64,000 bases of DNA from Cellulomonas sp. URHD0024 (GTDB lineage: Bacteria; Actinomycetota; Actinomycetes; Actinomycetales; Cellulomonadaceae): contig NZ_KE384505.1 of assembly GCF_000426185.1 (NCBI RefSeq), positions 187,741 to 251,740 on the forward strand. Direction: 5' to 3'. Of the stretch, positions 1 to 64,000 are shown one piece after another (the first letter of the stretch is position 1; each line of letters starts with the position of its first letter). A model generated the notes under the pieces. The model was not told where the DNA came from, ran no database searches, and worked only from the letters and a program-made list of their open reading frames with translations. The position numbers were made by a program, and so were the translations under genes.

Positions 1-399
1 CACCTGGTCAAGATCGTGGACCACGCCGTGATCAGCTGGCCGGACGGCGCGACCAAGCCGGACATGCACCACTCGCACGAGGACAAGTGGCGCGGCACGG
101 GCTGGGGCGCGTTCTGGGGGATCCTGTTCGGCGGACTGTTCTTCGTCCCGCTGCTCGGCGCGGCCGTGGGTGCGGCGGCCGGCGCGATCAGCAAGGCGAT
201 CGCGGCGGTCGGGATCGACGACGCGCAGCTCGCCACGATCCGCGAGCAGATCACGCCCGGGACGTCGCTGCTGTGCGCGGTCACGGAGGAGGGTGACCTC
301 GACCGGCTGGGCGAACGGTTCCACGGGCTGCACTGGACGCTCGTCGAGACGAACCTCACCGAGGCGGAGCGCTCGGTCCTGATGGAGACGTTCGGCTGA
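1..399 (+). CDS. DUF1269 family membrane protein (5' truncated)
   Basis: The open frame runs in from the left edge, so the start lies outside the window; 132 residues and the stop are present. A hydrophobic, glycine-rich stretch of about 30 residues (around residues 39-70) resembles a glycine-zipper membrane hairpin, and the C-terminal part beginning near ITPGTSLL is the conserved end of the DUF1269 family. The family has no established function. It is followed by a PHO box and senX3, so the stop is well separated from the next operon. An internal GTG at position 16 is in frame, but the residues before it (LVKIV) fit the family, so I treat the gene as cut by the window edge. Confidence 0.8.
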   Translation, partial: HLVKIVDHAVISWPDGATKPDMHHSHEDKWRGTGWGAFWGILFGGLFFVPLLGAAVGAAAGAISKAIAAVGIDDAQLATIREQITPGTSLLCAVTEEGDLDRLGERFHGLHWTLVETNLTEAERSVLMETFG

Positions 400-421
400 C
401 GGGCGTGAACGCCCGGTGAAC
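400..421 (-). promoter_or_regulatory. PHO box upstream of senX3-regX3
   Basis: Read on the minus strand there are two adjacent 11-bp direct repeats, GTTCACCGGGC and GTTCACGCCCG. This matches the actinobacterial PHO box pattern bound by RegX3/PhoP-type regulators. It lies about 60 bp before the -10-like TAGGGT (482-487) of senX3, so autoregulation of the two-component operon is a reasonable inference. Orientation relative to the gene is reversed. Confidence 0.65.
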
Positions 422-481
422 GCTCGACGGCAGGACGGGCCGGCGGGGCGTCGCGGGCGGGGTGCACGCCGGAACCCGCCC

Positions 482-487
482 TAGGGT
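482..487 (+). promoter_or_regulatory. -10 element of senX3 (leaderless start)
   Basis: TAGGGT sits 6 bp before the GTG at 494, the spacing expected when transcription begins at the start codon. No convincing -35 is visible, as is common in actinobacteria. This supports 494 rather than the internal ATG at 509 as the start. Confidence 0.4.
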
Positions 488-493
488 TGTGGT

Positions 494-1720
494 GTGGATG
501 TACATGGGATGAGCCTGCTGCTGGCCGGCGGGCTCGGCGTGCTGGTCGGCGTCGTGGCGACGCTGGCCTTCCGCTGGAGCGAGCACGCACAGAAGGGCCC
601 GCTGCCGTCGACCCCCGAACCGGACCTCGACGAGGGCCTCGTCCGCACGCTCGCCGTGCTGCGTTCCGCCGCGGTGGTCCTGGACGAGGCGGACCACGTG
701 GTGCGGGCGAGCGCTCCGGCCCACGCGCTCGGGATCGTGCGTGAGGGCCGCATCGCCCCGGCGGCGATCCGGGACCTGATCGCCGCAGTCCGTCGCGACG
801 GCGTGATCCGCGACGAGGAGCTCGAGGTGCCGCGCGGGCCGGTGGGTCCCGGCGTCCTGCTCGTCCAGGTCCGGGTGGCGCACGTGAGCGGGAGGCATCT
901 GGTGGTCCTCGCCGAGGACCTGACGCAGGCCCGCCGCCTGGAGGCGATCCGACGGGACTTCGTCGTCAACATCTCGCACGAGCTCAAGACGCCCGTCGGT
1001 GCGCTGTCCCTGCTGGCCGAGACCGTGCAGGACGCGGCCGACGACCCGGACGCCGTGCGACGGTTCGCGGGTCGGATGCAGGCCGAGGCGACCCGGCTGT
1101 CGGCTCTGGTGCACGAGATCATCGAGCTGTCGCGGCTGCAGGTCGCGGGCGCGCTGGGTGAGGCCGGGCTCGTGGACGTGGACGCGGTGCTGTCGGAGGC
1201 CGTCGAACGCGCCCGCACGACCGCCGAGGCCAAGCGCGTCCGGCTCGACATCGGCGGCGTGCGCGGCACCACCGTGCTGGGCCAGCACGAGCTGTTGGTC
1301 ACCGCCGTCCGCAACCTGCTGGACAACGCGGTCGCGTACTCGGGGGCCGCCTCGCACGTCGGCGTCGGTGTCCGGCTCGTCGACGACCTCGTCGAGATCG
1401 CGGTGGTCGACGAGGGGATCGGCATCAGCGCGGCCGAGCAGGAGCGCGTCTTCGAACGGTTCTACCGGGTCGACCCGGCCCGCTCCCGGGACACGGGCGG
1501 CACGGGGCTGGGTCTGTCCATCGTCAAGCACGTCGCTGCCGACCACGGGGGCGACGTCACGGTGTGGTCGCAGCCCGGACGCGGGTCCACGTTCACGCTC
1601 CGCCTCCCGCGAGCCGAGAGCGCGGCCGTGACCGACGCGCCGGAGAATCAGCTCGAACCCTCGATCCCCGACCAGCCAGCAAGCCCCGAAGGAGCACCAG
1701 TGCGCAGGAGCGCCTCATGA
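494..1720 (+). CDS. senX3: Phosphate-sensing histidine kinase SenX3
   Basis: This 408-residue sensor kinase has one N-terminal membrane segment (about residues 7-27), a PAS-like sensor region (about 45-145) and a HisKA/HATPase core. The phosphoacceptor is H162 in NISHELKTPVG; the N-box NLLDNAVAY, the G1 box VDEGIGI, the F box and the G2 box GGTGLGLSIV are all present. It overlaps regX3 by 4 bp (ATGA), so the two are translationally coupled, and pstSCAB follows. In mycobacteria and streptomycetes the orthologous pair controls the phosphate-starvation response. No phoU gene lies in the window. The GTG at 494 is preferred because of the leaderless -10; the ATG at 509 is the alternative. Confidence 0.93.
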   Translation: MDVHGMSLLLAGGLGVLVGVVATLAFRWSEHAQKGPLPSTPEPDLDEGLVRTLAVLRSAAVVLDEADHVVRASAPAHALGIVREGRIAPAAIRDLIAAVRRDGVIRDEELEVPRGPVGPGVLLVQVRVAHVSGRHLVVLAEDLTQARRLEAIRRDFVVNISHELKTPVGALSLLAETVQDAADDPDAVRRFAGRMQAEATRLSALVHEIIELSRLQVAGALGEAGLVDVDAVLSEAVERARTTAEAKRVRLDIGGVRGTTVLGQHELLVTAVRNLLDNAVAYSGAASHVGVGVRLVDDLVEIAVVDEGIGISAAEQERVFERFYRVDPARSRDTGGTGLGLSIVKHVAADHGGDVTVWSQPGRGSTFTLRLPRAESAAVTDAPENQLEPSIPDQPASPEGAPVRRSAS

Positions 1721-2448
1721 CCCGGATCCTGCTCGTCGAGGACGAGGAGTCCTACCGGGACCCGCTGACGTACCAGCTCGAGCGTGAGGGTTTCGACGTC
1801 GTGACCGCCGCGACCGGCACCGATGCGCTGCTGCGGTTCGAGGAGCTCGGCGCGGACCTGGTGCTGCTCGACCTGATGCTCCCGGGTCTGCCTGGGACCG
1901 AGGTGTGCCGCCGGTTGCGGCTGGTCAGCGACGTGCCGGTCATCATGCTCACCGCCAAGGACGACGAGATCGACAAGGTGGTCGGCCTCGAGCTCGGCGC
2001 CGACGACTACGTCACCAAGCCCTACTCGTCGCGCGAGCTGCTCGCGCGCGTGCGGGCCGTGCTGCGTCGGCGGGCGGCCGCCTCCGTGACGGTCGGCGCC
2101 CCGCCCGCGGCGCCGCTGGCGGATCCGGAGGACGACGAGCTGCTCGCCGCCGGGCCGGTCCGCATGGACGTGGAGCGGCACACGGTCCGGGTCCGCGGCG
2201 AGCTCGTCGCGTTCCCGCTCAAGGAGTTCGAGCTGCTGGAGATGCTCCTGCGCAACGCCGGTCGCGTGCTGACGCGCGGCCAGCTGATCGACCGGATCTG
2301 GGGTTCGGACTACGTCGGTGACACCAAGACCCTCGACGTCCACGTGAAGCGGATCCGCGCCCGCATCGAGAACGACCCCGGGAACCCGGAGCTGGTGCTG
2401 ACCGTGCGCGGGCTCGGCTACAAGTTCACGGACGACGTCGAGGACTGA
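1717..2448 (+). CDS. regX3: Response regulator RegX3 (OmpR/PhoB family)
   Basis: A 243-residue OmpR/PhoB regulator. The receiver domain has acidic residues near 9-10, phosphoacceptor D52 (LLDLMLPG), T79 and K101 (TKPYS). The C-terminal winged-helix domain (about 145-240) contains the usual RVLTRGQLIDRIWG and VRGLGYKF signatures. The ATG overlaps the senX3 stop, showing coupling. It is the likely activator of the downstream pst operon through the PHO box at 2594-2615, and possibly of its own operon through the box at 400-421. A longer upstream reading in the same frame runs through the senX3 3' end and is not the start. Confidence 0.94.
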   Translation: MTRILLVEDEESYRDPLTYQLEREGFDVVTAATGTDALLRFEELGADLVLLDLMLPGLPGTEVCRRLRLVSDVPVIMLTAKDDEIDKVVGLELGADDYVTKPYSSRELLARVRAVLRRRAAASVTVGAPPAAPLADPEDDELLAAGPVRMDVERHTVRVRGELVAFPLKEFELLEMLLRNAGRVLTRGQLIDRIWGSDYVGDTKTLDVHVKRIRARIENDPGNPELVLTVRGLGYKFTDDVED

Positions 2449-2461
2449 CGACGCACGACGG

Positions 2462-2496
2462 AGCCCCCTTCCCGTGAACCTCACGCGGTGGGGGCT
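2462..2496 (+). terminator. Terminator after regX3
   Basis: AGCCCCC (2462-2468) pairs with GGGGGCT (2490-2496) across a 21-base loop just after the regX3 stop, followed by a T-rich stretch (TTCGTCGTTT). It probably separates senX3-regX3 transcription from the pst promoter. Confidence 0.5.
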
Positions 2497-2593
2497 TCGT
2501 CGTTTCCGTTCTCCGTCGGCTGTGGTGAAATCGGGACGACCAGGGCGAGCGAGGGCACGACGACGTGCTCGTGACGAATAACCGTCGGCCACC

Positions 2594-2615
2594 GTTCACC
2601 TGGGGTTCACCCGAA
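2594..2615 (+). promoter_or_regulatory. PHO box of the pst operon
   Basis: Two direct repeats, GTTCACCTGGG (2594-2604) and GTTCACCCGAA (2605-2615), have the exact 11-bp period of actinobacterial PHO boxes. The second repeat ends 27 bp before the -10-like TACCGT (2643-2648), so the site sits at the position of the -35 region, as expected for an activator that recruits polymerase. RegX3, encoded just upstream, is the obvious ligand. Confidence 0.8.
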
Positions 2616-2642
2616 CCCGTCCGGACGGTCACGTCCGCTTCC

Positions 2643-2648
2643 TACCGT
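2643..2648 (+). promoter_or_regulatory. -10 element of pstS
   Basis: TACCGT, a TANNNT hexamer, lies 54 bp before the pstS GTG with the PHO box in place of a -35. This predicts an untranslated leader of about 45 nt. Confidence 0.45.
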
Positions 2649-2701
2649 CAGCCTCGCCGCGCACACACCCGGTGCGCGCACGAACGACAGGACGGACCAC
2701 A

Positions 2702-3814
2702 GTGAAGCTTCCCCTCCACGGCCGCATCGGGGCGGTTGCCCTCGCCGGCGCACTCGCCCTCACCCTCTCGGCCTGCGGATCGGACAACGCTACCGAGACT
2801 CCCGCCGCGACAGGCGGCGCCTCCGAGGCCCCCGCCTCGACCTTGAGCGGCTCGCTGAACGGCGGCGGCTCGAGCGCGCAGGAGAAGGCCCAGCAGGCCT
2901 GGGTCGCCGGGTTCCAGACCGCCAACCCCGACACGACGATCAACTACACGACGTCCGACTCGGGTGCAGGCCGCAAGGGCTTCCTCGACGGCTCGCTCGA
3001 CTTCGCCGGCTCGGACAGCGCGCTCAACGCGGACGAGATCGCCCAGGCGGCCACCCGCTGCACCGGCGGCGCGGGCATCGACCTGCCCGTCTACGTCAGC
3101 CCGATCGCCGTCGCGTTCAACATCGACGGCGTCACCGAGCTGAAGCTCAGCCCCGACGTCGTCGCCAAGATCTTCAACGGCGCCATCACCCAGTGGGACG
3201 ATGCCGCGATCACCGGGCTGAACCCGGGCGCGAAGCTCTCCGGCCCGATCCAGGTGGTGCACCGCTCCGACGACTCGGGCACGTCCAAGAACTTCCAGGA
3301 CTACCTGTCCAAGACCGCCCCGTCCGTGTGGACCTACCCGGTCTCCAACACCTGGCCCGCCCAGGTCGGGCAGGGCGCGAACGGCACGTCCGGCGTCGTC
3401 CAGACGATCCAGGCGGCGCCCGGCACGATCGGCTACGCGGACGCCTCCGCGGTCGGCACCCTCGGCAAGGTCTCGCTCGGCGTCGGCAGCGAGTTCAACG
3501 CTCCGACGGCCGACGGCGCCGCCGCGACTGTCGCCGCATCGCCCCGTGACACCACCCGCGCCGACGGGGATATCGTCGTGAACATCGACCGCACCACCAC
3601 GGCGACGGGCGCCTACCCGGCGATCCTCGTGTCCTACCTGGTCGTCTGCAACACGTACCCCGCGGACAAGGCCGACCTGATCAAGGGCTACGCCACCTAC
3701 GCGGCGAGCTCCGACGGCCAGTCGAAGGCGGCCACCGCGGCCGGCTCGGCGCCGATCCCCGACGCGCTGGCCACGGACGTCGCGGCCTCGATCCAGGCGA
3801 TCAAGGCCAGCTGA
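2702..3814 (+). CDS. pstS: Phosphate ABC transporter substrate-binding lipoprotein PstS
   Basis: This 370-residue lipoprotein binds extracellular phosphate for the PstSCAB importer. The signal peptide ends in the lipobox LSAC, with C25 as the predicted lipidated residue, followed by a low-complexity Ser/Thr/Ala linker. The mature protein carries typical PstS segments: GGGSSAQEKAQQAW, the phosphate-loop region SDSGAGRKGFLDGSLDFAGSD, and the HRSDDSGTSKNFQDYL segment that contacts phosphate. The GTG at 2702 begins a proper signal sequence; an upstream in-frame GTG at 2672 would add an arginine- and threonine-rich leader and is less likely. It is the first gene of pstSCAB. Confidence 0.96.
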   Translation: MKLPLHGRIGAVALAGALALTLSACGSDNATETPAATGGASEAPASTLSGSLNGGGSSAQEKAQQAWVAGFQTANPDTTINYTTSDSGAGRKGFLDGSLDFAGSDSALNADEIAQAATRCTGGAGIDLPVYVSPIAVAFNIDGVTELKLSPDVVAKIFNGAITQWDDAAITGLNPGAKLSGPIQVVHRSDDSGTSKNFQDYLSKTAPSVWTYPVSNTWPAQVGQGANGTSGVVQTIQAAPGTIGYADASAVGTLGKVSLGVGSEFNAPTADGAAATVAASPRDTTRADGDIVVNIDRTTTATGAYPAILVSYLVVCNTYPADKADLIKGYATYAASSDGQSKAATAAGSAPIPDALATDVAASIQAIKAS

Positions 3815-3901
3815 GCAGTCAGTTCGCACCGCCTCGTCCGGTGACCGCTCAGCGGTCACCGGACGGTGGCGCTCTCCCACAGTTCTGACAGGAGACATCC
3901 G

Positions 3902-4906
3902 TTGGCTTCGCCTACGACAGCGATGACCCCGCCGGTCGCGCCGGTCCGCACCCCGCAGAAGAGGTCGCGTACGACCGACCGGGGTCTGGACCGCGGCTTC
4001 CGGTACCTCGCCGTGTGGTCGGGGATCCTCATCCTGGCGGTCCTCGCGTCCGTCGCGATCTTCCTGATCATCGAGGCGCTGCCCGCCCTGAAGAACCCGG
4101 ACCTCGCGTCGGTCGTCCCGTGGATCCCGGCGGGTGGCAACCTGTGGTCCGTCGTCGGGCCGCTGATCTTCGGCACCATCCTCGCGGCTATCGTCTCGCT
4201 CGTCCTGGCGGTGCCGGTGGCGGTCGGGGTTGCGCTGTTCATCTCGCACTACGCGCCCCGACGGCTGGCCTCGGTCCTCGGGTACGTCGTGGACCTGCTG
4301 GCCGCCATCCCGTCGGTCGTGTACGGCTTGTGGGGCGTGATGGTGCTGGCGCCCAAGGTGCAGCCCGTGTGGCAGTTCCTGGTCGACTACTTCGGCTGGA
4401 TCCCGCTGTTCGCCGGTGACGCCAACGGGAACGCGTCGAACCCGCCCCGCGTGCTCATGACCACCTCTCTCGTCCTCGCCGTGATGATCCTGCCGATCAT
4501 CACCGCGGTCAGCCGGGAGGTGTTCCTGCAGACTCCGCGGCTGCACGAGGAGGCGGCGCTGGCCCTGGGCGCGACGCGTTGGGAGCTCGTCCGCATGGCG
4601 GTCCTGCCGTTCGGACGCTCGGGCGTGACGTCCGCCGCGATGCTCGGCCTGGGCCGCGCCCTCGGCGAGACGATGGCCGTGCTGATGATCCTGTCGCCCG
4701 GGATCCTCTACTCGTTCAAGATCCTGGTCGCGAGCCAGCAGCAGACGATCGCCGGCAACATCGCGGCGAAGTTCAACGACGCCAACGACATCGGCCGCTC
4801 GACGCTCATCGCGACCGGCCTGGCGCTGTTCGTGATCACCCTGCTCGTCAACCTGGCCGCCCGCGCGATCATCGCGCGCAACAAGGAATTCTCGGGGGCG
4901 AACTGA
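3902..4906 (+). CDS. pstC: Phosphate ABC transporter permease PstC
   Basis: A 334-residue inner-membrane permease with six predicted membrane segments and the ABC-permease loop near EEAALALGATRWELVR, which contacts the ATPase PstB. It forms the channel together with PstA. I chose the TTG at 3902 because an AGGAGA ribosome site sits 7 bases upstream; a GTG at 3866 would precede that site. The stop is followed after one base by the pstA ATG. The region between pstS and pstC holds a short hairpin (GGTGACCGC/GCGGTCACC, around 3840-3862), which may attenuate transcription after the abundant binding-protein mRNA. Confidence 0.94.
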   Translation: MASPTTAMTPPVAPVRTPQKRSRTTDRGLDRGFRYLAVWSGILILAVLASVAIFLIIEALPALKNPDLASVVPWIPAGGNLWSVVGPLIFGTILAAIVSLVLAVPVAVGVALFISHYAPRRLASVLGYVVDLLAAIPSVVYGLWGVMVLAPKVQPVWQFLVDYFGWIPLFAGDANGNASNPPRVLMTTSLVLAVMILPIITAVSREVFLQTPRLHEEAALALGATRWELVRMAVLPFGRSGVTSAAMLGLGRALGETMAVLMILSPGILYSFKILVASQQQTIAGNIAAKFNDANDIGRSTLIATGLALFVITLLVNLAARAIIARNKEFSGAN

Positions 4907-4907
4907 C

Positions 4908-5858
4908 ATGGCGACCGCAGAGCTCACTCCCGAGGCGTCCTCCCTGCGCGACACGCTGACCCAGGTCGACGGTGGCCGCAGGCGCAAGGACCGGTTCATG
5001 ACGGGGCTGATCTGGGGCGCCTTCGGGCTCGCCCTGATCCCGCTCGTCTCGCTGGTCTGGAGCGTGCTGGCCAACGGCCTCGAGCGCTTCAACATGTACT
5101 TCCTGACGCACTCGATGCGCAACGTGTACGGCGGGATGGACGCCGGTGGCGTCTACCACGCGCTGCTCGGCACGATCCTGATCACGGCGATGACCGTGGT
5201 CATCTCGGTGCCGATCGGCATCATCACGTCGATCTACCTCGTCGAGTACGGCAAGGGACCGCTGGCGCGGGCGGTGACGTTCTTCGTCGACGTCATGACC
5301 GGCATCCCGTCGATCGTCGCCGGTCTGTTCGCGTTCTCGCTGTTCTACCTGCTCTTCGGTCCGCAGTCGATGAGCGGGCTCACCGGCGCCGTGGCCCTGT
5401 CGGTCCTCATGATCCCCGTGGTGATCCGCTCGACGGAGGAGATGCTGCGGCTCGTGCCCAACGAGCTGCGCGAGGCGTCGTTCGCTCTCGGGGTGCCGAA
5501 GTGGCTCACGATCATCCGCATCGTGCTGCGCACGGCGATCGCCGGCATCACGACGGGCGTGATGATCGCGATCGCCCGCGTGATCGGGGAGACGGCGCCG
5601 CTGCTCATCACGGTGGGCGCCACGGACTCGATCAACCGCGACCCCTTCCACGGCAACATGATGACGTTGCCGGTGTACGTCTACCGGCAGTACGCCGCGG
5701 GACTTGTGCCATGCGCCCCCGGTGCGACAGATTGCATCGCGACGATCAATTACGACCGGGCATGGAGCGCAGCACTCGTGCTGATCCTGTTCGTCATGCT
5801 GCTCAACCTTCTGGCGCGCGGCGTGAGCCGCTGGTTCGCGCCCAAGACCCGGGCCTGA
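4908..5858 (+). CDS. pstA: Phosphate ABC transporter permease PstA
   Basis: A 316-residue second permease subunit. The first membrane span follows a basic N-terminus (around residue 30); about six spans are predicted. The family's [23 protein letters not shown] coupling-loop region is present in full. The ATG follows the pstC stop by a single base, indicating a translationally coupled operon. PstA and PstC pair in the membrane and are energised by PstB, whose gene follows 20 bp later behind an AAGGAG site. Confidence 0.94.
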
Positions 5859-5878
5859 GCCCCACAAGGAGATCGACC

Positions 5879-6658
5879 ATGGCACAGCGAATTGACGTCA
5901 AGGACCTCAACATCTACTACAGCGACTTCCTCGCCGTGGCGGGCGTCGAGATGTCCGTGGAGCCTCGCTCCGTCACGGCGTTCATCGGCCCGTCGGGCTG
6001 CGGGAAGTCGACCTTCCTGCGCACGCTCAACCGCATGCACGAGGTCATCCCCGGCGCACACGTGCAGGGGTCCGTCGCGATGGACGGCATCGACCTCTAC
6101 GGCGCGGACGTCGACCCCGTCGCGGTCCGCCGGCAGGTGGGCATGGTGTTCCAGCGCCCCAACCCGTTCCCGACGATGTCGATCGCGGACAACGTGCTGG
6201 CCGGCATCAAGCTGAACAACAAGCGCATCTCCAAGAGCGACGCCGCCGACGTGGTGGAGCGCTCCCTGAAGAGCGCCAACCTCTGGAACGAGGTCAAGGA
6301 CCGCCTGAACAAGCCGGGCTCGGGGCTCTCCGGCGGCCAGCAGCAGCGCCTGTGCATCGCCCGTGCGATCGCGGTCAAGCCGCAGGTCCTGCTCATGGAC
6401 GAGCCGTGCTCGGCCCTCGACCCGATCTCGACCCTCGCCATCGAGGACCTGATCTCGGAGCTGAAGAACGACTACACGATCGTCATCGTCACGCACAACA
6501 TGCAGCAGGCGGCGCGCGTCTCGGACCGCACGGCGTTCTTCAACCTGCTGGCGACCGGCCAGCCGGGCCGCCTGGTCGAGATCGACGAGACGTCGACGAT
6601 CTTCTCCTCGCCGCGCGAGCAGGCGACGGAGGACTACATCTCCGGCCGCTTCGGCTGA
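5879..6658 (+). CDS. pstB: Phosphate ABC transporter ATPase PstB
   Basis: A 259-residue ATPase, the normal length for PstB. It contains Walker [10 protein letters not shown], the Q-loop [10 protein letters not shown] that is characteristic of phosphate importers, the signature [14 protein letters not shown], Walker [14 protein letters not shown] and the switch His in [13 protein letters not shown]. It hydrolyses ATP to drive phosphate uptake through PstCA. The ATG at 5879 follows an AAGGAG site 7 bases upstream. It is the last gene of the operon and is followed by a perfect 20-bp terminator hairpin; phoU, often next in line, is missing here. Confidence 0.96.
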
Positions 6659-6691
6659 GCGGACCCGACGCCGGCCCGGTCCGGCCAGGCG

Positions 6692-6733
6692 CGACGAACG
6701 GGCCGGTCCCCCTGGGGACCGGCCCGTTCGTCG
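6692..6733. terminator. Bidirectional terminator, perfect 20-bp stem
   Basis: Two 20-base arms are exactly complementary (6692-6711 with 6714-6733) around a two-base CT loop. It lies between the convergent pstB and lipoprotein genes and can serve both strands. Confidence 0.85.
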
Positions 6734-6742
6734 TACGGCGTG

Positions 6743-7261
6743 CTAGCTCGTCGACGACGGCGACGGTGTCGGCACCGAGCTGGCGTAGTCGGAGCCGTCG
6801 AGGATGGGCACGTCCAGCTCGACGCTGCCCGCGTCCGTCGTCGCGACCGTCACGGTCACGACGGCGCCCGGAGGTTCGGGTATCGACTCGAAGACGACCT
6901 CGACGTTCGTGTCGGTGTTGCCGCCGGGGGCGTCGAGCAGCACGGTCTGGCCGGCGGGCACCCCGACCGTCTGGTCGTCGGTGCCGAGCGTGATCGTCAC
7001 GGTCTGGTCCTTGGCGCTCGTGTTCTGGAGCGCACCGAGTAGGGCACCGGGCTCGCCCTTGGCCTTGGAGGCGACGAGGAAGTTGAGCGCCTTGACCTGG
7101 CCGATCTCGGCGCTCACGCCGTCGGAGGAGTCGTACTCGTTCTCCGTCGTCATGGGGTTGGTGGCCGAGCAGCCCGTGAGCGTCAGGGCGGCGGCGATAC
7201 CGGCGACGGCCAGGCCGGTCGCGGCACGGAGCCGGCGGGTGCGGGGGCGGGGCGAGGTCAC
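6743..7261 (-). CDS. Putative lipoprotein, function unknown
   Basis: A 172-residue secreted lipoprotein. The N-terminus has arginines, a hydrophobic core and the lipobox LTGC with C31 as the predicted lipidation site. The remaining ~140 residues look like one beta-rich domain (alternating V/T-rich strands such as TVTITLGTDDQTV) with a Ser/Pro/Thr-rich tail. I do not recognise a named family with confidence; Micrococcales genomes often carry a lipoprotein of this type beside carD. It is transcribed away from carD across a 244-bp intergenic region, and convergently with pstB. Confidence 0.8.
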   Translation of the reverse strand: MTSPRPRTRRLRAATGLAVAGIAAALTLTGCSATNPMTTENEYDSSDGVSAEIGQVKALNFLVASKAKGEPGALLGALQNTSAKDQTVTITLGTDDQTVGVPAGQTVLLDAPGGNTDTNVEVVFESIPEPPGAVVTVTVATTDAGSVELDVPILDGSDYASSVPTPSPSSTS

Positions 7262-7471
7262 GGTGACTCCTGGGGGCGTCGGGGCGTGCGTGGCGCGCGC
7301 CCCTGACCGACGGGGTGAGGCGCGGGCGGTGGTGGCGCAAGCCTAGCCCGGGACCGACGCTCGGCGAGTCCTGCGGCTGCCGTGTGAGCGAGGTCATCGG
7401 CGGCCGCGTGACCTGCGGGGACGGGGGCCAGCGCCAGGTAACCGCCCGGCAAAGCGCCAATTTCGCCGTGA

Positions 7472-7477
7472 TAAGAT
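7472..7477 (+). promoter_or_regulatory. Possible -10 of carD
   Basis: TAAGAT within GATAAGATACC lies 28 bp before the carD ATG. There is no clear -35 at the expected spacing. The rest of the 244-bp gap between the divergent lipoprotein and carD shows nothing else I can name. Confidence 0.35.
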
Positions 7478-7505
7478 ACCCCTCTGCGAAAGGGGACACC
7501 TGCAG

Positions 7506-7988
7506 ATGACTTTCACTGTTGGGGAGACCGTTGTCTATCCGCACCACGGTGCGGCATTGATCGAAGAGATCAAGACCAGGACCATCCGCGGAGAGGACAA
7601 GATCTACCTCAAGCTCAAGGTCGCTCAGGGAGACCTCACCATCGAGGTTCCCGCTGAGAACGTGGACCTGGTGGGCGTGCGTGACGTCGTCGGACAGGAA
7701 GGTCTGGACCGCGTGTTCGAGGTGCTCCGCGCCCCGTACACCGAGGAGCCGACCAACTGGTCCCGTCGCTACAAGGCAAACCTCGAGAAGCTCGCGTCGG
7801 GCGACGTCATCAAGGTGGCAGAGGTCGTCCGCGACCTGTCCCGCCGTGACGCCGACCGTGGCCTGTCCGCGGGCGAGAAGCGCATGCTCGCCAAGGCCCG
7901 CCAGATCCTCGTCTCGGAGCTCGCACTCGCCGAGCACACCGAAGAGGAGAAGGCCGAAGCGATCCTCGACGAGGTCCTGGCGTCCTGA
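7506..7988 (+). CDS. carD: CarD family RNA polymerase-binding regulator
   Basis: A 160-residue protein that closely follows actinobacterial CarD in length and sequence ([17 protein letters not shown] start). The N-terminal Tudor-like domain (about 1-60) contacts the RNA polymerase beta subunit; the helical C-terminal part (about 70-160) contacts promoter DNA. In mycobacteria CarD stabilises open complexes at rRNA and other promoters and is essential. Residues [17 protein letters not shown] include the DNA-wedging tryptophan region. ispD starts 6 bp after the stop, the same carD-ispD-ispF order found in mycobacteria. Confidence 0.95.
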
Positions 7989-7994
7989 CGCCAG

Positions 7995-8726
7995 GTGACC
8001 GTTGCTGCTGTCCTGACTGCCGCCGGGAGCGGTAGCAGGTTGGGTCATCCCCTCCCGAAGGCACTGGTGCCGCTGGGTGGGAAGTCGCTCGTCGTGCATG
8101 CCGCCAGGAACCTCCTGGCGGCGCGCGCGGCGGGCGATCAGCATGTCCGGGCGCTCGTGGTCACGGCGCCCGCCGAGCACGTAGCGGCATTGTCCGAGGA
8201 GCTGCTCGCGGCTCTGTCCGACGAGCTCGGCCGCGTCGACGTCGTCGTCGTCGCCGGCGGCCCGACCCGGCAGGCCTCCGTCGCCGCGGGCCTCGGAGCG
8301 CTGTCCGACGAGTTCGGCGTCGTCCTCGTGCACGACGCCGCACGCCCGCTCGCGCCCGCGTCGCTGGTCGCCCGCGTGATCGACGCCGTCCTCGACGGCC
8401 ATCCCGCCGTCGTGCCGGGGCTGCCCGTCGTCGACACGGTCAAGCGGGTGCAGACCGGGGGACCGGTGGAGCTCGTGCTGGCGACGGTTCCCCGCGTCGA
8501 CCTGCGGGCCGTGCAGACGCCCCAGGGGTTCAGGCGCGAGCTGTTGCTCAGGGCGCACGCGGAGTTCGCCTCGGGTGCCCTCGACGAGGCGACGGCCGCA
8601 TCCGACGACGCCGGCCTCGTCGAGCGGCTCGGGGAGCCGGTCTGGGTCGTCGCGGGCGACGAGCGGGCCGCCAAGATCACCACACCACGCGACCTCGCGA
8701 TCGCGACCCTGCTGCTGGAGGACTGA
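7995..8726 (+). CDS. ispD: 2-C-methyl-D-erythritol 4-phosphate cytidylyltransferase IspD
   Basis: A 243-residue enzyme of the MEP isoprenoid pathway. It joins CTP with methylerythritol phosphate to make CDP-methylerythritol. Seen in sequence: the nucleotide-binding N-terminus [13 protein letters not shown] with the following PKAL lysine, [13 protein letters not shown], and [10 protein letters not shown]. The start is GTG, six bases after the carD stop. The stop overlaps the ispF ATG (TGATG), so ispD and ispF are coupled. Confidence 0.95.
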
Positions 8727-9256
8727 TGGCCACGGAGGCTCCTTCGCCCGGCGCTGCACCCGGCCCGCGCGGTCTGCCCCGCACGGGGATCGGGATCGAC
8801 GTGCACGCGTACGCGGCGGACCCTGTGCCCGGCGCCGTCCTGCACCTCGCTGGCCTCGCCTGGCCCGGTGAGCGGCCCCTGGAGGGCCATTCGGACGCCG
8901 ACGTGGCGGCGCACGCCTGCGCGGACGCGCTCCTGTCGGCGGCCGGCCTGGGTGACCTCGGGTCGAACTTCGGGACGTCCGAGCCGCAGTGGGCCGGCGC
9001 CGCCGGTGCGGTGCTGCTGGCGGAGGCGGCCTCGCGGGTGCGGGCTGCCGGGTTCGTCGTCGGGAACGTCGCCGTGCAGGTGATCGGGAACAGGCCGCGA
9101 CTGGGTCAGCGGCGGGCTGAGGCCGAGGCGGCACTGTCGGCGGCCGCCGGGGCACCCGTGAGCGTGTCCGCGACCACGACCGACGGGCTCGGGCTCACCG
9201 GCCGCGGGCAGGGCGTCGCGGCGATCGCCACCGCGCTCGTGGTGGCCGCAGACTGA
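8726..9256 (+). CDS. ispF: 2-C-methyl-D-erythritol 2,4-cyclodiphosphate synthase IspF
   Basis: A 176-residue trimeric zinc enzyme of the MEP pathway that cyclises CDP-methylerythritol phosphate. Metal and substrate residues are present in [19 protein letters not shown] and GDLGSNFG, and the C-terminal nucleotide-binding segment [15 protein letters not shown] is recognisable. The N-terminus has a short nonconserved extension of about 20 residues. The last 151 bp overlap, on the opposite strand, the 3' end of the EamA transporter gene, and a hexanucleotide repeat begins directly after the stop codon. Confidence 0.95.
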
Positions 9257-10215
9257 TCCGCGTCCGCGTCCGCGTCCGCGTCCGTGCCTGCGTCCGGGTC
9301 CGTGCCCGTGCCCGTCGCGACGGACCGGCGACGACGTGCCTGCGTGCTGCCCAGCAGCACCCCGCCCAGGACCAGCGCTCCCCATGCCAGCTCGGTCACG
9401 CTCGTGCGCTCGCCCAGCAGCAGGAACGACGCCCCGATCCCGACGACAGGCACCAGCATCGAGAACGGCGCGACGGTGCTCGACGGGTGCCGACCCATCA
9501 GGCCCGTCCAGAGCACGCCGCCTCCGAGGGTCGCGACGATGACGGTGTACACCAGGCCCACGAGCGCCAGCAGGCCCCGCGTGCTGGTCAGGCCGGTGAA
9601 CGCGTCGCTGATCTGCGCCGGACCCTCCACGGCGAGGGAGAGCGCGAGCATCGGCAGCGGTGGCACGACCGACATCCACAGCAGCAGCCGGATGGGCTCG
9701 TGCGGGCTCGCCTGCATCGCCTTGCGGCTGCCGAGGTTCCCGATCGCCCAGCCCAGCCCGGCCGCGAGCGTCAGCAGGACGGGGACGAGCGTGGCGCCGC
9801 CGGCCAGACCTGCGCGGTGCGCGGCGATGCCACCCAGGCCTGCCACCGCCACGAGGATGCCCAGACCCTGCCGAGCGGTCAGCCGTTCGCGCAGGAACGT
9901 CGCGGCCAGCACGACCGTGAAGGGTGCCGACGACTGCAGGACCAGCGACGCCAGCCCCGTCGGCATCCCGTTCGCCATGGCCAGGTACAGGAACACGAAC
10001 TGCAGGACGCCGAACCCGACCCCGTACAGCAGGATCCAGCGCCAGGGTGCCGAGGGTCGCGGGACCAGCAGCAGCGTCGGGACGGCCAGGATCGCGAACC
10101 GCAGCGCGACGAGGAAGAACGGCGGGAACTGCTGCAGCGACAGGTGGATGGCCGTGAAGTTGAGACCCCAGAGCACGGCGACGAGCACGGCGAGCAGGCG
10201 GTCGCGGGTGGCCAT
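9106..10215 (-). CDS. EamA/DMT family transporter with extended C-terminal tail
   Basis: A 369-residue inner-membrane exporter of the drug/metabolite superfamily. It has two EamA repeats with about ten membrane segments in the first 295 residues (start [18 protein letters not shown]). Family members normally stop near 300 residues. Here a low-complexity tail of about 70 residues, including alternating Asp-Ala encoded by a hexanucleotide repeat (9257-9316), runs on until a stop inside ispF. The substrate is unknown; amino acids or small metabolites are typical. It is divergent from a LysR gene 72 bp away, which probably regulates it. Confidence 0.88.
9257..9316 (+). repeat. Hexanucleotide tandem repeat in the exporter 3' end
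   Basis: About ten 6-bp units occur here; the first four are perfect TCCGCG and the rest are variants such as TCCGTG, CCTGCG and CCCGTG. The array begins on the base after the ispF stop and is read on the other strand as the Asp-Ala tail of the EamA protein. Copy-number change would not shift the frame. Confidence 0.85.
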
Positions 10216-10287
10216 GGAACGAGTCTCGGTCCGGTCTGCAGTTCAGCACCAGCGCAAGATCCTTATCCGACGATGTAGCGTTCCTAC

Positions 10288-11202
10288 ATGGACGCCCGCG
10301 CACTCGAGACGCTCCGGACCGTCGGGTCGCAGGGGGGCGTGACCGCCGCAGCGGCGGTCCTGCACCTCACGCCGTCCGCGGTCTCGCAGCAGGTGGCCGT
10401 GCTGCAGCGCGAGGTCGGCGTCCCCCTCACGGAGCGCGTCGGACGCGGCCTGCGGCTCACGCCCGCCGGCGAGGCGTTGGCGGTGGCCGGGCTCGACGTG
10501 GCAGTGGCCCTGGAACGGGCTCAGGCGGCCTGTGACGCCTTCCTGGAGCGTCCGAAGGGGACGGTGAGGGTCTCGGCGTTCCAGAGCGGTGCTGAGCTGC
10601 TCCTGCCCGGCCTGCTCACGCGCGTCGGCCGGCTCGGCGGCATCACGCTGGAGTGCACCGACGAGGACGTCGCCCAGGAGGACTTCGCCGCGCTGACCGA
10701 CCGGATCGACATCGTCGTCGCCCACCGGCCGGAGGGCTCGCCCGGCTGGCCCGGGGTGCGCGTCGTCCCGTTGCTGCGCGAACCCCTCGACGTCGCGGTC
10801 GCGCTCGACCACCCGCTCGCGGGGCGCACCGCGGTCGAGCCGGCCGACCTGGCCGACGCCGACTGGATCTCCGTCCGGGTCGGCTTCCCGATCGCCGCGC
10901 TCGTCACCGAGGTCGCCACCCGCGCGGGCACGGAGAGCGCGGGGACGGCGCCGCGCATCGTGCACCGGGTCAACGACTTCCACGTGGTCGAGGCTCTCGT
11001 CGGCGCCGGCCACGGGATCTCGCTGCTGCCGCGCTACACGTTCGGCGGCAGCACCCGTATCCGGCTCCTGCCGTTGGAGGGCGTGCGCGCGGGCCGTCGG
11101 ATCGACGCGCTCCTGCGTCGCGACCGTTTCGAGCGCGTCGTCGTGCGTCGCGTTCTGCACGAGCTGCAGACGCTGGCGGGCGAGATCGCCCCGGCACCCT
11201 GA
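10288..11202 (+). CDS. LysR family transcriptional regulator
   Basis: A 304-residue LysR-type regulator. The winged helix-turn-helix spans about residues 1-60 (ALETLRTVGSQGGVTAAAAVLHLTPSAVSQQ in pieces) and the periplasmic-binding-protein-like effector domain about 88-295. It is divergently placed next to the EamA exporter with only 72 bp between start codons, the usual arrangement for a LysR protein controlling its neighbour. The effector cannot be predicted from sequence. Confidence 0.93.
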   Translation: MDARALETLRTVGSQGGVTAAAAVLHLTPSAVSQQVAVLQREVGVPLTERVGRGLRLTPAGEALAVAGLDVAVALERAQAACDAFLERPKGTVRVSAFQSGAELLLPGLLTRVGRLGGITLECTDEDVAQEDFAALTDRIDIVVAHRPEGSPGWPGVRVVPLLREPLDVAVALDHPLAGRTAVEPADLADADWISVRVGFPIAALVTEVATRAGTESAGTAPRIVHRVNDFHVVEALVGAGHGISLLPRYTFGGSTRIRLLPLEGVRAGRRIDALLRRDRFERVVVRRVLHELQTLAGEIAPAP

Positions 11203-11242
11203 GACGCCCGCCGAGGTTCCATCACCGGGCCCCAGCTCGAGA

Positions 11243-11340
11243 CCTGCTCCGACCCTGCTTCGGCCCTGCTCGCCCCGTGCCGCGCCTGCTTCCGCCCCGC
11301 TTCCGCCCTGCTTCCGCCCTGCTTCCTCCGTGCTCCACGC
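11243..11340. repeat. Degenerate ~11-bp tandem repeat after the LysR gene
   Basis: About nine imperfect copies of CCTGCTTCCGC follow the regulator gene. Reading frames that cross it give repetitive, biased peptides, so I take it as noncoding. No terminator is obvious within it. Confidence 0.7.
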
Positions 11341-11415
11341 CCGTCCGGGTGAGCGACGGGTGATGTCCTGAAATGTGGGCTGGCGTCCGATTCGGCGGGC
11401 CGGTACGGTCCTGCC

Positions 11416-11619
11416 GTGACCCAGACGTCGGACGCTCCCACGCAGCAGCTCCCCGTCGTGCGCACCGCCGGCCAGCGCCGGCTCGACGACCCTCGGGGGT
11501 ACGTGTCGATGGAGGTGCTCGAGGCCACGCGTGCGGGCCTGACGGGGTTGTCCGACCACGCCCCACGCCAGCTCACGGGCGTGGTCCCACCGGTCCCGGA
11601 GCTCGGCCGCACGCTCTGA
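11416..11619 (+). CDS. Small protein of unknown function (67 aa)
   Basis: A short GTG-initiated frame with acceptable codon use and a natural-looking acidic/neutral composition. It has no membrane segment or signal peptide and no motif I recognise. A TACGGT hexamer about 6 bp before the GTG (within GGTACGGTCCTGCC) could act as the -10 of a leaderless transcript, which is the main support for the call. It stands alone between the LysR gene and a convergent oxidoreductase. Confidence 0.45.
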   Translation: MTQTSDAPTQQLPVVRTAGQRRLDDPRGYVSMEVLEATRAGLTGLSDHAPRQLTGVVPPVPELGRTL

Positions 11620-11708
11620 GCGGTCCTCCGCATGGCGGCGGGTCGCGCGGGGCGCGGCGGTCCCTCGGGACGAGGCAGTCGCTCGGGTCGAGCCCGTGCC
11701 GTGCGGCC

Positions 11709-12659
11709 TCAGGGCAGCAGGACCAGCTTGCCGTGCACGTGCCCGGTGAGGCCGTCGGCGTGCGCCTTCGCGGCGTCCTCCAATGCGTACGTCTGGGCGA
11801 CGCGCACGTCCAGGGTGCCGTCGGAGGCGAGCTCGGCCAGCTGGGCGCGGGCCGCCTCCCGCACGAGGGTCCCGGGGTCGGCACCCGGACCCCCGCCCAG
11901 CGCACGGATGCCCAGCTCGCCGGCTCGTCGGAACCCGGCGATCGTCGCGATGCGCTGGCGGTCCTCGACGACGGCGACCGAGGTGTCGAGCGCCTCGTCG
12001 GTACCGACGGTGTCGATCGCGACACTGATCGGGCCCGTCGTGCGGACCACGTCGCGCAGACGGTCCAGGAGGCCCTCGCCGTAGGCGACGGGGATCGCGC
12101 CCAGGGTGCGCAGGTCGTCGTGGTGGTTCGGGGACGCAGTCGCGACGACCTGCGCCCCGCGGAGCACCGCGAGCTGCACCACCATCCGGCCGACACCACC
12201 GGAGCCGCCGTGCACGAGGACGACGTCACCGTCGTGCGTCCCGGTCGCCGAGAGCGTGTGCACGGCCGTGGCGCCCGTGAGCAACAGGCCTGACGCGGGG
12301 GCCCAGTCGAGGTTGGACGGCCGACGGACGGTCACCTGCTCGGACGCGACGATCCGGTCGGCGTACCCGCCGTCGACGCGCCAGGCGATGACCTCGTCGC
12401 CCGGCGACAGCCACCGCACCGACGGGCCTACGGCGCTGACGACCCCCGAGACCTCGTACCCGAGGCGCATCGGAAGCTGGTTGGGGTCGGTGGTGAACGC
12501 GCCGGAGTACCGCTTCCAGTCGATCGCGTTGACCGCGGCCGCCCGGACGTCGATCAGGACGTTGCCCGGTCCGGGCTCCGAGGTGTCGACGTCGACCACA
12601 CGGAGAACTTCGGGGCCGCCGTACGCGGACGCGACGACGGCTCTGCTGCTGACTGCCAC
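11709..12659 (-). CDS. Zinc-independent NADP-dependent quinone oxidoreductase (MDR family)
   Basis: A 316-residue medium-chain dehydrogenase/reductase of the quinone oxidoreductase type. The GroES-like N-terminal domain (GPGNVLIDVRAAAVNAIDW) is followed by a Rossmann domain with the nucleotide loop HGGSGGVGRMVVQLA near the centre and the usual C-terminal ending GHVHGKLVLLP. The cysteine and histidine zinc ligands of alcohol dehydrogenases are absent. The start is set at the GTG at 12659, preceded by TGAGG; an in-frame GTG at 12698 would add 13 residues not typical of the family. The substrate is unknown. The gene is 57 bp downstream of the lactone oxidase gene on the same strand. Confidence 0.88.
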   Translation of the reverse strand: MAVSSRAVVASAYGGPEVLRVVDVDTSEPGPGNVLIDVRAAAVNAIDWKRYSGAFTTDPNQLPMRLGYEVSGVVSAVGPSVRWLSPGDEVIAWRVDGGYADRIVASEQVTVRRPSNLDWAPASGLLLTGATAVHTLSATGTHDGDVVLVHGGSGGVGRMVVQLAVLRGAQVVATASPNHHDDLRTLGAIPVAYGEGLLDRLRDVVRTTGPISVAIDTVGTDEALDTSVAVVEDRQRIATIAGFRRAGELGIRALGGGPGADPGTLVREAARAQLAELASDGTLDVRVAQTYALEDAAKAHADGLTGHVHGKLVLLP

Positions 12660-12716
12660 GGCCTCAGAGTGCACCCGCGTGCCGCCCTTGACCAGCACGG
12701 GCCGATGAGAAAACCC

Positions 12717-14051
12717 TTACGAGCCGAACAGCCGGCCGAGGTAGGGGCTGCTGAAGACGCCGTCGGGGTCCGCCTGCGTCCGGACCCGCTGCGCGTCCGC
12801 GAACCGCGGGTAGAGCTCGCCCAGGCGCTCTGCCTCGAGCCAGTGCATCTTGCCCCAGTGCGGACGGCCCCCGACGGCGGCGACGATCTTCTCGACCGCG
12901 CGGAAATAGGCCTCGAACGGCAGGCGGATGTACTGGTGGACGGCGATGTAGGCGGTCTCGCGGCCGTGGGCGGTCGACAGCCACAGGTCGTCGGCCGCCG
13001 CGAAGCGGATCTCGACCGGGAACGGCACGCGCTGCCCGGACGCCTCCAGCCAGCGGTCGATCTCGGTCAGGACCGGGACGAGCTGGGCGCGCGGGACCGC
13101 GTACTCCATCTCGCGGAAGCGCACGCGGCGAGGGCTGACGAACACCTCGGGCGCGGGTGCGACGAAACGGCGCGAGCTCAGGGCCCGGGCGGCCAGACCG
13201 TTGATCCCGGCGGTGGTCTTCGGCGCGATCGTCGCCAGGGCGTTGGTCACGGAGAACAGACCGTTCGACAGCAGCTCGTCGTCGAGCCAGCCGCGGACCG
13301 GGTTCAGTGGCTTCTCGACCTCGTCGGGAACCCTGTTGTTCCGCTTGGTCAGAGCGCGGCGCGTGTGCGGGAACCAGTAGAACTCGAAGTGGTCGTTGCC
13401 GTCGACGAGCCCGTCGGGTCCGTCGAGCCGCTCCAGGACCCGGTCGAGGGCCCACGGCTCCTCGACGGCCTCGAGCTTGAACGCCGGCACGACCTCGAGG
13501 GTGACCGCCGAGAGGACGCCGACGCTGCCGAGGCCGAGGCGCGCCAGCTCGAACATCTCCGGGTTGAGCTCGGGACTGGTCTCGAGAACTTCACCCTTCG
13601 CGGTGACGATCCGGGCGCCGACGACCTGCGTCGCGAGACCACCCAGGCCGGCTCCGGTACCGTGCGTCCCGGTCGAGATCGCCCCGGCGATCGACTGCTT
13701 GTCGATGTCACCGAGGTTCCGCATACCGAGCTCGCGGGCCGCCAGCTCAGCGTTCAGGGCCCCGAGCCGGATGCCCGCCCCGACGGTGACGTGCGTCGTG
13801 CCGTCCTCCTGGGGCGCGACACGCTCGAACGCGTTCAGCCGATCGAGGTGCAGGTGGATGCCGTCGGACGCTGCCACGGGGGTGAAAGAGTGCCCGGCCC
13901 CGACCGCCCGTACCTGGAGGCCCTCGCTCGCCCCGTTTCGCACGGTTTCGGCGAGTTCGTCCTGGTCAGCAGGGTGCACGACACGCTGCGGCGTCGCGGA
14001 GGCGGTGCGCGCCCAGTTACGCCACGGTGCGGTGTCGGACAGTTGTCCCAT
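12717..14051 (-). CDS. FAD-linked sugar 1,4-lactone oxidase (D-arabinono/L-gulono type)
   Basis: A 444-residue member of the vanillyl-alcohol-oxidase superfamily. The FAD domain has GAGHSFTPVAASDG, where the His is the usual covalent flavin attachment site, and SIAGAISTGTHGTG. The C-terminal ALO domain ends with the family's HWGKMH motif. Related actinobacterial enzymes oxidise gulono- or arabinono-lactones. It is divergent from a TetR-MFS-PLP enzyme operon and probably shares its control. I chose the ATG at 14051; a TTG eight codons upstream (14075) is also in frame but lacks a ribosome site. The physiological substrate is inferred from the family only. Confidence 0.88.
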   Translation of the reverse strand: MGQLSDTAPWRNWARTASATPQRVVHPADQDELAETVRNGASEGLQVRAVGAGHSFTPVAASDGIHLHLDRLNAFERVAPQEDGTTHVTVGAGIRLGALNAELAARELGMRNLGDIDKQSIAGAISTGTHGTGAGLGGLATQVVGARIVTAKGEVLETSPELNPEMFELARLGLGSVGVLSAVTLEVVPAFKLEAVEEPWALDRVLERLDGPDGLVDGNDHFEFYWFPHTRRALTKRNNRVPDEVEKPLNPVRGWLDDELLSNGLFSVTNALATIAPKTTAGINGLAARALSSRRFVAPAPEVFVSPRRVRFREMEYAVPRAQLVPVLTEIDRWLEASGQRVPFPVEIRFAAADDLWLSTAHGRETAYIAVHQYIRLPFEAYFRAVEKIVAAVGGRPHWGKMHWLEAERLGELYPRFADAQRVRTQADPDGVFSSPYLGRLFGS

Positions 14052-14208
14052 GAGATAGAGGGTCCTATTGGTCAACCGTCCAAGTCAAGTGCGCCTGGTC
14101 CTTGACTATCGTCACGATGGATATTGAACTGTGCACTGGGGAGGCGTCGGCCTCACCACCGGTGACCAGACCGGCCGGTGGGGCCGTCGTTCGAGGGAGG
14201 GGACCTTC

Positions 14209-14859
14209 GTGAATCGTTTGCCAGTAGCCGAGAGACGTGAACAGCTCATCGAGGCCGCGCTGACCGTCGCGAGCCGGGACGGCATCGACGCCGCCACCGT
14301 GCGAGCGGTCGCGGCCGAGGCCGGCGTCTCGCTCGGCGTCGTCCACTACTGCTTCCAGGACAAGGACGAGCTGCTGCGGGCGATGGCGCACGCCATCACC
14401 TCGGCCAACCTCGAGCGCAGCCTGGGGGAGTTCCCGCCCGACGCCGGCGTGTCCGAGATCATCGACGGGACGATCGACGCGCTCTGGGACGGGATCAAGG
14501 ACTCGAGGGGCGCGCAGCTCCTGAGCTACGAGCTCACGACCTCGTCGCTGCGCCACCCCGAGCTCAACCAGGTCGCCATCGAGCAGTACCGCGGGCAGTG
14601 GGCTGCGGCCGAGCAGGTGCTGCGCGGGGTCGAGCAGGCCGCCAACGTGACCTTCACCGTTCCTCTCGAGACCCTCGCCCGCACCGTCGTCGCGGTCGTC
14701 GACGGCTACTCGCTGGCCTGGCTCGTGGACGGTGACGAGACCAAGGCCCGCGAGGGCATGCACGGCTTCGGTCGGTTCCTCCTGTCGACGACGGTCGCCA
14801 ACCCGGTCGGTGGCCTCGACGAGCTCCTCGGCACCGGCGACGAGGCCCTGCCCGCGTGA
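14209..14859 (+). CDS. TetR family transcriptional regulator
   Basis: A 216-residue regulator with an N-terminal TetR helix-turn-helix (about residues 8-55; recognition helix around SLGVVHYCFQDKDELL) and a BetI-like C-terminal ligand domain. The GTG at 14209 is favoured because a strong GGGAGGGGA stretch lies about 6 bases upstream; an earlier in-frame GTG at 14131 adds nonconserved residues. It is divergent from the lactone oxidase and overlaps the MFS gene start (GTGA), so it probably controls both directions from the 157-bp intergenic region. Confidence 0.92.
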   Translation: MNRLPVAERREQLIEAALTVASRDGIDAATVRAVAAEAGVSLGVVHYCFQDKDELLRAMAHAITSANLERSLGEFPPDAGVSEIIDGTIDALWDGIKDSRGAQLLSYELTTSSLRHPELNQVAIEQYRGQWAAAEQVLRGVEQAANVTFTVPLETLARTVVAVVDGYSLAWLVDGDETKAREGMHGFGRFLLSTTVANPVGGLDELLGTGDEALPA

Positions 14860-16106
14860 GCGAGGTGGTCCCGGCGACACCGGTGGCGTCAGCTCGCCGG
14901 GCACGCGTCGCCGTGTCCCTGGGCTTCGGCGCCCAGGGGTTCGTCTTCGCGATGATCCTGACCAGCCTGGACGTGTTCAAGGACAGGTACGGGATCGAGG
15001 ACGGGACCATCGCGTTCGTCATCCTGGGTGTCTGCGTCATGGCCGGCGTGGGGACGGTGGTCGCCGACCGCGTCGCACGCTCGACCGCCGGCTCACGCGG
15101 GGTGCTCGTCCGAGGTCTGGTCGTCGTCGCGGCGGCCGTGGCGCTCGTCGCGGTGTCCCCCACCTTCGCCGTGCTGGCGGCGGGGTTCGCCGTGTACGGG
15201 GTCGGCCTCGGCATGGTCGACTCCGGCACCAACATGCAGGCCGTGAGCATCCAGCGTGCCTACGGTCGCTCGCTCCTGACCGGCTTCTACGCCTCGTGGT
15301 CGGCCGGGGGGATCCTCGGCTCCGTCATGGTGGCGGTCGCCACCGGGCGCATCTCCGCCGACCCGATCGGCTGGACGCTCCTCGTCGGCACGGTCGTCGC
15401 TGTCGGTGTCTGCCTGATCGTGCGTAGATCCGCCTGGCGGGAGCAGTCCGACCCGGTGCCCTTCTCGGTCGACGCGGCGCTCGCGGACACGGAGGCCGCG
15501 CAGGACGCCCGCAAGCCCGTCATCCCCTGGGGACCGCTGCTGATCCTCGGGCTCGGCGTCGTCGCCTACTACGTCAACGACCAGGCGATCTCGACCTGGA
15601 GCCCGATCTTCATGCACGAGGTGCTGGGTGAGACCGGCACCCTGACCAAGCTCGGCTACGCGGCCTACCTGGCGATGACGCTGGTGTCCCGGCTCGCCGG
15701 TGACCCGTGCGTCCGGCGCTGGGGTCGTGTCCGGGTCGTGCGGGTCGCGGCCCTGGTCGGCGCGGTCGGACTGGTCCTGGTGCTCACGGCGCACGCGCCC
15801 GCGCAGGCCGTGCTCGGGTTCGCGGTGGCCGGCGCCGGTCTCGGGCTGATCGCTCCGCTGTGCTTCTCGTCGGCCGGCCTGCTCGCCCCCGGCCACGCCG
15901 ACGCGGTCATCGCCCGGCTCAACGGCTTCAACTACCTTGGAGCGGTCCTCGGCGGCGTCTTCGTCGGGTTCATCGGCACCGCGTCCAGCCTGCGCTGGGG
16001 GTTCCTGGTGCCGGTCGTCCTGGTCCTCGCGGTCGCCGTCCTCGCCGGCCGGTTCGGTGTCGTGCAGCACGCGAAGACCCCCTTGTCGGCAGGAGCCTCG
16101 GCATGA
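14856..16106 (+). CDS. MFS transporter
   Basis: A 416-residue major facilitator with about twelve hydrophobic segments and a central basic loop (around residues 190-215). The first helix begins in SLGFGAQGFVFAMIL and the A-loop region carries ADRVARSTAGSRG. The start overlaps the TetR stop by 4 bp and its stop overlaps the next ATG (ATGA), so the three genes are translationally coupled. The most likely role is uptake or export of the compound sensed by the regulator; the substrate is unknown. Confidence 0.9.
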   Translation: MSEVVPATPVASARRARVAVSLGFGAQGFVFAMILTSLDVFKDRYGIEDGTIAFVILGVCVMAGVGTVVADRVARSTAGSRGVLVRGLVVVAAAVALVAVSPTFAVLAAGFAVYGVGLGMVDSGTNMQAVSIQRAYGRSLLTGFYASWSAGGILGSVMVAVATGRISADPIGWTLLVGTVVAVGVCLIVRRSAWREQSDPVPFSVDAALADTEAAQDARKPVIPWGPLLILGLGVVAYYVNDQAISTWSPIFMHEVLGETGTLTKLGYAAYLAMTLVSRLAGDPCVRRWGRVRVVRVAALVGAVGLVLVLTAHAPAQAVLGFAVAGAGLGLIAPLCFSSAGLLAPGHADAVIARLNGFNYLGAVLGGVFVGFIGTASSLRWGFLVPVVLVLAVAVLAGRFGVVQHAKTPLSAGASA

Positions 16107-17287
16107 GCCTCACCATCGGCGCACGGCTCGACCAGGCGACCCAAGGGCTTCCCGCGCCCCTGGCGGTCGTCGACCTCGACGCTCTCGACGCCAACGCGAC
16201 CGACCTGGTCCGACGAGCCGCCGGCACCCCCATCCGGGTCGCCAGCAAGTCCGTGCGGGTCCGGGCCGTCCTGCAGCGCGTCCTGGCGCGCGACGGCTTC
16301 GCGGGCGTCATGGCCTACTCGCTGCGCGAGGCGCTCTGGCTGGTCTCCCAGGGCGTCGACGACATCCTGATGGGCTACCCGACCGTCGACACGGACGCGA
16401 TCGCCAAGCTCGCCGCCGATCCCGCCGCGGTCGCGGCGGTCACGCTCATGGTCGACGACGTGGCTCAGGTCGACCTCGCCGCGCGCGCGGCGGCCGACCA
16501 CGGGGTCACGGTGCGCCTCTGCCTGGACGTCGACGCGTCGCTCCGGGTGAAGATCGGGCCGCTGGCCGCCCATCTCGGCGTCCGCCGCTCTCCCGTGCAC
16601 TCCGCGTCCGACGCCGGCGCGCTGGCCGCAGCCATCGCCGCTCGACCGGGCGTCGACGTCGTCGGGGTCATGTTCTACGAGGCCCAGGTGGCCGGTCTGC
16701 CGGACTCCAGCGCCGCCGTCCGCGCGGTCAAACGGCTCTCGATCGCCGACCTCGCCTCCCGTCGCGCCGCCGTGGTCGCCGCGGTGCAGGACGCCGTCGG
16801 CCACGACCTGGAGCTCGTCAACTCCGGTGGCTCCGGCTCCGTGGCGTCCAGCGCGGCCGACCCGGCCGTCACCGAGGTCACCGCCGGCTCGGGCCTGTTC
16901 GTGCCCACGCTCTTCGACTCCTACCGCTCGTTCACGCCCCGCCCGGCTGCGTTCTTCGGGCTCGACGTGGTGCGCATCCCGGCGGCCGGTTTCGCGACGG
17001 CGTTCGGTGGCGGCTACATCGCGTCCGGCCCGGCGACGAAGTCGCGGCAGCCGCGACCCGTCTGGCCGGGTGGGCTGTCGCTGACCAGCCGCGAGGGCGC
17101 CGGTGAGGTGCAGACCCCGCTGCGCCTGTCGGGCGACGTCGATCTGCGCGTCGGTGACCGGGTCTGGTTCCGGCACGCGAAGTCCGGTGAGGTCATGGAG
17201 CGCTTCGAGTCGGTGCACCTGGTCCGCGGCACGACGGTCGAGGCAACCGTCCCGACCTACCGAGGCGAGTCCCACACCTTCGGCTGA
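16103..17287 (+). CDS. PLP-dependent amino acid deaminase/aldolase (alanine racemase fold type III)
   Basis: A 394-residue enzyme of the D-threonine aldolase/alanine-racemase-like class. The PLP lysine is in RVASKSVRVR near residue 50, and the barrel and C-terminal beta domain are both present (the latter with LTSREGAGEVQTPL). Members act on D- or L-hydroxy amino acids or D-amino acids. It is the last gene of the TetR-MFS operon and lies across from a sugar-lactone oxidase, a pairing whose metabolic logic I cannot derive. The ATG overlaps the MFS stop; longer readings through the MFS 3' end are out of frame with that gene and artefactual. Confidence 0.85.
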   Translation: MSLTIGARLDQATQGLPAPLAVVDLDALDANATDLVRRAAGTPIRVASKSVRVRAVLQRVLARDGFAGVMAYSLREALWLVSQGVDDILMGYPTVDTDAIAKLAADPAAVAAVTLMVDDVAQVDLAARAAADHGVTVRLCLDVDASLRVKIGPLAAHLGVRRSPVHSASDAGALAAAIAARPGVDVVGVMFYEAQVAGLPDSSAAVRAVKRLSIADLASRRAAVVAAVQDAVGHDLELVNSGGSGSVASSAADPAVTEVTAGSGLFVPTLFDSYRSFTPRPAAFFGLDVVRIPAAGFATAFGGGYIASGPATKSRQPRPVWPGGLSLTSREGAGEVQTPLRLSGDVDLRVGDRVWFRHAKSGEVMERFESVHLVRGTTVEATVPTYRGESHTFG

Positions 17288-17315
17288 GCACCAGCTGCCG
17301 CTGGTCGAAACGCCG

Positions 17316-17423
17316 ACGTCCGCACTCGATGGCCCTATGACCCCCACGAGCGCGGACGCCACGGAGGCTGGACGCGCAACGTCCGCGTTGGTGAGGCCTA
17401 TGACCCCCACGAGTGCGGACGTT
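17316..17423. repeat. Two REP-like palindromic units before cysS
   Basis: Two related units of about 42-46 bp lie at 17316-17357 and 17378-17423. Both contain CCTATGACCCCCACGAG followed by (T/C)GCGGACG. In the first unit CGTCCGCACTCG at the left pairs with CGAGCGCGGACG at the right, with one mismatch. The two units are separated by 20 bp. The surrounding 216-bp gap (17288-17503) holds nothing else apparent. Confidence 0.75.
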
Positions 17424-17503
17424 CGGGGATCGGCGGTGGCGCCTCGTCGCCAATGTCCTTGGAGCTTGCGTCGGGCGGCGTGTCGCGCCGGTAGCCTTGC
17501 CGC

Positions 17504-18943
17504 GTGACCCTGCGCCTCTTCGACACCGCGACCCGGACGGTGCGTGACTTCGTACCGCTCGTTCCCGGCGAGGTCGGCGTCTACCTGTGCGGGGCCACCG
17601 TGCAGTCGCCGCCCCACATCGGTCACCTGAGGTCAGCCGTCGCGTTCGACGTGCTCGTCCGCTGGCTGCGCCGGTCGGGCAACCGCGTGACGCTGATCCG
17701 CAACGTCACCGACATCGACGACAAGATCCTGGCCAAGGCCGCCGACGCGGGCGAACCGTGGTGGGCCTGGGCCATGCTCAACGAGCGCGCGTTCAACGAC
17801 GGCTACGACGCCCTCGGCGTCCTGCCGCCCAGCTACGAGCCGCGTGCCACGGGCCACGTGCCCGCGATGATCGAGCTGATGACCCGTCTCGTCGAGAAGG
17901 GCCATGCGTACTCGACGAGCCCGGGGAACGTGTGGTTCGACGTCCGCAGCTACACGGAGTACGGCGCGCTGACCAACCAGCGGGTCGAGGACATGATCCC
18001 GGCGCCCGACGGCACGGTCGGCGACGACGCCAAGCGGGACCAGCGCGACTTCGCGCTCTGGAAGGCCGCCAAGCCGGGGGAGCCCGAGACCGCCAGCTGG
18101 GACACGCCGTTCGGGCGCGGCCGGCCGGGTTGGCACCTCGAGTGCTCGGCGATGGCGCAGCGCTACCTCGGCGACACCTTCGACATCCACGGCGGCGGTC
18201 TCGACCTGCGGTTCCCGCACCACGAGAACGAGCAGGCCCAGTCGCGCGCGGCCGGGTACGGGTTCGCGCAGTACTGGCTGCACAACGGCTGGGTCACCCA
18301 GGGTGGCGCCAAGATGAGCAAGTCGCTCGGCAACGGGTTGCTGGTCACCGCGGTGCTCGCCAAGGAGCGCCCCGCGGTGCTGCGGTACGCGATGACGGCG
18401 GTGCAGTACAGCTCGATGCTCGAGTGGTCCGACGACACGCTGCGTGAGGCCGAGGCCACCTGGGACCGGCTCGCGGGCTTCGTCGAGCGGGCCACCGAGA
18501 AGGTCGGCGTGGTCGACGACGCCGAGGTCGCCACCGCCGAGCTGCCCGCCGAGTTCGTCGCGGCGATGGACGACGACCTCAACGTTCCCGCCGCTCTGGC
18601 GGTCGTGCACGAGCACCTGCGCACCGGAAACTCGGCGCTGGCCAAGGCCGATGCGACCGAGGCCCGTGAGTCGATGGTCGCCCTTCGTGCGATGCTCGAC
18701 GTGCTCGGCCTCGATCCGGCGGGCGCGCACTGGCGTGCGACGGCAGGCGACGAGCGCTACGTCCGGGCGCTGGAGTCGGTGGTCTCCGCCGAGCTCGAGG
18801 CGCGTGCGCAGGCCCGCGCGGCCCGTGACTTCACCACCTCGGACGCGATCCGTGACCGCCTCGCAGCGGCCGGCGTCGTCGTCGAGGACTCGTCCTCCGG
18901 AGCGCGCTGGTCACTCGCCGCGCGCGCCGACCTCGACGGCTGA
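17504..18943 (+). CDS. cysS: Cysteinyl-tRNA synthetase CysS
   Basis: A 479-residue class I synthetase that charges tRNA-Cys. The HIGH motif occurs as PPHIGH (37-41), the KMSKS loop at about 270-274, and the zinc ligands in YLCGATV (C29), LECSAMA and FPHHENE. The C-terminal DALR-type anticodon domain ends around residue 470. The GTG at 17504 begins the typical [11 protein letters not shown] start. rlmB follows 39 bp later; cysS-rlmB is a common actinobacterial pair. This is the protein-synthesis form rather than the mycothiol ligase MshC, because it is full length with a DALR domain. Confidence 0.95.
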
Positions 18944-18982
18944 CGGCCGCCGACCCCCAGCTTCAGAACAAAGGAACACAGC

Positions 18983-19990
18983 ATGGCTGGCAACTCCTCC
19001 CGTCGCGGGGCCACCCGCAAGGCCGGGTCCAAGAAGGTCGCCTCCGCGGGCACCGGCGGCAAGAACCGCCGTTCGCTGGAAGGTCGAGGCCCGACGCCCA
19101 AGGCCGAGGACCGCGAGTACCACCCGGCGCACAAGGCCAAGATCGCGGCCGAGCGGCGTGCCGTCGCCGGCACCCGTGGCACCTCCGGGCGGCAGTCGGC
19201 GGGCGCGTCCCGCAGCGCGGCCGGGTCCAAGGGCGGGCGGAAGAGCTCGACCCACGAGATCGTGTCCGGTCGCAACAGCGTGGTCGAGGCGCTGCGCGCG
19301 GGGATCCCGGTGTCGACGGTGTACATCGCCTCCCGGCTGGAGGCCGACGACCGGACGCGCGAGATCATCGCCGCGGCGGGCAACTCGAACTACCCCCTGC
19401 TCGAGGTCAGCCGCAGCGAGCTCGACCGGCTCACCGACGGCTCGGTCCACCAGGGCGTCGCCATCCAGGTCCCGCCGTACGAGTACGCCGACGACGACGA
19501 CCTCCTCGACGCGGCCGCGGAGTCGGACCGGGCGGCGCTGATCGTCGCCCTCGACGGGGTGACCGACCCGCGCAACCTCGGTGCGGTCCTGCGGTCCGCC
19601 GGGGCGTTCGGTGCGCACGGCGTCCTCGTGCCCGAGCGGCGCGCCGCCGGCGTCACCGCGTCGGCGTGGAAGGTGTCCGCGGGCGCGGCCGCGCGCGTGC
19701 CCGTCGCCCGCGTGACCAACCTGGTGCGCACCCTGCAGGGCCTCAAGCAGGCGGGCGTGTTCGTCGTCGGCCTGGACGGCGGCGGTGACACCACGATCAC
19801 CGAGCTGCCGTACGCCACCGACCCGCTGGTCCTCGTCGTCGGCTCGGAGGGCAAGGGGCTGTCGCGCCTCGTCCGCGAGCAGTGCGACGCCATCGCCTCG
19901 ATCCCGATCACGAGCTCGGTCGAGTCGCTGAACGCCGGCGTCGCCGCAGGGATCGCCCTCTACGAGGTGGCCCGCCAGCGCGCGATCTGA
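18983..19990 (+). CDS. rlmB: 23S rRNA 2'-O-ribose methyltransferase RlmB (TrmH/SpoU family)
   Basis: A 335-residue SPOUT methyltransferase. About 85 basic, low-complexity N-terminal residues precede the substrate-binding domain (GRNSVVEALRAG) and the catalytic domain with the three SpoU motifs: NLGAVLRSAGAFG, LVVGSEGKGLSRL and IPITSSVESLNAGVAAGI. The enzyme methylates a guanosine ribose in 23S rRNA (G2251 in E. coli numbering). A basic tail of this sort is common in actinobacterial homologues and probably binds RNA. It forms an operon with cysS. Confidence 0.93.
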   Translation: MAGNSSRRGATRKAGSKKVASAGTGGKNRRSLEGRGPTPKAEDREYHPAHKAKIAAERRAVAGTRGTSGRQSAGASRSAAGSKGGRKSSTHEIVSGRNSVVEALRAGIPVSTVYIASRLEADDRTREIIAAAGNSNYPLLEVSRSELDRLTDGSVHQGVAIQVPPYEYADDDDLLDAAAESDRAALIVALDGVTDPRNLGAVLRSAGAFGAHGVLVPERRAAGVTASAWKVSAGAAARVPVARVTNLVRTLQGLKQAGVFVVGLDGGGDTTITELPYATDPLVLVVGSEGKGLSRLVREQCDAIASIPITSSVESLNAGVAAGIALYEVARQRAI

Positions 19991-20003
19991 CGCCGCCCGG
20001 CAG

Positions 20004-20969
20004 TCAGCGTGTCGTGGGCGTGAGCGCTCGGAGCCGGTCGCCCAGCTCGTTCGCGAAGAACTCCAGGAAGCCGTCGGGGTCCGGTCCCGCGTTCTGGGTC
20101 ACCAGGTGGTCGAACCCGGCGTCCACGAACTGCTGAGCCACCCGGACGTGCTCCTCGACGTCCGGTCCGCAGGCGAACTGCGCCGTCACGTCCTCCTTCG
20201 TCACGGTCTGCGACGCGGCCTCGAAGTTGACGGGGTTCGGCAGCTCGCTGAGCACCTTCCAGCCACCGGTGAGGATGAACCGGTTCTTCTCGAGGACCGC
20301 CTGTACCGCCGTGTCGGCGTCGGGCGCCCAGGCCAGCGGGATCTCCGCGTACCGCGGTCCGGCGCCGGTGAACCCCGCGACGAGCTCGGCCTTCGGCTCG
20401 ATCGCGAACAGGCCGTCGCCGAGCTCGTTGGCGATCCGCAGGGATGCCGACCCGCTGACCGCCACGCAGATGTCGGGCAGGCGCTCGGGCAGGTCGAAGA
20501 TCCGCGCGTCGTCGATCTGCAGGTGGGCACCCTCGTACGACCGGTACCCGCCCTGCCAGAGGAGCCGGATGATCTCGAGCGCCTCCCGGAACGCCTGATG
20601 CCGCTTGCGGATGGTCGGGAAGGTCGTCCCGACGACGTGCTCGTTCAGCCGTTCGCCCGCACCGACCCCGAGCGTGAAGCGGCCCTCGGACAGGATCTGC
20701 AGGGTGGCCGCGGACTGGGCGACCACGGCGGGGTGGTACCGGAACGACGGGCACGTCACGCCGGTCACCAGGCCGACGCGCTGCGTCTTGGCGGCGATCG
20801 TCGGCAGGAGGACCCAGGTGCTGGCGCTGTGCCCCTGGCTCTCCAGCCACGGGTGGAAGTGGTCGCTCGACTCGACGAAGTCGAAGCCCGCCTCCTCGGC
20901 GGCGACCGCCTGACGGACGAGCTCCTGCGGGCCGAATCCCTCGGTGGACAGCTTGTAGCCGATCTTCAC
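20004..20969 (-). CDS. F420-dependent LLM-class oxidoreductase
   Basis: A 321-residue luciferase-like TIM-barrel flavin/F420 enzyme. The start MKIGYKLSTEGFGPQELVRQA, the segment SSDHFHPWLESQGHS and GRFTLGVGAGERLNEH are diagnostic of the F420-dependent glucose-6-phosphate-dehydrogenase-related group (TIGR03557). It probably reduces or oxidises a small molecule with coenzyme F420; the substrate is not predictable. The GTG at 20969 has GGGAG about 7 bases upstream. An in-frame reading to 21074 lacks family similarity. It is convergent with rlmB, 13 bp away. The 193 bp upstream to 21162 shows no other feature. Confidence 0.9.
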   Translation of the reverse strand: MKIGYKLSTEGFGPQELVRQAVAAEEAGFDFVESSDHFHPWLESQGHSASTWVLLPTIAAKTQRVGLVTGVTCPSFRYHPAVVAQSAATLQILSEGRFTLGVGAGERLNEHVVGTTFPTIRKRHQAFREALEIIRLLWQGGYRSYEGAHLQIDDARIFDLPERLPDICVAVSGSASLRIANELGDGLFAIEPKAELVAGFTGAGPRYAEIPLAWAPDADTAVQAVLEKNRFILTGGWKVLSELPNPVNFEAASQTVTKEDVTAQFACGPDVEEHVRVAQQFVDAGFDHLVTQNAGPDPDGFLEFFANELGDRLRALTPTTR

Positions 20970-21162
20970 GTGTGCTCCCGGTGAGCGATCTCTGGTGACG
21001 AGCTCCCGGGCACGAGGACGGTCGTGCGTTCTGCAGGCTGGGACCACGCTAAGAGGGTCCGGGAAGCCCGGCAAACGGTGCGGGCTCAGGATGCCGAGCC
21101 ACAGGCCGCACAGCAGGAGACGTCACGGACAGCGCCCCGCCGACGTTCGGAGGGAGCAAGCC

Positions 21163-22440
21163 TCAGCCCAGCAGCGGGTCGTCCTGCGCGACGCGCGGGA
21201 TCTCGCCGGTGTCGGGCACCTCGCCCGCCTGCACGCCGAGGATCGACTGCTCGTCGGGCCGGCTGGGCAGGATGTCCTGCAGGTAGCTCTTCACGGCCTT
21301 CTTCATCGACACGTCGTGCCCGGCCTGCTCGGACAGGTACCAGCGGTGGTCGAGGAGCTCGTGGTAGATCTGCGCCGGCTCCAGCTTGAGGCGCAGGTCG
21401 CGCGGGACGGCCCGGACGGCGGGCTCGAACACCTCGGTCAGCCAGTCGTGGGCGACGAACGACTCGTCCTCGCGCTGCCGGTCGGTGGCGGCGCGGTACT
21501 CGTCGAGGTCATTGAGCAGCCGGCGCGCCTGGTTCTCCTGCACGTCCAGACCGGTCAGCCGCATGAGGCGCCGGGAGTGGTGACCGGCGTCCACGACCTT
21601 CGGCTGGATGACCACGCGGGTGCCGTCCACGTCGGTGGTGATGTCGAGCTCGCCCACGTCGAAACCGAGGTCGTTGAGCCGGTCGATGCGCGCCTGGACC
21701 CGCCAGCGGTCCCCGTAGCCGAAGGTCTCGGGCTCGGTCAGGGCACGCCACAGGTCCTCGTACCTCTCGACCAGTGCGTCACCGATCGCCACCGCGTCGA
21801 CGTCCGCCTCGAGGAAGTCGCCGGCCTGCAGGTCCATGAGCTCGCCGATGATGTTCACGCGGGCGATCTCCAGGTCGTACCCGCGCTGGCCGTCGGAGAG
21901 CCGGTCGTGCAGGTCGCCCGTCTCGGCGTCGACGAGGTAGGCGGCGAACATCTCGGCGTCTCGTCGGAAGAGGGTGTTGGACAGCGACACGTCGCCCCAG
22001 AAGAAGCCGACCAGGTGGAGCCGCACCAGGAGCACCGCGAGGGCGTCGATCAGGCGCGTGGCGGTGTCGGGCTGCAGGATCTGGCTGAACAGCGCGCGGT
22101 ACGGCAGCGAGAACGAGAGGTGCTGGGTGATCAGGCACGCCTCGAGCCGGTCCCCGGACGCGTCCGAGCGACCGGTGATGACGCCCACCGGCTCGACGCC
22201 CGGCACGTCCAGCCGACGCAGCTGCCGCAGCAGCTCGTACTCGCGGTAGGCAACCGTCTCGCCGATCTCCTTCACCGCGATGACCCGGCCGGACAGCTTG
22301 ACGAACCGCACGATGTGGCGCGAGATGCCCCGGGGCAGGGCCGCCAGGGTCTCGTCCGGCCAGTCCTCGAGCGGGAGGTGCCACGGGAGGTCGAGCAGCG
22401 CCGGGTCCGGCGAGGCCGCGGTGATCTGCAGCGCGTTCAT
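21163..22440 (-). CDS. DUF4032 domain protein with kinase-like fold
   Basis: A 425-residue cytoplasmic protein. The N-terminal half resembles lipopolysaccharide-kinase (Kdo/WaaP)-like ATP-binding folds (RFVKLSGRVIAVKEI, then VAYREYELLRQLRRL, and FWGDVSLSNTLFRRD as a catalytic-loop-like segment with Asp and Asn); the C-terminal half is DUF4032. The family is widespread in actinobacteria and uncharacterised, so a phosphotransferase role is only an inference. It lies 78 bp downstream of the MsiK-like gene on the same strand, separated by a terminator hairpin. Confidence 0.88.
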   Translation of the reverse strand: MNALQITAASPDPALLDLPWHLPLEDWPDETLAALPRGISRHIVRFVKLSGRVIAVKEIGETVAYREYELLRQLRRLDVPGVEPVGVITGRSDASGDRLEACLITQHLSFSLPYRALFSQILQPDTATRLIDALAVLLVRLHLVGFFWGDVSLSNTLFRRDAEMFAAYLVDAETGDLHDRLSDGQRGYDLEIARVNIIGELMDLQAGDFLEADVDAVAIGDALVERYEDLWRALTEPETFGYGDRWRVQARIDRLNDLGFDVGELDITTDVDGTRVVIQPKVVDAGHHSRRLMRLTGLDVQENQARRLLNDLDEYRAATDRQREDESFVAHDWLTEVFEPAVRAVPRDLRLKLEPAQIYHELLDHRWYLSEQAGHDVSMKKAVKSYLQDILPSRPDEQSILGVQAGEVPDTGEIPRVAQDDPLLG

Positions 22441-22476
22441 GCGTCCATCATCCCAGCAGTCGCCAACAGCGAAGGA

Positions 22477-22502
22477 GCGGCCCCGGCAGGAGCCGGGACC
22501 GC
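22477..22502 (-). terminator. Terminator after the MsiK-like gene
   Basis: GCGGCCCCGGC and GCCGGGACCGC form an 11-bp stem with a G-T wobble on the transcribed minus strand, around a four-base loop. It lies just 3' of the ABC ATPase stop. Confidence 0.7.
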
Positions 22503-22518
22503 CCCTCGACGATCACGG

Positions 22519-23646
<1,128 letters not shown>

Positions 23647-23825
23647 GACTGATCAGTCCCTTCACCGGCAGGTACGTGCCGGACGATCCGTTGTGAAGAG
23701 TGTCAAAGGTGTCTTCGATGACACGGACCGGATGAGGGTTGTCCATCGCGGCCCGCCGTCATCTTGCCACACCCGCGCGACACGTCCACAGGCCCACGTG
23801 AGCAGCGTCACACGATCGGGGCCGT

Positions 23826-25307
23826 TCACCCGAGTGCGACACCGGACCCGTCCTGGAACGTCACGACGAGCCGCCCGCCGTGCTCCTGGGCGTCGGCGAG
23901 GCTGCCGACGTCGGCGTGGAGCATCGACCGGAGGTCGGAGGTGGCGTCGGCGCGGCCGTCGCCGAGGTCCAGCGAGCGCAGCCGGAGGTCGTCCGTGAGG
24001 ACCACGACGTGCAGGGGATCGGCGCCCAGGTAGACGGGCGTCGCGTCGAGCCGGACCCGCCAGCGCTCGTCCCCCGTCCGGGCGTCGCGAGAGACGACGG
24101 ACGACGGTCCCGCGGCGATGACGGCGCCGTCCAGCACGAGCACCTCCCCGGCACGGCCGTCCGCCCGCCACAGCTCCTCGCCGGTACGGGCGTCGTCGGC
24201 GGCGACGCCCGTTGCCGTGCGGAGCAGGACGACGCCGGCCGCGCTGCCGTCGTCGACCGCCGGTACGACCTGCGGGCCGTCCACGGGCACGTGCTTCCCG
24301 CGCCGGGTGACCAGGACGCCCGCGGGCAGCGTGCTGCTCTGGAACGGCGCCCAGACGAGGGTCCCGGACCGGCCGAGCTCGAGCGAGCCGCCGGTCCCCA
24401 CCGACAGCGACCGCCGCGACGCACCGTCGGGCGACCACACCCATGCGTGCCCGTCGTCGTGGAGTAGGACCCGCGCCGGGTCGCTGGTCAGGGTCGCCGC
24501 CGTGTCGGTCGTGTCGACGCCGACCTGCAGCGGACCGGCTCCCTTCAGGGTCGGGGTGTGGTCCTGCCAGGCGGGCGCGCCGGTCTGCGGATCGGTCGCG
24601 CGGACGTCCCAGTGCCTGTGGGTCTCGTCGTCGGCGACGGGCTCCGCGATCACGAGGTGGCCGTCGCTCACCGCCCACAGCGAGCCGGCGGGCAGGATCT
24701 GGTGGGCGAGGACCGTGCCGTCCGTCGGGTCCAGGGCCATGAGCGGCGTTCCGACGGACAGCAGCTCCGGGCCGGACACGTCCGCGCCGCACACGGCAAC
24801 CGCGTCCGGGGGCCCCGACGCGCTCGCGCACCGGACCAGGACGGACGGGAAGGTCCCTCGGGCCTCGGGGAGCAGGGCGTCGTCGAAGGGGAACGGGGTG
24901 GACCACCGCAGGGCGCCGGTGTCCGGGTCGGTCCCGCGCAGCTCGACGTAGCCCGTCCGGGCCCGCGTACCGATCGTCCACCGGCCCGCGGTGTCGTCGG
25001 CGACGAGGGCGACGGACTCGGCGGGCGTGAAGTGCCACAGGGGGACGACGTGCCCCGGCAGGGGCTGCAGGACGCCGGGGACGTCGGCCAGGTACGCGAG
25101 CCGATCGCGCTCGCGGGCGTCGACCATCGTCTGCGCACCGACGAGGGCGATCACTGCGAGCACCGCGGCGACGACCAGCCACGCTGCTCGCCGCCGGATC
25201 CAGTCCCGTGGTGCAGCCGTGACGTCCGCGACCTCGGGCGGTCCGGCCTCGTCCATCGCGAGGACCTGGCGGTGCCCGCTGGTGCGCAAGCCGTCGGTCG
25301 GGCTCAT
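23826..25307 (-). CDS. Membrane-anchored PQQ-like beta-propeller protein (paralogue 3)
   Basis: A 493-residue protein: a cytoplasmic tail of about 40 residues, one membrane helix (WLVVAAVLAVIALVGAQ), then an extracytoplasmic repeat domain with PQQ/WD-like blades (for example GELLR-type strands in DARTGEELWRADG and DARTGDERWRV). It shares with its two upstream paralogues the membrane-proximal DARERDRLAYLADVPGV pattern. Family proteins of this sort act as scaffolds or sensors and most do not bind PQQ. The gene starts 10 bp after the previous stop, so the three form an operon. It has diverged most of the three; the molecular role is unknown. Confidence 0.82.
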   Translation of the reverse strand: MSPTDGLRTSGHRQVLAMDEAGPPEVADVTAAPRDWIRRRAAWLVVAAVLAVIALVGAQTMVDARERDRLAYLADVPGVLQPLPGHVVPLWHFTPAESVALVADDTAGRWTIGTRARTGYVELRGTDPDTGALRWSTPFPFDDALLPEARGTFPSVLVRCASASGPPDAVAVCGADVSGPELLSVGTPLMALDPTDGTVLAHQILPAGSLWAVSDGHLVIAEPVADDETHRHWDVRATDPQTGAPAWQDHTPTLKGAGPLQVGVDTTDTAATLTSDPARVLLHDDGHAWVWSPDGASRRSLSVGTGGSLELGRSGTLVWAPFQSSTLPAGVLVTRRGKHVPVDGPQVVPAVDDGSAAGVVLLRTATGVAADDARTGEELWRADGRAGEVLVLDGAVIAAGPSSVVSRDARTGDERWRVRLDATPVYLGADPLHVVVLTDDLRLRSLDLGDGRADATSDLRSMLHADVGSLADAQEHGGRLVVTFQDGSGVALG

Positions 25308-25317
25308 CGAGCGACCG

Positions 25318-26853
25318 TCATCCCAGGACGGCGACCGCGCCGTCGCTCATCCACACGAACAGTCGCGGGTCGCGCCCGCTCGACTGGAAGCTCTGCGCGA
25401 GCCGCGTCGGGCTACCCCCCGTCACGGCCTCGGTCAGGTCCTTGGACCATGCGAGCCGACCGTCGGTCAGGGCGTACGCCTCCAGCGAGATCTTCTTCCC
25501 CGGCACGAGCAGGTACCGGCCGTCGGTGGAGAGCTGGCGGGGCTGGTGATCGAGCGTGGTGGTCCAGTGCACCTTCCCCGACCGGGCGTCGACGGCGCTG
25601 AGCTCGTCGAACGAGGCGAGGTAGACGACGCCGTCGAGCAGCAGTGCGGCCGTGAGGGCGTCGGGCCGGTCCCAGAGCACGTCACCGGTCCCTGCGTCCC
25701 GGCCGGTGATGCCGATCCTCCCGGCGGGGCCGTCGCCGACCGTGAGAACCACGTCGGGGGCGGAACCGTCGTCCACGGACAGCCACGCGGCGGTCTGGGC
25801 CATCGACACCTCGGCCCCGTCGGCCAGCAGGAGCTTCCCCGTGTAGGCCGCACCCGACGAGAGCGAGCTCAGCACGTAGGCGCCCGCACGCGCACCCTGG
25901 ATCCACGAGCCAGGATCGAGCGGCTGGTCCCGCAGGAGCGTGCCGTCGCCGTCGAGGATCCACGCGTTGCCGTCGACGCTCAGCACGACCTGGTCGCCGA
26001 ACGTCTCCATGTTCGCGCCGCCCGAGGCGCTCGCGGCCTCCGGCCCGTCCTCGCGGCCCTGCACGTCGACCGTGGGCGTGGTGTACGTCCACAGCCGCGT
26101 CCCGTCGAGGGGGTCCGTCGCTGTCACGTTCCAGCGCACCGACCCGGCGTCCGTGCGGGCAGGGCCTCCGGTGTCGTCGACTCGTGAGGCCACGAGGATC
26201 GCCTCCGGTGCGAAGGCCACGTCGGACGTCCCGGCGACCCGGCGTTCGGACAGCACGTGCCCGTCCGACGGATCGAGCACCCAGATCGTCGAGTCGGGCA
26301 GCCCGACGATGTTCTGGCCGTACTGCACCGACGCGCACCCGGCGAGCGGTCGGCCGACGTGCTGGACCGCCTTGCAGCTGATCCACGCGCTCGGTATGAC
26401 GCCGTCCGGCTGCGGGTGCAGCCGCGGCAGCGTCACGGGTGTGGCCCACCTCGTCGCGCCGGTGTCGGGGTCGAGCGCGACCACGCGCACCAGCCCGGCA
26501 TCGTCCGCGGCGCCGCCCACCATGAGCCCGTCGACCATGGCCCCGCCCTGCATCACGGTGCCGAGCTCGGGAGGTGCCCGCCAGATCACGCCGATGTCGG
26601 AGCTGGCCGGCGGGACGACCCCGGGGACCTCGGCCAGTGCCGCGATGCGGTTCCGCTCCCGGGCGTCGAGGACGGACTGCGTGCCGACGAGCCCGAGAAC
26701 CGCCAGCACGAGCGCTGGCACGAGCCAGAGGGCGTGCCGACGAGGCCACGACCGCGCCGCCGGCGCGGCGCTCGGCGCTCCCCGAGCGGGCGCCGCTGGG
26801 ACGTGGACGTCGACGTCGTCGACGAGCTCGACCTCGCGCATCCGGCCGGTCAT
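25318..26853 (-). CDS. Membrane-anchored PQQ-like beta-propeller protein (paralogue 2)
   Basis: A 511-residue single-pass protein with the same layout: a short acidic cytoplasmic tail, a membrane helix (HALWLVPALVLAVLGLVGTQ), then the conserved ARERNRIAALAEVPGVV linker and a beta-propeller of about seven blades. MREVELVDDVDV at the N-terminus is nearly shared with paralogue 1, and the last residues (VWMSDGAVAVLG) match its ending VWMDDGGVAVLG. I chose the ATG at 26853; upstream in-frame sequence to 27003 overlaps the preceding gene. It is separated from paralogue 1 by 49 bp. Confidence 0.85.
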   Translation of the reverse strand: MTGRMREVELVDDVDVHVPAAPARGAPSAAPAARSWPRRHALWLVPALVLAVLGLVGTQSVLDARERNRIAALAEVPGVVPPASSDIGVIWRAPPELGTVMQGGAMVDGLMVGGAADDAGLVRVVALDPDTGATRWATPVTLPRLHPQPDGVIPSAWISCKAVQHVGRPLAGCASVQYGQNIVGLPDSTIWVLDPSDGHVLSERRVAGTSDVAFAPEAILVASRVDDTGGPARTDAGSVRWNVTATDPLDGTRLWTYTTPTVDVQGREDGPEAASASGGANMETFGDQVVLSVDGNAWILDGDGTLLRDQPLDPGSWIQGARAGAYVLSSLSSGAAYTGKLLLADGAEVSMAQTAAWLSVDDGSAPDVVLTVGDGPAGRIGITGRDAGTGDVLWDRPDALTAALLLDGVVYLASFDELSAVDARSGKVHWTTTLDHQPRQLSTDGRYLLVPGKKISLEAYALTDGRLAWSKDLTEAVTGGSPTRLAQSFQSSGRDPRLFVWMSDGAVAVLG

Positions 26854-26902
26854 GGGGCGGACGGTACGCCTCGGTCCTGTCAGCGGCCAGCGGCCGGGGC
26901 GC

Positions 26903-28441
26903 TCATCCGAGGACGGCCACCCCACCGTCGTCCATCCACACGTAGAGCCGTGGGACGTGCCACGACCACTGGAAGCCCTCGACGTAGATCGGGTCGCGGT
27001 CACCGGCCGCCTCGGCCAGCAGGTCCTTGGACCAGGCGAACCGACCGTTCGACAACGCGTAGGCGCGCAGCGAGACGCCCAGCCCGGGCACGAGCAGGTA
27101 GCGCCCGTCGGTGTCGAGCTGCTGCGGCTGGAAGTCGACGCGGGTCGACCACCGGATGCGTCCGGTGGTCGCGTCGACGGCTTGGATGGCCTTGTCGGTC
27201 GACAGGTACAGCACGCCGTCGAGCAGGATCCCCGCCGTCACGTTCTGGTCGCGGTGCCACAGTCGCTTGCCGGTCGAGGCCTCGCGTCCGGTGAGCCCGA
27301 CCGGCCCGGCGGCTCCGTCGGAGACGGTGAACAGCATGCCCGGGGCCGAGCCGTCGTCTATCGCGAGCCAGGCCGCCGTCTCGTCGATCCGGAGCGACGA
27401 GCCGTCGGCCAGCCGGAGCGTCCCTGGGGGAGCCTCTGCCGAGGAGTAGGTGCTGTCGAGGTACACACCGGATCGCACGCCCTGGATCCAGGCGCCCGGG
27501 CCGAGGGGGATGTCGCGCACGACGTGCCCGTCGTCGCGCAGGATCCACGCGTGCAGGTCGACGGCGAGCAGGAGCTCGTCCTCGAACGTCTGCAGCGACG
27601 CCGTGCCCGTCGCGCTGGCGGCGTTCGGGTAGTCCTCGCGACTGAGCACGTCGACCACGGGGCTCGTGGTGGTCCACCGGGCCGCACCCGAGACCAGGTC
27701 GGTCGCGGTGGTGCGCCAGCGGACCGTCTCGGCATCCGCAGGGGGAGGCCCGTCGCCGTCGGGGGCGATCCGGGTGGCGACGACCGCGGCGCCGTCCGCG
27801 AACGCGACGCCCGCTCCGCCCGGGACCACCGCGTGCCACACGATCGAGCCGTCTGCGGGGTCGACGGCCCACACGCCCGACTCCGGGAGGCCGACGATGT
27901 CGTCGCCGTACTGCTGGGACACGCACCCCACCAGCGACCGGTCGCCGTGCTCGACCGGGACGCAGCCCACCCCCGAGGTCGGCCGGCCGCCGTCTGGGGT
28001 CACGTGCGCCGCGGGCACCTGGACGGGCGTGGTCCAGCGCACCTCGCCGGTGTCGATGCTCAGCGCGACCAGGTCGATGCCGTGGTCGGAGGAGGCCTTG
28101 CCACCGATCAGCAGCCCGTCGACCGAGGTTCCGCCCTGCATGACCGTCGCCAGGTCGGGGTCGGCGCGCCAGATCACCCCGATGTCGGGACCCGTCGGCC
28201 GGACCACGCCGGGGATCGCCGCCAGCGCCTCGAGACGCGACTGCTCGCGCGCGTCGGCGACGAGCTGCGTGCCGACGAGGGCCAGCAGGGCGACGACCAC
28301 GGACGGCACGAGCCACCGCGCGTGGCGCCGGGCCCACGAGCGTCCGGCTGGGACGGCGCCGCCCGCCTCCGGGCCCGCGGGCAGCGTTGCGCTCTCGTCG
28401 ACAGCCTCAACGAGCTCGACCTCACGCATCCGGTCGGCCAT
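26903..28441 (-). CDS. Membrane-anchored PQQ-like beta-propeller protein (paralogue 1)
   Basis: The first gene of the tandem array, 512 residues. N-terminal tail, membrane helix (WLVPSVVVALLALVGTQ), linker DAREQSRLEALAAIPGVV, then repeated blades with AVDPADGSIVWHA, ATDLVSGAARWTT and DATTGRIRWSTR. Four cysteines in the blade region near residues 150-170 (GVGCVPVEHGDRSLVGCVS) are kept in paralogue 2 and could form disulfides outside the cell. Its close similarity to paralogue 2 over the whole length shows recent duplication. The function is unknown; a sensor or envelope scaffold is a guess. Confidence 0.85.
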   Translation of the reverse strand: MADRMREVELVEAVDESATLPAGPEAGGAVPAGRSWARRHARWLVPSVVVALLALVGTQLVADAREQSRLEALAAIPGVVRPTGPDIGVIWRADPDLATVMQGGTSVDGLLIGGKASSDHGIDLVALSIDTGEVRWTTPVQVPAAHVTPDGGRPTSGVGCVPVEHGDRSLVGCVSQQYGDDIVGLPESGVWAVDPADGSIVWHAVVPGGAGVAFADGAAVVATRIAPDGDGPPPADAETVRWRTTATDLVSGAARWTTTSPVVDVLSREDYPNAASATGTASLQTFEDELLLAVDLHAWILRDDGHVVRDIPLGPGAWIQGVRSGVYLDSTYSSAEAPPGTLRLADGSSLRIDETAAWLAIDDGSAPGMLFTVSDGAAGPVGLTGREASTGKRLWHRDQNVTAGILLDGVLYLSTDKAIQAVDATTGRIRWSTRVDFQPQQLDTDGRYLLVPGLGVSLRAYALSNGRFAWSKDLLAEAAGDRDPIYVEGFQWSWHVPRLYVWMDDGGVAVLG

Positions 28442-28535
28442 GAGGCGGACGGTACCCCTCGGTACGTGCCGGAGCCAGCGGGTCCCTCTCGTGCGCGTCG
28501 GGGCGGACGTCCCCGCCCCGTCGCCAGCGGGTCCT

Positions 28536-29297
28536 CTAGTGCGGGTCGGCGAGCGCCACGAGCGCCGCGACCAGCTCCTGCGGCGATCCGACGCGGTAGC
28601 GGGCGGCGGTCGGGCCGTCGCCCACCTTCACCGTGACGTCGTCGGGGCCGAGCGCCTCGAACGCGTGCTCGTCGGTGACGTCGTCGCCGGCGTACAGGAC
28701 GACGCTCGCGCCGAGCTCGTCACGCAGCGCGACAAGAGCCTCGCCCTTGCTGGCGCGCAGCACGGAGATCTCGACGACGTCCTTGCCGTGCAGGACCCCG
28801 GAGCCCAGCTGCTCGCCGAGCGCGATCGCCTCGTCCTCGGCCGGCCGCGCCACCTCGTCCTCGGCCAGGCGCGTGTGCACGACGACCGCCGTCGGCTTGG
28901 TCTCGACCCAGACGCCGTCGCGGCCGCGTGCGATCCGCAGGGCCTGGGCGCCGAGGCTCGCGAGCCGGTCGGCCTGCTCGTCGGAGAGCTGGACGACGTC
29001 GCGGTCGAGCCCGAACGTGGTGACCCGAGCCCGCTCCGCGCCGTGGCTGCCGATGAGGAACGTGCCCGCGGGCACCTCGGCAAGGGTGTGCAGGTCGTTC
29101 ATGGACCGCCCGGAGACCAGCGCGAGGGACACGCCGTCGGTCGCGGCCAGCCGGGCCAGCGCGGTGACGCCGTCGGGAAGGATCCGCGACGTCTGGGGGT
29201 CGTCCTGCAGCGGTGCCAGGGTGCCGTCGAAGTCGAGGGCGACGAGGACCGGCCGGCGGGTCGCAAAGGTCGCGAGGGCGTCGTCGAGGGTGGTCAT
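28536..29297 (-). CDS. otsB: Trehalose-6-phosphate phosphatase OtsB
   Basis: A 253-residue HAD-superfamily phosphatase that removes phosphate from trehalose 6-phosphate. The nucleophile motif [11 protein letters not shown] is at about residues 18-28, motif [13 protein letters not shown] follows, and the C-terminal [17 protein letters not shown] supplies the metal-binding acids. The ATG at 29297 overlaps the otsA stop (ATGA), so synthase and phosphatase are translated together. The pathway makes trehalose, an osmoprotectant. Confidence 0.94.
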
Positions 29298-30727
29298 GAG
29301 GGGCCTCCGATCGGCACCGCGTTCAACGCGGCGAGAAACTCCTGCGACCACGCGACGACGTCGTGCCCGAGCACCCGGCGGCGCAGGCTGCGCATCCGTT
29401 TGCGCGAGTCGCGCGCGTCCATGTGCACGGCGTAGGTGATGGCGTCCTTCATCCCGTCGATGTCGTGCGGGTTGACCAGCACGGCACCGTTCAGCTCGTC
29501 GGCGGCGCCGGTGAACTCCGAGAGCACGAGGGCGCCGCGGTCGTCGGAGCGGGCCGCCACGTACTCCTTGGCCACGAGGTTCATGCCGTCGCGCAGGGCG
29601 GTGACGAGCATGACGTCGGCCGCGAGGTAGAGCGCGGCCATCTCCTCCATCGGGAACGACTGGTGCAGGTACTGCACGGGCGCGTGGCCCACCTGCCCGT
29701 AGTCGCCGTTGATCCGTCCGACGAGCTGCTCGACGTCGTCGCGCAGCTGCTGGTAGGCCCCCACGTTCTCGCGGCTCGGGCTGGCCACCTGCACCAGCGT
29801 GGTGCTCTGCGGCGACAGCCGCTCGTCGGCGAGCAGCTCGCCGTAGGCCTTGATCCGGTGCCGGATCCCCTTGGTGTAGTCGAGCCGGTCCACACCCAGC
29901 AGCAGGAACTCCGGGTCACCGAGCTCCCGACGGATCTGCAGGGCGCGCTCCCTGACGTCGGCGGTCCGGGCCAGGTCGTCGAACGCGTGGGAGTCGATCG
30001 AGATGGGGAACGCGGCGGCACGCACGTGCCGGTCCACGCGTCCGTCCTGGTCGTCGATCGTGATCACCTGACCGCGCGTGGTCAGGTCCGTGAACCGGCG
30101 GACCACGCGCACGAAGTTCGCGGCGTCGCCGCCGCGCTGGAAGCCGATCAGGTCGGCGCCGAGCAGACCCTCGACCACCTGCTTGCGCCACGGCAGCTGC
30201 GCGAAGATCTCGAGGGCCGGGAACGGGATGTGGTGGAAGTAGCCGATCCGCAGGTCCGGGCGCAGCTCGCGCAGCATCCGCGGCACCAGCTGCAGCTGGT
30301 AGTCGTGGACCCAGACGGTGGCGCCGTGGGCAGCCTGGTCGGCGGCTGCGTGCGCGAACCGCCGGTTGACGCGCTGGTAGACGTCCCACCACTGCCGGTG
30401 GAACCGCGGCGCTGCGATGACGTCGTGGTACAGAGGCCAGATGGTGTCGTTGGAGAACCCCTCGTAGAACTGCTCGACGTCGCCCTCGCTGAGCACCACG
30501 GGGATCAGCTCGGTTCCGTCGACGTCGAACGGGTCCAGCTCGAGGTCGGGGGCGCCGCCCCAGCCGACCCAGGCGCCCGTCGTGCCGGCCATCACCGGTG
30601 CGAGGGCGGTCACGAGCCCTCCCGGCGAGCGGGTCCACGTGGGCTTGCCGTCCTCGTCGAGGGACACGTCCACCGGCAGCCGGTTGGCGACGACGACGAA
30701 GTCATAGCCGGGCACGTCGGAAGGCAC
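29294..30727 (-). CDS. otsA: Trehalose-6-phosphate synthase OtsA
   Basis: A 477-residue GT20 glycosyltransferase joining UDP- or GDP-glucose with glucose 6-phosphate. Recognisable parts: [23 protein letters not shown] with the donor loop, [44 protein letters not shown] and [14 protein letters not shown]. The GTG at 30727 has GAGGAG about 9 bases upstream; a frame continuing to 31414 merely runs antisense to the kinase gene. It is divergent from the Ser/Thr kinase with a 163-bp gap. Confidence 0.95.
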
Positions 30728-30890
30728 CTGATCAACTCCTCGGATTTCGGTCGACCCTATCGGTGCAGATCGGTTGCGCGCCCCGTCACGGGTGCGCGTC
30801 CCGGAGCGGACGGGCTCGGCCTGCCAGGACGGCCGCCGAACGGCCGCGCGCCGCCATGCCCTGGACGGGCCCTCGCCGTACCGTGCACGG

Positions 30891-32687
30891 ATGGAACGGA
30901 TCGGACTGGCACCGGGGTCGGAGATCGGCGGATACACCGTCGTCTCGCCGCTGGGTGAAGGCGGCATGGGGACGGTGTACCGGGCGGTCGACGGCGGTGG
31001 CGACGCGGTGGCTCTGAAGCTGCTGCACACGCAGATCGGCACAGACGCGGCGGCCAGGGCGCGGCTTCGTCGTGAGGTCAGTGCGCTGCAGAGGCTGCGC
31101 CACCCGGGCGTCGCGGCGATCCTCGACGCCGAGGCCGACTCGACCGAAGCGTTCCTGGTCACGGAGCTCATCCAGGGCGAGAACCTCGAGGAGCACGTCC
31201 ACCAGCGCGGCCCGCTGGACGCCGCGGACCTGCTGGACCTCGCGGAAGGGCTGCGGGACACGCTCGAGGCCGTCCACGGTGCCGGCGTCATCCACCGCGA
31301 CCTCAAGCCGTCGAACGTGCTCGTCACCGACGACGGCCCGGTGCTCATCGACTTCGGCATCGCCCAGGCGGCCGACGACACGAAGATGACGTCGACCGGT
31401 CTGGTCCTCGGCACCCCCGGCTACCTCGCGCCCGAGCTGATCGACGGCGGCGAACCGAGCGCCGGGACCGACTTCTGGGGATGGGCGGCTGTGCTCGCGT
31501 TCGCGGCCACGGGCCGCCCGCCGTTCGGCTCGCGCCCCCTCGAGGCCGTCCTCGCCCGCGCACACACGGGCGACGTCGACCTGGACGGTGTCGGACCGCT
31601 GACCGCTGCCGCGCTCCGCAGGGCCCTGGCCCCGGCTGCGCAGGATCGCACCAGTCCGGACGACGTCGTCGCCGCGCTGACCCTCGTCGTCGCGGAGGGC
31701 GAGCCGGTGGACGACGATCTCGACGACCGTCCCGATGGCCGTCGCGAAGGCGTCGACGACGAGGCGACGACCGAGTTCGGCCCGCAGGACGTCGTCGGGA
31801 CCACCGCGCTGGGTGTCGAGCCCGCCACCGTCGCTGTCTCGGCCGGTGCCGTGGCGGCCGGCGGCTCCGTCGTCTCCACGGCCCCGCCCGTGAACGACGG
31901 GCAGACCCGCGCGTTCGTCCCGCTGGCTGCGGCCGGCCCGGCGCAGGACCCTGCCGACGAGTCCGAGGGCGACGAGCCCGACGAGCTCGACCCGGACGGC
32001 GTCGACTGGATCGAGGACGACCTCGACGCGTCCGAGGGTGACGGGCCGGAAGGCTCGGGATACGTGCGCCCGCCGGCCCTGCGCCGCTGGGGCACGCTGC
32101 TCGCGTTCGCCGTGCTGGTCGGGTCGGCCGGTGCGATCTACCCCGGCATCACCCTGATCGCGTTCCTCGTGCTCGTCATCGCGATCCGCACGATCGGGGC
32201 GGCCGTCGAGTCGATGCACGCGCACCGTGAGCGCGTCGGCGTCCGGCGTTCGGACCACGCGCGGACCGTGGCGACCGGTCCGTGGTACCTCCTGCGCTCG
32301 CTGCTCGGACTCCTGCCGTCGCTCGTGGTCGCGGGCAGCGTCGTCGTGATCCTGCTGGGCATCTCGTGGTGGCTCATCGGTGAGGGGCGCTGGACCATCG
32401 GCGGGTCGCCGGCCGGCCAGGAGCCGCAGGGCGTCACGGCGTCGCTGCTGGTGGCGGCCATCCTCATGATCGGCGTGTGCATCATCTGGTGGGGTCCGCT
32501 GTCACGCATGACGCGGTTGGGTGCGCGCCGGGTCCTCGCGGTCGTGGCTCCGGGGCGCAAGGGTGCGTTGATCGCGGTCGCCGTCCTGCTCGGTGTGTCA
32601 GCGATCTTCGTCACACTCATCCTCACCGGAACCGACATCACCTGGGCCCCGCTGCCCGAGCCGACGCTGCCCCCCGCCTCGTCATAG
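30891..32687 (+). CDS. Membrane Ser/Thr protein kinase (PknB-like) with multi-pass C-terminus
   Basis: A 598-residue eukaryotic-like kinase. The kinase domain (about 14-270) has the glycine loop [11 protein letters not shown] (22-32), K43, HRDLKPSN (135-142), DFG (154-156) and APE (180-182), so it is probably active. An acidic, low-complexity linker (about 270-390, ending [13 protein letters not shown]) joins it to a C-terminal region with about four to six membrane helices. Most PknB-type kinases have one span plus PASTA repeats; this polytopic tail is unusual. The start is the ATG at 30891, with no clear ribosome site and so possibly leaderless. It is divergent from otsAB. Confidence 0.88.
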
Positions 32688-32833
32688 TCGGCATTTCGGG
32701 CAGCCGGACGCCCGCGGGTCCACGCGACGTCGCCGTCCGACGAAGTCTCGCCATGCGGAACCGGCCTGGCGCGTCGCCCTCGGCACCCCCTTGGGTGGGG
32801 CCGTGAGCGAGGGTCCGGTGGACGGGAGCACGG

Positions 32834-33019
32834 GTGGCGCAGCTTGAGCACTGGGGCGACCTCGGCGACGAGATCGCCGAGGGGCGTCGCAGCAACGGCG
32901 ACGTGGTCCGGTTCGACCACCGCACGGGAACGCTCGGGGTGCACCGCGGTGACGTGATCATCGCGTGGTTCCGACCCGACGAGGGTTTCGAGCTCTACCT
33001 GCGCGAGGTGGCCAAGTGA
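32834..33019 (+). CDS. Small conserved-looking protein, unknown (61 aa)
   Basis: A GTG-initiated frame with a GGGAG ribosome site about 6 bases upstream. The 61-residue product is charged, predicted soluble and beta-rich (DVVRFDHRTGTLGVHRGDVIIAWFRPDEGFELYLREVAK in two short halves). Its stop overlaps the GTG of the next gene, giving a coupled two-gene unit. I do not recognise the family. The small-plus-larger coupled layout can suggest toxin-antitoxin, but neither sequence resembles a known pair. Confidence 0.6.
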   Translation: MAQLEHWGDLGDEIAEGRRSNGDVVRFDHRTGTLGVHRGDVIIAWFRPDEGFELYLREVAK

Positions 33020-33441
33020 TCACGCCGCCCAGCCCGTTCGACGCCGCGTTCACGGCGTTCGTCCGTGGCCGCGGGCTGTGGCGCGACGACACCGCCGGCG
33101 CGGTGCTCGAGCGCTGGTCCAGCTTCGTCGCGGAGTGCGAGCAGGGGTACCGCGGCGACGAGTTCGCCTACGCCAACGAGGTGATGTCCCGCACCACGCT
33201 CGAGGCCGCGATGCGGGAGCCGTCGCTGGCCCGGTTCCCCGAGATGGGCGTGCTCCGCCGACGGGTGGCGGACGTCGATGCACGGTTCAAGCCGCTGCTC
33301 GTCGAGCACGCGTTCCGGGGGATCGACGTCGACGAGTGGTGGCTGCGCGGCATCGTTCGGTACGCCGGGCACCGGCTCGCGCGCGAGTGGAAGCAGTCCT
33401 TCGGGTTCGACGTCGAGGTGGTCCGTCACTCGCGTGCCTGA
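33016..33441 (+). CDS. Unknown protein coupled to the preceding small gene (141 aa)
   Basis: A 141-residue soluble protein with predicted helices and no membrane segment. It contains FDAAFTAFVRGRGLW near the start and a C-terminal helix-rich stretch with several Trp (VDEWWLRGIVRYAGHRLAREWKQ in pieces). I do not recognise it. The GTG overlaps the upstream stop by 4 bases. The pair sits between the kinase and a membrane protein with no other clue to its job. Codon use matches the neighbours, so a recent import is not indicated. Confidence 0.7.
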   Translation: MITPPSPFDAAFTAFVRGRGLWRDDTAGAVLERWSSFVAECEQGYRGDEFAYANEVMSRTTLEAAMREPSLARFPEMGVLRRRVADVDARFKPLLVEHAFRGIDVDEWWLRGIVRYAGHRLAREWKQSFGFDVEVVRHSRA

Positions 33442-33474
33442 CGTTCCTCAGGTGCTACCCCTACGCTGTGCGGC

Positions 33475-33987
33475 ATGACGGCGCGAGGACGGGCGATCGA
33501 CGCGCTCTCGCGCGCCCGTGGGCCGGCCCTGCCGGCGCTCGCCCTCGGCGGTCTCGTGGTGTTCACGGCGGGGATCGCGCTGCAGGGGCGGGTGCTCCTG
33601 CACGGCTGCGTGGGTTCGGGCGGTGCCGTCGGTTCGCTCGGCCTGCACCTCGCCGTGCTGCAGGACGTCGCGGACTGCCCGGAGGGTTCCTACGGCCTCG
33701 GCGGCGTCTCGCGGGGGGCCGTCGTGCTGCTCAGCGTCGCGCTCCCGATGCTCGTCGGCTACCTGCTCCTGACGGCGTGCGGCGTCGGCCTCTCCGCGCT
33801 GCTCGTGCGGGGCGCGCTGCAGGTGCGCGCGCTCCTGCGGGCGGTCCTGCCTCGGTTGGCGTCCGACGCCTCAGGGAGTCCCGGGGCGCAGGGGTCGCTC
33901 GCGGTCGTCGCTCAGGGACTCGCGCCCCGCCCCAGATGGCTGACCGGGAGCATCGCGCGTCGCGGGCCTCCGCTTCTCGCTGCCTGA
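33475..33987 (+). CDS. Hypothetical integral membrane protein (170 aa)
   Basis: A 170-residue protein with two clear membrane segments (about residues 18-40 and 80-110) separated by a loop that carries two cysteines (GCVGSGG and DCPEGSYG), likely disulfide-linked outside the cell, and a basic C-terminal tail. No known family is recognised. It precedes the DsbA-like gene by 45 bp on the same strand, so the two may be co-transcribed and the cysteine pair could be a DsbA-type target; that is conjecture. Confidence 0.72.
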   Translation: MTARGRAIDALSRARGPALPALALGGLVVFTAGIALQGRVLLHGCVGSGGAVGSLGLHLAVLQDVADCPEGSYGLGGVSRGAVVLLSVALPMLVGYLLLTACGVGLSALLVRGALQVRALLRAVLPRLASDASGSPGAQGSLAVVAQGLAPRPRWLTGSIARRGPPLLAA

Positions 33988-34032
33988 GCCCCGGACCCCC
34001 TTTCGCCCTTCCCCCAGCTACTGGAGTGCACC

Positions 34033-34938
34033 ATGCCCACGAACGAACCACGTCCCACCAAGGCGGTGCGGCGCGACGAGGCCCGCGCCAAGGCCCTGCA
34101 GATGCGCAAGGAGCAGGAGCGCAAGGCCAAGCGCAACCGCATCATCGGCGTCGCCATCCTCGTCGCCGCCGTCCTCGGGCTCGGCTTCGTCGTCTGGACG
34201 ATCGTCAGCCAGCAGCACGAGAACGAGACCGCCAACTCCGAGGTCGTCTACGGCGGCAGCGCCTCCGACGTGATCCCGCCCAAGCTCGCAGACGTCAAGG
34301 CCCCGTCGACGGCGGGTGACAACGGCGGCATCCCCGTCAGCAACGGCGGCGCCGACGTCGGCAAGACGGGCGACGGCGACGTGGTGCTCAGCATCTACTT
34401 CGACTTCATGTGCCCTGTGTGCGGTGAGTTCGAGAAGATCAACGGCGCCGACCTCGACACGATCCTCGGCGAGGGCGGAACGACGGTCGACTACCACCCG
34501 GTCGCGATCCTCGACTACAAGTCGGCCGGCTCCAACTACTCGACGCGTACCGCGAACGCGGCCGCCGTCGTGGCGGACAAGGACCCGAAGCACTTCACCA
34601 AGTTCGTCACAGAGCTGTACAAGAACCAGCCCCAAGAGGGCAGCGCCGGTCTGACCGACGAGGAGATCGCCAAGGTCGCGACGGACCTCGGCGTCCCGAA
34701 GGACGTCGCCGACACCTTCACCGACACCGTGGACGGCACCTACGAGACGGGCACCGCAGCCGACCCGACGTCCCACGACGGCACGTGGCGCACGTTCGCA
34801 CCGTGGGTCGCGGCAGCCACGCAGCAGTTCGGGACCGTCGGCCAGGGGACGCCTACCGTGCTGATCGACGGCAAGGTCTTCAAGGACTGGAGCACGCCCG
34901 GCGCGCTCCTCGAAGCGGTCAACGCCGCGAAGTCCTGA
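34033..34938 (+). CDS. Membrane-anchored DsbA-like thiol-disulfide oxidoreductase
   Basis: A 301-residue protein. A basic N-terminal tail (residues 1-35) and one membrane helix (about 36-58) anchor a thioredoxin-fold domain outside the cell. The active site CPVC is at 127-130 and the cis-proline loop is GQGTPTVLIDG near the C-terminus; the alpha-helical insertion lies between. It is of the actinobacterial DsbA/TlpA type that forms disulfides in secreted proteins. GGAG lies about 8 bases before the ATG. A terminator follows. Confidence 0.92.
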   Translation: MPTNEPRPTKAVRRDEARAKALQMRKEQERKAKRNRIIGVAILVAAVLGLGFVVWTIVSQQHENETANSEVVYGGSASDVIPPKLADVKAPSTAGDNGGIPVSNGGADVGKTGDGDVVLSIYFDFMCPVCGEFEKINGADLDTILGEGGTTVDYHPVAILDYKSAGSNYSTRTANAAAVVADKDPKHFTKFVTELYKNQPQEGSAGLTDEEIAKVATDLGVPKDVADTFTDTVDGTYETGTAADPTSHDGTWRTFAPWVAAATQQFGTVGQGTPTVLIDGKVFKDWSTPGALLEAVNAAKS

Positions 34939-34952
34939 CCCGACGACGAGCG

Positions 34953-34982
34953 CGGGCGCGTCCCCCTGTCGGGGCGCGCCCG
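34953..34982 (+). terminator. Terminator after the DsbA-like gene
   Basis: CGGGCGCG plus CCCC pairs with GGGG plus CGCGCCCG, leaving one bulged T, around a short loop. It sits 15 bp after the stop and ahead of the tRNA. Confidence 0.7.
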
Positions 34983-35009
34983 TGCATCTCGTATCCTTGG
35001 ACCTCGCCC

Positions 35010-35086
35010 GCCTCCTTAGCTCAGTTGGCCAGAGCACCTGTCTTGTAAACAGGGGGTCATCGGTTCGAATCCGATAGGGGGCTCCA
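35010..35086 (+). tRNA. tRNA-Thr (anticodon TGT)
   Basis: A complete 77-nt cloverleaf including an encoded 3' CCA. The acceptor arms are GCCTCCT and AGGGGGC, the D-arm includes TAGCTCAGTTGGCCAGAGCA, the anticodon stem is CCTGT/ACAGG with loop CTTGTAA (anticodon TGT at 35044-35046), and the T-arm carries GGTTCGAATCC. It reads ACA/ACG-type threonine codons. Confidence 0.97.
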
Positions 35087-35151
35087 CCGTAGGCCCAGGT
35101 CGCCGTGAAGCAGAGTGGACCGTTCGCCAGCCAGATCGTGGTCGCGGCCGG

Positions 35152-35772
35152 TCATTCGACGCGCAGGTCCAGGCCCATCGCCTCGACGATCACGACCGCC
35201 TGCTCCAGGGTGATGATGGCCCGGTCGAGGTTCACCGTGGCCGGGTCGATGCCCGACAGCTGGCTGCCCCGCAGGTCGCAGCCCGACAGGTCCGACAGGT
35301 GCAGCCACGCGGCGGTCAGGTCGCAGTCGCGCAACGTCCCGCCCGGTGCGCGCAGGCCGGTCAGGTCGGCCTCACGCAGGGTGACACCGGTGAGCGTCGC
35401 GGAGTGCAGGTCGGCGCCGGGCAGCCCCACGAACGACCAGTTGCCGCCGTCCACCCTGGTGATGTCGAACGTGCACCCGTCGAACAACGAGCCGACCAGC
35501 TTGCAGCGTTCGAACCGCGCGTCGAAGAACGTCGAGCGGGTGAAGGTGCAGTTCACGAACGCCGCGTCGGTATGCACCGAGGCGTTGAACTTCGCGTGCC
35601 GGAACATGCACTCCTCGAAGACAGCGCCGACGCCGAACGCCTCGGTGAGGTCCAGGTCCACGAACTCGACGCGGGAGAACCTCGAACCACTCAGATCGCG
35701 GGCGTACCAGTCCTCGCCTCGGACCGTGCTGGTGGTCAGGGGTGCGGGTTCGCCGCCCCGGCGTTCGGCCAT
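35152..35772 (-). CDS. Pentapeptide repeat protein
   Basis: A 206-residue protein made largely of A(D/N)LXX-type pentapeptides (for example DLSGSRFSRVEFVDLDL, FVNCTFTRSTFFDARF, ADLHSATLTGVTLREADL) that should fold as a right-handed quadrilateral beta-helix. Related proteins such as MfpA and Qnr protect DNA gyrase, but most family members have no known function and this one cannot be assigned. The start at 35772 (MAERR) is chosen; another ATG at 35790 is in frame. It lies just downstream of the response regulator on the same strand, 64 bp away. Confidence 0.85.
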   Translation of the reverse strand: MAERRGGEPAPLTTSTVRGEDWYARDLSGSRFSRVEFVDLDLTEAFGVGAVFEECMFRHAKFNASVHTDAAFVNCTFTRSTFFDARFERCKLVGSLFDGCTFDITRVDGGNWSFVGLPGADLHSATLTGVTLREADLTGLRAPGGTLRDCDLTAAWLHLSDLSGCDLRGSQLSGIDPATVNLDRAIITLEQAVVIVEAMGLDLRVE

Positions 35773-35836
35773 CCGTCGATCATGGCCCATGCCACCGACG
35801 GGCTGCCGACCGAATCGTCGGACCGGACCGCGGGCC

Positions 35837-36508
35837 TCAGTTCGTCGGACCGGTCTGCTCCAGAAGGCGCAGGGCCGCACTCACCCGAGGGTTCCGCTGC
35901 GGGTCGCTGTCGATACCCAGCGTCGCGTACATCCCGTTGACGTGGTTCTGTACGGACTTCTCCGTGATGCCGAGCTTGTCGCCGATGCCGGAGTTCGACA
36001 GCCCCGCCGCCAGCAGCCGCAGAACCTCGTACTGCCGGTCGGTCAGGCGAGCCACCGCGGAACCGGCGCGCGGCGTCATGCGCGCCAGGAGAGCCGGGTC
36101 GAGGACCGTCTCGCCGACGGCGGCTGCCCTGACAGCCCCGACGAGGACCTCCTCGCTGGTGGAGGAGTTCTTGGACAGGTAGCACCACCCCGCCGCGACG
36201 TCGGGGGGCAGGTCCAGCAGAAGGTCCATGGCGTCGTGCGCGGAGAGCAGCAGGATGCCCAGCCCGGGCATGCGACGACGCAGCGTGACGCCCAGCGCGA
36301 TGCCGTTGCCGTCGGGCAGGTCGATGTCGAGGATCGCGACGTCGACGAGGCCCGGACGGATGGCCCGGGCGGCCTCGGTCGCGGTGCCGACCGCGACGAC
36401 GGTCTCGAGGCCGAGCGACGAGTCGAGCGTGTGCTCGAGCATCGACCGGAACAACGGCTGGTCCTCGACGACGGCGACGCGGATCGGTTGGTGGCTGGGT
36501 GCGCTCAT
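35837..36508 (-). CDS. NarL/LuxR family response regulator
   Basis: A 223-residue regulator. The receiver domain has acidic residues at about 15-16, phosphoacceptor D61 (ILDIDLPDG) and a lysine near KNSSTSEEVL. A LuxR-type helix-turn-helix follows (LTDRQYEVLRLLAAGLSNSGI, then EKSVQNHVNGMYATLG). The ATG at 36508 is chosen over a longer in-frame GTG at 36550. It is divergent from the adjacent sensor-like gene (125 bp), which is probably its partner, and may control the secreted protein-signal peptidase-lectin genes beyond it. Confidence 0.92.
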   Translation of the reverse strand: MSAPSHQPIRVAVVEDQPLFRSMLEHTLDSSLGLETVVAVGTATEAARAIRPGLVDVAILDIDLPDGNGIALGVTLRRRMPGLGILLLSAHDAMDLLLDLPPDVAAGWCYLSKNSSTSEEVLVGAVRAAAVGETVLDPALLARMTPRAGSAVARLTDRQYEVLRLLAAGLSNSGIGDKLGITEKSVQNHVNGMYATLGIDSDPQRNPRVSAALRLLEQTGPTN

Positions 36509-36633
36509 CGGCACCAGTATCGTCGGCAATCGGGTCCGGCGTACGCCCACGCGCCCGTCTCACCCGGACGAAACCGCGGGCAATTCGCGGATAACGGCTG
36601 GTGAACGGCCGAAGACGGACGAAGGAGTGGTCG

Positions 36634-37803
36634 ATGACGATGCCGCCGACGGACGCGGCCGCCGCCGTCGCCGCGCGCCTGGACGACCGACGTGACCGGC
36701 GCACCCTTCTGCGCGGCACCGCCGGGATCGCCCTCGGCTACGGCATCGGGGCGACGCTGCAGGCCACCTACGTGTACTCCGTCTACGTCACCAACTGGAC
36801 CGTGGCGCCCGTGAGCACCCGGCTGCTGGCGAACGTCGTCGCGGTCACCGGGCTCGTCGGGTGCCTCGCGCTCATCCGTGCACACCGCGCCCGGACGACC
36901 ACGTTGATGCTCGGCGCAGTCCTCGTCGCGGCGATGGTCGGGGCGTCGGCGCGGTTCGGGACGCAGATCGTGCTCGGCGTGTACGAGGCCCCCGCCGCCT
37001 CGGTCCGGGACGCAGAGCTGTTCAGCGGCTTCCTCATGGGCACGATCTCCGGCCTGATCGGCATGTGGGCGATGGTCTCGCGGCGTGCGATGCGTGAGCA
37101 GATCCGGGTTGCCACCCGCGACGCCGTCCATATCGAGGTCGCGGTCAAGGCGCTCGAGCAGGAGGAGATCCGGGTGCGTCGGGCGGTCGCCGAGGGTCTG
37201 CACGGCACGCTCCAGTCGAAGCTCGTCCTCGTCGACGCGCGTCTGGCGTCGTTGCTCTCGCGGCACGGCCAGGACGCGCTGGACGACGAGAGCCGGACGA
37301 GCGTCGAGTGGATCCGCGCCGAGCTCGACGCGGCCCGCGAGATCGACGTCCGGGAGATGAGTCGTCTGCTGTACCCCGATCGGCTCGAGCTCGGGCTCGT
37401 GCCGGCGCTGCGCGCGCTGCTCGGCCGGATCCCTGCGAGCATCGCGACCCAGCTCGTGGTCAGCGACTCCGTGCGGGTCCTGGACGACCCCGCGAGCGGG
37501 TCGCTGACGCTCAGCGAGCGCCTGCTGGCTGTGCGGGTGGTCGAGGAGGGCATCACGAACTCCCTGAAGCACGGGCCCGCAGGGTCCGTCAGGGTGGTGC
37601 TGGACACGAGCGACGGGCTCCTGCACGTGGGTGTCGAGAACGACGGTGAGCTCTACGACCCGGTGTCCGCCGGCGTGGCCTCGGGTACGGCACGGCTCGA
37701 CACGCGGTTGTCGCTGGTCGGCGGACGACTGGAGCTGACCCCCGGAAGTGGTAGGGGCGCCCATCTGGACGCATGGCTACCGCTCGGCACGGGCGCGCTC
37801 TAG
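36634..37803 (+). CDS. NarX-like sensor histidine kinase, atypical
   Basis: A 389-residue membrane sensor with about four hydrophobic segments in the first 160 residues, then a coiled stretch and a HisKA_3-like dimerisation segment where RRAVAEGLHGTLQSKL offers a candidate phosphoacceptor His. The ATPase part keeps an N-box-like VVEEGITNSLKHG and a G-box-like VENDGELYD, but the second glycine-rich box is weak. GAAGGAG lies 7 bases before the ATG at 36634. Divergent from the LuxR-type regulator, it is the likely cognate sensor. The signal is unknown. Confidence 0.85.
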   Translation: MTMPPTDAAAAVAARLDDRRDRRTLLRGTAGIALGYGIGATLQATYVYSVYVTNWTVAPVSTRLLANVVAVTGLVGCLALIRAHRARTTTLMLGAVLVAAMVGASARFGTQIVLGVYEAPAASVRDAELFSGFLMGTISGLIGMWAMVSRRAMREQIRVATRDAVHIEVAVKALEQEEIRVRRAVAEGLHGTLQSKLVLVDARLASLLSRHGQDALDDESRTSVEWIRAELDAAREIDVREMSRLLYPDRLELGLVPALRALLGRIPASIATQLVVSDSVRVLDDPASGSLTLSERLLAVRVVEEGITNSLKHGPAGSVRVVLDTSDGLLHVGVENDGELYDPVSAGVASGTARLDTRLSLVGGRLELTPGSGRGAHLDAWLPLGTGAL

Positions 37804-37869
37804 CAATTCCCGAGTGCCTCTTTGTCGCATTCGGTCGAAACGCCCGGGGTGAAAGAAACGGGCATCTCG

Positions 37870-37897
37870 GGCCCCCCAGGTGCTGCCACCTAGGGCC
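37870..37897 (+). other. Structured leader or attenuator hairpin before the secreted-protein gene
   Basis: GGCCC plus AGGTG pairs with CACCT plus GGGCC (bulges CCC and A) around a CTGC loop, 67 bp after the kinase stop. There is no T-run. The 206-bp gap to the next gene also holds a GCCGGC-AGTA-GCCGGC inverted repeat (around 37967-37982) and an AGGAG ribosome site at 37999-38003. It may be a terminator for the kinase or part of the next transcript's leader. Confidence 0.4.
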
Positions 37898-38009
37898 ATC
37901 TGAGTGAAGTTGCCGAAGACACCAACGTTCACCGCAGCCGTCCAACGGTCGTCCGTGAGCGGGTGCCGGCAGTAGCCGGCCCCCGGCCGCTTCCTCATCA
38001 GGAGATCCC

Positions 38010-38438
38010 ATGAGCACCACGTCCAAGAAGTCCCGCAAGGGCCTTGCGATCGGTCTGGCCATCCTCGGCATCGCGGGCCTGTCGCTCGCCTCTGCGTCGG
38101 CCCTGAACCTGGGCGGTACCGCGCAGCTGCAGGCCGGCGTCAAGGACCTCACCGGCTGCCAGCCCGCAGCCACGCCGGTGGTCGTCGGGTTCACGCCTCC
38201 GAGCATCCCGGTCGGCGGAAGCGCGTACACGTCGACCACCCTGACGCTGTCGGGCATCGACGCCCTGTGCTCCGCTCCCGTCGCCGCGAAGTACAAGGTC
38301 TCGCTGCTGAGCTCGACGAACGCCCTGCTCGGCACCGAGTTCTCGGGCACCCTCGCGGGCACCTCCCTGTCGCTGACGCTGACTGCTGCTCAGACCCCGG
38401 ACGTGATCTCGCGCGTCGCGGTGACGTTCTACAACTGA
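38010..38438 (+). CDS. Small SipW-type secreted protein
   Basis: A 142-residue exported protein. The signal sequence has an N-terminal KKSRK, a hydrophobic core (GLAIGLAILGIAGLSLASASA) and a likely cleavage after ASA. The mature ~110 residues are beta-rich with two cysteines (near 50 and 88) and no other domain I recognise. Followed at once by a SipW-type signal peptidase, it resembles the TasA/camelysin arrangement, in which a dedicated peptidase matures fibre or surface proteins. A similar Cys-strand pattern occurs in the N-terminal half of the lectin gene downstream. Confidence 0.82.
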   Translation: MSTTSKKSRKGLAIGLAILGIAGLSLASASALNLGGTAQLQAGVKDLTGCQPAATPVVVGFTPPSIPVGGSAYTSTTLTLSGIDALCSAPVAAKYKVSLLSSTNALLGTEFSGTLAGTSLSLTLTAAQTPDVISRVAVTFYN

Positions 38439-38463
38439 TCGAACGACCCGCGGACCTGATGTC

Positions 38464-39096
38464 GTGACCGAGACGGCCCTGCTCGCCGCACCTGACGCCC
38501 CGGCCGGGCGTCGGGTGCGGCGCGTTGTCGTCTCGGTCCTGTTCTGGTCCTTCGCGGTCGCGGCGGCGGTGCTGCTGTGGCCCGCGAGCCTCGGCGGGTG
38601 CACGCAGGTCATCGTCGTCTCGGGCGAGTCCATGAAGCCGACGTACGACACCGGGGACCTCGTGGTCGCGCGGTGTGGTGAGCCGCGGATCGGCGACGTC
38701 GTCGTCTACCGGCCCGACGGGATGCACGGCCACGTCATCCACCGACTGGTCGGTGGTGACGGCGCCGACGGGTGGCAGGTCCAGGGCGACAACAACTCCT
38801 GGGTCGACCCGTTCAGGCCGACGAACGCCGACGTGGTCGGCATCGCGCAGTTCCACCTGCCGCGAGTCGGGCTGGTCACCACCGTGCTCGAGTCGCCCCT
38901 CGTGTGGGCATCGCTGCTGGTCACCGCCTGTGCGGTGTTCCTCTGGCCGCGCGGCGAGGACGAGGAGACGCCGGGGGCCGACGACACGGAGACCGGCGCG
39001 GCCGACGAGACCGAGACCGGCGGGGCCGACGAGACCGGGACGGCCGACGAGCAGGATGACGCCATCGCGGTCGACGACCGGTCCGTGCTCCCGTGA
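38464..39096 (+). CDS. SipW-type signal peptidase I
   Basis: A 210-residue membrane protease. Two membrane segments (about 22-42 and 145-165) flank the catalytic domain. The serine is in SGESMKPTYDTGDLV. The second catalytic residue is the His in GHVIHRLV where most bacterial peptidases have Lys, so it is the ER/SipW class; VQGDNNSWVDPF is the third conserved box. An acidic, Glu/Thr/Ala-rich C-terminal tail is unusual. It probably cleaves the two flanking secreted proteins. The GTG at 38464 follows the previous stop by 25 bp. Confidence 0.92.
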   Translation: MTETALLAAPDAPAGRRVRRVVVSVLFWSFAVAAAVLLWPASLGGCTQVIVVSGESMKPTYDTGDLVVARCGEPRIGDVVVYRPDGMHGHVIHRLVGGDGADGWQVQGDNNSWVDPFRPTNADVVGIAQFHLPRVGLVTTVLESPLVWASLLVTACAVFLWPRGEDEETPGADDTETGAADETETGGADETGTADEQDDAIAVDDRSVLP

Positions 39097-39974
39097 GGGC
39101 GCGCGCGACCGCAGGCCGGATCGTGGGGCTGCTCGCCGTCGTCGCCCTGATCGTCGTGTCGCTCGCGGGCGAGTCGGTGGCCAGCGCCTCGAAGCTCACC
39201 CTCACCTCCGCGCTCAAGCCGTTCAGCACGAGCCAGAGCCGCTGCACGGGCCAGGCGGTCGCCGTCACGACACCGGTCACCTCGAACGCGACGAACCAGC
39301 TGCTCGTCACGAACCTCGACGCGACGAGGTGCACCGGCAAGTCCGTCGTCGTGACCGTGTACGACCCCGCGGAGACCACGTGGACCGCCGCGCAGCAGGC
39401 GTCCAGCACGGCGAACCTCACCTCGGCGTCCCAGACCTTCACGTCGACTACGAGCTTCGTCCCCGACGCGACCCTCAAGGCCTACGTGACGATCGACGGC
39501 TGGCCGGTCACCGCGACGTTCACCTCGGTGGTCACGCGGCTCGTGCAGCTCACCGACCGCCACGGCAAGTGCCTCGACGTGCGGAACCGGACCTGGACCG
39601 TCGGCAACGCCGTGCAGATCTACACGTGCAACAAGACGCCCGCGCAGAAGTGGTCGCTCATGGCCAACGGCACGCTGCGCGCCAACGACTTCTGCGTCCA
39701 GGTCCCGAGCGCGACGAACAACGTGGGGCTCGTGATCGCGACGTGCACCACGGCGGCCAACCAGCGCTGGACCATGGACACCACACGCACGGTGAACCCG
39801 TACTTCCAGCTCGTCACCGGCCTGGCCTGGACGCCCCCGACCGCCGGCGGCTGCCTCACCGTGCCGGGCGGGACCACGACCGACGCGACTCAGGTGGTCG
39901 CCGCGACGTGCACGAACCTGAACCAGAACCAGTACTGGCAGTTCACCGACTGGACCTGGGCCGACGCACCGTAG
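39093..39974 (+). CDS. Secreted protein with C-terminal ricin-type (CBM13) lectin domain
   Basis: A 293-residue exported protein. Signal peptide (about 1-32, GLLAVVALIVVSLAG core), an N-terminal beta domain (about 34-150) with a Cys pair like that of the small secreted protein, and a C-terminal beta-trefoil (about 150-290). QxW-type motifs (QKWS, QRWT, QYWQ) mark the three sugar-binding subdomains, and several Cys pairs occur. The start overlaps the signal-peptidase stop (GTGA). The lectin presumably binds cell-wall or plant-type polysaccharide. Confidence 0.9.
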   Translation: MRARATAGRIVGLLAVVALIVVSLAGESVASASKLTLTSALKPFSTSQSRCTGQAVAVTTPVTSNATNQLLVTNLDATRCTGKSVVVTVYDPAETTWTAAQQASSTANLTSASQTFTSTTSFVPDATLKAYVTIDGWPVTATFTSVVTRLVQLTDRHGKCLDVRNRTWTVGNAVQIYTCNKTPAQKWSLMANGTLRANDFCVQVPSATNNVGLVIATCTTAANQRWTMDTTRTVNPYFQLVTGLAWTPPTAGGCLTVPGGTTTDATQVVAATCTNLNQNQYWQFTDWTWADAP

Positions 39975-40001
39975 GCCCCTCGTGGCCCACGGCTCGCCCA
40001 G

Positions 40002-40026
40002 CAGCTCAGTCCAGAGGGCTGAGCTG
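40002..40026. terminator. Convergent terminator hairpin
   Basis: CAGCTCAG plus TCC pairs with GGG plus CTGAGCTG (one T-G wobble) around AGA. It spans the stop codon of the SGNH gene and lies 27 bp after the lectin stop, so it can serve both convergent genes. Confidence 0.6.
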
Positions 40027-40809
40027 GGGCCGCTTCGGCACCCGCAGGTCGCCGCTCGAACGCCCGCGCAGCCGCCGGGTCGCCCACGGGTAGACGTGCA
40101 CGCGCACCCACGCGGCGTCCTGGCGGGCCCGCGTCAGCCGGGGTGTCGGTGGCAGGGGGGTCAGCGGGTCGTCCCACGCCGGGTTGTCGGGGTCGAGCCC
40201 GAGGCCGACGAGGGCCGCCTGCGCGACGCGTGCGTGTCCCTCGCCGGTGAGGTGGATCCGGTCCTCGGACCACATGCGCGGGTCGGCCAGCGACCGCATG
40301 CCCCACGTGTCCAGCACGTACGCGCCGTGACGTCGGGCCATCGACCAGATCAGCGAGTTGTAGACGCCGACGCGGCTGCGGGTGGTGCTGAACACGGCGC
40401 TGCCGAAGGAGTCGTACCCCGTGCCGAGCAGCACGTCGACACCGGCCTCACGCAGCCGCACGACGCGGGCCTCGAGGTTGCGTGCCAACCGGTCGATGTC
40501 CGTGCTGGGGCGCAGGATGTCGTTGCCGCCGCCGATCATGCTGACCAGGTCCGGCTTCATCGACAGGGCGACGGGCAGCTGGTCCACGAGGATCGAGCGG
40601 AGCTTCTTGCCGCGGATGGCCAGGTTCGCGTACTGGAGCGTCGACTCGCCGGCTGACTTGCGGCGCTCGGACAGGTGCGACGCCAGCAGGTCGGCCCAGC
40701 CCCGCTGCGGGGCCTCCACGCCGTCGGGGGCGTCCCAGAGTCCTTCGGTGAACGAGTCTCCGATCGCGACGTAGCGGGACCAACGGGGTACGGGGGAGTG
40801 CTCTGTCAC
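40006..40809 (-). CDS. SGNH/GDSL hydrolase
   Basis: A 267-residue esterase of the SGNH fold. Block I AIGDSFTEG carries the nucleophilic Ser, block III is GGGNDIL, and block V DRIHLTGEGH supplies the Asp-His pair. No signal peptide is visible, so it is probably intracellular. A basic C-terminal tail (about 215-267) is nonconserved. The substrate is unknown; esters of sugars or lipids are typical. It is convergent with the lectin gene. Confidence 0.92.
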   Translation of the reverse strand: MTEHSPVPRWSRYVAIGDSFTEGLWDAPDGVEAPQRGWADLLASHLSERRKSAGESTLQYANLAIRGKKLRSILVDQLPVALSMKPDLVSMIGGGNDILRPSTDIDRLARNLEARVVRLREAGVDVLLGTGYDSFGSAVFSTTRSRVGVYNSLIWSMARRHGAYVLDTWGMRSLADPRMWSEDRIHLTGEGHARVAQAALVGLGLDPDNPAWDDPLTPLPPTPRLTRARQDAAWVRVHVYPWATRRLRGRSSGDLRVPKRPQLSPLD

Positions 40810-40850
40810 GCCCTCAGTCTGCCGCCCGTCCGCGCGGTGCGGGCAAGCGG

Positions 40851-41528
40851 TCAGGTGAGCGACCAGTTCACCGGGTCCGCCCCCTGGGCCACGAGCAGGG
40901 CGTTCACCCGGGAGAACGGCCGCGATCCGAAGAACCCCCGGCTGGCCGAGAGCGGGCTGGGGTGCACGCTCTCGACGGTCGGCACGGCGCCGAGCGCGGC
41001 CTTGAGCGACTGGGCGTCACGACCCCACAGCAGTGCGACGAGCGGGCCGCCGCGGTCGACGAGCGCCGCGATCGCGCGGTCGGTCACCTGCTCCCAGCCC
41101 TTGCCCCGATGGGACGCCGACGTGCCCGGGCGGACCGTGAGGACCCTGTTCAGGAGCATCACGCCCTGGTCGGCCCACGGGCTCAGGTCGCCGTTCACGG
41201 GGGGCGCCACCCCGACGTCGGCGACCAGCTCCGTGAAGATGTTGCTCAGCGACCGGGGCAGCGGGCGCACGTCGGGCTGCACCGAGAAGGACAGCCCCAT
41301 CGGGTGCCCAGGGGTCGGGTACGGGTCTTGTCCGACGACGAGGACCCGGACCTGCTCCATCGGGCGCTGGAACGCGCGCAGCACGTCGTCGCCCGCGGGC
41401 AGGTAGCCCCTCCCCGCGGCGACCTCCTCGCGCAGGAACTGGCCGGCCGCCCGGATCTGCGGCTCCACGGGTGCCAGGGCGAGCGCCCAGTCGGGAGCGA
41501 CGAGCTGGTCCAGGGGTGCGGTGGCCAC
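40851..41528 (-). CDS. ung: Uracil-DNA glycosylase Ung
   Basis: A 225-residue family 1 uracil-DNA glycosylase, the usual length, that removes uracil from DNA. The water-activating loop [17 protein letters not shown] and the C-terminal minor-groove loop [13 protein letters not shown] with the catalytic His are both intact; the central [17 protein letters not shown] is also conserved. The GTG at 41528 is chosen; the same frame continues far upstream as a repetitive artefact. It is divergent from the DUF3263 gene. Confidence 0.95.
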
Positions 41529-41664
41529 GAGCGCGAGGATAGGCGCGCACGGCTCGGACGACGAGGCGTGAGCGACGCGCACCGGGCTCCGTCGGTCGTC
41601 GCCGGCGCGCCGTGTCCGTCGTCCCGGGTGAGGTTCCCGCGTGTCGTCGCGGGACGCGCGGACA

Positions 41665-41696
41665 GGAATGACACGTGTGTCATTCCGGCCTACGAT
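41665..41696 (+). promoter_or_regulatory. Promoter of the DUF3263 gene with overlapping inverted repeat
   Basis: An exact 10-bp inverted repeat (GGAATGACAC at 41665-41674, GTGTCATTCC at 41677-41686, two-base spacer) overlaps a -35-like ATGACA (41668-41673). A TACGAT -10 (41691-41696) lies 17 bp further on. A repressor bound to the repeat would block the promoter. The rest of the 333-bp gap to the DUF3263 ATG contains several GCACGACGA copies (41745-41790) and no other signal. Confidence 0.55.
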
Positions 41697-41861
41697 GACG
41701 ACGTCAGGCACGGCGCAGGCTCGGTCGCCGCCGGCACGATGAGGCGCCGCACGACGAGGTACGCACGACGATGTACGCACGACGAAGCACGGACGCACCG
41801 CACGAGAACAGGCAGCACGGGCCGGCACGCACGCGGCCCGCACGGACCACCAGGAGGACAG

Positions 41862-42206
41862 ATGGACGCCGCGACGATCTCGATCGACTCGCACCCGTCC
41901 CACTCGTCCCACCCGTCCCACCCGTCTCTTCCGGCGCCCCGCACCACCGAGGACGGTCGACTGTCGGAGCGCGACGAGCAGGTCCTCGCCTTCGAGCGGC
42001 AGTGGTGGAAGTACGCCGGCGCCAAGGAGCAGGCCATCCGCGAGCTGTTCGACATGTCGGCCACGCGGTACTACCAGGTGCTCAACGCCCTGATCGACGA
42101 CCCGGCTGCCCTCGCGCACGACCCGATGCTGATCAAGCGGCTCCGCCGCATGCGGTCGTCGCGCCAGCGCGCGCGCACGAGCGCCCGCCGTCTCGGCGAC
42201 GCCTGA
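41862..42206 (+). CDS. DUF3263 domain protein
   Basis: A 114-residue protein. After a Ser/His/Pro-rich leader (about 35 residues) comes DUF3263: [28 protein letters not shown] and [23 protein letters not shown] in pieces. The domain looks like a helix-turn-helix and is widespread in actinobacteria, usually unassigned but often near cell-wall or mismatch-repair genes. CAGGAGGA sits just upstream of the ATG at 41862. The product may be a small DNA-binding regulator; whether it acts on its own promoter is open. Confidence 0.85.
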
Positions 42207-42210
42207 CCAC

Positions 42211-42312
42211 GAGCGACCCGGCGTCGTCGCGACGAAGTGCCGACGAGCGACCCGGCGTCGTCGCGACGAAGTGCCGACGAGCGACCCGGCGTCGTCGCGA
42301 CGAAGTGCCGAC
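42211..42312. repeat. 34-bp tandem repeat, three copies
   Basis: Three copies, identical in the bases I compared, of a 34-bp unit lie end to end immediately after the DUF3263 stop (start of unit GAGCGACCCGGCGTCGTCGC). A second, more degenerate ~22-bp repeat built on CCGTGAACCTGAGGTGAGCG follows (42358-42457). Both fill most of the 315-bp gap before the LytR_C gene. Confidence 0.9.
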
Positions 42313-42357
42313 GACCCGACCGGCGACGCCCGCAAGCTCCCGCGTGCCCTCGGCGAC

Positions 42358-42457
42358 TGTCCGTGAATCCGAGGCGACCATCCGTGAACCTGAGGTGAGC
42401 GTCCGTGAACCTGGGGTGGGCGCCCCGAAGAACCTGAGGTGAGCGCCCCGAAGCGTG
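42358..42457. repeat. Degenerate ~22-bp tandem repeat
   Basis: About four units share AACCTGAGGTGAGCG, with alternating CCGTG and CCCGAAG heads. They follow the 34-bp repeats. No reading frame crossing them looks like protein. Confidence 0.75.
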
Positions 42458-42521
42458 ACATGTGCGACGCTTCGCGCCAGTTGGCGCCGTGCGCACTGCC
42501 AGAGCCGTTAGCCTGTCCGGC

Positions 42522-43106
42522 GTGAGCAAGGCCGACACCCACTACCCCGAGGACGAGTTCGACGTCCCCAACCCCGACGCGGCCCGTGGCGTGCACCGGG
42601 CACCGCGCTCGGCGTGGAGCCGGTGGTGGCCGTTCCTGGCGGTGCTGGTTGCCGCGCCGCTCGCCGCCTACGGCCTCGTCACGCTGGCCGCGCACCAGGA
42701 CGACAAGCCGACCTTCAGCAGCTCCCAGGAGCCCGAGGCGTCCGACGGACCGAGCGCCTCGCCGGGCGCGTCGGCGACCGGAGGTACAGGGGAGACCCCC
42801 GCCGCCCCGCCGTCGGCGCCCACGGTGAACACGTCGACCCCGGTGGTGGTGCTCAACGCCGCGCAGATCGCTGGGCTCGCCAAGTCCGAGGCCAAGAAGC
42901 TCACGGACGCCGGCTTCACGGCGGTCACCCCGGGGAACTTCACCGGCACCAAGCCCGCAGACTCGGTCGTGTACTACGCGAGCGAGGACCTCGCGCCCAC
43001 CGCTCAGCTCGTTGCGACGACGCTCGGCATCTCGACCGCGACGCTCTCGGCGGCGGATGCTCCCAGCGGCATCTCGGTGGTCCTGGCGAGCGACCCCTCT
43101 GCCTGA
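42522..43106 (+). CDS. LytR C-terminal (LytR_C) domain protein
   Basis: A 194-residue single-pass membrane protein. A cytoplasmic tail (about 1-26), a membrane helix ([19 protein letters not shown]), a Pro/Ser/Ala-rich linker (about 58-95), then the LytR_C domain ([25 protein letters not shown] onward). Unlike LytR-CpsA-Psr proteins it has no catalytic domain. The GTG at 42522 has TAGCCT (42510-42515) at leaderless spacing, so I use it rather than the frame's earlier start. The family is envelope-associated; the role is unknown. Confidence 0.88.
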
Positions 43107-43282
43107 CGCGAGGCCTCGTCGAACCTGACGCGAGGCGCTCGTCCAGCCCGCTCGGACCCGGGTCGCCGCCGTCGGGCAGTGGTCCGACGACCCTGGTGGC
43201 CGTGCGTCCGCCGCCACTAGGCTCTCCGTCACCGGGTGCCGGCGGAGCGCCCGGGACACCCGAGCTGCGTCGAGGAGCACCG

Positions 43283-43486
43283 ATGGCCCAGGGCACTGTG
43301 AAGTGGTTCAACGCGGAGAAGGGCTACGGGTTCATCACCCCCGTCGCGGGGGGGCCGGACCTCTTCGTGCATTACAGCGCGATCCTCAACGACGGGTACC
43401 GGTCGCTCGACGAGGGCCAGGACGTCGAGTTCGAGGTCGGTCAGGGCACCAAGGGCCCGCAGGCCGAGCAGGTACGAGCACTCTGA
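43283..43486 (+). CDS. Cold shock protein (CspA family)
   Basis: A 67-residue OB-fold RNA/DNA-binding protein. RNP1 is KGYGFITP and RNP2 is DLFVHYSAI (HYSAI in place of the more common HFSAI). GAGGAG lies 6 bases before the ATG. It is followed by a terminator and is monocistronic. Confidence 0.96.
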
Positions 43487-43500
43487 GCCTGCCTGCCTTC

Positions 43501-43540
43501 GACGACGGGCCGTCCACCTCCGGGTGCGCGGCCCGTCGTC
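43501..43540 (+). terminator. Terminator of the cold-shock gene
   Basis: GACGACGGGCCG (43501-43512) and CGGCCCGTCGTC (43529-43540) form a perfect 12-bp stem with a 16-base loop, followed by GTGTCC. Confidence 0.8.
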
Positions 43541-43559
43541 GTGTCCCCGGGCGCCTGGC

Positions 43560-45038
43560 ATGACCGTGCTCGACGCGGTCGTCGTCGGATCGGGGCCGAA
43601 CGGACTGGCGGCGGCGGTGACCCTCGCGCGGGCCGGACTGTCCGTTCAGGTGCTCGAGGCCGAGGACGTGCCCGGGGGTGGCGCGCGGACCCTCGACCTG
43701 GGCCTCGCGGACGGCGTCGTGCACGACATCTGCTCGGCGGTGCACCCGATGGCCGTCGCGTCTCCGTTCCTGCGCGCGTTCGACCTGCCGGCCCGTGGCG
43801 TGGACCTGCTGCAACCGGAGGTCGCGTACGCGAACCCGCTCGACGGTGGCCGCGCGGCGCTGGCCTACCGGTCCCTGGACCGCACGGCGGCGGCGCTCGG
43901 GGTGGACGGCCCCGCATGGCGTGCGCTGCTGGGTCCGCTCGTCGACGACCCCGACGGCCTGCTCGCCGTGGCGCTCGGCGACCACCGTGGCGTCCCTCGT
44001 CAGCTGGGCACGGCGGTCGCGTTCGGGCTGCGCTTGCTGGAGCTGGGCTCCGCGGCCTGGGGAGCGCGGTTCCGCGACGACGAGGCGGCGGCGCTCCTCG
44101 CCGGAGTAGGGGCGCACGCGATCACTCGCATGCCGTCGCCGAGCGCGGCCGGGACGGCCCTGCTGCTGGCGCCGCTGGCCCACGCAGGCGGCTGGCCGGT
44201 ACCGCGCGGGGGGAGTGGGGCGATCGTCGGGGCGCTGCTGGCCGACCTGCAGGCCCATGGCGGGTCCGTGCTCACCGGCACCCGGGTGGACCGGGCTCGC
44301 GACCTTCCGGCGGCCCGCGCCTACCTGTTCGACACGTCGCCACGCACCGCCGTCCGGGTCCTGGGGCAGCGTCTGGCGAACCGCGTCGCGCGCGGGCTGA
44401 TCGCGTTCCCGCGGAGCCGAGGAGCCGCCGCCAAGGTCGACCTCGTGCTGTCCGGACCGGTGCCCTGGACGCATCCGGAGGTCGCCCTCGCCGGGACCGT
44501 GCACCTCGGCGGCAGCCGGATGCAGGCGGCGGCTGCGGAGGCCGCTGTCGCCTCCGGGCGACACGCCGACCGGCCGATGGTGCTGGTCAGCGATCCCGGC
44601 GTGCTCGACGCGTCGCGGGTGACGGCCACCGGCCTGCGCCCGTTCTGGGCCTACGCGCACGTCCCGGCCGGCTCGAGCGTGGACGTGACACAGGCCGTGA
44701 TCGCACAGGTCGAGCGGTTCGCTCCGGGCTTTCGCGACCTGGTCGTAGCCTCTCGGTGCGTCCCGGCCGCCGAGTTGGACCACCACAACGCCAACCTCGT
44801 CGCCGGGGACATCTCGGGGGGTGCGGTGTCGGTGTACCGGATGCTCGCTCGGCCCCGTCTCGCGTGGGACCCGTACGCCCTGGTTGCGCCACAGGGCCGG
44901 GCCGCCGGCTACTGGCTCTGCTCGTCGTCGACCCCTCCGGGCCCCGGTGTGCACGGCCTCTCGGGCTGGTACGCCGCGCGGCGGGCACTGAAAGACGGCT
45001 TCGACCTCCCGGCCCCGTCGCTCTCGCCGTGGGACTGA
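43560..45038 (+). CDS. FAD-dependent amine oxidase/phytoene desaturase-like oxidoreductase
   Basis: A 492-residue flavoprotein. The dinucleotide-binding motif VVVGSGPNGLAAAVTLARAG is at residues 5-24, followed by the glutamate EAEDVPGGGARTLDL of the Rossmann site. C-terminal AVSVYRMLARPRL and SGWYAARRAL complete the amine-oxidase/CrtI-like fold. Similar actinobacterial proteins are annotated as NAD(P)/FAD-dependent oxidoreductases or phytoene dehydrogenase-like; no carotenoid gene is nearby, so the substrate is unknown. The ATG at 43560 is used; no ribosome site is evident. It lies on the same strand as groEL, separated by 269 bp. Confidence 0.85.
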   Translation: MTVLDAVVVGSGPNGLAAAVTLARAGLSVQVLEAEDVPGGGARTLDLGLADGVVHDICSAVHPMAVASPFLRAFDLPARGVDLLQPEVAYANPLDGGRAALAYRSLDRTAAALGVDGPAWRALLGPLVDDPDGLLAVALGDHRGVPRQLGTAVAFGLRLLELGSAAWGARFRDDEAAALLAGVGAHAITRMPSPSAAGTALLLAPLAHAGGWPVPRGGSGAIVGALLADLQAHGGSVLTGTRVDRARDLPAARAYLFDTSPRTAVRVLGQRLANRVARGLIAFPRSRGAAAKVDLVLSGPVPWTHPEVALAGTVHLGGSRMQAAAAEAAVASGRHADRPMVLVSDPGVLDASRVTATGLRPFWAYAHVPAGSSVDVTQAVIAQVERFAPGFRDLVVASRCVPAAELDHHNANLVAGDISGGAVSVYRMLARPRLAWDPYALVAPQGRAAGYWLCSSSTPPGPGVHGLSGWYAARRALKDGFDLPAPSLSPWD

Positions 45039-45129
45039 CCCCGCTGCGTCCGGGCCTGCGGCTGCTCTGACGAGCGTGCGCTCGGACCCCGGAAAGCCGT
45101 CTCACGGGTGCCGCTCTGGGCGAACGCTG

Positions 45130-45156
45130 CTTGCACTCTCGGGGGTCGAGTGCTAA
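45130..45156 (+). promoter_or_regulatory. CIRCE element 1 (HrcA site) upstream of groEL
   Basis: CTTGCACTC, nine bases, GAGTGCTAA. The right half is a perfect CIRCE half-site and the left matches 7 of 9. It overlaps a plausible promoter (-35 TTGCAC at 45131, -10 TAACCA at 45154, 17-bp spacing). Confidence 0.85.
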
Positions 45157-45165
45157 CCATTGGAC

Positions 45166-45192
45166 TTAGCACTCTCCGGTGGAGAGTGACAG
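45166..45192 (+). promoter_or_regulatory. CIRCE element 2 (HrcA site) upstream of groEL
   Basis: TTAGCACTC, nine bases, GAGTGACAG. Here the left half is perfect and the right matches only GAGTG. Together with element 1 it gives two heat-shock operators in 63 bp. Confidence 0.8.
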
Positions 45193-45247
45193 AATCACCA
45201 CGGCCGTCCGGTGAGGGCCGTCGCACGCGGGACAAGACCGCGGGTGA

Positions 45248-46936
<1,689 letters not shown>

Positions 46937-46971
46937 TCCGCTGAGTCACCTCTGATCGACTGAACAACAGG

Positions 46972-47003
46972 ACGGGCCGGTCACCTTCGGGTGGCCGGCC
47001 CGT
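46972..47003 (+). terminator. Terminator of groEL
   Basis: ACGGGCCGGTCACC and GGTGGCCGGCCCGT form a 14-bp stem with one G-T wobble around a TTCG loop, followed by TCTGTCG. Confidence 0.85.
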
Positions 47004-47544
47004 TCTGTCGTCCCGCCGCGACCGTGCGGGGGTTCTGGATCGCGTGGGCGGGACTGCTCACAGCGTCTCCGATATCGATCACGCCAACGCGCAGCGCTCG
47101 AGCTCGGGATATTCACTGGCGACGCGTCGGACGACGAGGCGTTCGAGCGAGGCGTCGAGCTGCTGTGCGCGGGATCGCGACACTCGTCGACGTGTGGGCC
47201 GGCGGCGACGCTCCCGAGGCTCCTGCCGCGGTGTCGCGGGTCAGTCGCCTCGTCACAGCCGTCGTACCCGTCGACCGTGCAGTAGACCGTTCGCGCGTCG
47301 TCGCCGACGGGTGCGTGGACCTGCCACGCGGCCGAGCCCGGGATCGGCCGCAGGGTGCCGTCCGCTGGCGCGACGCTGGCCGTCAGGCGAGCCCCTGCCG
47401 CTGTGCCGACCCGAGCCGTCAGGGCGTCGGGCCGTCTGCGGCCCCGAGGGGACGATCGCACGGTTCTCACGGCCGGATCCTGCGGGTCGGTCTCACAGGA
47501 CTCGGGATGTTCGAGCACCGGCCGCCGCGACGGTCGGCGTCGAC
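47004..47544. other. 541-bp stretch without a confident gene
   Basis: Between the groEL terminator and the aminotransferase stop no reading frame is convincing. On the minus strand, 47250-47450 gives a coding-like peptide (segments ASVAPADGTLRPIPGSAAW and TVYCTVDGYDGCDEATD with GC-rich third positions), but it has no plausible start signal and degrades toward 47000. It may be a decayed gene fragment. I do not assign a product. Confidence 0.3.
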
Positions 47545-48771
47545 CTACTGCCGGTAGCTCGACAGGAAGTTGCCCATCCGCTCGACGGCCTCGGCCAGGA
47601 CGCGCGCCTCGGGGAGCGTGACGATGCGCAGGTGGTCGGGCGTGGGCCAGTTGAAGCCGGTGCCCTGCACGAGCAGGATGTGCTCGCTCACGAGCAGGTC
47701 GTAGACCAGCTTGGAGTCGTCGTGGATCTCGTGCACCTCGGGGTCGAGGCGGGGGAACAGGTACAGGGCGCCGGCGGGGCGGACGCACGTGACGCCGGGG
47801 ATCGAGGTCAGGCCGTTGTAGGCGACGTCCCGCTGCTCGTGCAACCGGCCGCCCGGCGCGATGAGGGCGTCGATGCTCTGCACGCCGCCCAGCGCCGCCT
47901 GGACCGCGTGCTGTGCGGGGACGTTCGGGCACAGGCGCGTGGAGGCGAGCAGCGTGATGCCCTCGAGGAAGCCCTTGGCGTGGTCGCGGGGGCCGGTGAC
48001 GACCATCCAGCCCGAGCGGTAGCCGGCCACGCGGTAGGTCTTGGAGAGGCCGTTGAACGTCAGGCACAGGAGGTCGGGCGCGACGGCGGCCATCGGGATG
48101 TGGTGTGCGTCGTCGAACAGGATCCGGTCGTAGATCTCGTCGGAGAGAACGAGCAGGCTGTGCCGACGAGCGATGGCGGCGATGCCCTCGAGCACCTCGC
48201 GCGAGTAGACGGCGCCCGTGGGGTTGTTCGGGTTGATGACGACGACAGCCTTGGTGCGCGGGGTGACCAGCGACTCGAGGTGCTCGAGGTCCGGCTCCCA
48301 GCCGTTGTCCTCGTCGCACCGGTAGTGCACCGGCTTGCCGTCGGACAAGGACGTCATCGCGGTCCAGAGCGGGTAGTCCGGCGACGGGATCAGCACCTCG
48401 TCGCCCTCGTCGAGAAGCGCCTGCATGACCATCGTGATGAGCTCGGAGACGCCGTTGCCCAGGTAGACGTCGTCGACGTCGATCAGCGGGAAGCCGGGCT
48501 CGGTCTCGTACCGCGTCACCACGGCACGACGGGCGCTCAGGATCCCGCGGGAGTCCGTGTACCCGTGCGCGTGCGGGATGGCGGCGATGACGTCGCGGAC
48601 GATCTGGTGCGGAGCCTCGAACCCGAACGCCGCGGGATTGCCGGTGTGCAGCTTGAGCACCGTGTAGCCCTCGGCCTCGAGCCGGGCTGCCTCGTCGAGG
48701 GCGGACCCGCGGATCTCGTAGAGGACGTTCCTCAGCTTCGACGACTGGTCGAGCTTGCGCAGTGGGGCCAC
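47545..48771 (-). CDS. Class I/II aminotransferase (AlaA/AspC type)
   Basis: A 408-residue PLP enzyme. The PLP lysine is in FNGLSKTYRVAGYRSGWM, the substrate-binding NPNNPTGAVY is intact, and the N-terminal segment DQSSKLRNVLYEIRG followed by LKLHTGNPAAFGF is typical of the alanine/glutamate-pyruvate transaminase group (M. tuberculosis AspC, E. coli AlaA). It transfers amino groups between alanine or aspartate and 2-oxoglutarate. The GTG at 48771 (VAPLRKLDQ) fits the family; a far longer in-frame reading to 49107 is not supported. It is divergent from the GntR gene. Confidence 0.92.
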   Translation of the reverse strand: MAPLRKLDQSSKLRNVLYEIRGSALDEAARLEAEGYTVLKLHTGNPAAFGFEAPHQIVRDVIAAIPHAHGYTDSRGILSARRAVVTRYETEPGFPLIDVDDVYLGNGVSELITMVMQALLDEGDEVLIPSPDYPLWTAMTSLSDGKPVHYRCDEDNGWEPDLEHLESLVTPRTKAVVVINPNNPTGAVYSREVLEGIAAIARRHSLLVLSDEIYDRILFDDAHHIPMAAVAPDLLCLTFNGLSKTYRVAGYRSGWMVVTGPRDHAKGFLEGITLLASTRLCPNVPAQHAVQAALGGVQSIDALIAPGGRLHEQRDVAYNGLTSIPGVTCVRPAGALYLFPRLDPEVHEIHDDSKLVYDLLVSEHILLVQGTGFNWPTPDHLRIVTLPEARVLAEAVERMGNFLSSYRQ

Positions 48772-48931
48772 CCGTCGAACGTTAACGGATCGCTCGTCCT
48801 GCCAGCGCGGTGTGCCTCGTGCCGCAGTCCGATGCCGCGGCCGGTCGTCGAACCCATGCCCGACCGCCGGTGGGACCGTCTCCCTGGTGACGCGTCCGAG
48901 GGCGTCGCCGGGCGCCCGCCGTGCGACAGGC

Positions 48932-48985
48932 GAAACGGAGCGTTTACGGGGGACCGTCGGCACGGAAACACCCCGTCCGTAGGGT
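48932..48985 (+). promoter_or_regulatory. Promoter region of the GntR gene: 11-bp-phased motifs and -10
   Basis: Four 5-bp motifs recur every 11 bp: GAAAC (48932), TTTAC (48943), CCGTC (48954), GAAAC (48965). A -10 TAGGGT (48980-48985) follows 15 bp after the last GAAAC begins. The same order, phase and distance recur before the allophanate hydrolase gene. The pattern recalls GlnR boxes (GTnAC-n6-GAAAC), but only some half-sites match. The rest of the 371-bp gap between the divergent genes carries an operator-like site at 49005 and nothing else clear. Confidence 0.55.
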
Positions 48986-49004
48986 CGTGCCCTATGGGCA
49001 CAGA

Positions 49005-49016
49005 GGTGTGTACAGC
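49005..49016 (+). promoter_or_regulatory. Operator-like site before the GntR gene
   Basis: GGTGTGTACAGC resembles the perfect palindrome GGTGTATACACC found upstream of the allophanate hydrolase gene. It lies about 20 bp after the predicted -10, suiting a repressor. GTGTRTAC-type cores are typical for FadR-subfamily GntR proteins. Confidence 0.45.
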
Positions 49017-49142
49017 ACTGGACACAGGTCGGCCGAGCGATCCTCTCGCCGTCCGCGCAGCTCGGTGTGCCTCGGGGGTGTGCGCCTGGGTGCCGCGGCG
49101 ACGGCACGGCCGTCCCCGGGCGGAGGTCTACCCTCGGTGTCC

Positions 49143-49862
49143 ATGATCACGGGTGGGGGCGAGGCCGCGTCGGGCTCCGGGGCGTCGGGGGATCCCACGT
49201 CGTTGCGTGAGGTCGTCTACCACCGGCTTCGCGACGAGATCCTGAACGGTCGCGTGTCCCCGCGCGAGCGCCTCACGGAGCCGAAGCTCGGCAGGGCGTT
49301 CGAGGTCTCCCGGACCCCGGTGCGTGAAGCACTCTCGCGGCTGCTCTCGGACGGGCTCATCGAGCGCACCGACTTCGGGTACGCCGTCGTCGTGCCGAGC
49401 CTCGAGGACCTGCGCAACCTGTACGAGCTGAGGATCACTCTCGAGCTCCGCGGCATCGCTCGGGCCATCGAGAATGCGCAGGTCCGGCACGACGAAGCAC
49501 TCCTGCGTGCGGAGCTCGCCACCTGGGAGCCCCTGAGGGACGCGCCCCCGGACCCCGACCCGAGCTTCGTGATCCTCGACGAACAGTTCCACCAGGTGCT
49601 GTCGCGAGCGTCCGGAAACACCCAGCTGACCGGGGCTCTCGTCACCGTGAACCAGAAGATCCGCGCGGTCCGGATGCATGATTTCGTCGAGGAGGACCGC
49701 ATCACCGCGACGATCGACGAGCACATGGCGATCCTGCGCCTCGTCCTCGCCCACGAGCTGCCCGAGGCGCTGACCGCGCTGCACAGGCATGTCGGCGAGT
49801 CGCTCGAGGTCGTCATGCAGCGCGCGACGCAGGCCATGACGCGCATGGCCATCGCGGGCTGA
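49143..49862 (+). CDS. GntR family regulator, FadR subfamily
   Basis: A 239-residue regulator. Winged helix at about residues 22-85 (REVVYHRLRDEILNGRV, then FEVSRTPVREALSRLLSDGLI) and an all-helical FCD ligand domain at about 95-230 with metal-ligand residues in DEQFHQVL and a C-terminal HRHVGES. It probably controls the allophanate hydrolase gene 220 bp downstream, whose promoter shares motifs with its own. The ATG at 49143 has TACCCT at leaderless spacing (49129-49134), though the longer transcript implied by the -10 at 48980 would include a leader. Confidence 0.9.
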   Translation: MITGGGEAASGSGASGDPTSLREVVYHRLRDEILNGRVSPRERLTEPKLGRAFEVSRTPVREALSRLLSDGLIERTDFGYAVVVPSLEDLRNLYELRITLELRGIARAIENAQVRHDEALLRAELATWEPLRDAPPDPDPSFVILDEQFHQVLSRASGNTQLTGALVTVNQKIRAVRMHDFVEEDRITATIDEHMAILRLVLAHELPEALTALHRHVGESLEVVMQRATQAMTRMAIAG

Positions 49863-49943
49863 CGGCCCGCCGCGACGACGGTGACCGTCGGTCGCCGACG
49901 GGCTGACAGCCCGCCGCGACGACGGTGACCGTCGGTCGCCGAC
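49856..49943. repeat. 44-bp direct repeat (two copies) containing a palindrome
   Basis: Two adjacent 44-bp copies differ at one base in the parts compared. Each contains the 13-bp palindrome GACGGTGACCGTC (49877-49889 and 49921-49933). The first copy overlaps the GntR stop codon. It could be a terminator pair or operator for the next gene. Confidence 0.8.
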
Positions 49944-49954
49944 CGGTGCCGGGC

Positions 49955-50031
49955 GTAACGCGTCGTTTACGCGCCGACCGCGGACGGGAAACACGCGCTC
50001 CCTAACGTGCGGATACCGCGGTGTATACACC
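49955..50031 (+). promoter_or_regulatory. Promoter region of the allophanate hydrolase gene
   Basis: The same 11-bp-phased set as the GntR promoter: GTAAC (49955), TTTAC (49966), ACCGC (49977), GAAAC (49988), and a -10 TAACGT (50003-50008) again 15 bp after the last motif begins. A perfect palindrome GGTGTATACACC (50020-50031) follows the start region and is a candidate GntR operator. Confidence 0.6.
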
Positions 50032-50082
50032 CGGTGCCGTGGCAGGTTGCCCGGCTCGCTGCACCCACCGCTGGGGGATCAC

Positions 50083-51840
50083 TTGCTCGACACCGTGCCC
50101 GTTCCCGACGAGCCCGTCGTGTCGTCGGCAGGCCCGGCCGAGGTTCGGGTGCGACTTGCCCATGCGCGGATCGCGGAGGTCGACCGGCCGGAGGTGTGGA
50201 TCGCCCTGATCCCGCTCGACGAGGCGCTGGTCGCCGCCCGCCTGGTGGACGCGCGGGTCGCGGCGGGCGCATCGCTGCCGCTGGCCGGGCTGACGCTCGC
50301 GGTGAAGGACAACATCGACGTGCTCGGGCTCCCGACGACGGCAGGGTGCCCGTCGTTCGCGACCGACCCCGCTGGACGCCCCGGACCGGCCGCTGCGAGC
50401 GCGCCGGCGATCCAGGCGCTCCTCGACGCGGGAGCGGTCGTGCTCGGCAAGACGAACCTCGACCAGTTCGCGACGGGCCTGGTCGGGATCCGCAGTCCGT
50501 ACGGTGCGGTCCGGCACGCGACCCTGCCCGATCGCGTGTCCGGGGGGTCGAGCTCCGGTTCCGCGGTCGCGGTCGCGCTCGGCATCGCGGACATCGGGAT
50601 CGGCACGGACACCGCGGGGTCGGGTCGGGTTCCCGCAGCGTTCGGCGGGATCGTGGGCATCAAGACGACGGTCGGCCTCGTGCCCACCACCGGGGTCGTG
50701 CCGGCGTGCCGGAGCTACGACGTGGTGACCACGTTCACCCGCGACCTCGGGCTGGGGGTGCTCGCGACACGCCTGATGACTGGTGTCGACCCCGGCGACC
50801 CGGCGCGCCGTCCGTGGCCCGCCGACGTCCGCCTCGGCCTGCGGGCTGAGCCCGTCGTGGCTGTCCCGCGCGACGAGGACCTCGCGGCGCTCTCGCCGGG
50901 CTGGCGAGCCGCGTTCGCGACCGCTGTCGAGGCCGTTCGGGCGACTGGGGCCCGGACGCGCACGATCGACATGTCGGGCATGCTCGACGCGGCCCGCCTG
51001 CTCTACGACGGCGCGATCGTCGCCGAGCGGTACGAGGCGGTCGGGCCGTTCCTCGACCGCGCGGCCGACGCGGACCCGACGGTCGCAGCGATCATCGCCG
51101 CCGGCCGCGGCATCACCGCGGATGCGTACGTCGCCGACCGCGCCCGGCTGGCGGCGGCCCGGATCGAGGCTCTCGGGCTCCTCGACGGGTGCGACGTGCT
51201 CCTGCTCCCGACGACCACCGAGCACCCGACGATCGCGGCTGCCCAAGCTGATCCGGTTGCCCTGAACCGTCGTCTGGGCACGTACACGAACTTCGTCAAC
51301 CTGCTCGACCTGGCGGCGGTCGCGGTCCCGGCCGGGCACGCGGACGGCGGGCCGTTCGGCGTCACCCTGCTGGCCCGCGCGTTCGAGGACCAGCTCGCCA
51401 TCGACATGGCCGCCCGGCTGCTCGGCACGACAGGGGGACTGGTCGTCCCGGAGGGCGTCGACGTGCTGGTCGTCGGCGCACACCTGCGCGGGCAGCCGCT
51501 CAACGGGCAGCTCGAGACCCTCGGTGCCCGGTTCGTGCGGTCGGTCCGGACGTCGGACGCCTACCGCCTGGTCGCCCTGGCCACTCTGCCGCGCAAGCCG
51601 GGCCTGCTGCGGGTCGGCGCCGGCGCGGGTGCTCCGATCGCCGGCGAGATCTGGCGGTTGTCGCCCGGTGCGCTCGGCAGGTTCCTTTGCGACCTGCCCG
51701 CCCCCATGAGCCTCGGCCAGGTCGAGCTGTCGGACGGCACCTGGGTCGTCGGCTTCGGCTGCACCGTCGAGTCCGGAGCCGCCGGGACGGACATCACCTC
51801 GACGGGCGGCTGGCTAGCCGCACTGTCGGCCGGCCTCTGA
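50083..51840 (+). CDS. atzF: Allophanate hydrolase AtzF/DUR2-type
   Basis: A 585-residue amidase that hydrolyses allophanate to ammonia and carbon dioxide, the second step of the urea carboxylase route. Amidase-signature residues are intact: the catalytic lysine in LAVKDNID (K75), the cis-serine in GGSSSGS (about 157) and the nucleophile S180 in DTAGSGRVPAA. The C-terminal domain (about 440-585, VGAHLRGQPLNGQL onward) is the AtzF-specific one. No urea carboxylase gene lies in the window. The TTG at 50083 follows GGGGGA; in-frame alternatives are a TTG at 50047 and a GTG at 50095, so the start is uncertain. Confidence 0.88.
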   Translation: MLDTVPVPDEPVVSSAGPAEVRVRLAHARIAEVDRPEVWIALIPLDEALVAARLVDARVAAGASLPLAGLTLAVKDNIDVLGLPTTAGCPSFATDPAGRPGPAAASAPAIQALLDAGAVVLGKTNLDQFATGLVGIRSPYGAVRHATLPDRVSGGSSSGSAVAVALGIADIGIGTDTAGSGRVPAAFGGIVGIKTTVGLVPTTGVVPACRSYDVVTTFTRDLGLGVLATRLMTGVDPGDPARRPWPADVRLGLRAEPVVAVPRDEDLAALSPGWRAAFATAVEAVRATGARTRTIDMSGMLDAARLLYDGAIVAERYEAVGPFLDRAADADPTVAAIIAAGRGITADAYVADRARLAAARIEALGLLDGCDVLLLPTTTEHPTIAAAQADPVALNRRLGTYTNFVNLLDLAAVAVPAGHADGGPFGVTLLARAFEDQLAIDMAARLLGTTGGLVVPEGVDVLVVGAHLRGQPLNGQLETLGARFVRSVRTSDAYRLVALATLPRKPGLLRVGAGAGAPIAGEIWRLSPGALGRFLCDLPAPMSLGQVELSDGTWVVGFGCTVESGAAGTDITSTGGWLAALSAGL

Positions 51841-51959
51841 CGAGGCCGTCGCGAGCCGCCGCGACTCTGGCCCGGCTCCCGTACCCCTGGTCGCGCACTG
51901 ACATTCCCCCCGAAACCAGCTCGGCTGGTGGGTCGGGCCACAGCTCCCCCTCACATTGG

Positions 51960-52268
51960 TCAGGTCGTGCTGGCCGGTCGGGTGGACGTGTCGGGGTCGC
52001 GGCGGGCGCGCTCGCGGGCGGGCACGCGCAGGCCCGACGCGCGCAGGCGCCGGATCAGCTCCTTCGCAGTGACCAGCTCGGCGCCGAGCGCCACGAGCTC
52101 GTCGATCCGCCGGTCGGGAACGTCGTAGTGGTCGCGGTCGAACCCGCGCTCGGGGATGCCCGCGCGGGCGGCGAACGCGTGCAGCTCCGCCAGCGACGAG
52201 TCGCTCACGAGATGGCCCCAGAGCATCCCGTGGTTGGGCCACATCGGCGGATCGACGAGCACGCTCAT
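51960..52268 (-). CDS. DUF4031 domain protein
   Basis: A 102-residue cytoplasmic protein that begins MSVLVDPPMWPNHGMLWGHLVSD, the DUF4031 signature. The conserved FDRDHYDVPDRR supplies His/Asp residues that suggest a metal-dependent fold, but no activity is known for the family. It is convergent with the allophanate hydrolase gene. The 447 bp on the other side (52269-52715) is mostly the pentanucleotide array. Confidence 0.9.
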   Translation of the reverse strand: MSVLVDPPMWPNHGMLWGHLVSDSSLAELHAFAARAGIPERGFDRDHYDVPDRRIDELVALGAELVTAKELIRRLRASGLRVPARERARRDPDTSTRPASTT

Positions 52269-52400
52269 GGCCTGAGAGTAGGCGTCGTCAGCAGCTCAAC
52301 ACGGGGCTGGGCTTCACGCAACGCAGGGCGGGCCGCACCGGACCGCACCGCAGAGCACGGGCGCCCCGGAGCGCACACGAAGCGCACCGAAGCCTGCCGC

Positions 52401-52660
52401 ACCGCACTGCACTGCACCGCACTGCACTGCACTGCACTGCACTGCACTGCACTGCACTGCACTGCACTGCACCGCACCGCACGGCACGGCACCGCTCCGC
52501 ACCGCACCGCACCGCACGGCACCGCTCCGCCCCGTGCCGTGCCGTGCCCACCGCACGGCACCGCGCCGCTCCGCCCGTGCCGACGGTGCCGTTCCGCACG
52601 GCCGCACCGCACCGTGCCATGCCGCGCCGTAGCGCGCCGTGCCGTGCCGTGCCGCAGCGC
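52401..52660. repeat. Pentanucleotide microsatellite
   Basis: Ten perfect ACTGC units lie at 52421-52470, inside a degenerate array of ACYGC/ACGGC pentamers that continues to about 52660, where units become GCCGT, the reverse complement of ACGGC. The inverted halves could fold into a long hairpin. All frames through the array give repetitive peptides and I reject them as genes. Confidence 0.92.
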
Positions 52661-52715
52661 GGCGTACTGCGACGGCGGCGGTGAACGGCTTTGCCCGCGG
52701 TGTGCCCGGCGGTGT

Positions 52716-53006
52716 TCAGGCCGTGAACAGGCGGCTGGCCTGGGTCTCGGCGTCGGCGTAGGCGCGGGCGGCAGTGTGCATCGCGGTGACGATCTGGTCG
52801 AGCGACGTCTCGAGCCGCGCCTCGGTCGCCGACCAGTCGGCCAGCACTCCGGTGAACGCGGTAGCGGCGGCACCACGCCACGACCCCTGCAGCTCGGTGA
52901 GCTGGCGGTGCATCGCCGCGACCTCGGAGCGGATCGTCGCAGCCCGCGACTGCACGCTCGCCGCCGCCTGAGACACCTGTGCGCTGTCGACCTCGAACCT
53001 GGTCAC
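52716..53006 (-). CDS. WXG100 family protein (EsxA/B-like), solitary
   Basis: A 96-residue helical protein with the central SWRGAAATAF (W-x-G) turn at about residues 44-46 and the expected length near 100. Two long amphipathic helices flank it. WXG100 proteins are substrates of type VII secretion or helper domains for larger toxins; no FtsK-like EccC or other ESX gene lies within the window, so it may be exported by a remote system or be unlinked. GGAGG is placed 4 bases before the GTG at 53006. The 328 bp from here to 53334 shows no gene. Confidence 0.88.
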   Translation of the reverse strand: MTRFEVDSAQVSQAAASVQSRAATIRSEVAAMHRQLTELQGSWRGAAATAFTGVLADWSATEARLETSLDQIVTAMHTAARAYADAETQASRLFTA

Positions 53007-53334
53007 GGGACCTCCATCGTCCTGGGCCGTCGCCCGACGCCGGGATCGGCGTGGACGGTGCGGCCTGCTGACGACGACGCTACGGACGCCGGGCGCCGCG
53101 TGACCGCGACAGGAAGGAGCACGCGGGTCCGCGTGAGGCGACGAGGGTTGTGGTCGCATGAGGGGATTCGACACGCGCGACGACAGCGGCATGCACACCG
53201 AGGCACGGTCCACGCGACGTCGTCCGTCCACGACCGCGAACGTCGGTACGAACTCTCGTCGCCAAGGTGCCCGCGGTCAGAGCTGGCGCGGTCGAGCTGG
53301 CGCACGGGTCAGGCGCGAGCGGGTCAGGCGGGTC

Positions 53335-54069
53335 CTACGAGGGATCGCCGGACGTGCCTGACGCCGCGTTGGCCGCGGCTTCGAGGCCCCTGAGCTCCTT
53401 CTCCAGCCGCTGCAGCTCGCCCGACAGGTTCTGCCGCGCCGGCTCCTCCCACGCCGCCCCGAGCGGGCTGACGAACAGGGACGGCCGGGCGAGGAGCTTG
53501 TGCAGGATGCGCACCCGGGCGCGCACGTAGTCCTCGATCGGGAGGTGCGCGTACTCGGCGCGGACGTCCTGCAGGTAGGCCTTGTACTTCTGCGGCTCCG
53601 TGGCGAGCATTGCCAGGTCGGCGTCGCAGAGGACCGCGCAGTCGAAGTCTGCCGGGTTCGGCGCGTGCCGGACGAGGGCGACGACCAGGTCGTGGACGCG
53701 CTCGGCGCGGGCCGCGGGGACACCGAGGGCCAGCAGCTCGGTGCGAGCCAGGCCTGCGGACGCGATCTCGTCCTCGCCGCCGCGGTTGGCGTACGCCTTT
53801 CGGTCGGCGGCGTCGAAGATCGCGCCGTGGTACCACGCGGCGAGCCGGACGACATCAGGCTCGTGGGTCTCCTCGACGAGCTCGTCGACCCGGACCAGCA
53901 CGTCGACCAGGTGCTTCAGGTTGTGGAACGACCGGCCGGGGGAGCCCCAGCGCTCGACGAGGGCCTGTCCGGCTTCCCGGATCTGCTCTGTCGAAGCGGT
54001 CGCGCCGACCGCGACGACACTGCGTACGTACGCGGACAACAGCCACTGCGGTGCGTCATGGACGCCCAT
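53335..54069 (-). CDS. HD-domain metal-dependent hydrolase-like protein
   Basis: A 244-residue helical protein of the predicted HD superfamily. SFHNLKHLVDVL and AAWYHGAIFDAADRK carry His and Asp residues placed as in HD metal sites, and EIASAGLARTELLALG and CDADLAMLA continue the pattern. A C-terminal coiled region (about 205-240, SGELQRLEKELRGLE) follows. Such proteins may be phosphohydrolases; the substrate is unknown. The ATG at 54069 is used; a GTG at 54084 is five codons upstream. It lies downstream of the MprAB-like pair on the same strand, 38 bp away. Confidence 0.88.
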   Translation of the reverse strand: MGVHDAPQWLLSAYVRSVVAVGATASTEQIREAGQALVERWGSPGRSFHNLKHLVDVLVRVDELVEETHEPDVVRLAAWYHGAIFDAADRKAYANRGGEDEIASAGLARTELLALGVPAARAERVHDLVVALVRHAPNPADFDCAVLCDADLAMLATEPQKYKAYLQDVRAEYAHLPIEDYVRARVRILHKLLARPSLFVSPLGAAWEEPARQNLSGELQRLEKELRGLEAAANAASGTSGDPS

Positions 54070-54107
54070 GAAGTCCAGCCTCACGCCGACGGTAGGAACC
54101 CGTCATG

Positions 54108-55802
54108 TTAGCCCTCAGACCTGAGCCTCGCGCCCGAATCGGCGTCATCCTGGACGGGCGACTGAGTCCGGGCGGGCGGCCGCTGCCTGGTCGGCGCGGC
54201 TGGGCGGGAAGGTGTCGACACCGGCGGGGACGCGGACTGCGGGGTCGACGGCTCCGACGTCGCCGGGACCGGGAGCGTCACCCGCACGGTGGTCCCGCCC
54301 CCGGGGGTCTGCTGCAGCGAGACCGTCCCGTGGTGGGCGTCGACGATCGCCGCCACGATCGCCATGCCGAGCCCGGCGCCGCCGGAGTCGCGGCCGCGGG
54401 AGGCGTCGACCCGGTAGAACCGCTCGAACACCCGCGCGGCGTGCTCGGGGTCGATGCCGGGTCCGTGGTCGCGCACCTCGAGGACACCGTGGGCGTCGGT
54501 GAGGCCGACCGCGATCTCGACCGCCGTGCCGGGAGGCGTGTGGGTCACGGCGTTGCCGACGAGGTTCGCGAGCACCTGGCGCAGTCGGGACTCCTCACCG
54601 AGCACCTCGCAGACGCCCCCGGGTTCGCCGGCGCGCAGGGGTTCGAGCCGGACCGACCGGGACGGGTCGAGGGCGTGCAGATCGCTCACGGCGTCGGCGG
54701 CGAGGACGGTCAGGTCGACCGGTGCCAGGCGCATCGGGCGGCCGTCGTCCATGCGTGCCAGGGCCAGCAGGTCCTCGACGAGCGCCCCCATCCGGGTGGC
54801 CGACGACTCGATCCGCTGCATCGTGTCCTCGACCTGGTCGGTCGTCGTGAGCGCACCCATCCGGTACAGCTCGCCGTACCCGCGGATGGTGGCCAGCGGG
54901 GTCCGCAGCTCGTGGGAGGCGTCCGCGACGAAGCGCCGCATGCGAACCTCGGACGCGGTCTGGACGTCGAAGGCGCGCTCGATCTGGGTCAGCATCCCGT
55001 TCAGGGCTGCGCTGAGCCGACCGACCTCCGTGTGCTCCGAGGACGCCGGCACGCGCTGTGACAGGTCGCCCGCGGCGATCGCAGCGGCGGTCGCCTCGAT
55101 CTCGCGCAACGGGCGCAGCGATCGGCGGACCGCCCAGACGCCACCGACGGCGCCGAGGAGCAGGATGCCCACGCCGCTGAGGACGAGCACCAGGGCCATG
55201 TGCTGGATGGTGCTGTGGATGTCGCCGAGCGGGAGTGCGAGGACGATCGAGCCGCCGTTGGTCAGCGGATAGGCGACGGCGCGCCAGGGGGAGCCCGACT
55301 CCGTCGAGCGCACGGTGAAAGGCTCGTCGCGGATCCGGTCGGCCTGCTCGGCGGTCAGGTCCGGGACCAGCGGGACCCCGTACCGGGCGGCCGCCGAGTC
55401 CGAGAGCGAGACCGCGATCGTCTCGCTCGTGTCCTGCACCCGGACGTAGTAGTCGCTCGGCGCGTTCCCGTCGCCGAACCGCTGGTCGATCGCGAACGGG
55501 GTGCCCTTGGCGAGCCCCTCTGCCTGGGTCTGCAGCTTCGTGTCGACCTGGTTGGTGAGCGTGCCCTCGAGCAGCGTCCCGCTCGTCACCCCGGCCAGGA
55601 CGAGACCGAGCGCCAGCAGGACCGTGACGATGCCGACGAGCCGGGTGACCAGCGGGACACCCGCCCACCGTGCCCGCAGACGCGCCCACCAGCCCCGCCT
55701 CGGAGGGTTCTCCCCGAGCGGGCTCGAGTCGGCCGGGTCGACCGGCGGAACCGGCTCGAACGGATCGGGTGTCCCCTCGGTCATCGCGCCGTCCGACGTC
55801 AC
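54108..55802 (-). CDS. Sensor histidine kinase, MprB/TcrY type
   Basis: A 564-residue kinase. A Pro-rich cytoplasmic tail, first membrane helix (LVTRLVGIVTVLLALGLVLAG), a ~150-residue extracytoplasmic sensor region, second helix (ALVLVLSGVGILLLGAVGGVW), HAMP, then HisKA with the phosphoacceptor His in VADASHELRTPLATIRG and an intact HATPase with VRDHGPGIDPEH and GGAGLGMAIVAAIV. A Ser/Pro/Thr-rich tail ends the protein. The GTG overlaps the regulator stop (GTGA). The nearest family link is mycobacterial MprB/TcrY; the signal is unknown. Confidence 0.93.
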   Translation of the reverse strand: MTSDGAMTEGTPDPFEPVPPVDPADSSPLGENPPRRGWWARLRARWAGVPLVTRLVGIVTVLLALGLVLAGVTSGTLLEGTLTNQVDTKLQTQAEGLAKGTPFAIDQRFGDGNAPSDYYVRVQDTSETIAVSLSDSAAARYGVPLVPDLTAEQADRIRDEPFTVRSTESGSPWRAVAYPLTNGGSIVLALPLGDIHSTIQHMALVLVLSGVGILLLGAVGGVWAVRRSLRPLREIEATAAAIAAGDLSQRVPASSEHTEVGRLSAALNGMLTQIERAFDVQTASEVRMRRFVADASHELRTPLATIRGYGELYRMGALTTTDQVEDTMQRIESSATRMGALVEDLLALARMDDGRPMRLAPVDLTVLAADAVSDLHALDPSRSVRLEPLRAGEPGGVCEVLGEESRLRQVLANLVGNAVTHTPPGTAVEIAVGLTDAHGVLEVRDHGPGIDPEHAARVFERFYRVDASRGRDSGGAGLGMAIVAAIVDAHHGTVSLQQTPGGGTTVRVTLPVPATSEPSTPQSASPPVSTPSRPAAPTRQRPPARTQSPVQDDADSGARLRSEG

Positions 55803-56560
55803 GTCGACTCGCGCAGCAGGTACCCGACGCCGCGCTTGGTGTGGATGAGCGGGGGCAGACGGGTGCCGTCGGGCCCGTCGACCTGGTCGATCTTGCGGCG
55901 GAGGTAGGAGATGTAGGACTCGACGATGTTCGCGTCGCCGCCCCAGTCGTACTGCCAGACGTGGTCGAGGATCTGCGACTTGGACAGCACGCGGCCCGGG
56001 TTCAGCATGAGGTAGCGCAGCAGCTTGAACTCGGTGGGGGACAGATCGATGAGGGTCCCGGCACGGAGCACCTCGTGGGAGTCCTCGTCGAGCTCGAGGT
56101 CGGAGTACCGCAGCACGCTGGTGTCGTCGTCGAGCTCGGGCCGGGTGCGACGGAGCACGGCACGGATGCGGGCGACGACCTCCTCCAGGCTGAACGGCTT
56201 GGTGACGTAGTCGTCGCCGCCGACCGTCAGGCCCTGGACCTTGTCCGCGGTGTCGTCGCGCGCCGTGAGGAAGAGCACCGGGACGTGCTGGCCCTTCTCG
56301 CGCAGACGTCGGGTCACGGTGAACCCGTCCATGTCCGGAAGCATGACGTCGAGCACGACGAGGTCGGGTTCCACCTCGCGCGCGAGCCGCAGTGCTGCGG
56401 CGCCGTCCGCTGCCGCATGGACCTCGAAACCCGCGAACCGCAGCGACGTGGCGAGCAGCTCGCGGATGTTCGGCTCGTCGTCGACGACGAGCAGGCGGGC
56501 CTCAGGGGGTGCCTGCCCTCCCGGGCGAGCGGCGGAGCCTGGGGAGGAGTCAGCACGCAT
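55799..56560 (-). CDS. Response regulator, OmpR family (MprA/TcrX type)
   Basis: A 253-residue regulator with an N-terminal ~20-residue disordered tail, acidic pocket VVDDEPN, phosphoacceptor D71 (VVLDVMLPD), K121 (VTKPFS) and a winged-helix DNA domain ending TKRGVGYLL. The ATG at 56560 is chosen; the frame extends further upstream to 56689 without family similarity. It is the first gene of the pair with the kinase. It is divergent from the amidotransferase-like gene with 170 bp between. Confidence 0.93.
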   Translation of the reverse strand: MRADSSPGSAARPGGQAPPEARLLVVDDEPNIRELLATSLRFAGFEVHAAADGAAALRLAREVEPDLVVLDVMLPDMDGFTVTRRLREKGQHVPVLFLTARDDTADKVQGLTVGGDDYVTKPFSLEEVVARIRAVLRRTRPELDDDTSVLRYSDLELDEDSHEVLRAGTLIDLSPTEFKLLRYLMLNPGRVLSKSQILDHVWQYDWGGDANIVESYISYLRRKIDQVDGPDGTRLPPLIHTKRGVGYLLREST

Positions 56561-56718
56561 GCCTCGAGTCTGGCCCGGATTGCTGGTAGTTCGCTGGATG
56601 TAGGCCGAGTGTTCACGCGGTGAACGCGGCGGGCAGATCGCGACGCAGAAATGGACGATCGTCCACGTTCCGGGCGCGGGCGTGGACACCGCCTTGCTCT
56701 ACCACGTGTGGCGGGGGG

Positions 56719-56724
56719 TACCGT
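56719..56724 (+). promoter_or_regulatory. -10 element of the amidotransferase-like gene
   Basis: TACCGT lies 6 bp before the GTG at 56731, giving a leaderless transcript. A weak -35 TTGCTC is present at 56694. The window between the divergent genes shows no other element. Confidence 0.45.
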
Positions 56725-56730
56725 CTGCGC

Positions 56731-57486
56731 GTGACATCCCCCTCAATCGGTGCCCCTCGCCCGGTCGTCACCGTCATCCAGAGTGCGCCGGACGTTCATC
56801 TCGACCGGTTCGTCCACTGGCTCGGCGACGTCGAACTCCACATCATCGCGGCTTACGCCGGCGAGCCCATGCCGCTTGCCGACGACGTCGGCGACGGTCT
56901 CGTCGTGCTCGGCGGGCACGTGTCCGCCCACGCCGACTCGGTCGCGCCATGGCTTCCCGAGCTGCGCGCGCTGCTCTCGGCCGCCAGCACCCGCGGTGTG
57001 CCCACGCTCGGGATCGGCCTCGGAGCCCAGCTGCTCGCGGTCGCCCGCGGCGGTCGCGTCCAGGTGGCCGCACCTCCCGGTCGCGAGGCGGGCCTCGCCG
57101 ATGTGCGCTGGCGTCCCGAGGCCGCCGGCGACGCGGTCGTCGCGGCCGTCGCTGCGCTCGCGGACGACCGGTACCGCACGCCGCAGCCGAGCATGCACGC
57201 CGACGCGGTGGTCGACCTTCCGCGCGGTGCGGTGTGGCTGGCCTCGTCGCCGATGTACCCGTACCAGGCCTTCCGGGTCGGGTCCGCGTGGGGTGTGCAG
57301 TTCCACCCCGAGGCGTCCGCGGAGACCCTCGGCTCCTGGGCGGACGGGTACGACGACGTCGACACCGACGCCGTCCTGGCGTCCTACGAGGCGCGGGCGG
57401 ACGAGGTGACGGGAGCCGGTCGTGCGCTCGCCGAGTCGTTCGCGGCGCACGTGCGCGCTTCGGCGCAGGAGCCCGCCGGGGTCTGA
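56731..57486 (+). CDS. Class I glutamine amidotransferase-like protein lacking the nucleophile
   Basis: A 251-residue GATase1-fold protein. The domain is complete, with GLVVLGGHVSAH, the nucleophile elbow and the C-terminal VQFHPEAS carrying the His-Glu pair. At the elbow the sequence reads GIGLGAQ where active enzymes have GICLGAQ: residue 96 is Gly (codon GGC, 57016-57018) in place of Cys. The protein therefore should not hydrolyse glutamine unless another Cys replaces it; none is near. It may be a binding or regulatory homologue. The GTG at 56731 is leaderless. Confidence 0.85.
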   Translation: MTSPSIGAPRPVVTVIQSAPDVHLDRFVHWLGDVELHIIAAYAGEPMPLADDVGDGLVVLGGHVSAHADSVAPWLPELRALLSAASTRGVPTLGIGLGAQLLAVARGGRVQVAAPPGREAGLADVRWRPEAAGDAVVAAVAALADDRYRTPQPSMHADAVVDLPRGAVWLASSPMYPYQAFRVGSAWGVQFHPEASAETLGSWADGYDDVDTDAVLASYEARADEVTGAGRALAESFAAHVRASAQEPAGV

Positions 57487-57611
57487 CCCGGGCCGCAGGA
57501 GCCCGCCGAGGGACTGACGGCGGCGCGCCGGAGCCCGGCTGGGTCTGACCCCGGCCGAACGCGCCAGGACGTCATCGTCCGGACGCGGCCATGCCGACGG
57601 TCACCAGAACC

Positions 57612-57647
57612 GCGCGAGGGCGCCCCCTGCAGGGGGCGCCCTCGCGC
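57612..57647. terminator. 36-bp palindromic bidirectional terminator
   Basis: A perfect palindrome around CTGCAG with arms running from GCGCGAGGGCGCCCCC outward, between the convergent amidotransferase-like and XPB genes. The 57487-57590 stretch before it holds degenerate GGAGCCCG...TCTGAC repeats. Confidence 0.85.
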
Positions 57648-57686
57648 CGTTCGGGCGCCGTCGACGAGCGCGCGGGCCCGGCTCCG

Positions 57687-59345
57687 TCAGTCGCGCTCGG
57701 CCGGGTCGAGCCCGAGGTCCTCGGCGTCGACGATCGAGTAGGCGTAGCCCTGTTCGGCCAGGAACCGTTGGCGGTGTGCCGCGAAGTCCTGGTCGACCGT
57801 GTCCCGCGCGACCACCGTGTAGAAGTGGGCGGTGCGGCCGTCGGCCTTGGGGCGCATGATGCGGCCGAGCCGCTGCGCCTCCTCCTGGCGGGACCCGAAC
57901 GAGCCGGACACCTGGATGGCCACGCTGGCCTCGGGCAGGTCGATCGAGAAGTTCGCCACCTTGCTCACGACGAGCTTGGTGATCTCACCGACCCGGAACG
58001 CGTCGAAGAGCCGCTGGCGCTCGCGCACGGGGGTCTCGCCCGTGATCAGGTCGGCGCCGATGTGCTCCGCGAGCGTGTGCAGCTGGTCGAGGTACTGACC
58101 GATGACCAGCGTCGGGTCGCCCTCGTGCTTGGCGACGAGCTGCTCGACGACACGGTTCTTGCCCTTGGCCGTCGCGGCGAGCCGGTACTTCTCCTCCGGC
58201 TCGGCGGTCGCGTAGGCCATGCGATCGGCGTCGGGAAGCGTCAGACGCACCTCCACGCAGTCGGCCGGGGCGATGTAGCCCTGCGACTCGATGTCCTTCC
58301 ACGGGGCGTCGAACCGCTTGGGCCCGATGAGGCTGAACACCTCGTCCTCGCGGCCGTCCTCGCGCACGAGGGTGGCGGTCAGGCCGAGCCGGCGGCGGGC
58401 CTGCAGGTCGGCGGTCATGCGGAAGATCGGGGCGGGCAGGAGGTGGACCTCGTCGTAGACCACGAGGCCCCAGTCGCGGGCGTCGAGCAGCTCGAGGTGC
58501 GCGTAGACGCCCTTTCGCTTCGTCGTGAGGACCTGGTACGTCGCGATGGTGACCGGGCGGATCTCCTTGCGGGCGCCCGAGTACTCGCCGATCTCGTCCT
58601 CGGTCAGCGAGGTGCGCTTGACCAGCTCGTCGCGCCACTGCCGGGCACTCACCGTGTTCGTGACGAGGATCAGCGTGGTCGTCGACGAACGGGCCATGGC
58701 GCCCGCGCCGACGAGGGTCTTGCCGGCGCCGCAGGGCAGCACCACGACGCCCGAGCCACCGTGGAAGAACCCGTCGACCGCCTGCTTCTGGTACGGCCGC
58801 AGGTGCCAGCCGTCCTCCAGCAGGTCGATCTGGTGCGCCTCACCATCGACGTAGCCGGCGAGGTCCTCTGCCGGCCAGCCGAGCTTGAGCAGCACCTGCT
58901 TGAGGTGGCCGCGCTCGGAGGGGTGGACGATGACGTCGGTCGCGTCGATGCGGGCGCCGAGCAGGCCGGCCGTCCGCTTCGAACGAACCACCTCGACCAG
59001 GACGGCCGGGTCGAGCGCGTGCAGGACCAGGCCGTGCACCGGGTCCTGGATGAGCTGGAGACGGCCGTAGCGGGACATCGTGTCGGCGACGTCCACCAGC
59101 AGCGCGTGCGGCACCGCGTAGCGGCTGTACTCGAGCAGGACGTCGACGACCTGCTCGGCGTCGTGCCCGGCGGCTCGTGCGTTCCAGAGGCCGAGCGGGG
59201 TCAGCCGGTAGGTGTGGACGTGCTCCGGGGCGCGCTCGAGCTCGGCGAACGGCGCGATCGCGCGACGGCAGGCCTCCGCCCGGTCGTGGTCGACCTCGAG
59301 AAGCAGTGTCTTGTCGCTCTGGACGATCAGGGGGCCGTCGGTCAC
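57687..59345 (-). CDS. DNA repair helicase XPB (Ercc3-like)
   Basis: A 552-residue superfamily 2 helicase, bacterial XPB. It has the N-terminal damage-recognition-type region, Walker A LPCGAGKTLVGAG, DEVH in VVYDEVHLLPA, motif III LGLTATLVREDG and motif VI RQEEAQRLGRIMRPK. The second RecA domain contains GETPVRERQRLFDAFR. Mycobacteria have the same gene (Rv0861c) next to a helicase-associated partner (Rv0862c), as here. The function is presumed nucleotide-excision or replication-linked repair; bacterial XPB unwinds 3'-5'. Confidence 0.93.
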   Translation of the reverse strand: MTDGPLIVQSDKTLLLEVDHDRAEACRRAIAPFAELERAPEHVHTYRLTPLGLWNARAAGHDAEQVVDVLLEYSRYAVPHALLVDVADTMSRYGRLQLIQDPVHGLVLHALDPAVLVEVVRSKRTAGLLGARIDATDVIVHPSERGHLKQVLLKLGWPAEDLAGYVDGEAHQIDLLEDGWHLRPYQKQAVDGFFHGGSGVVVLPCGAGKTLVGAGAMARSSTTTLILVTNTVSARQWRDELVKRTSLTEDEIGEYSGARKEIRPVTIATYQVLTTKRKGVYAHLELLDARDWGLVVYDEVHLLPAPIFRMTADLQARRRLGLTATLVREDGREDEVFSLIGPKRFDAPWKDIESQGYIAPADCVEVRLTLPDADRMAYATAEPEEKYRLAATAKGKNRVVEQLVAKHEGDPTLVIGQYLDQLHTLAEHIGADLITGETPVRERQRLFDAFRVGEITKLVVSKVANFSIDLPEASVAIQVSGSFGSRQEEAQRLGRIMRPKADGRTAHFYTVVARDTVDQDFAAHRQRFLAEQGYAYSIVDAEDLGLDPAERD

Positions 59346-59390
59346 GTGGACTCCTCGGATGGGGTCGGGGGGCTCGCTCGGTGCGGGGTC

Positions 59391-59444
59391 GGTGTCGTCG
59401 GTGTCGTCGGTGTCGTCGGTGTCGTCGGTGTCGTCGGTGTCGTC
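59391..59444. repeat. 9-bp tandem repeat, six copies
   Basis: GGTGTCGTC is repeated six times without change, filling most of the 100-bp gap between the helicase and its partner gene. It adjoins the partner stop codon at 59446. Nothing else is seen in the gap. Confidence 0.92.
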
Positions 59445-59445
59445 G

Positions 59446-62382
59446 TCAGTGCTGTCGCGCGTCGTCGGGCACGGCGTCCTGGGTGTCTTTCTCGCCGGTC
59501 GGTGGTGGGGGAGCAGGGGTGTCGCGTGTGACCGACGCGATCCGGTGCACCGCGACCGTCAGCTCGGACTCGCGGGCCGGGTCGATCGCCCGCAGGCGAC
59601 CTCCCTCGACACGCAGCGGCCGCAGGAGGCGACGGTCGGGGACACCGCTGGATCCCACCAGCTCGACCCAGACAGCGAACTTCTCGGCTGCCGCCTCGCG
59701 CAGGAGCACCAACGCGTCGACGGGGTCCGCTGTTCCCACCGGGGGTGCCGGCGTGACGTCGGCCTCGATCGATGCGCCCGCTCCGGCGCGTGCTCCTCTT
59801 GCTGTCCCGGCCGATGCTGCCGCGTCGGCCGGTTCGTCGGTGTGGGCCAGGGAGTCCGTGCCCGTGCGTGGGTGGGTCGCCGTCGCGCCTGCGTCGGTTC
59901 GGCTGCCTGCGGTTGGTCTGCCTGCGTCGGTTCGGCTGCCTGCGTCGGTCTGTCCTGCGTCGGTCTGACTGCCTGCGTCGGTTCGTCCTGCGTCCGTTTG
60001 ACTGCCCGGGTCGCGCGGGAACACCCGCGCAGCCGTGAGGAGACTGCCCGGGAGACGTTCGGACTCGTCGGCCCGTCGTTCCTCCTCGGCGCGCCGAAGC
60101 AGCGGGACGAGGGCCATGAGTCGCTCCTCGGAGAGCTGCTCTCGGGCCGGCGGGGCTTCGCGACGACGAGCGGCAGCACCCCGGCGACCGACCCGCCGGA
60201 CCGAGGCGGTCACGTGCAGCACCTGGCCGTCAGGTCCCTCGACGACCGGTGCGAGGCCATGCGCCCGGAGAGCGTCGACGAGCTCGCGCACCGGTGCCTG
60301 CGAGGCGAGGACGGTCGGCGCCAGCCGCACCAGGCCCAGCGTCGCCAGCCTGTTGTCCTCGGCGAGACCGGCCAGCAGCGACGGGTCGTCGGCCCGCAGG
60401 TAGCTCGACGCCGAACCCGCGCGGAGCCGACCATGGCGCCGCGCTGCATCGCGGACGAGGTACTCGAGCGGCTGGGGCAGAGGTCCGCGGGAGTGCGCGG
60501 CGAGCTCGGCCAGGAGGCCGTCCGCGGTGGCGCCCGCATCGAGAGCCCGTCGGACCGAGTCGGGCGTGAAACGGACCGTCAGGGCGCCGCCTCGCGACTC
60601 GACATGCGTGCTCCGGTCCAGCAGGTCCTCGAGCTCTGGGCTCGGCCGTCCGGGAACGACGCCCGTGAGGTCGCCCTGCAGCAGGATCTCGTCGACCGCA
60701 CGTGGCAACGCGGCAGCGAGCGCGTCCGCGGGGTCTGGGGTGTCGGCCGTCGTGACGAGCGGTGCGGACTCGGCCAGCAGGGCGCGGCCCGCGTCGGACA
60801 GCGCGCCGGCGCCCAGGATGCCCAGGCGGCCCGCCTCCAGCAGGACGGCGGCGACCGCTGCAACGGGTGGGACGGAACGCGGGGTGCGCCACCTCAGCGC
60901 AGCGAGCACGCTCGGGGCGTCGAGGACGGTCCCCGCGTCCGCCGCGGCGAGGACGTCGAGCACCGACCGCCGCAGGCGCGGCGCCCACGTGCGTTGCAGC
61001 TCGGGGTCGAGGGCCGCCCGAACCCCACCGCGGTCGTCGCGAGTTCCGACGAGCCACGGCGTGCGCAGGGTGCCGATCCAGGTGCGAGCCAGGACCGCCC
61101 AGCGGTCGGGCACGTCGCGCGCAGACCAGTCGTCGACGGCGACGGTCGGCGCGAACGACGGGGCGTCCTCGCCGTCGTCAGCCAGGAACCCCGCAGCCCC
61201 TGTGAGCTCGATGACGAAGGCGGCCTCCGCCTCGTCGACCTCCAGCAGCTGAGCTGCCCTGCGCAGCTCGCGCACGCCGAGGCCGCCGCCGCGCAGCACG
61301 CTGGGCGGGTTCTGCTCCCAGAGGCGGATCAGGCGTGCGACGAGGAGGACCGACCGTTCGCCCGCCGATGCGGACTCGGCCGCGACGAGCGCCGACGGTC
61401 GGTGAGGTGCACCGGGCGGGATCGTCGGCGGTGTCGCAGGAGCAGGGTGCGTGCGGCCGCCACGCAGGGTGAGGGCGACCGTCCGGGGCAGGACGACGTG
61501 GCGGGCGTCGCCGGGAGCAAGCAGGCGGCGGCGGAGGAGCCAGTCGACGGCTGCGGCCGCCGCGGTGTTGTTGGAGGGCGCGAGTCCGACGGGCGGGCCC
61601 CACAGGAGTGCGTCGAGGACCGGCCGTGCGCCGGTCGGTGCGGCGTCGAGCAGGCCGGGGATCTCGCCCGGGGTCGGTTGGTCCATCGGCGCGACGGCGG
61701 CGCGCCGGTTCCCCGCGCCCGGGTTCGCGAGGCCCGCCGGGTAGGGGCCGAGGATCTCGGCCAGCCCGGGTGACGGGACGAGCACAGGGTCGAGCGGGAG
61801 CCGCGATCTCTGCGTCACGGTCGCTCGTCGGGAGCGGCCGGCCGCCGGTCGCGCTGCGGTCGCCGTCGCCGAACCGCTGGCTGCGGCGCTCGATGCCGGA
61901 CCGTTCGATGTGGCACCGGTCGCCGGATCGGTGGTGGTCGCTCCGGTCGCGGGATGGGTGGTGGTGCCTCCGGTCGTCGGATCGGTCGCAGCCGGATCGC
62001 CCGTCGTCGGATCGCTCGGGGTCGCTGCCGCAGGGTCCGTCGAGCTGTCGTCGTCGGGATAGATGAGTGCGGCGACCAGCGCGAGGCGGATCGCTCGTTC
62101 GACGGCCGCCACCCCGGCCTCGTCGGCCGCACCGACTGCTGCGGGCAGGTCGGAGGCGCGGACCTTGCCGCCGTCACTGAGAGCCGCGACCGCCTCGAGC
62201 ACTTGCAGCACGCTCGCGTCCGAGCCCGCGAGTGCGCGTTCGAGGCTCGATCGGCTCGTCGCCCGCACAGCGAGCGACGACAGCGTTGCCGGCGACGGCG
62301 ACGCGAGATCCGGCCGACTGCGCAGGAGCGCGACGAGCTCGTCGTCGCTGCGCTGGCGCAGGTAGCCGATGAAGGAGGACAT
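59446..62382 (-). CDS. Helicase-associated (Helicase_C_3) protein, XPB partner
   Basis: A 978-residue protein that begins MSSFIGYLRQRSDDELVALLRSRPDL, the start of the actinobacterial Rv0862c family, with the conserved XPB-associated domain in the middle and at the C-terminus. Two low-complexity insertions are striking: residues about 115-165 (Thr-Asp-Pro-Ala-Thr-Gly repeats) and a C-terminal TDAGS/R repeat block (about 790-850), both encoded by imperfect tandem repeats. A TATCGT -10 at leaderless spacing precedes the ATG. It lies upstream of the XPB gene on the same strand, so the two are probably co-transcribed. Confidence 0.9.
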   Translation of the reverse strand: MSSFIGYLRQRSDDELVALLRSRPDLASPSPATLSSLAVRATSRSSLERALAGSDASVLQVLEAVAALSDGGKVRASDLPAAVGAADEAGVAAVERAIRLALVAALIYPDDDSSTDPAAATPSDPTTGDPAATDPTTGGTTTHPATGATTTDPATGATSNGPASSAAASGSATATAARPAAGRSRRATVTQRSRLPLDPVLVPSPGLAEILGPYPAGLANPGAGNRRAAVAPMDQPTPGEIPGLLDAAPTGARPVLDALLWGPPVGLAPSNNTAAAAAVDWLLRRRLLAPGDARHVVLPRTVALTLRGGRTHPAPATPPTIPPGAPHRPSALVAAESASAGERSVLLVARLIRLWEQNPPSVLRGGGLGVRELRRAAQLLEVDEAEAAFVIELTGAAGFLADDGEDAPSFAPTVAVDDWSARDVPDRWAVLARTWIGTLRTPWLVGTRDDRGGVRAALDPELQRTWAPRLRRSVLDVLAAADAGTVLDAPSVLAALRWRTPRSVPPVAAVAAVLLEAGRLGILGAGALSDAGRALLAESAPLVTTADTPDPADALAAALPRAVDEILLQGDLTGVVPGRPSPELEDLLDRSTHVESRGGALTVRFTPDSVRRALDAGATADGLLAELAAHSRGPLPQPLEYLVRDAARRHGRLRAGSASSYLRADDPSLLAGLAEDNRLATLGLVRLAPTVLASQAPVRELVDALRAHGLAPVVEGPDGQVLHVTASVRRVGRRGAAARRREAPPAREQLSEERLMALVPLLRRAEEERRADESERLPGSLLTAARVFPRDPGSQTDAGRTDAGSQTDAGQTDAGSRTDAGRPTAGSRTDAGATATHPRTGTDSLAHTDEPADAAASAGTARGARAGAGASIEADVTPAPPVGTADPVDALVLLREAAAEKFAVWVELVGSSGVPDRRLLRPLRVEGGRLRAIDPARESELTVAVHRIASVTRDTPAPPPPTGEKDTQDAVPDDARQH

Positions 62383-62389
62383 CCGGTCA

Positions 62390-62395
62390 ACGATA
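62390..62395 (-). promoter_or_regulatory. -10 element of the XPB-partner gene
   Basis: TATCGT on the minus strand lies 7 bp before the ATG at 62382, indicating a leaderless transcript. A GTTACC/GGTAAC inverted repeat with a four-base spacer (62435-62450) lies about 45 bp further upstream and may be an operator or the 3' hairpin of the HNH gene. Confidence 0.4.
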
Positions 62396-62587
62396 CGTGG
62401 GTGTGGCCGGGCTCACGTGCGTTCGTGCGATCTGGTTACCAGACGGTAACGATTGTCGGCTCCGGCTGTGGGTCTGGTTCGGCGTCCCTGGGCCACGCGT
62501 CGTACCGGGCCTTGACCTGCGCCGACGAGTGCCGCAACCGAGCCGCCGACACACGGTGCTCGCGCATCTTCGGCCTCCGGCTGGTCC

Positions 62588-64000
62588 TCAGCCGGAGCCG
62601 ACGACGGGTTGGCCGTGCCGGTCGGTGAACATCCATCTGCCTCGGCTCTGGCGGACGGTGATCCTGTGGTCGTGGACCCATGTGTGGTGGGCCCAGCACA
62701 GGAGGCAGCCAGTCGCGACATCGGTGCTCCCGTTGTCACGAGCCCAGTGCTCGGTGTGGTGGATCTCGGACAGTGCGGGCGGTGCCGCGCAGTCGGGTGC
62801 CTGGCAGTGCAGGTCACGAGCGATGATCGCCCGACGTTTGTGTCCGGTGTACGTGCGCTCCGCGCGGCCGACGTTCAAGACCTGCGACTCCGGACCGAAC
62901 ACGATGCGGGTGACCGTCGAGTCGCAGGCGAGGCGGGCCAGGACGGTGTCCGGGATCGGGCCCGTGCCGACGAGCTCAGCGACCGCAAACCGCTCGACAT
63001 CGCCGACGGGCGCGGGTCGTCGTGACAGCCGCGCGCCGGCGTTGGAGAGCGGTTCGCTGTCGCCCGAGTTCGGTTCGTCGTCGCGCGAGAAGTTCGGTTC
63101 GTCGTTGCCCGAGAACGGTGCGACTTCGCCGAAGAAGGGTGGGCCCTGGCCGGGCGACGGCACGCCCTGGCCGGACAACCATGCTCCTTCTGCCGCGGAG
63201 GGTGCGTTCTCGTCGTCGCTCTCGCGGGCGGTCTCGCGACCTGTTGCGCCGTCCCTTCCGTTCCCCGCGTGCGGCGGCTGCTCGTCCCCTGCGGTGATCC
63301 GTTGCCCGAAGCCGGTGCTGGGCTCTGACGCTCGTGAGAGAGCGCGGGTCAGGCTCTCGAGGTCCGTCACGACGCTGATCTGCGGGCGGTGGGTGCCGGT
63401 GGCGCCGGTGAGGTCGTTGTCGAGAACGGTCCGCACCATCGTCGTCAGAGCCGTCGCTCGCTTCCGGCCGGCCGGCTGTCCGGCGCTGGTCGCGGTCCGT
63501 TCGGTCAGCGCCGTCAGCGCGGCTCGGAGTGCATGGCCGTGCTCCGTGGTGAGGAACCCAGACAGGTGGCACCCGTTCGTCGTGTCGGCCAGATCCAGGA
63601 ACTCGGCCTCGCTCGCGTCCCGGTAGCCTCGCTCGTCGGCCTCCGGGTCCGCCTGGGCGGCCCAGCGACGCGCGAGCAGCCGCAGCTGTGCCGGAGGCAG
63701 CACCCGGGCGTGCTCGAGCAGGAATCCCTCACCGCACTCCTGCGCGGACGCGGTCAGCGCCGCGCGACGAGCGTCGGTCGTCGTCGTGATGGACGCGAGC
63801 ACGTGGGCCGCCTCGATCGACACCGCGCCGCAGACCGCGTCCGTTGCCGTGGCGGGCAGGTCGTCGCGCATCGCTCGTCCGAGTCCGACGAGACGTGACG
63901 CCTGTCCGTGCGTCACCCGACCCTCGGCGGCCACCCACGACGTGATCGACCGGTTCCGCGCGTCGAGGGCCCACCACCCGTCCGCCTCCACCACGGCCAC
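62588..64000 (-). CDS. DUF222/13E12-type HNH endonuclease domain protein (5' truncated)
   Basis: The frame continues past the right edge of the window, so the N-terminus is missing; 470 residues are visible. The DUF222 (13E12) region occupies the visible N-terminal part and an HNH nuclease domain the last ~110 residues (CQAPDCAAPPALSEIHH then DNGSTDVATGCLLCWAHHTWVH), with Cys pairs for zinc. A linker (about 230-330) is rich in Gly, Asp, Glu and Pro with repeated DEPN-like pieces. Genes of this family occur in many copies in Cellulomonas and mycobacteria; their role is unknown, perhaps mobile or phage-like. Confidence 0.88.
   Translation of the reverse strand: MAVVEADGWWALDARNRSITSWVAAEGRVTHGQASRLVGLGRAMRDDLPATATDAVCGAVSIEAAHVLASITTTTDARRAALTASAQECGEGFLLEHARVLPPAQLRLLARRWAAQADPEADERGYRDASEAEFLDLADTTNGCHLSGFLTTEHGHALRAALTALTERTATSAGQPAGRKRATALTTMVRTVLDNDLTGATGTHRPQISVVTDLESLTRALSRASEPSTGFGQRITAGDEQPPHAGNGRDGATGRETARESDDENAPSAAEGAWLSGQGVPSPGQGPPFFGEVAPFSGNDEPNFSRDDEPNSGDSEPLSNAGARLSRRPAPVGDVERFAVAELVGTGPIPDTVLARLACDSTVTRIVFGPESQVLNVGRAERTYTGHKRRAIIARDLHCQAPDCAAPPALSEIHHTEHWARDNGSTDVATGCLLCWAHHTWVHDHRITVRQSRGRWMFTDRHGQPVVGSG

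What the first reader, a model, noticed from the sequence alone, without database searches (positions are those of the whole stretch)
35837..39974. Two-component pair next to a SipW peptidase, small secreted protein and ricin lectin
A NarL-type regulator and atypical sensor lie beside a small exported protein, a His-type (SipW) signal peptidase and a secreted lectin. The small protein and the lectin N-terminus share a Cys-strand pattern (two cysteines flanking V-rich strands), suggesting one domain family presented alone and fused to a sugar-binding trefoil. Together they look like a regulated surface-fibre or adhesion module.
Basis: partly seen in the sequence, partly recalled or inferred. 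Interest (0 to 1): 0.6.

Follow-up and report, generated by a model that had tools for sequence, protein, structure and literature searches.

The report
Swappable surface-protein cassette under one switch
A conserved two-gene sensor switch in Cellulomonas bacteria sits beside a slot that holds one of two quite different sets of exported proteins, each ending in a changeable and possibly sugar-binding tip, so that related species seem to swap the whole set while keeping the same control.

Summary
Beside a divergent NarL-type regulator and atypical sensor kinase lie a small exported protein (S), a Ser/His SipW-type signal peptidase and a ricin lectin (X). S and the X N-terminal domain are one family: profile-profile E 3.6e-10 on the mature parts alone, both predicted as Ig/Fn3-like sandwiches. 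No Pfam, NCBIfam or PDB sequence match names it.

HK-S-SipW-X order is kept in the family, but the lectin is the exception: 2 of 25 scanned X proteins carry it. At the same HK-SGNH slot, 10 of 65 named loci hold an unrelated cassette (other exported proteins, another SipW, an LPXTG-like protein, often a ricin lectin); 6 hold none. Terminal proteins of all 10 match X C-terminal domains. In one close pair the cassette is exchanged from start codon to stop codon between flanks about 92% identical.

A bipartite element (GGGTGAAAg, then GGGTGcTGcCACCC 31 nt on) precedes both cassette types, occurs once in the 4.47-Mb genome in strict form, and was not found in 15 cassettes without the kinase pair: probably the regulator's operator.

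Best reading: a two-component-controlled, SipW-dependent surface assembly with exchangeable chassis and tip. Fibre formation is inferred, not shown.

The parts
35837..36508 (-). NarL/FixJ-type response regulator
   Evidence: PF00072 51.7 bits, PF00196 46.9 bits; 71-93% identical to syntenic orthologues
36634..37803 (+). atypical membrane sensor histidine kinase, divergent from the regulator
   Evidence: HATPase_c sub-threshold; closest NCBIfam models UhpB and MctS, E 8e-10 and 1.6e-9, far below cut-offs; dimerisation His and N-box Asn invariant in 65 of 65
37847..37891 (+). bipartite conserved element, probable operator: GGGTGAAAG at 37847 and AGGTGCTGCCACCT at 37878-37891
   Evidence: only match of the strict pattern in the 4.47-Mb genome; conserved before both cassette types; not found as a pair in 15 cassettes without the two-component pair
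38010..38438 (+). S: small exported two-Cys protein, Ig/Fn3-like sandwich, unannotated family
   Evidence: family alignment with invariant C50 and C87; AlphaFold2 model, domain pLDDT about 86-94 in blocks of ten; no Pfam, NCBIfam or PDB sequence match
38464..39096 (+). SipW-type (Ser/His) signal peptidase
   Evidence: TIGR02228 above cut-off; SGESM and VIHR in the sequence
39093..39974 (+). X: secreted protein with S-type N-terminal domain and C-terminal ricin-B lectin
39180..39533 (+). X N-terminal S-type domain (about residues 30-147)
   Evidence: hhalign to S family; AlphaFold2 domain pLDDT about 87-98 in blocks of ten
39543..39938 (+). ricin-B beta-trefoil lectin domain, three QxW repeats (read in the sequence), exchangeable tip
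   Evidence: PF00652 E 1.3e-19, residues 151-282
40006..40809 (-). SGNH/GDSL hydrolase, usual right border of the cassette slot; no role in the system claimed
   Evidence: PF13472 E 6.4e-26; synteny; absent beside the cassette in L132, L137, L161, L163

Best explanation
A surface-assembly operon of the SipW-dependent kind, controlled by the divergent two-component pair. The kinase senses an unknown envelope or outside signal and phosphorylates the regulator, which binds the element at 37847-37891 and drives the downstream cassette (S, SipW, X, and in part of the relatives T). S and X leave through Sec with short hydrophobic signal sequences; the co-encoded Ser/His peptidase trims them near the conserved ASAxxLxL motif. 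S, an Ig/Fn3-like two-Cys domain, is the repeating or main subunit. X carries the same domain as a docking end and shows an exchangeable C-terminal domain outward, a ricin lectin here. The locus is a slot: a second, unrelated chassis with the same tip repertoire replaces this one in relatives under the same regulator and element. Shown by computation: domain homology, synteny, cassette exchange, shared tips, conservation of the element. Inferred: processing by this SipW, regulator binding, polymerisation (perhaps by donor strand, as in TasA), and glycan binding.
For: Domain homology and similar predicted folds. Order RR-HK-S-SipW-X in relatives. S next to SipW in 18 of 20 loci fetched from the order-wide search; in 16 of these 18 no RR/HK pair of this kind was found in the stretch. 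SipW-X in-frame fusions in 3 of those 20. Terminal proteins of 10 of 10 type-2 cassettes match X C-terminal domains, E 3e-42 to 1.2e-4. A type-2 ricin protein passes TIGR04088, the SipW-dependent signal peptide model (20.1 against cut-off 19). Element. Exchange with breakpoints near start and stop codon. At least 6 changes of the type-2 label forced by well-supported branches of the RR+HK tree.
Against: S has no detectable sequence match to TasA/camelysin families, and S and type-2 exported proteins align only in the signal peptide. Foldseek gave no PDB match below E 0.001 for either model, and the best VIA-align Z of 7.0 and 5.9 are in the range of common arrangements. No sortase motif was found in window S or X, so how the product is held on the cell is unknown. 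The strict element is missed in 18 of 56 filled gaps; some of these are visible variants or inverted blocks, but L226, which has the pair, shows only a loose palindrome, and L225 and L161 only one block. The looser pattern also hits elsewhere in several genomes. No expression, binding or microscopy data exist.
Confidence: 0.6

Rival explanations
1. S and X are secreted, soluble binding proteins (for example scavenging or enzyme-targeting lectin factors) that need the dedicated peptidase but do not polymerise.
For: No sortase signal in window S or X; AlphaFold2 predicts compact monomer domains; ricin-type domains are widespread in the genus (29 of 81 genomes match the window ricin domain at E<=1e-8).
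Against: Small exported proteins clustered with a dedicated SipW form fibres in Bacillus (TasA/CalY, PMC9674648 and PMC4292775, passages read); S-type genes occur in tandem copies in 6 of 8 further loci fetched from the phylum, with SipW in the fetched stretch in 5 of 8; one relative's third protein has an LATTG-type tail read by eye (L223).
Confidence: 0.25
2. A bacteriocin-like or competition system: variable tips are a toxin or receptor repertoire, and the exchange reflects an arms race.
For: Fast divergence of S and X (median identity 40% of 41 and 35% of 18 matches) against RR 77% and SGNH 69%; repeated exchange. Marginal toxin-named hits: Ntox47 E 0.0063 in 1 of 30 S proteins, CDtoxinA E 0.003 in a type-2 ricin protein, both probably chance or trefoil likeness.
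Against: No toxin family among Pfam hits at E<=0.1 listed for 25 X proteins; no immunity-type gene constant in the cassette by gene order.
Confidence: 0.07
3. The element before the cassette is a structured leader RNA and not a DNA operator.
For: GGGTG-CACCC can pair; the outer pair is A-T in place of G-C in 4 of 38 sites, though A-C in 8.
Against: No Rfam match at E<=10; in the C. hominis group block 1 reads in inverted orientation (read in rows), which suits DNA binding; the element follows the two-component pair and not the cassette; 31-nt spacing is close to three helical turns (recalled).
Confidence: 0.1

Closest known systems
tapA-sipW-tasA operon of Bacillus subtilis (PMC9674648 and PMC10151520, passages read)
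   Same: Small cluster of exported beta-sandwich proteins with a dedicated SipW peptidase; a minor Ig-fold partner with a disulfide (TapA) beside a major subunit (TasA).
   Different: S and its relatives are not matched by TasA/camelysin models; control here is by a divergent two-component pair, not SinR; X carries an exchangeable C-terminal domain.
sipW-tasA-calY region of Bacillus cereus (PMC4292775, passages read)
   Same: SipW with cognate exported proteins needed for fibres and biofilm; no TapA needed.
   Different: Different subunit family; no swap of chassis in the passages read.
SipW-dependent-type signal peptide proteins, TIGR04088
   Same: Type-2 cassettes at the same slot carry them: one protein above cut-off and three below it among 10 proteins scanned.
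   Different: Window S and its 29 relatives give no TIGR04088 hit at E<=1 in the list shown.
NarL/UhpA-UhpB/NarX-type two-component pairs
   Same: RR domain make-up; kinase closest to UhpB/MctS-type models.
   Different: All equivalog cut-offs listed are missed by far; kinase has HG in place of the usual HD after the His (consensus recalled).
Ricin-B lectin (PF00652) modules of secreted actinobacterial enzymes (recalled)
   Same: Beta-trefoil with three QxW repeats.
   Different: Fused to an S-type domain, not to an enzyme; among X proteins seen only in the window and its sister species.

Membership tests
SipW/ER-type signal peptidase (TIGR02228) | score above curated cut-off | tested here: met
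   63.8 against 51.85 bits
SipW/ER-type signal peptidase (TIGR02228) | Ser/His in place of Ser/Lys catalytic pair | tested here: met
   window SGESM and VIHR; G-x-S-M and HR in 49 of 49 orthologues
Bacillus SipW equivalog (NF046067) | score above curated cut-off | tested here: not met
   23.9 against 190 bits
TasA/camelysin-type SipW substrates | sequence match to a Pfam or NCBIfam model of that kind | tested here: not met
   no such family at E<=1 for 30 members; 6 further proteins (5 S-type, 1 T-type) without one in NCBIfam at E<=0.1
TasA/camelysin-type SipW substrates | beta-sandwich that polymerises by donor strand | tested here: inconclusive
   Ig/Fn3-like model with a low-confidence N-terminus after the signal peptide; no fibre test possible
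NarL/FixJ response regulators | receiver plus GerE HTH | tested here: met
   both above gathering score; receiver Asp and Lys invariant in 25 rows
NarX/UhpB-type histidine kinases | HATPase_c above gathering score | tested here: not met
   22.2 against 26.4 bits
NarX/UhpB-type histidine kinases | conserved phosphoacceptor His and N-box Asn | tested here: met
   invariant in 65 of 65 rows
Ricin-B lectin | PF00652 above gathering score | tested here: met
   71.0 against 29 bits
Ricin-B lectin | glycan binding | not testable with these tools
   needs a binding assay
sortase-assembled pili | LPXTG-like wall-sorting signal on subunits | tested here: not met
   no Gram_pos_anchor hit for window S or X at E<=1

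The most novel reading that the evidence does not exclude
One chromosomal slot works as an exchange site for whole surface-assembly systems: two unrelated SipW-dependent chassis are swapped from start codon to stop codon under one conserved two-component switch and operator, drawing on one shared repertoire of tip domains. The S family is a phylum-wide, so far unnamed class of SipW-processed subunits of Actinomycetota that assembles by donor strand.
Probability: 0.45. Interest if true: 0.8.

Novelty: new variant of a known kind. Interest (0 to 1): 0.64.

Why it matters
The SipW-dependent fibres in the papers seen here are from Bacillus. This gives an unannotated subunit family found across Actinomycetota with its peptidase, partner, regulator and probable operator, so function can be tested directly. 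The start-to-stop exchange of unrelated chassis under one control element, with shared tip domains, offers a natural case of modular replacement of a cell-surface system, in a genus known for breaking down plant polymers (recalled), where attachment to substrate may matter.

Tried and rejected
Sigma-70 promoter and terminator scans: nothing found. Rfam on the window: only tRNA-Thr and msiK at gathering level; nothing at 37760-38040 at E<=10, so a known leader RNA was rejected. S, X N-domain and payload profiles against PDB sequences: no credible hit (hits at E 0.03-0.9 to reductases and dehydrogenases were rejected). Foldseek and VIA-align: generic Ig/Fn3 and similar matches; TasA did not appear among the rows shown, which excludes nothing. 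Ricin as the fixed sugar-binding part: rejected. Homology of S with type-2 exported proteins: only the signal peptide aligned. Source of the window ricin domain: its genus-wide matches outside the sister species are 36-48% identical, mostly over partial lengths, and 30-34% to type-2 ricin proteins over full length, so the source was not traced. Literature: nine searches listed no paper whose title or abstract concerns SipW systems in Cellulomonas or this family; the library is open-licence only and I did not read all papers listed.

Limits: my gene finder is home-made; it called no S in L210 and L214 and missed some regulators, which tblastn found. The named-genome scan needs one of two exact peptide patterns in the regulator and keeps the best 80 of 103, so absence from it means nothing. 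Many loci and one search are the same species, so slot counts use alone. Rows left out before those counts: 15 of 80 loci with regulators at 58% identity or less; within the 65, 3 truncated and 1 without the kinase. The tree is the quick kind, with long branches flagged. Cassettes were read from gene order, not from transcripts.
Full report
What is there. In the window the regulator (35837-36508, minus) and kinase (36634-37803, plus) diverge; S, SipW and X follow the kinase in one direction with gaps of 206 nt and 25 nt and a 4-nt overlap. Profile scans name the regulator (receiver plus GerE), SipW (TIGR02228 above cut-off) and the ricin domain, and nothing in S or the X N-terminus. An SGNH hydrolase gene closes the slot on the right.

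One domain family. Alignments of 30 S and 29 X N-domains share a short signal ending in ASAxxLxL, two cysteines and the strand pattern between them. Profile comparison gives E 1.4e-15, or 3.6e-10 without signal peptides, against at most 0.25% probability in 20 shuffles. A third small protein, T, present after X in 20 of 44 type-1 loci, belongs to the same family (S against T, 96.7%, E 4.4e-10; X against T weaker, 71%, 31 columns). AlphaFold2 models of S (mean pLDDT 76) and the X N-domain (84) show six strands and a short helix at the second Cys in the same order; S has one more strand before, X a short extra helix and two more strands after; in S the stretch just after the signal peptide is below pLDDT 50, in X about 55-61. 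PDB comparisons place both in common Ig/Fn3-like arrangements with no specific relative.

Synteny and spread. S-type proteins were found in 47 of 81 genus genomes with the single window sequence, the window-type SipW (E at most 1.7e-43; the next best is 5.5e-26) in 50 of 81, counted from the rows. Order RR-HK-S-SipW-X holds in most of the loci drawn; L080 and L081, for example, have a shorter third gene. With the S profile, 32 of 396 genomes of the order and 8 of 396 of the phylum have matches, the window's own genome included in both. In 18 of 20 loci fetched from the order search S is next to SipW; the gene finder called no S in the other two. In 16 of the 18 no such two-component pair was found in the stretch. 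Three of the 20 loci have SipW and X fused in one frame (L218, L228, L229). In 8 loci fetched from more distant families, S-type genes are tandem in 6 and a SipW lies in the stretch in 5.

Two cassettes in one slot. A scan of named genomes with the regulator family gave 80 loci, 65 of them at 61% identity or more: Cellulomonas, Pengzhenrongella, Flavimobilis, Sanguibacter and a few others. Of these 65: 44 type 1 (S-SipW-X; some cut by a contig end), 10 type 2, 6 with nothing recognised between HK and SGNH, 1 with only a decayed SipW, 3 truncated, 1 without the kinase in the stretch. Type 2 holds one or two exported proteins with SipW-type signals (TIGR04088 below cut-off for two of those scanned, not listed for two more), a different SipW (30% identical in profile alignment), a protein with an LPXTG-like tail just below cut-off in the one scanned and one or two terminal proteins. 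S and the type-2 subunits are unrelated apart from the signal peptide. In L138 a decayed type-1 SipW stands next to a type-2 cassette; in L111 and L115 type 1 lies left of SGNH and type-2 genes right of it.

Shared tips. Of 75 distinct X-type C-termini, 70 fall in one single-linkage group together with the terminal proteins of all 10 type-2 cassettes; 2 are ricin (window and its sister), 3 are single. Each type-2 terminal protein has a type-1 match, from 58% identity (L104 with L048) down to 26-27% for L123 and L138, E 3e-42 to 1.2e-4. Ricin lectins occur in type-2 cassettes of five loci (L104, L105, L106, L119, L141). Profiles of the two main tip groups match nothing credible in PDB; in Pfam only Pro-rich_19 appears, marginally, in 3 of 14 members of one group. 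What these tips bind is unknown.

Exchange. On the RR+HK tree (65 rows, 62 labelled) the three states need 10 changes; well-supported branches force at least 6 for type 2. The pair L103 (type 1) and L104 (type 2) is 94% identical in the HK-cassette gap and about 92% in the last 300 nt of HK; identity falls to about 40% within the first codons of the cassette. At the other end it is 78-82% in the 80 nt around the stop codon of the last gene and about 92% through SGNH. The swap thus kept the control element and ribosome site.

Element. The gap before the cassette holds GGGTGAAAg and GGGTGcTGcCACCC. A strict search finds both in 38 of 56 filled gaps and 0 of 6 empty ones; start-to-start spacing is 31 nt in 31 of 38. 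In 1.08 Mb of loci 34 of 35 hits lie in these gaps. A strict pattern occurs once in the window's genome; a looser one gives 3 there and hits in 50 of 81 genus genomes against 5 of 81 for the reversed control, with a good part of these hits plainly elsewhere in the genomes. None of 15 cassettes in loci without the pair has both blocks, though three have a loose match to one; second cassettes beyond SGNH lack the 31-nt arrangement, L141's having an overlapping loose match. Several C. hominis-group gaps show block 1 in inverted form (rows). L226, with the pair, shows only a loose palindrome. I read the element as the regulator's binding site; this is not shown.

Mechanism and comparison. In Bacillus, SipW trims TasA and TapA, TasA polymerises by an N-terminal donor strand, and TapA is an Ig-fold starter with a disulfide (PMC9674648, PMC10151520, passages read). 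The anatomy here suits the same plan with other parts: S as subunit, X as end piece with a tip. The family test is failed by sequence, so 'works like' is claimed and 'is a TasA' is not.

Noticed in passing
L218:5143-6448, L228:5639-6908, L229:4429-5731: SipW and X fused in one open frame of 422-434 aa in three genomes of another family: a direct link between peptidase and X.
   Followed up: partly
L129:5065-5505, L138:5103-5531, L093:3837-4422: SipW-like reading frames that have lost the catalytic Ser region beside the kinase; same kind of remnant in three species.
   Followed up: partly
L223:5934-6483: Third protein of an S-SipW cluster ends in an LATTG-type sortase tail (motif read by eye).
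   Followed up: no
L113, L118, L141, L148: A second type-1-like cassette beyond SGNH, without the 31-nt element.
   Followed up: partly
L161:3670-5507 and 8829-10755: Sanguibacter suarezii carries two S-SipW-X cassettes, one on either side of the regulator.
   Followed up: no
window 23650-23708 (-): msiK cis-regulatory RNA (Rfam RF01747) upstream of the gene at 22519-23646, which reads like an ABC-transporter ATPase (by eye).
   Followed up: no
G000:C4:220765, C15:11584, C3:48836 (L097-L099): Three further weak SipW-like matches in the same genome; no S-type or type-2 exported-protein gene matched in the 9-kb stretches around them.
   Followed up: partly
window 23826-28441 (-): Three adjacent genes for similar-looking proteins with one N-terminal membrane helix, perhaps a tandem duplication (read).
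   Followed up: no
L135: Record titled Cellulosimicrobium cellulans groups within the Cellulomonas hominis clade on the RR+HK tree; perhaps mislabelled.
   Followed up: no
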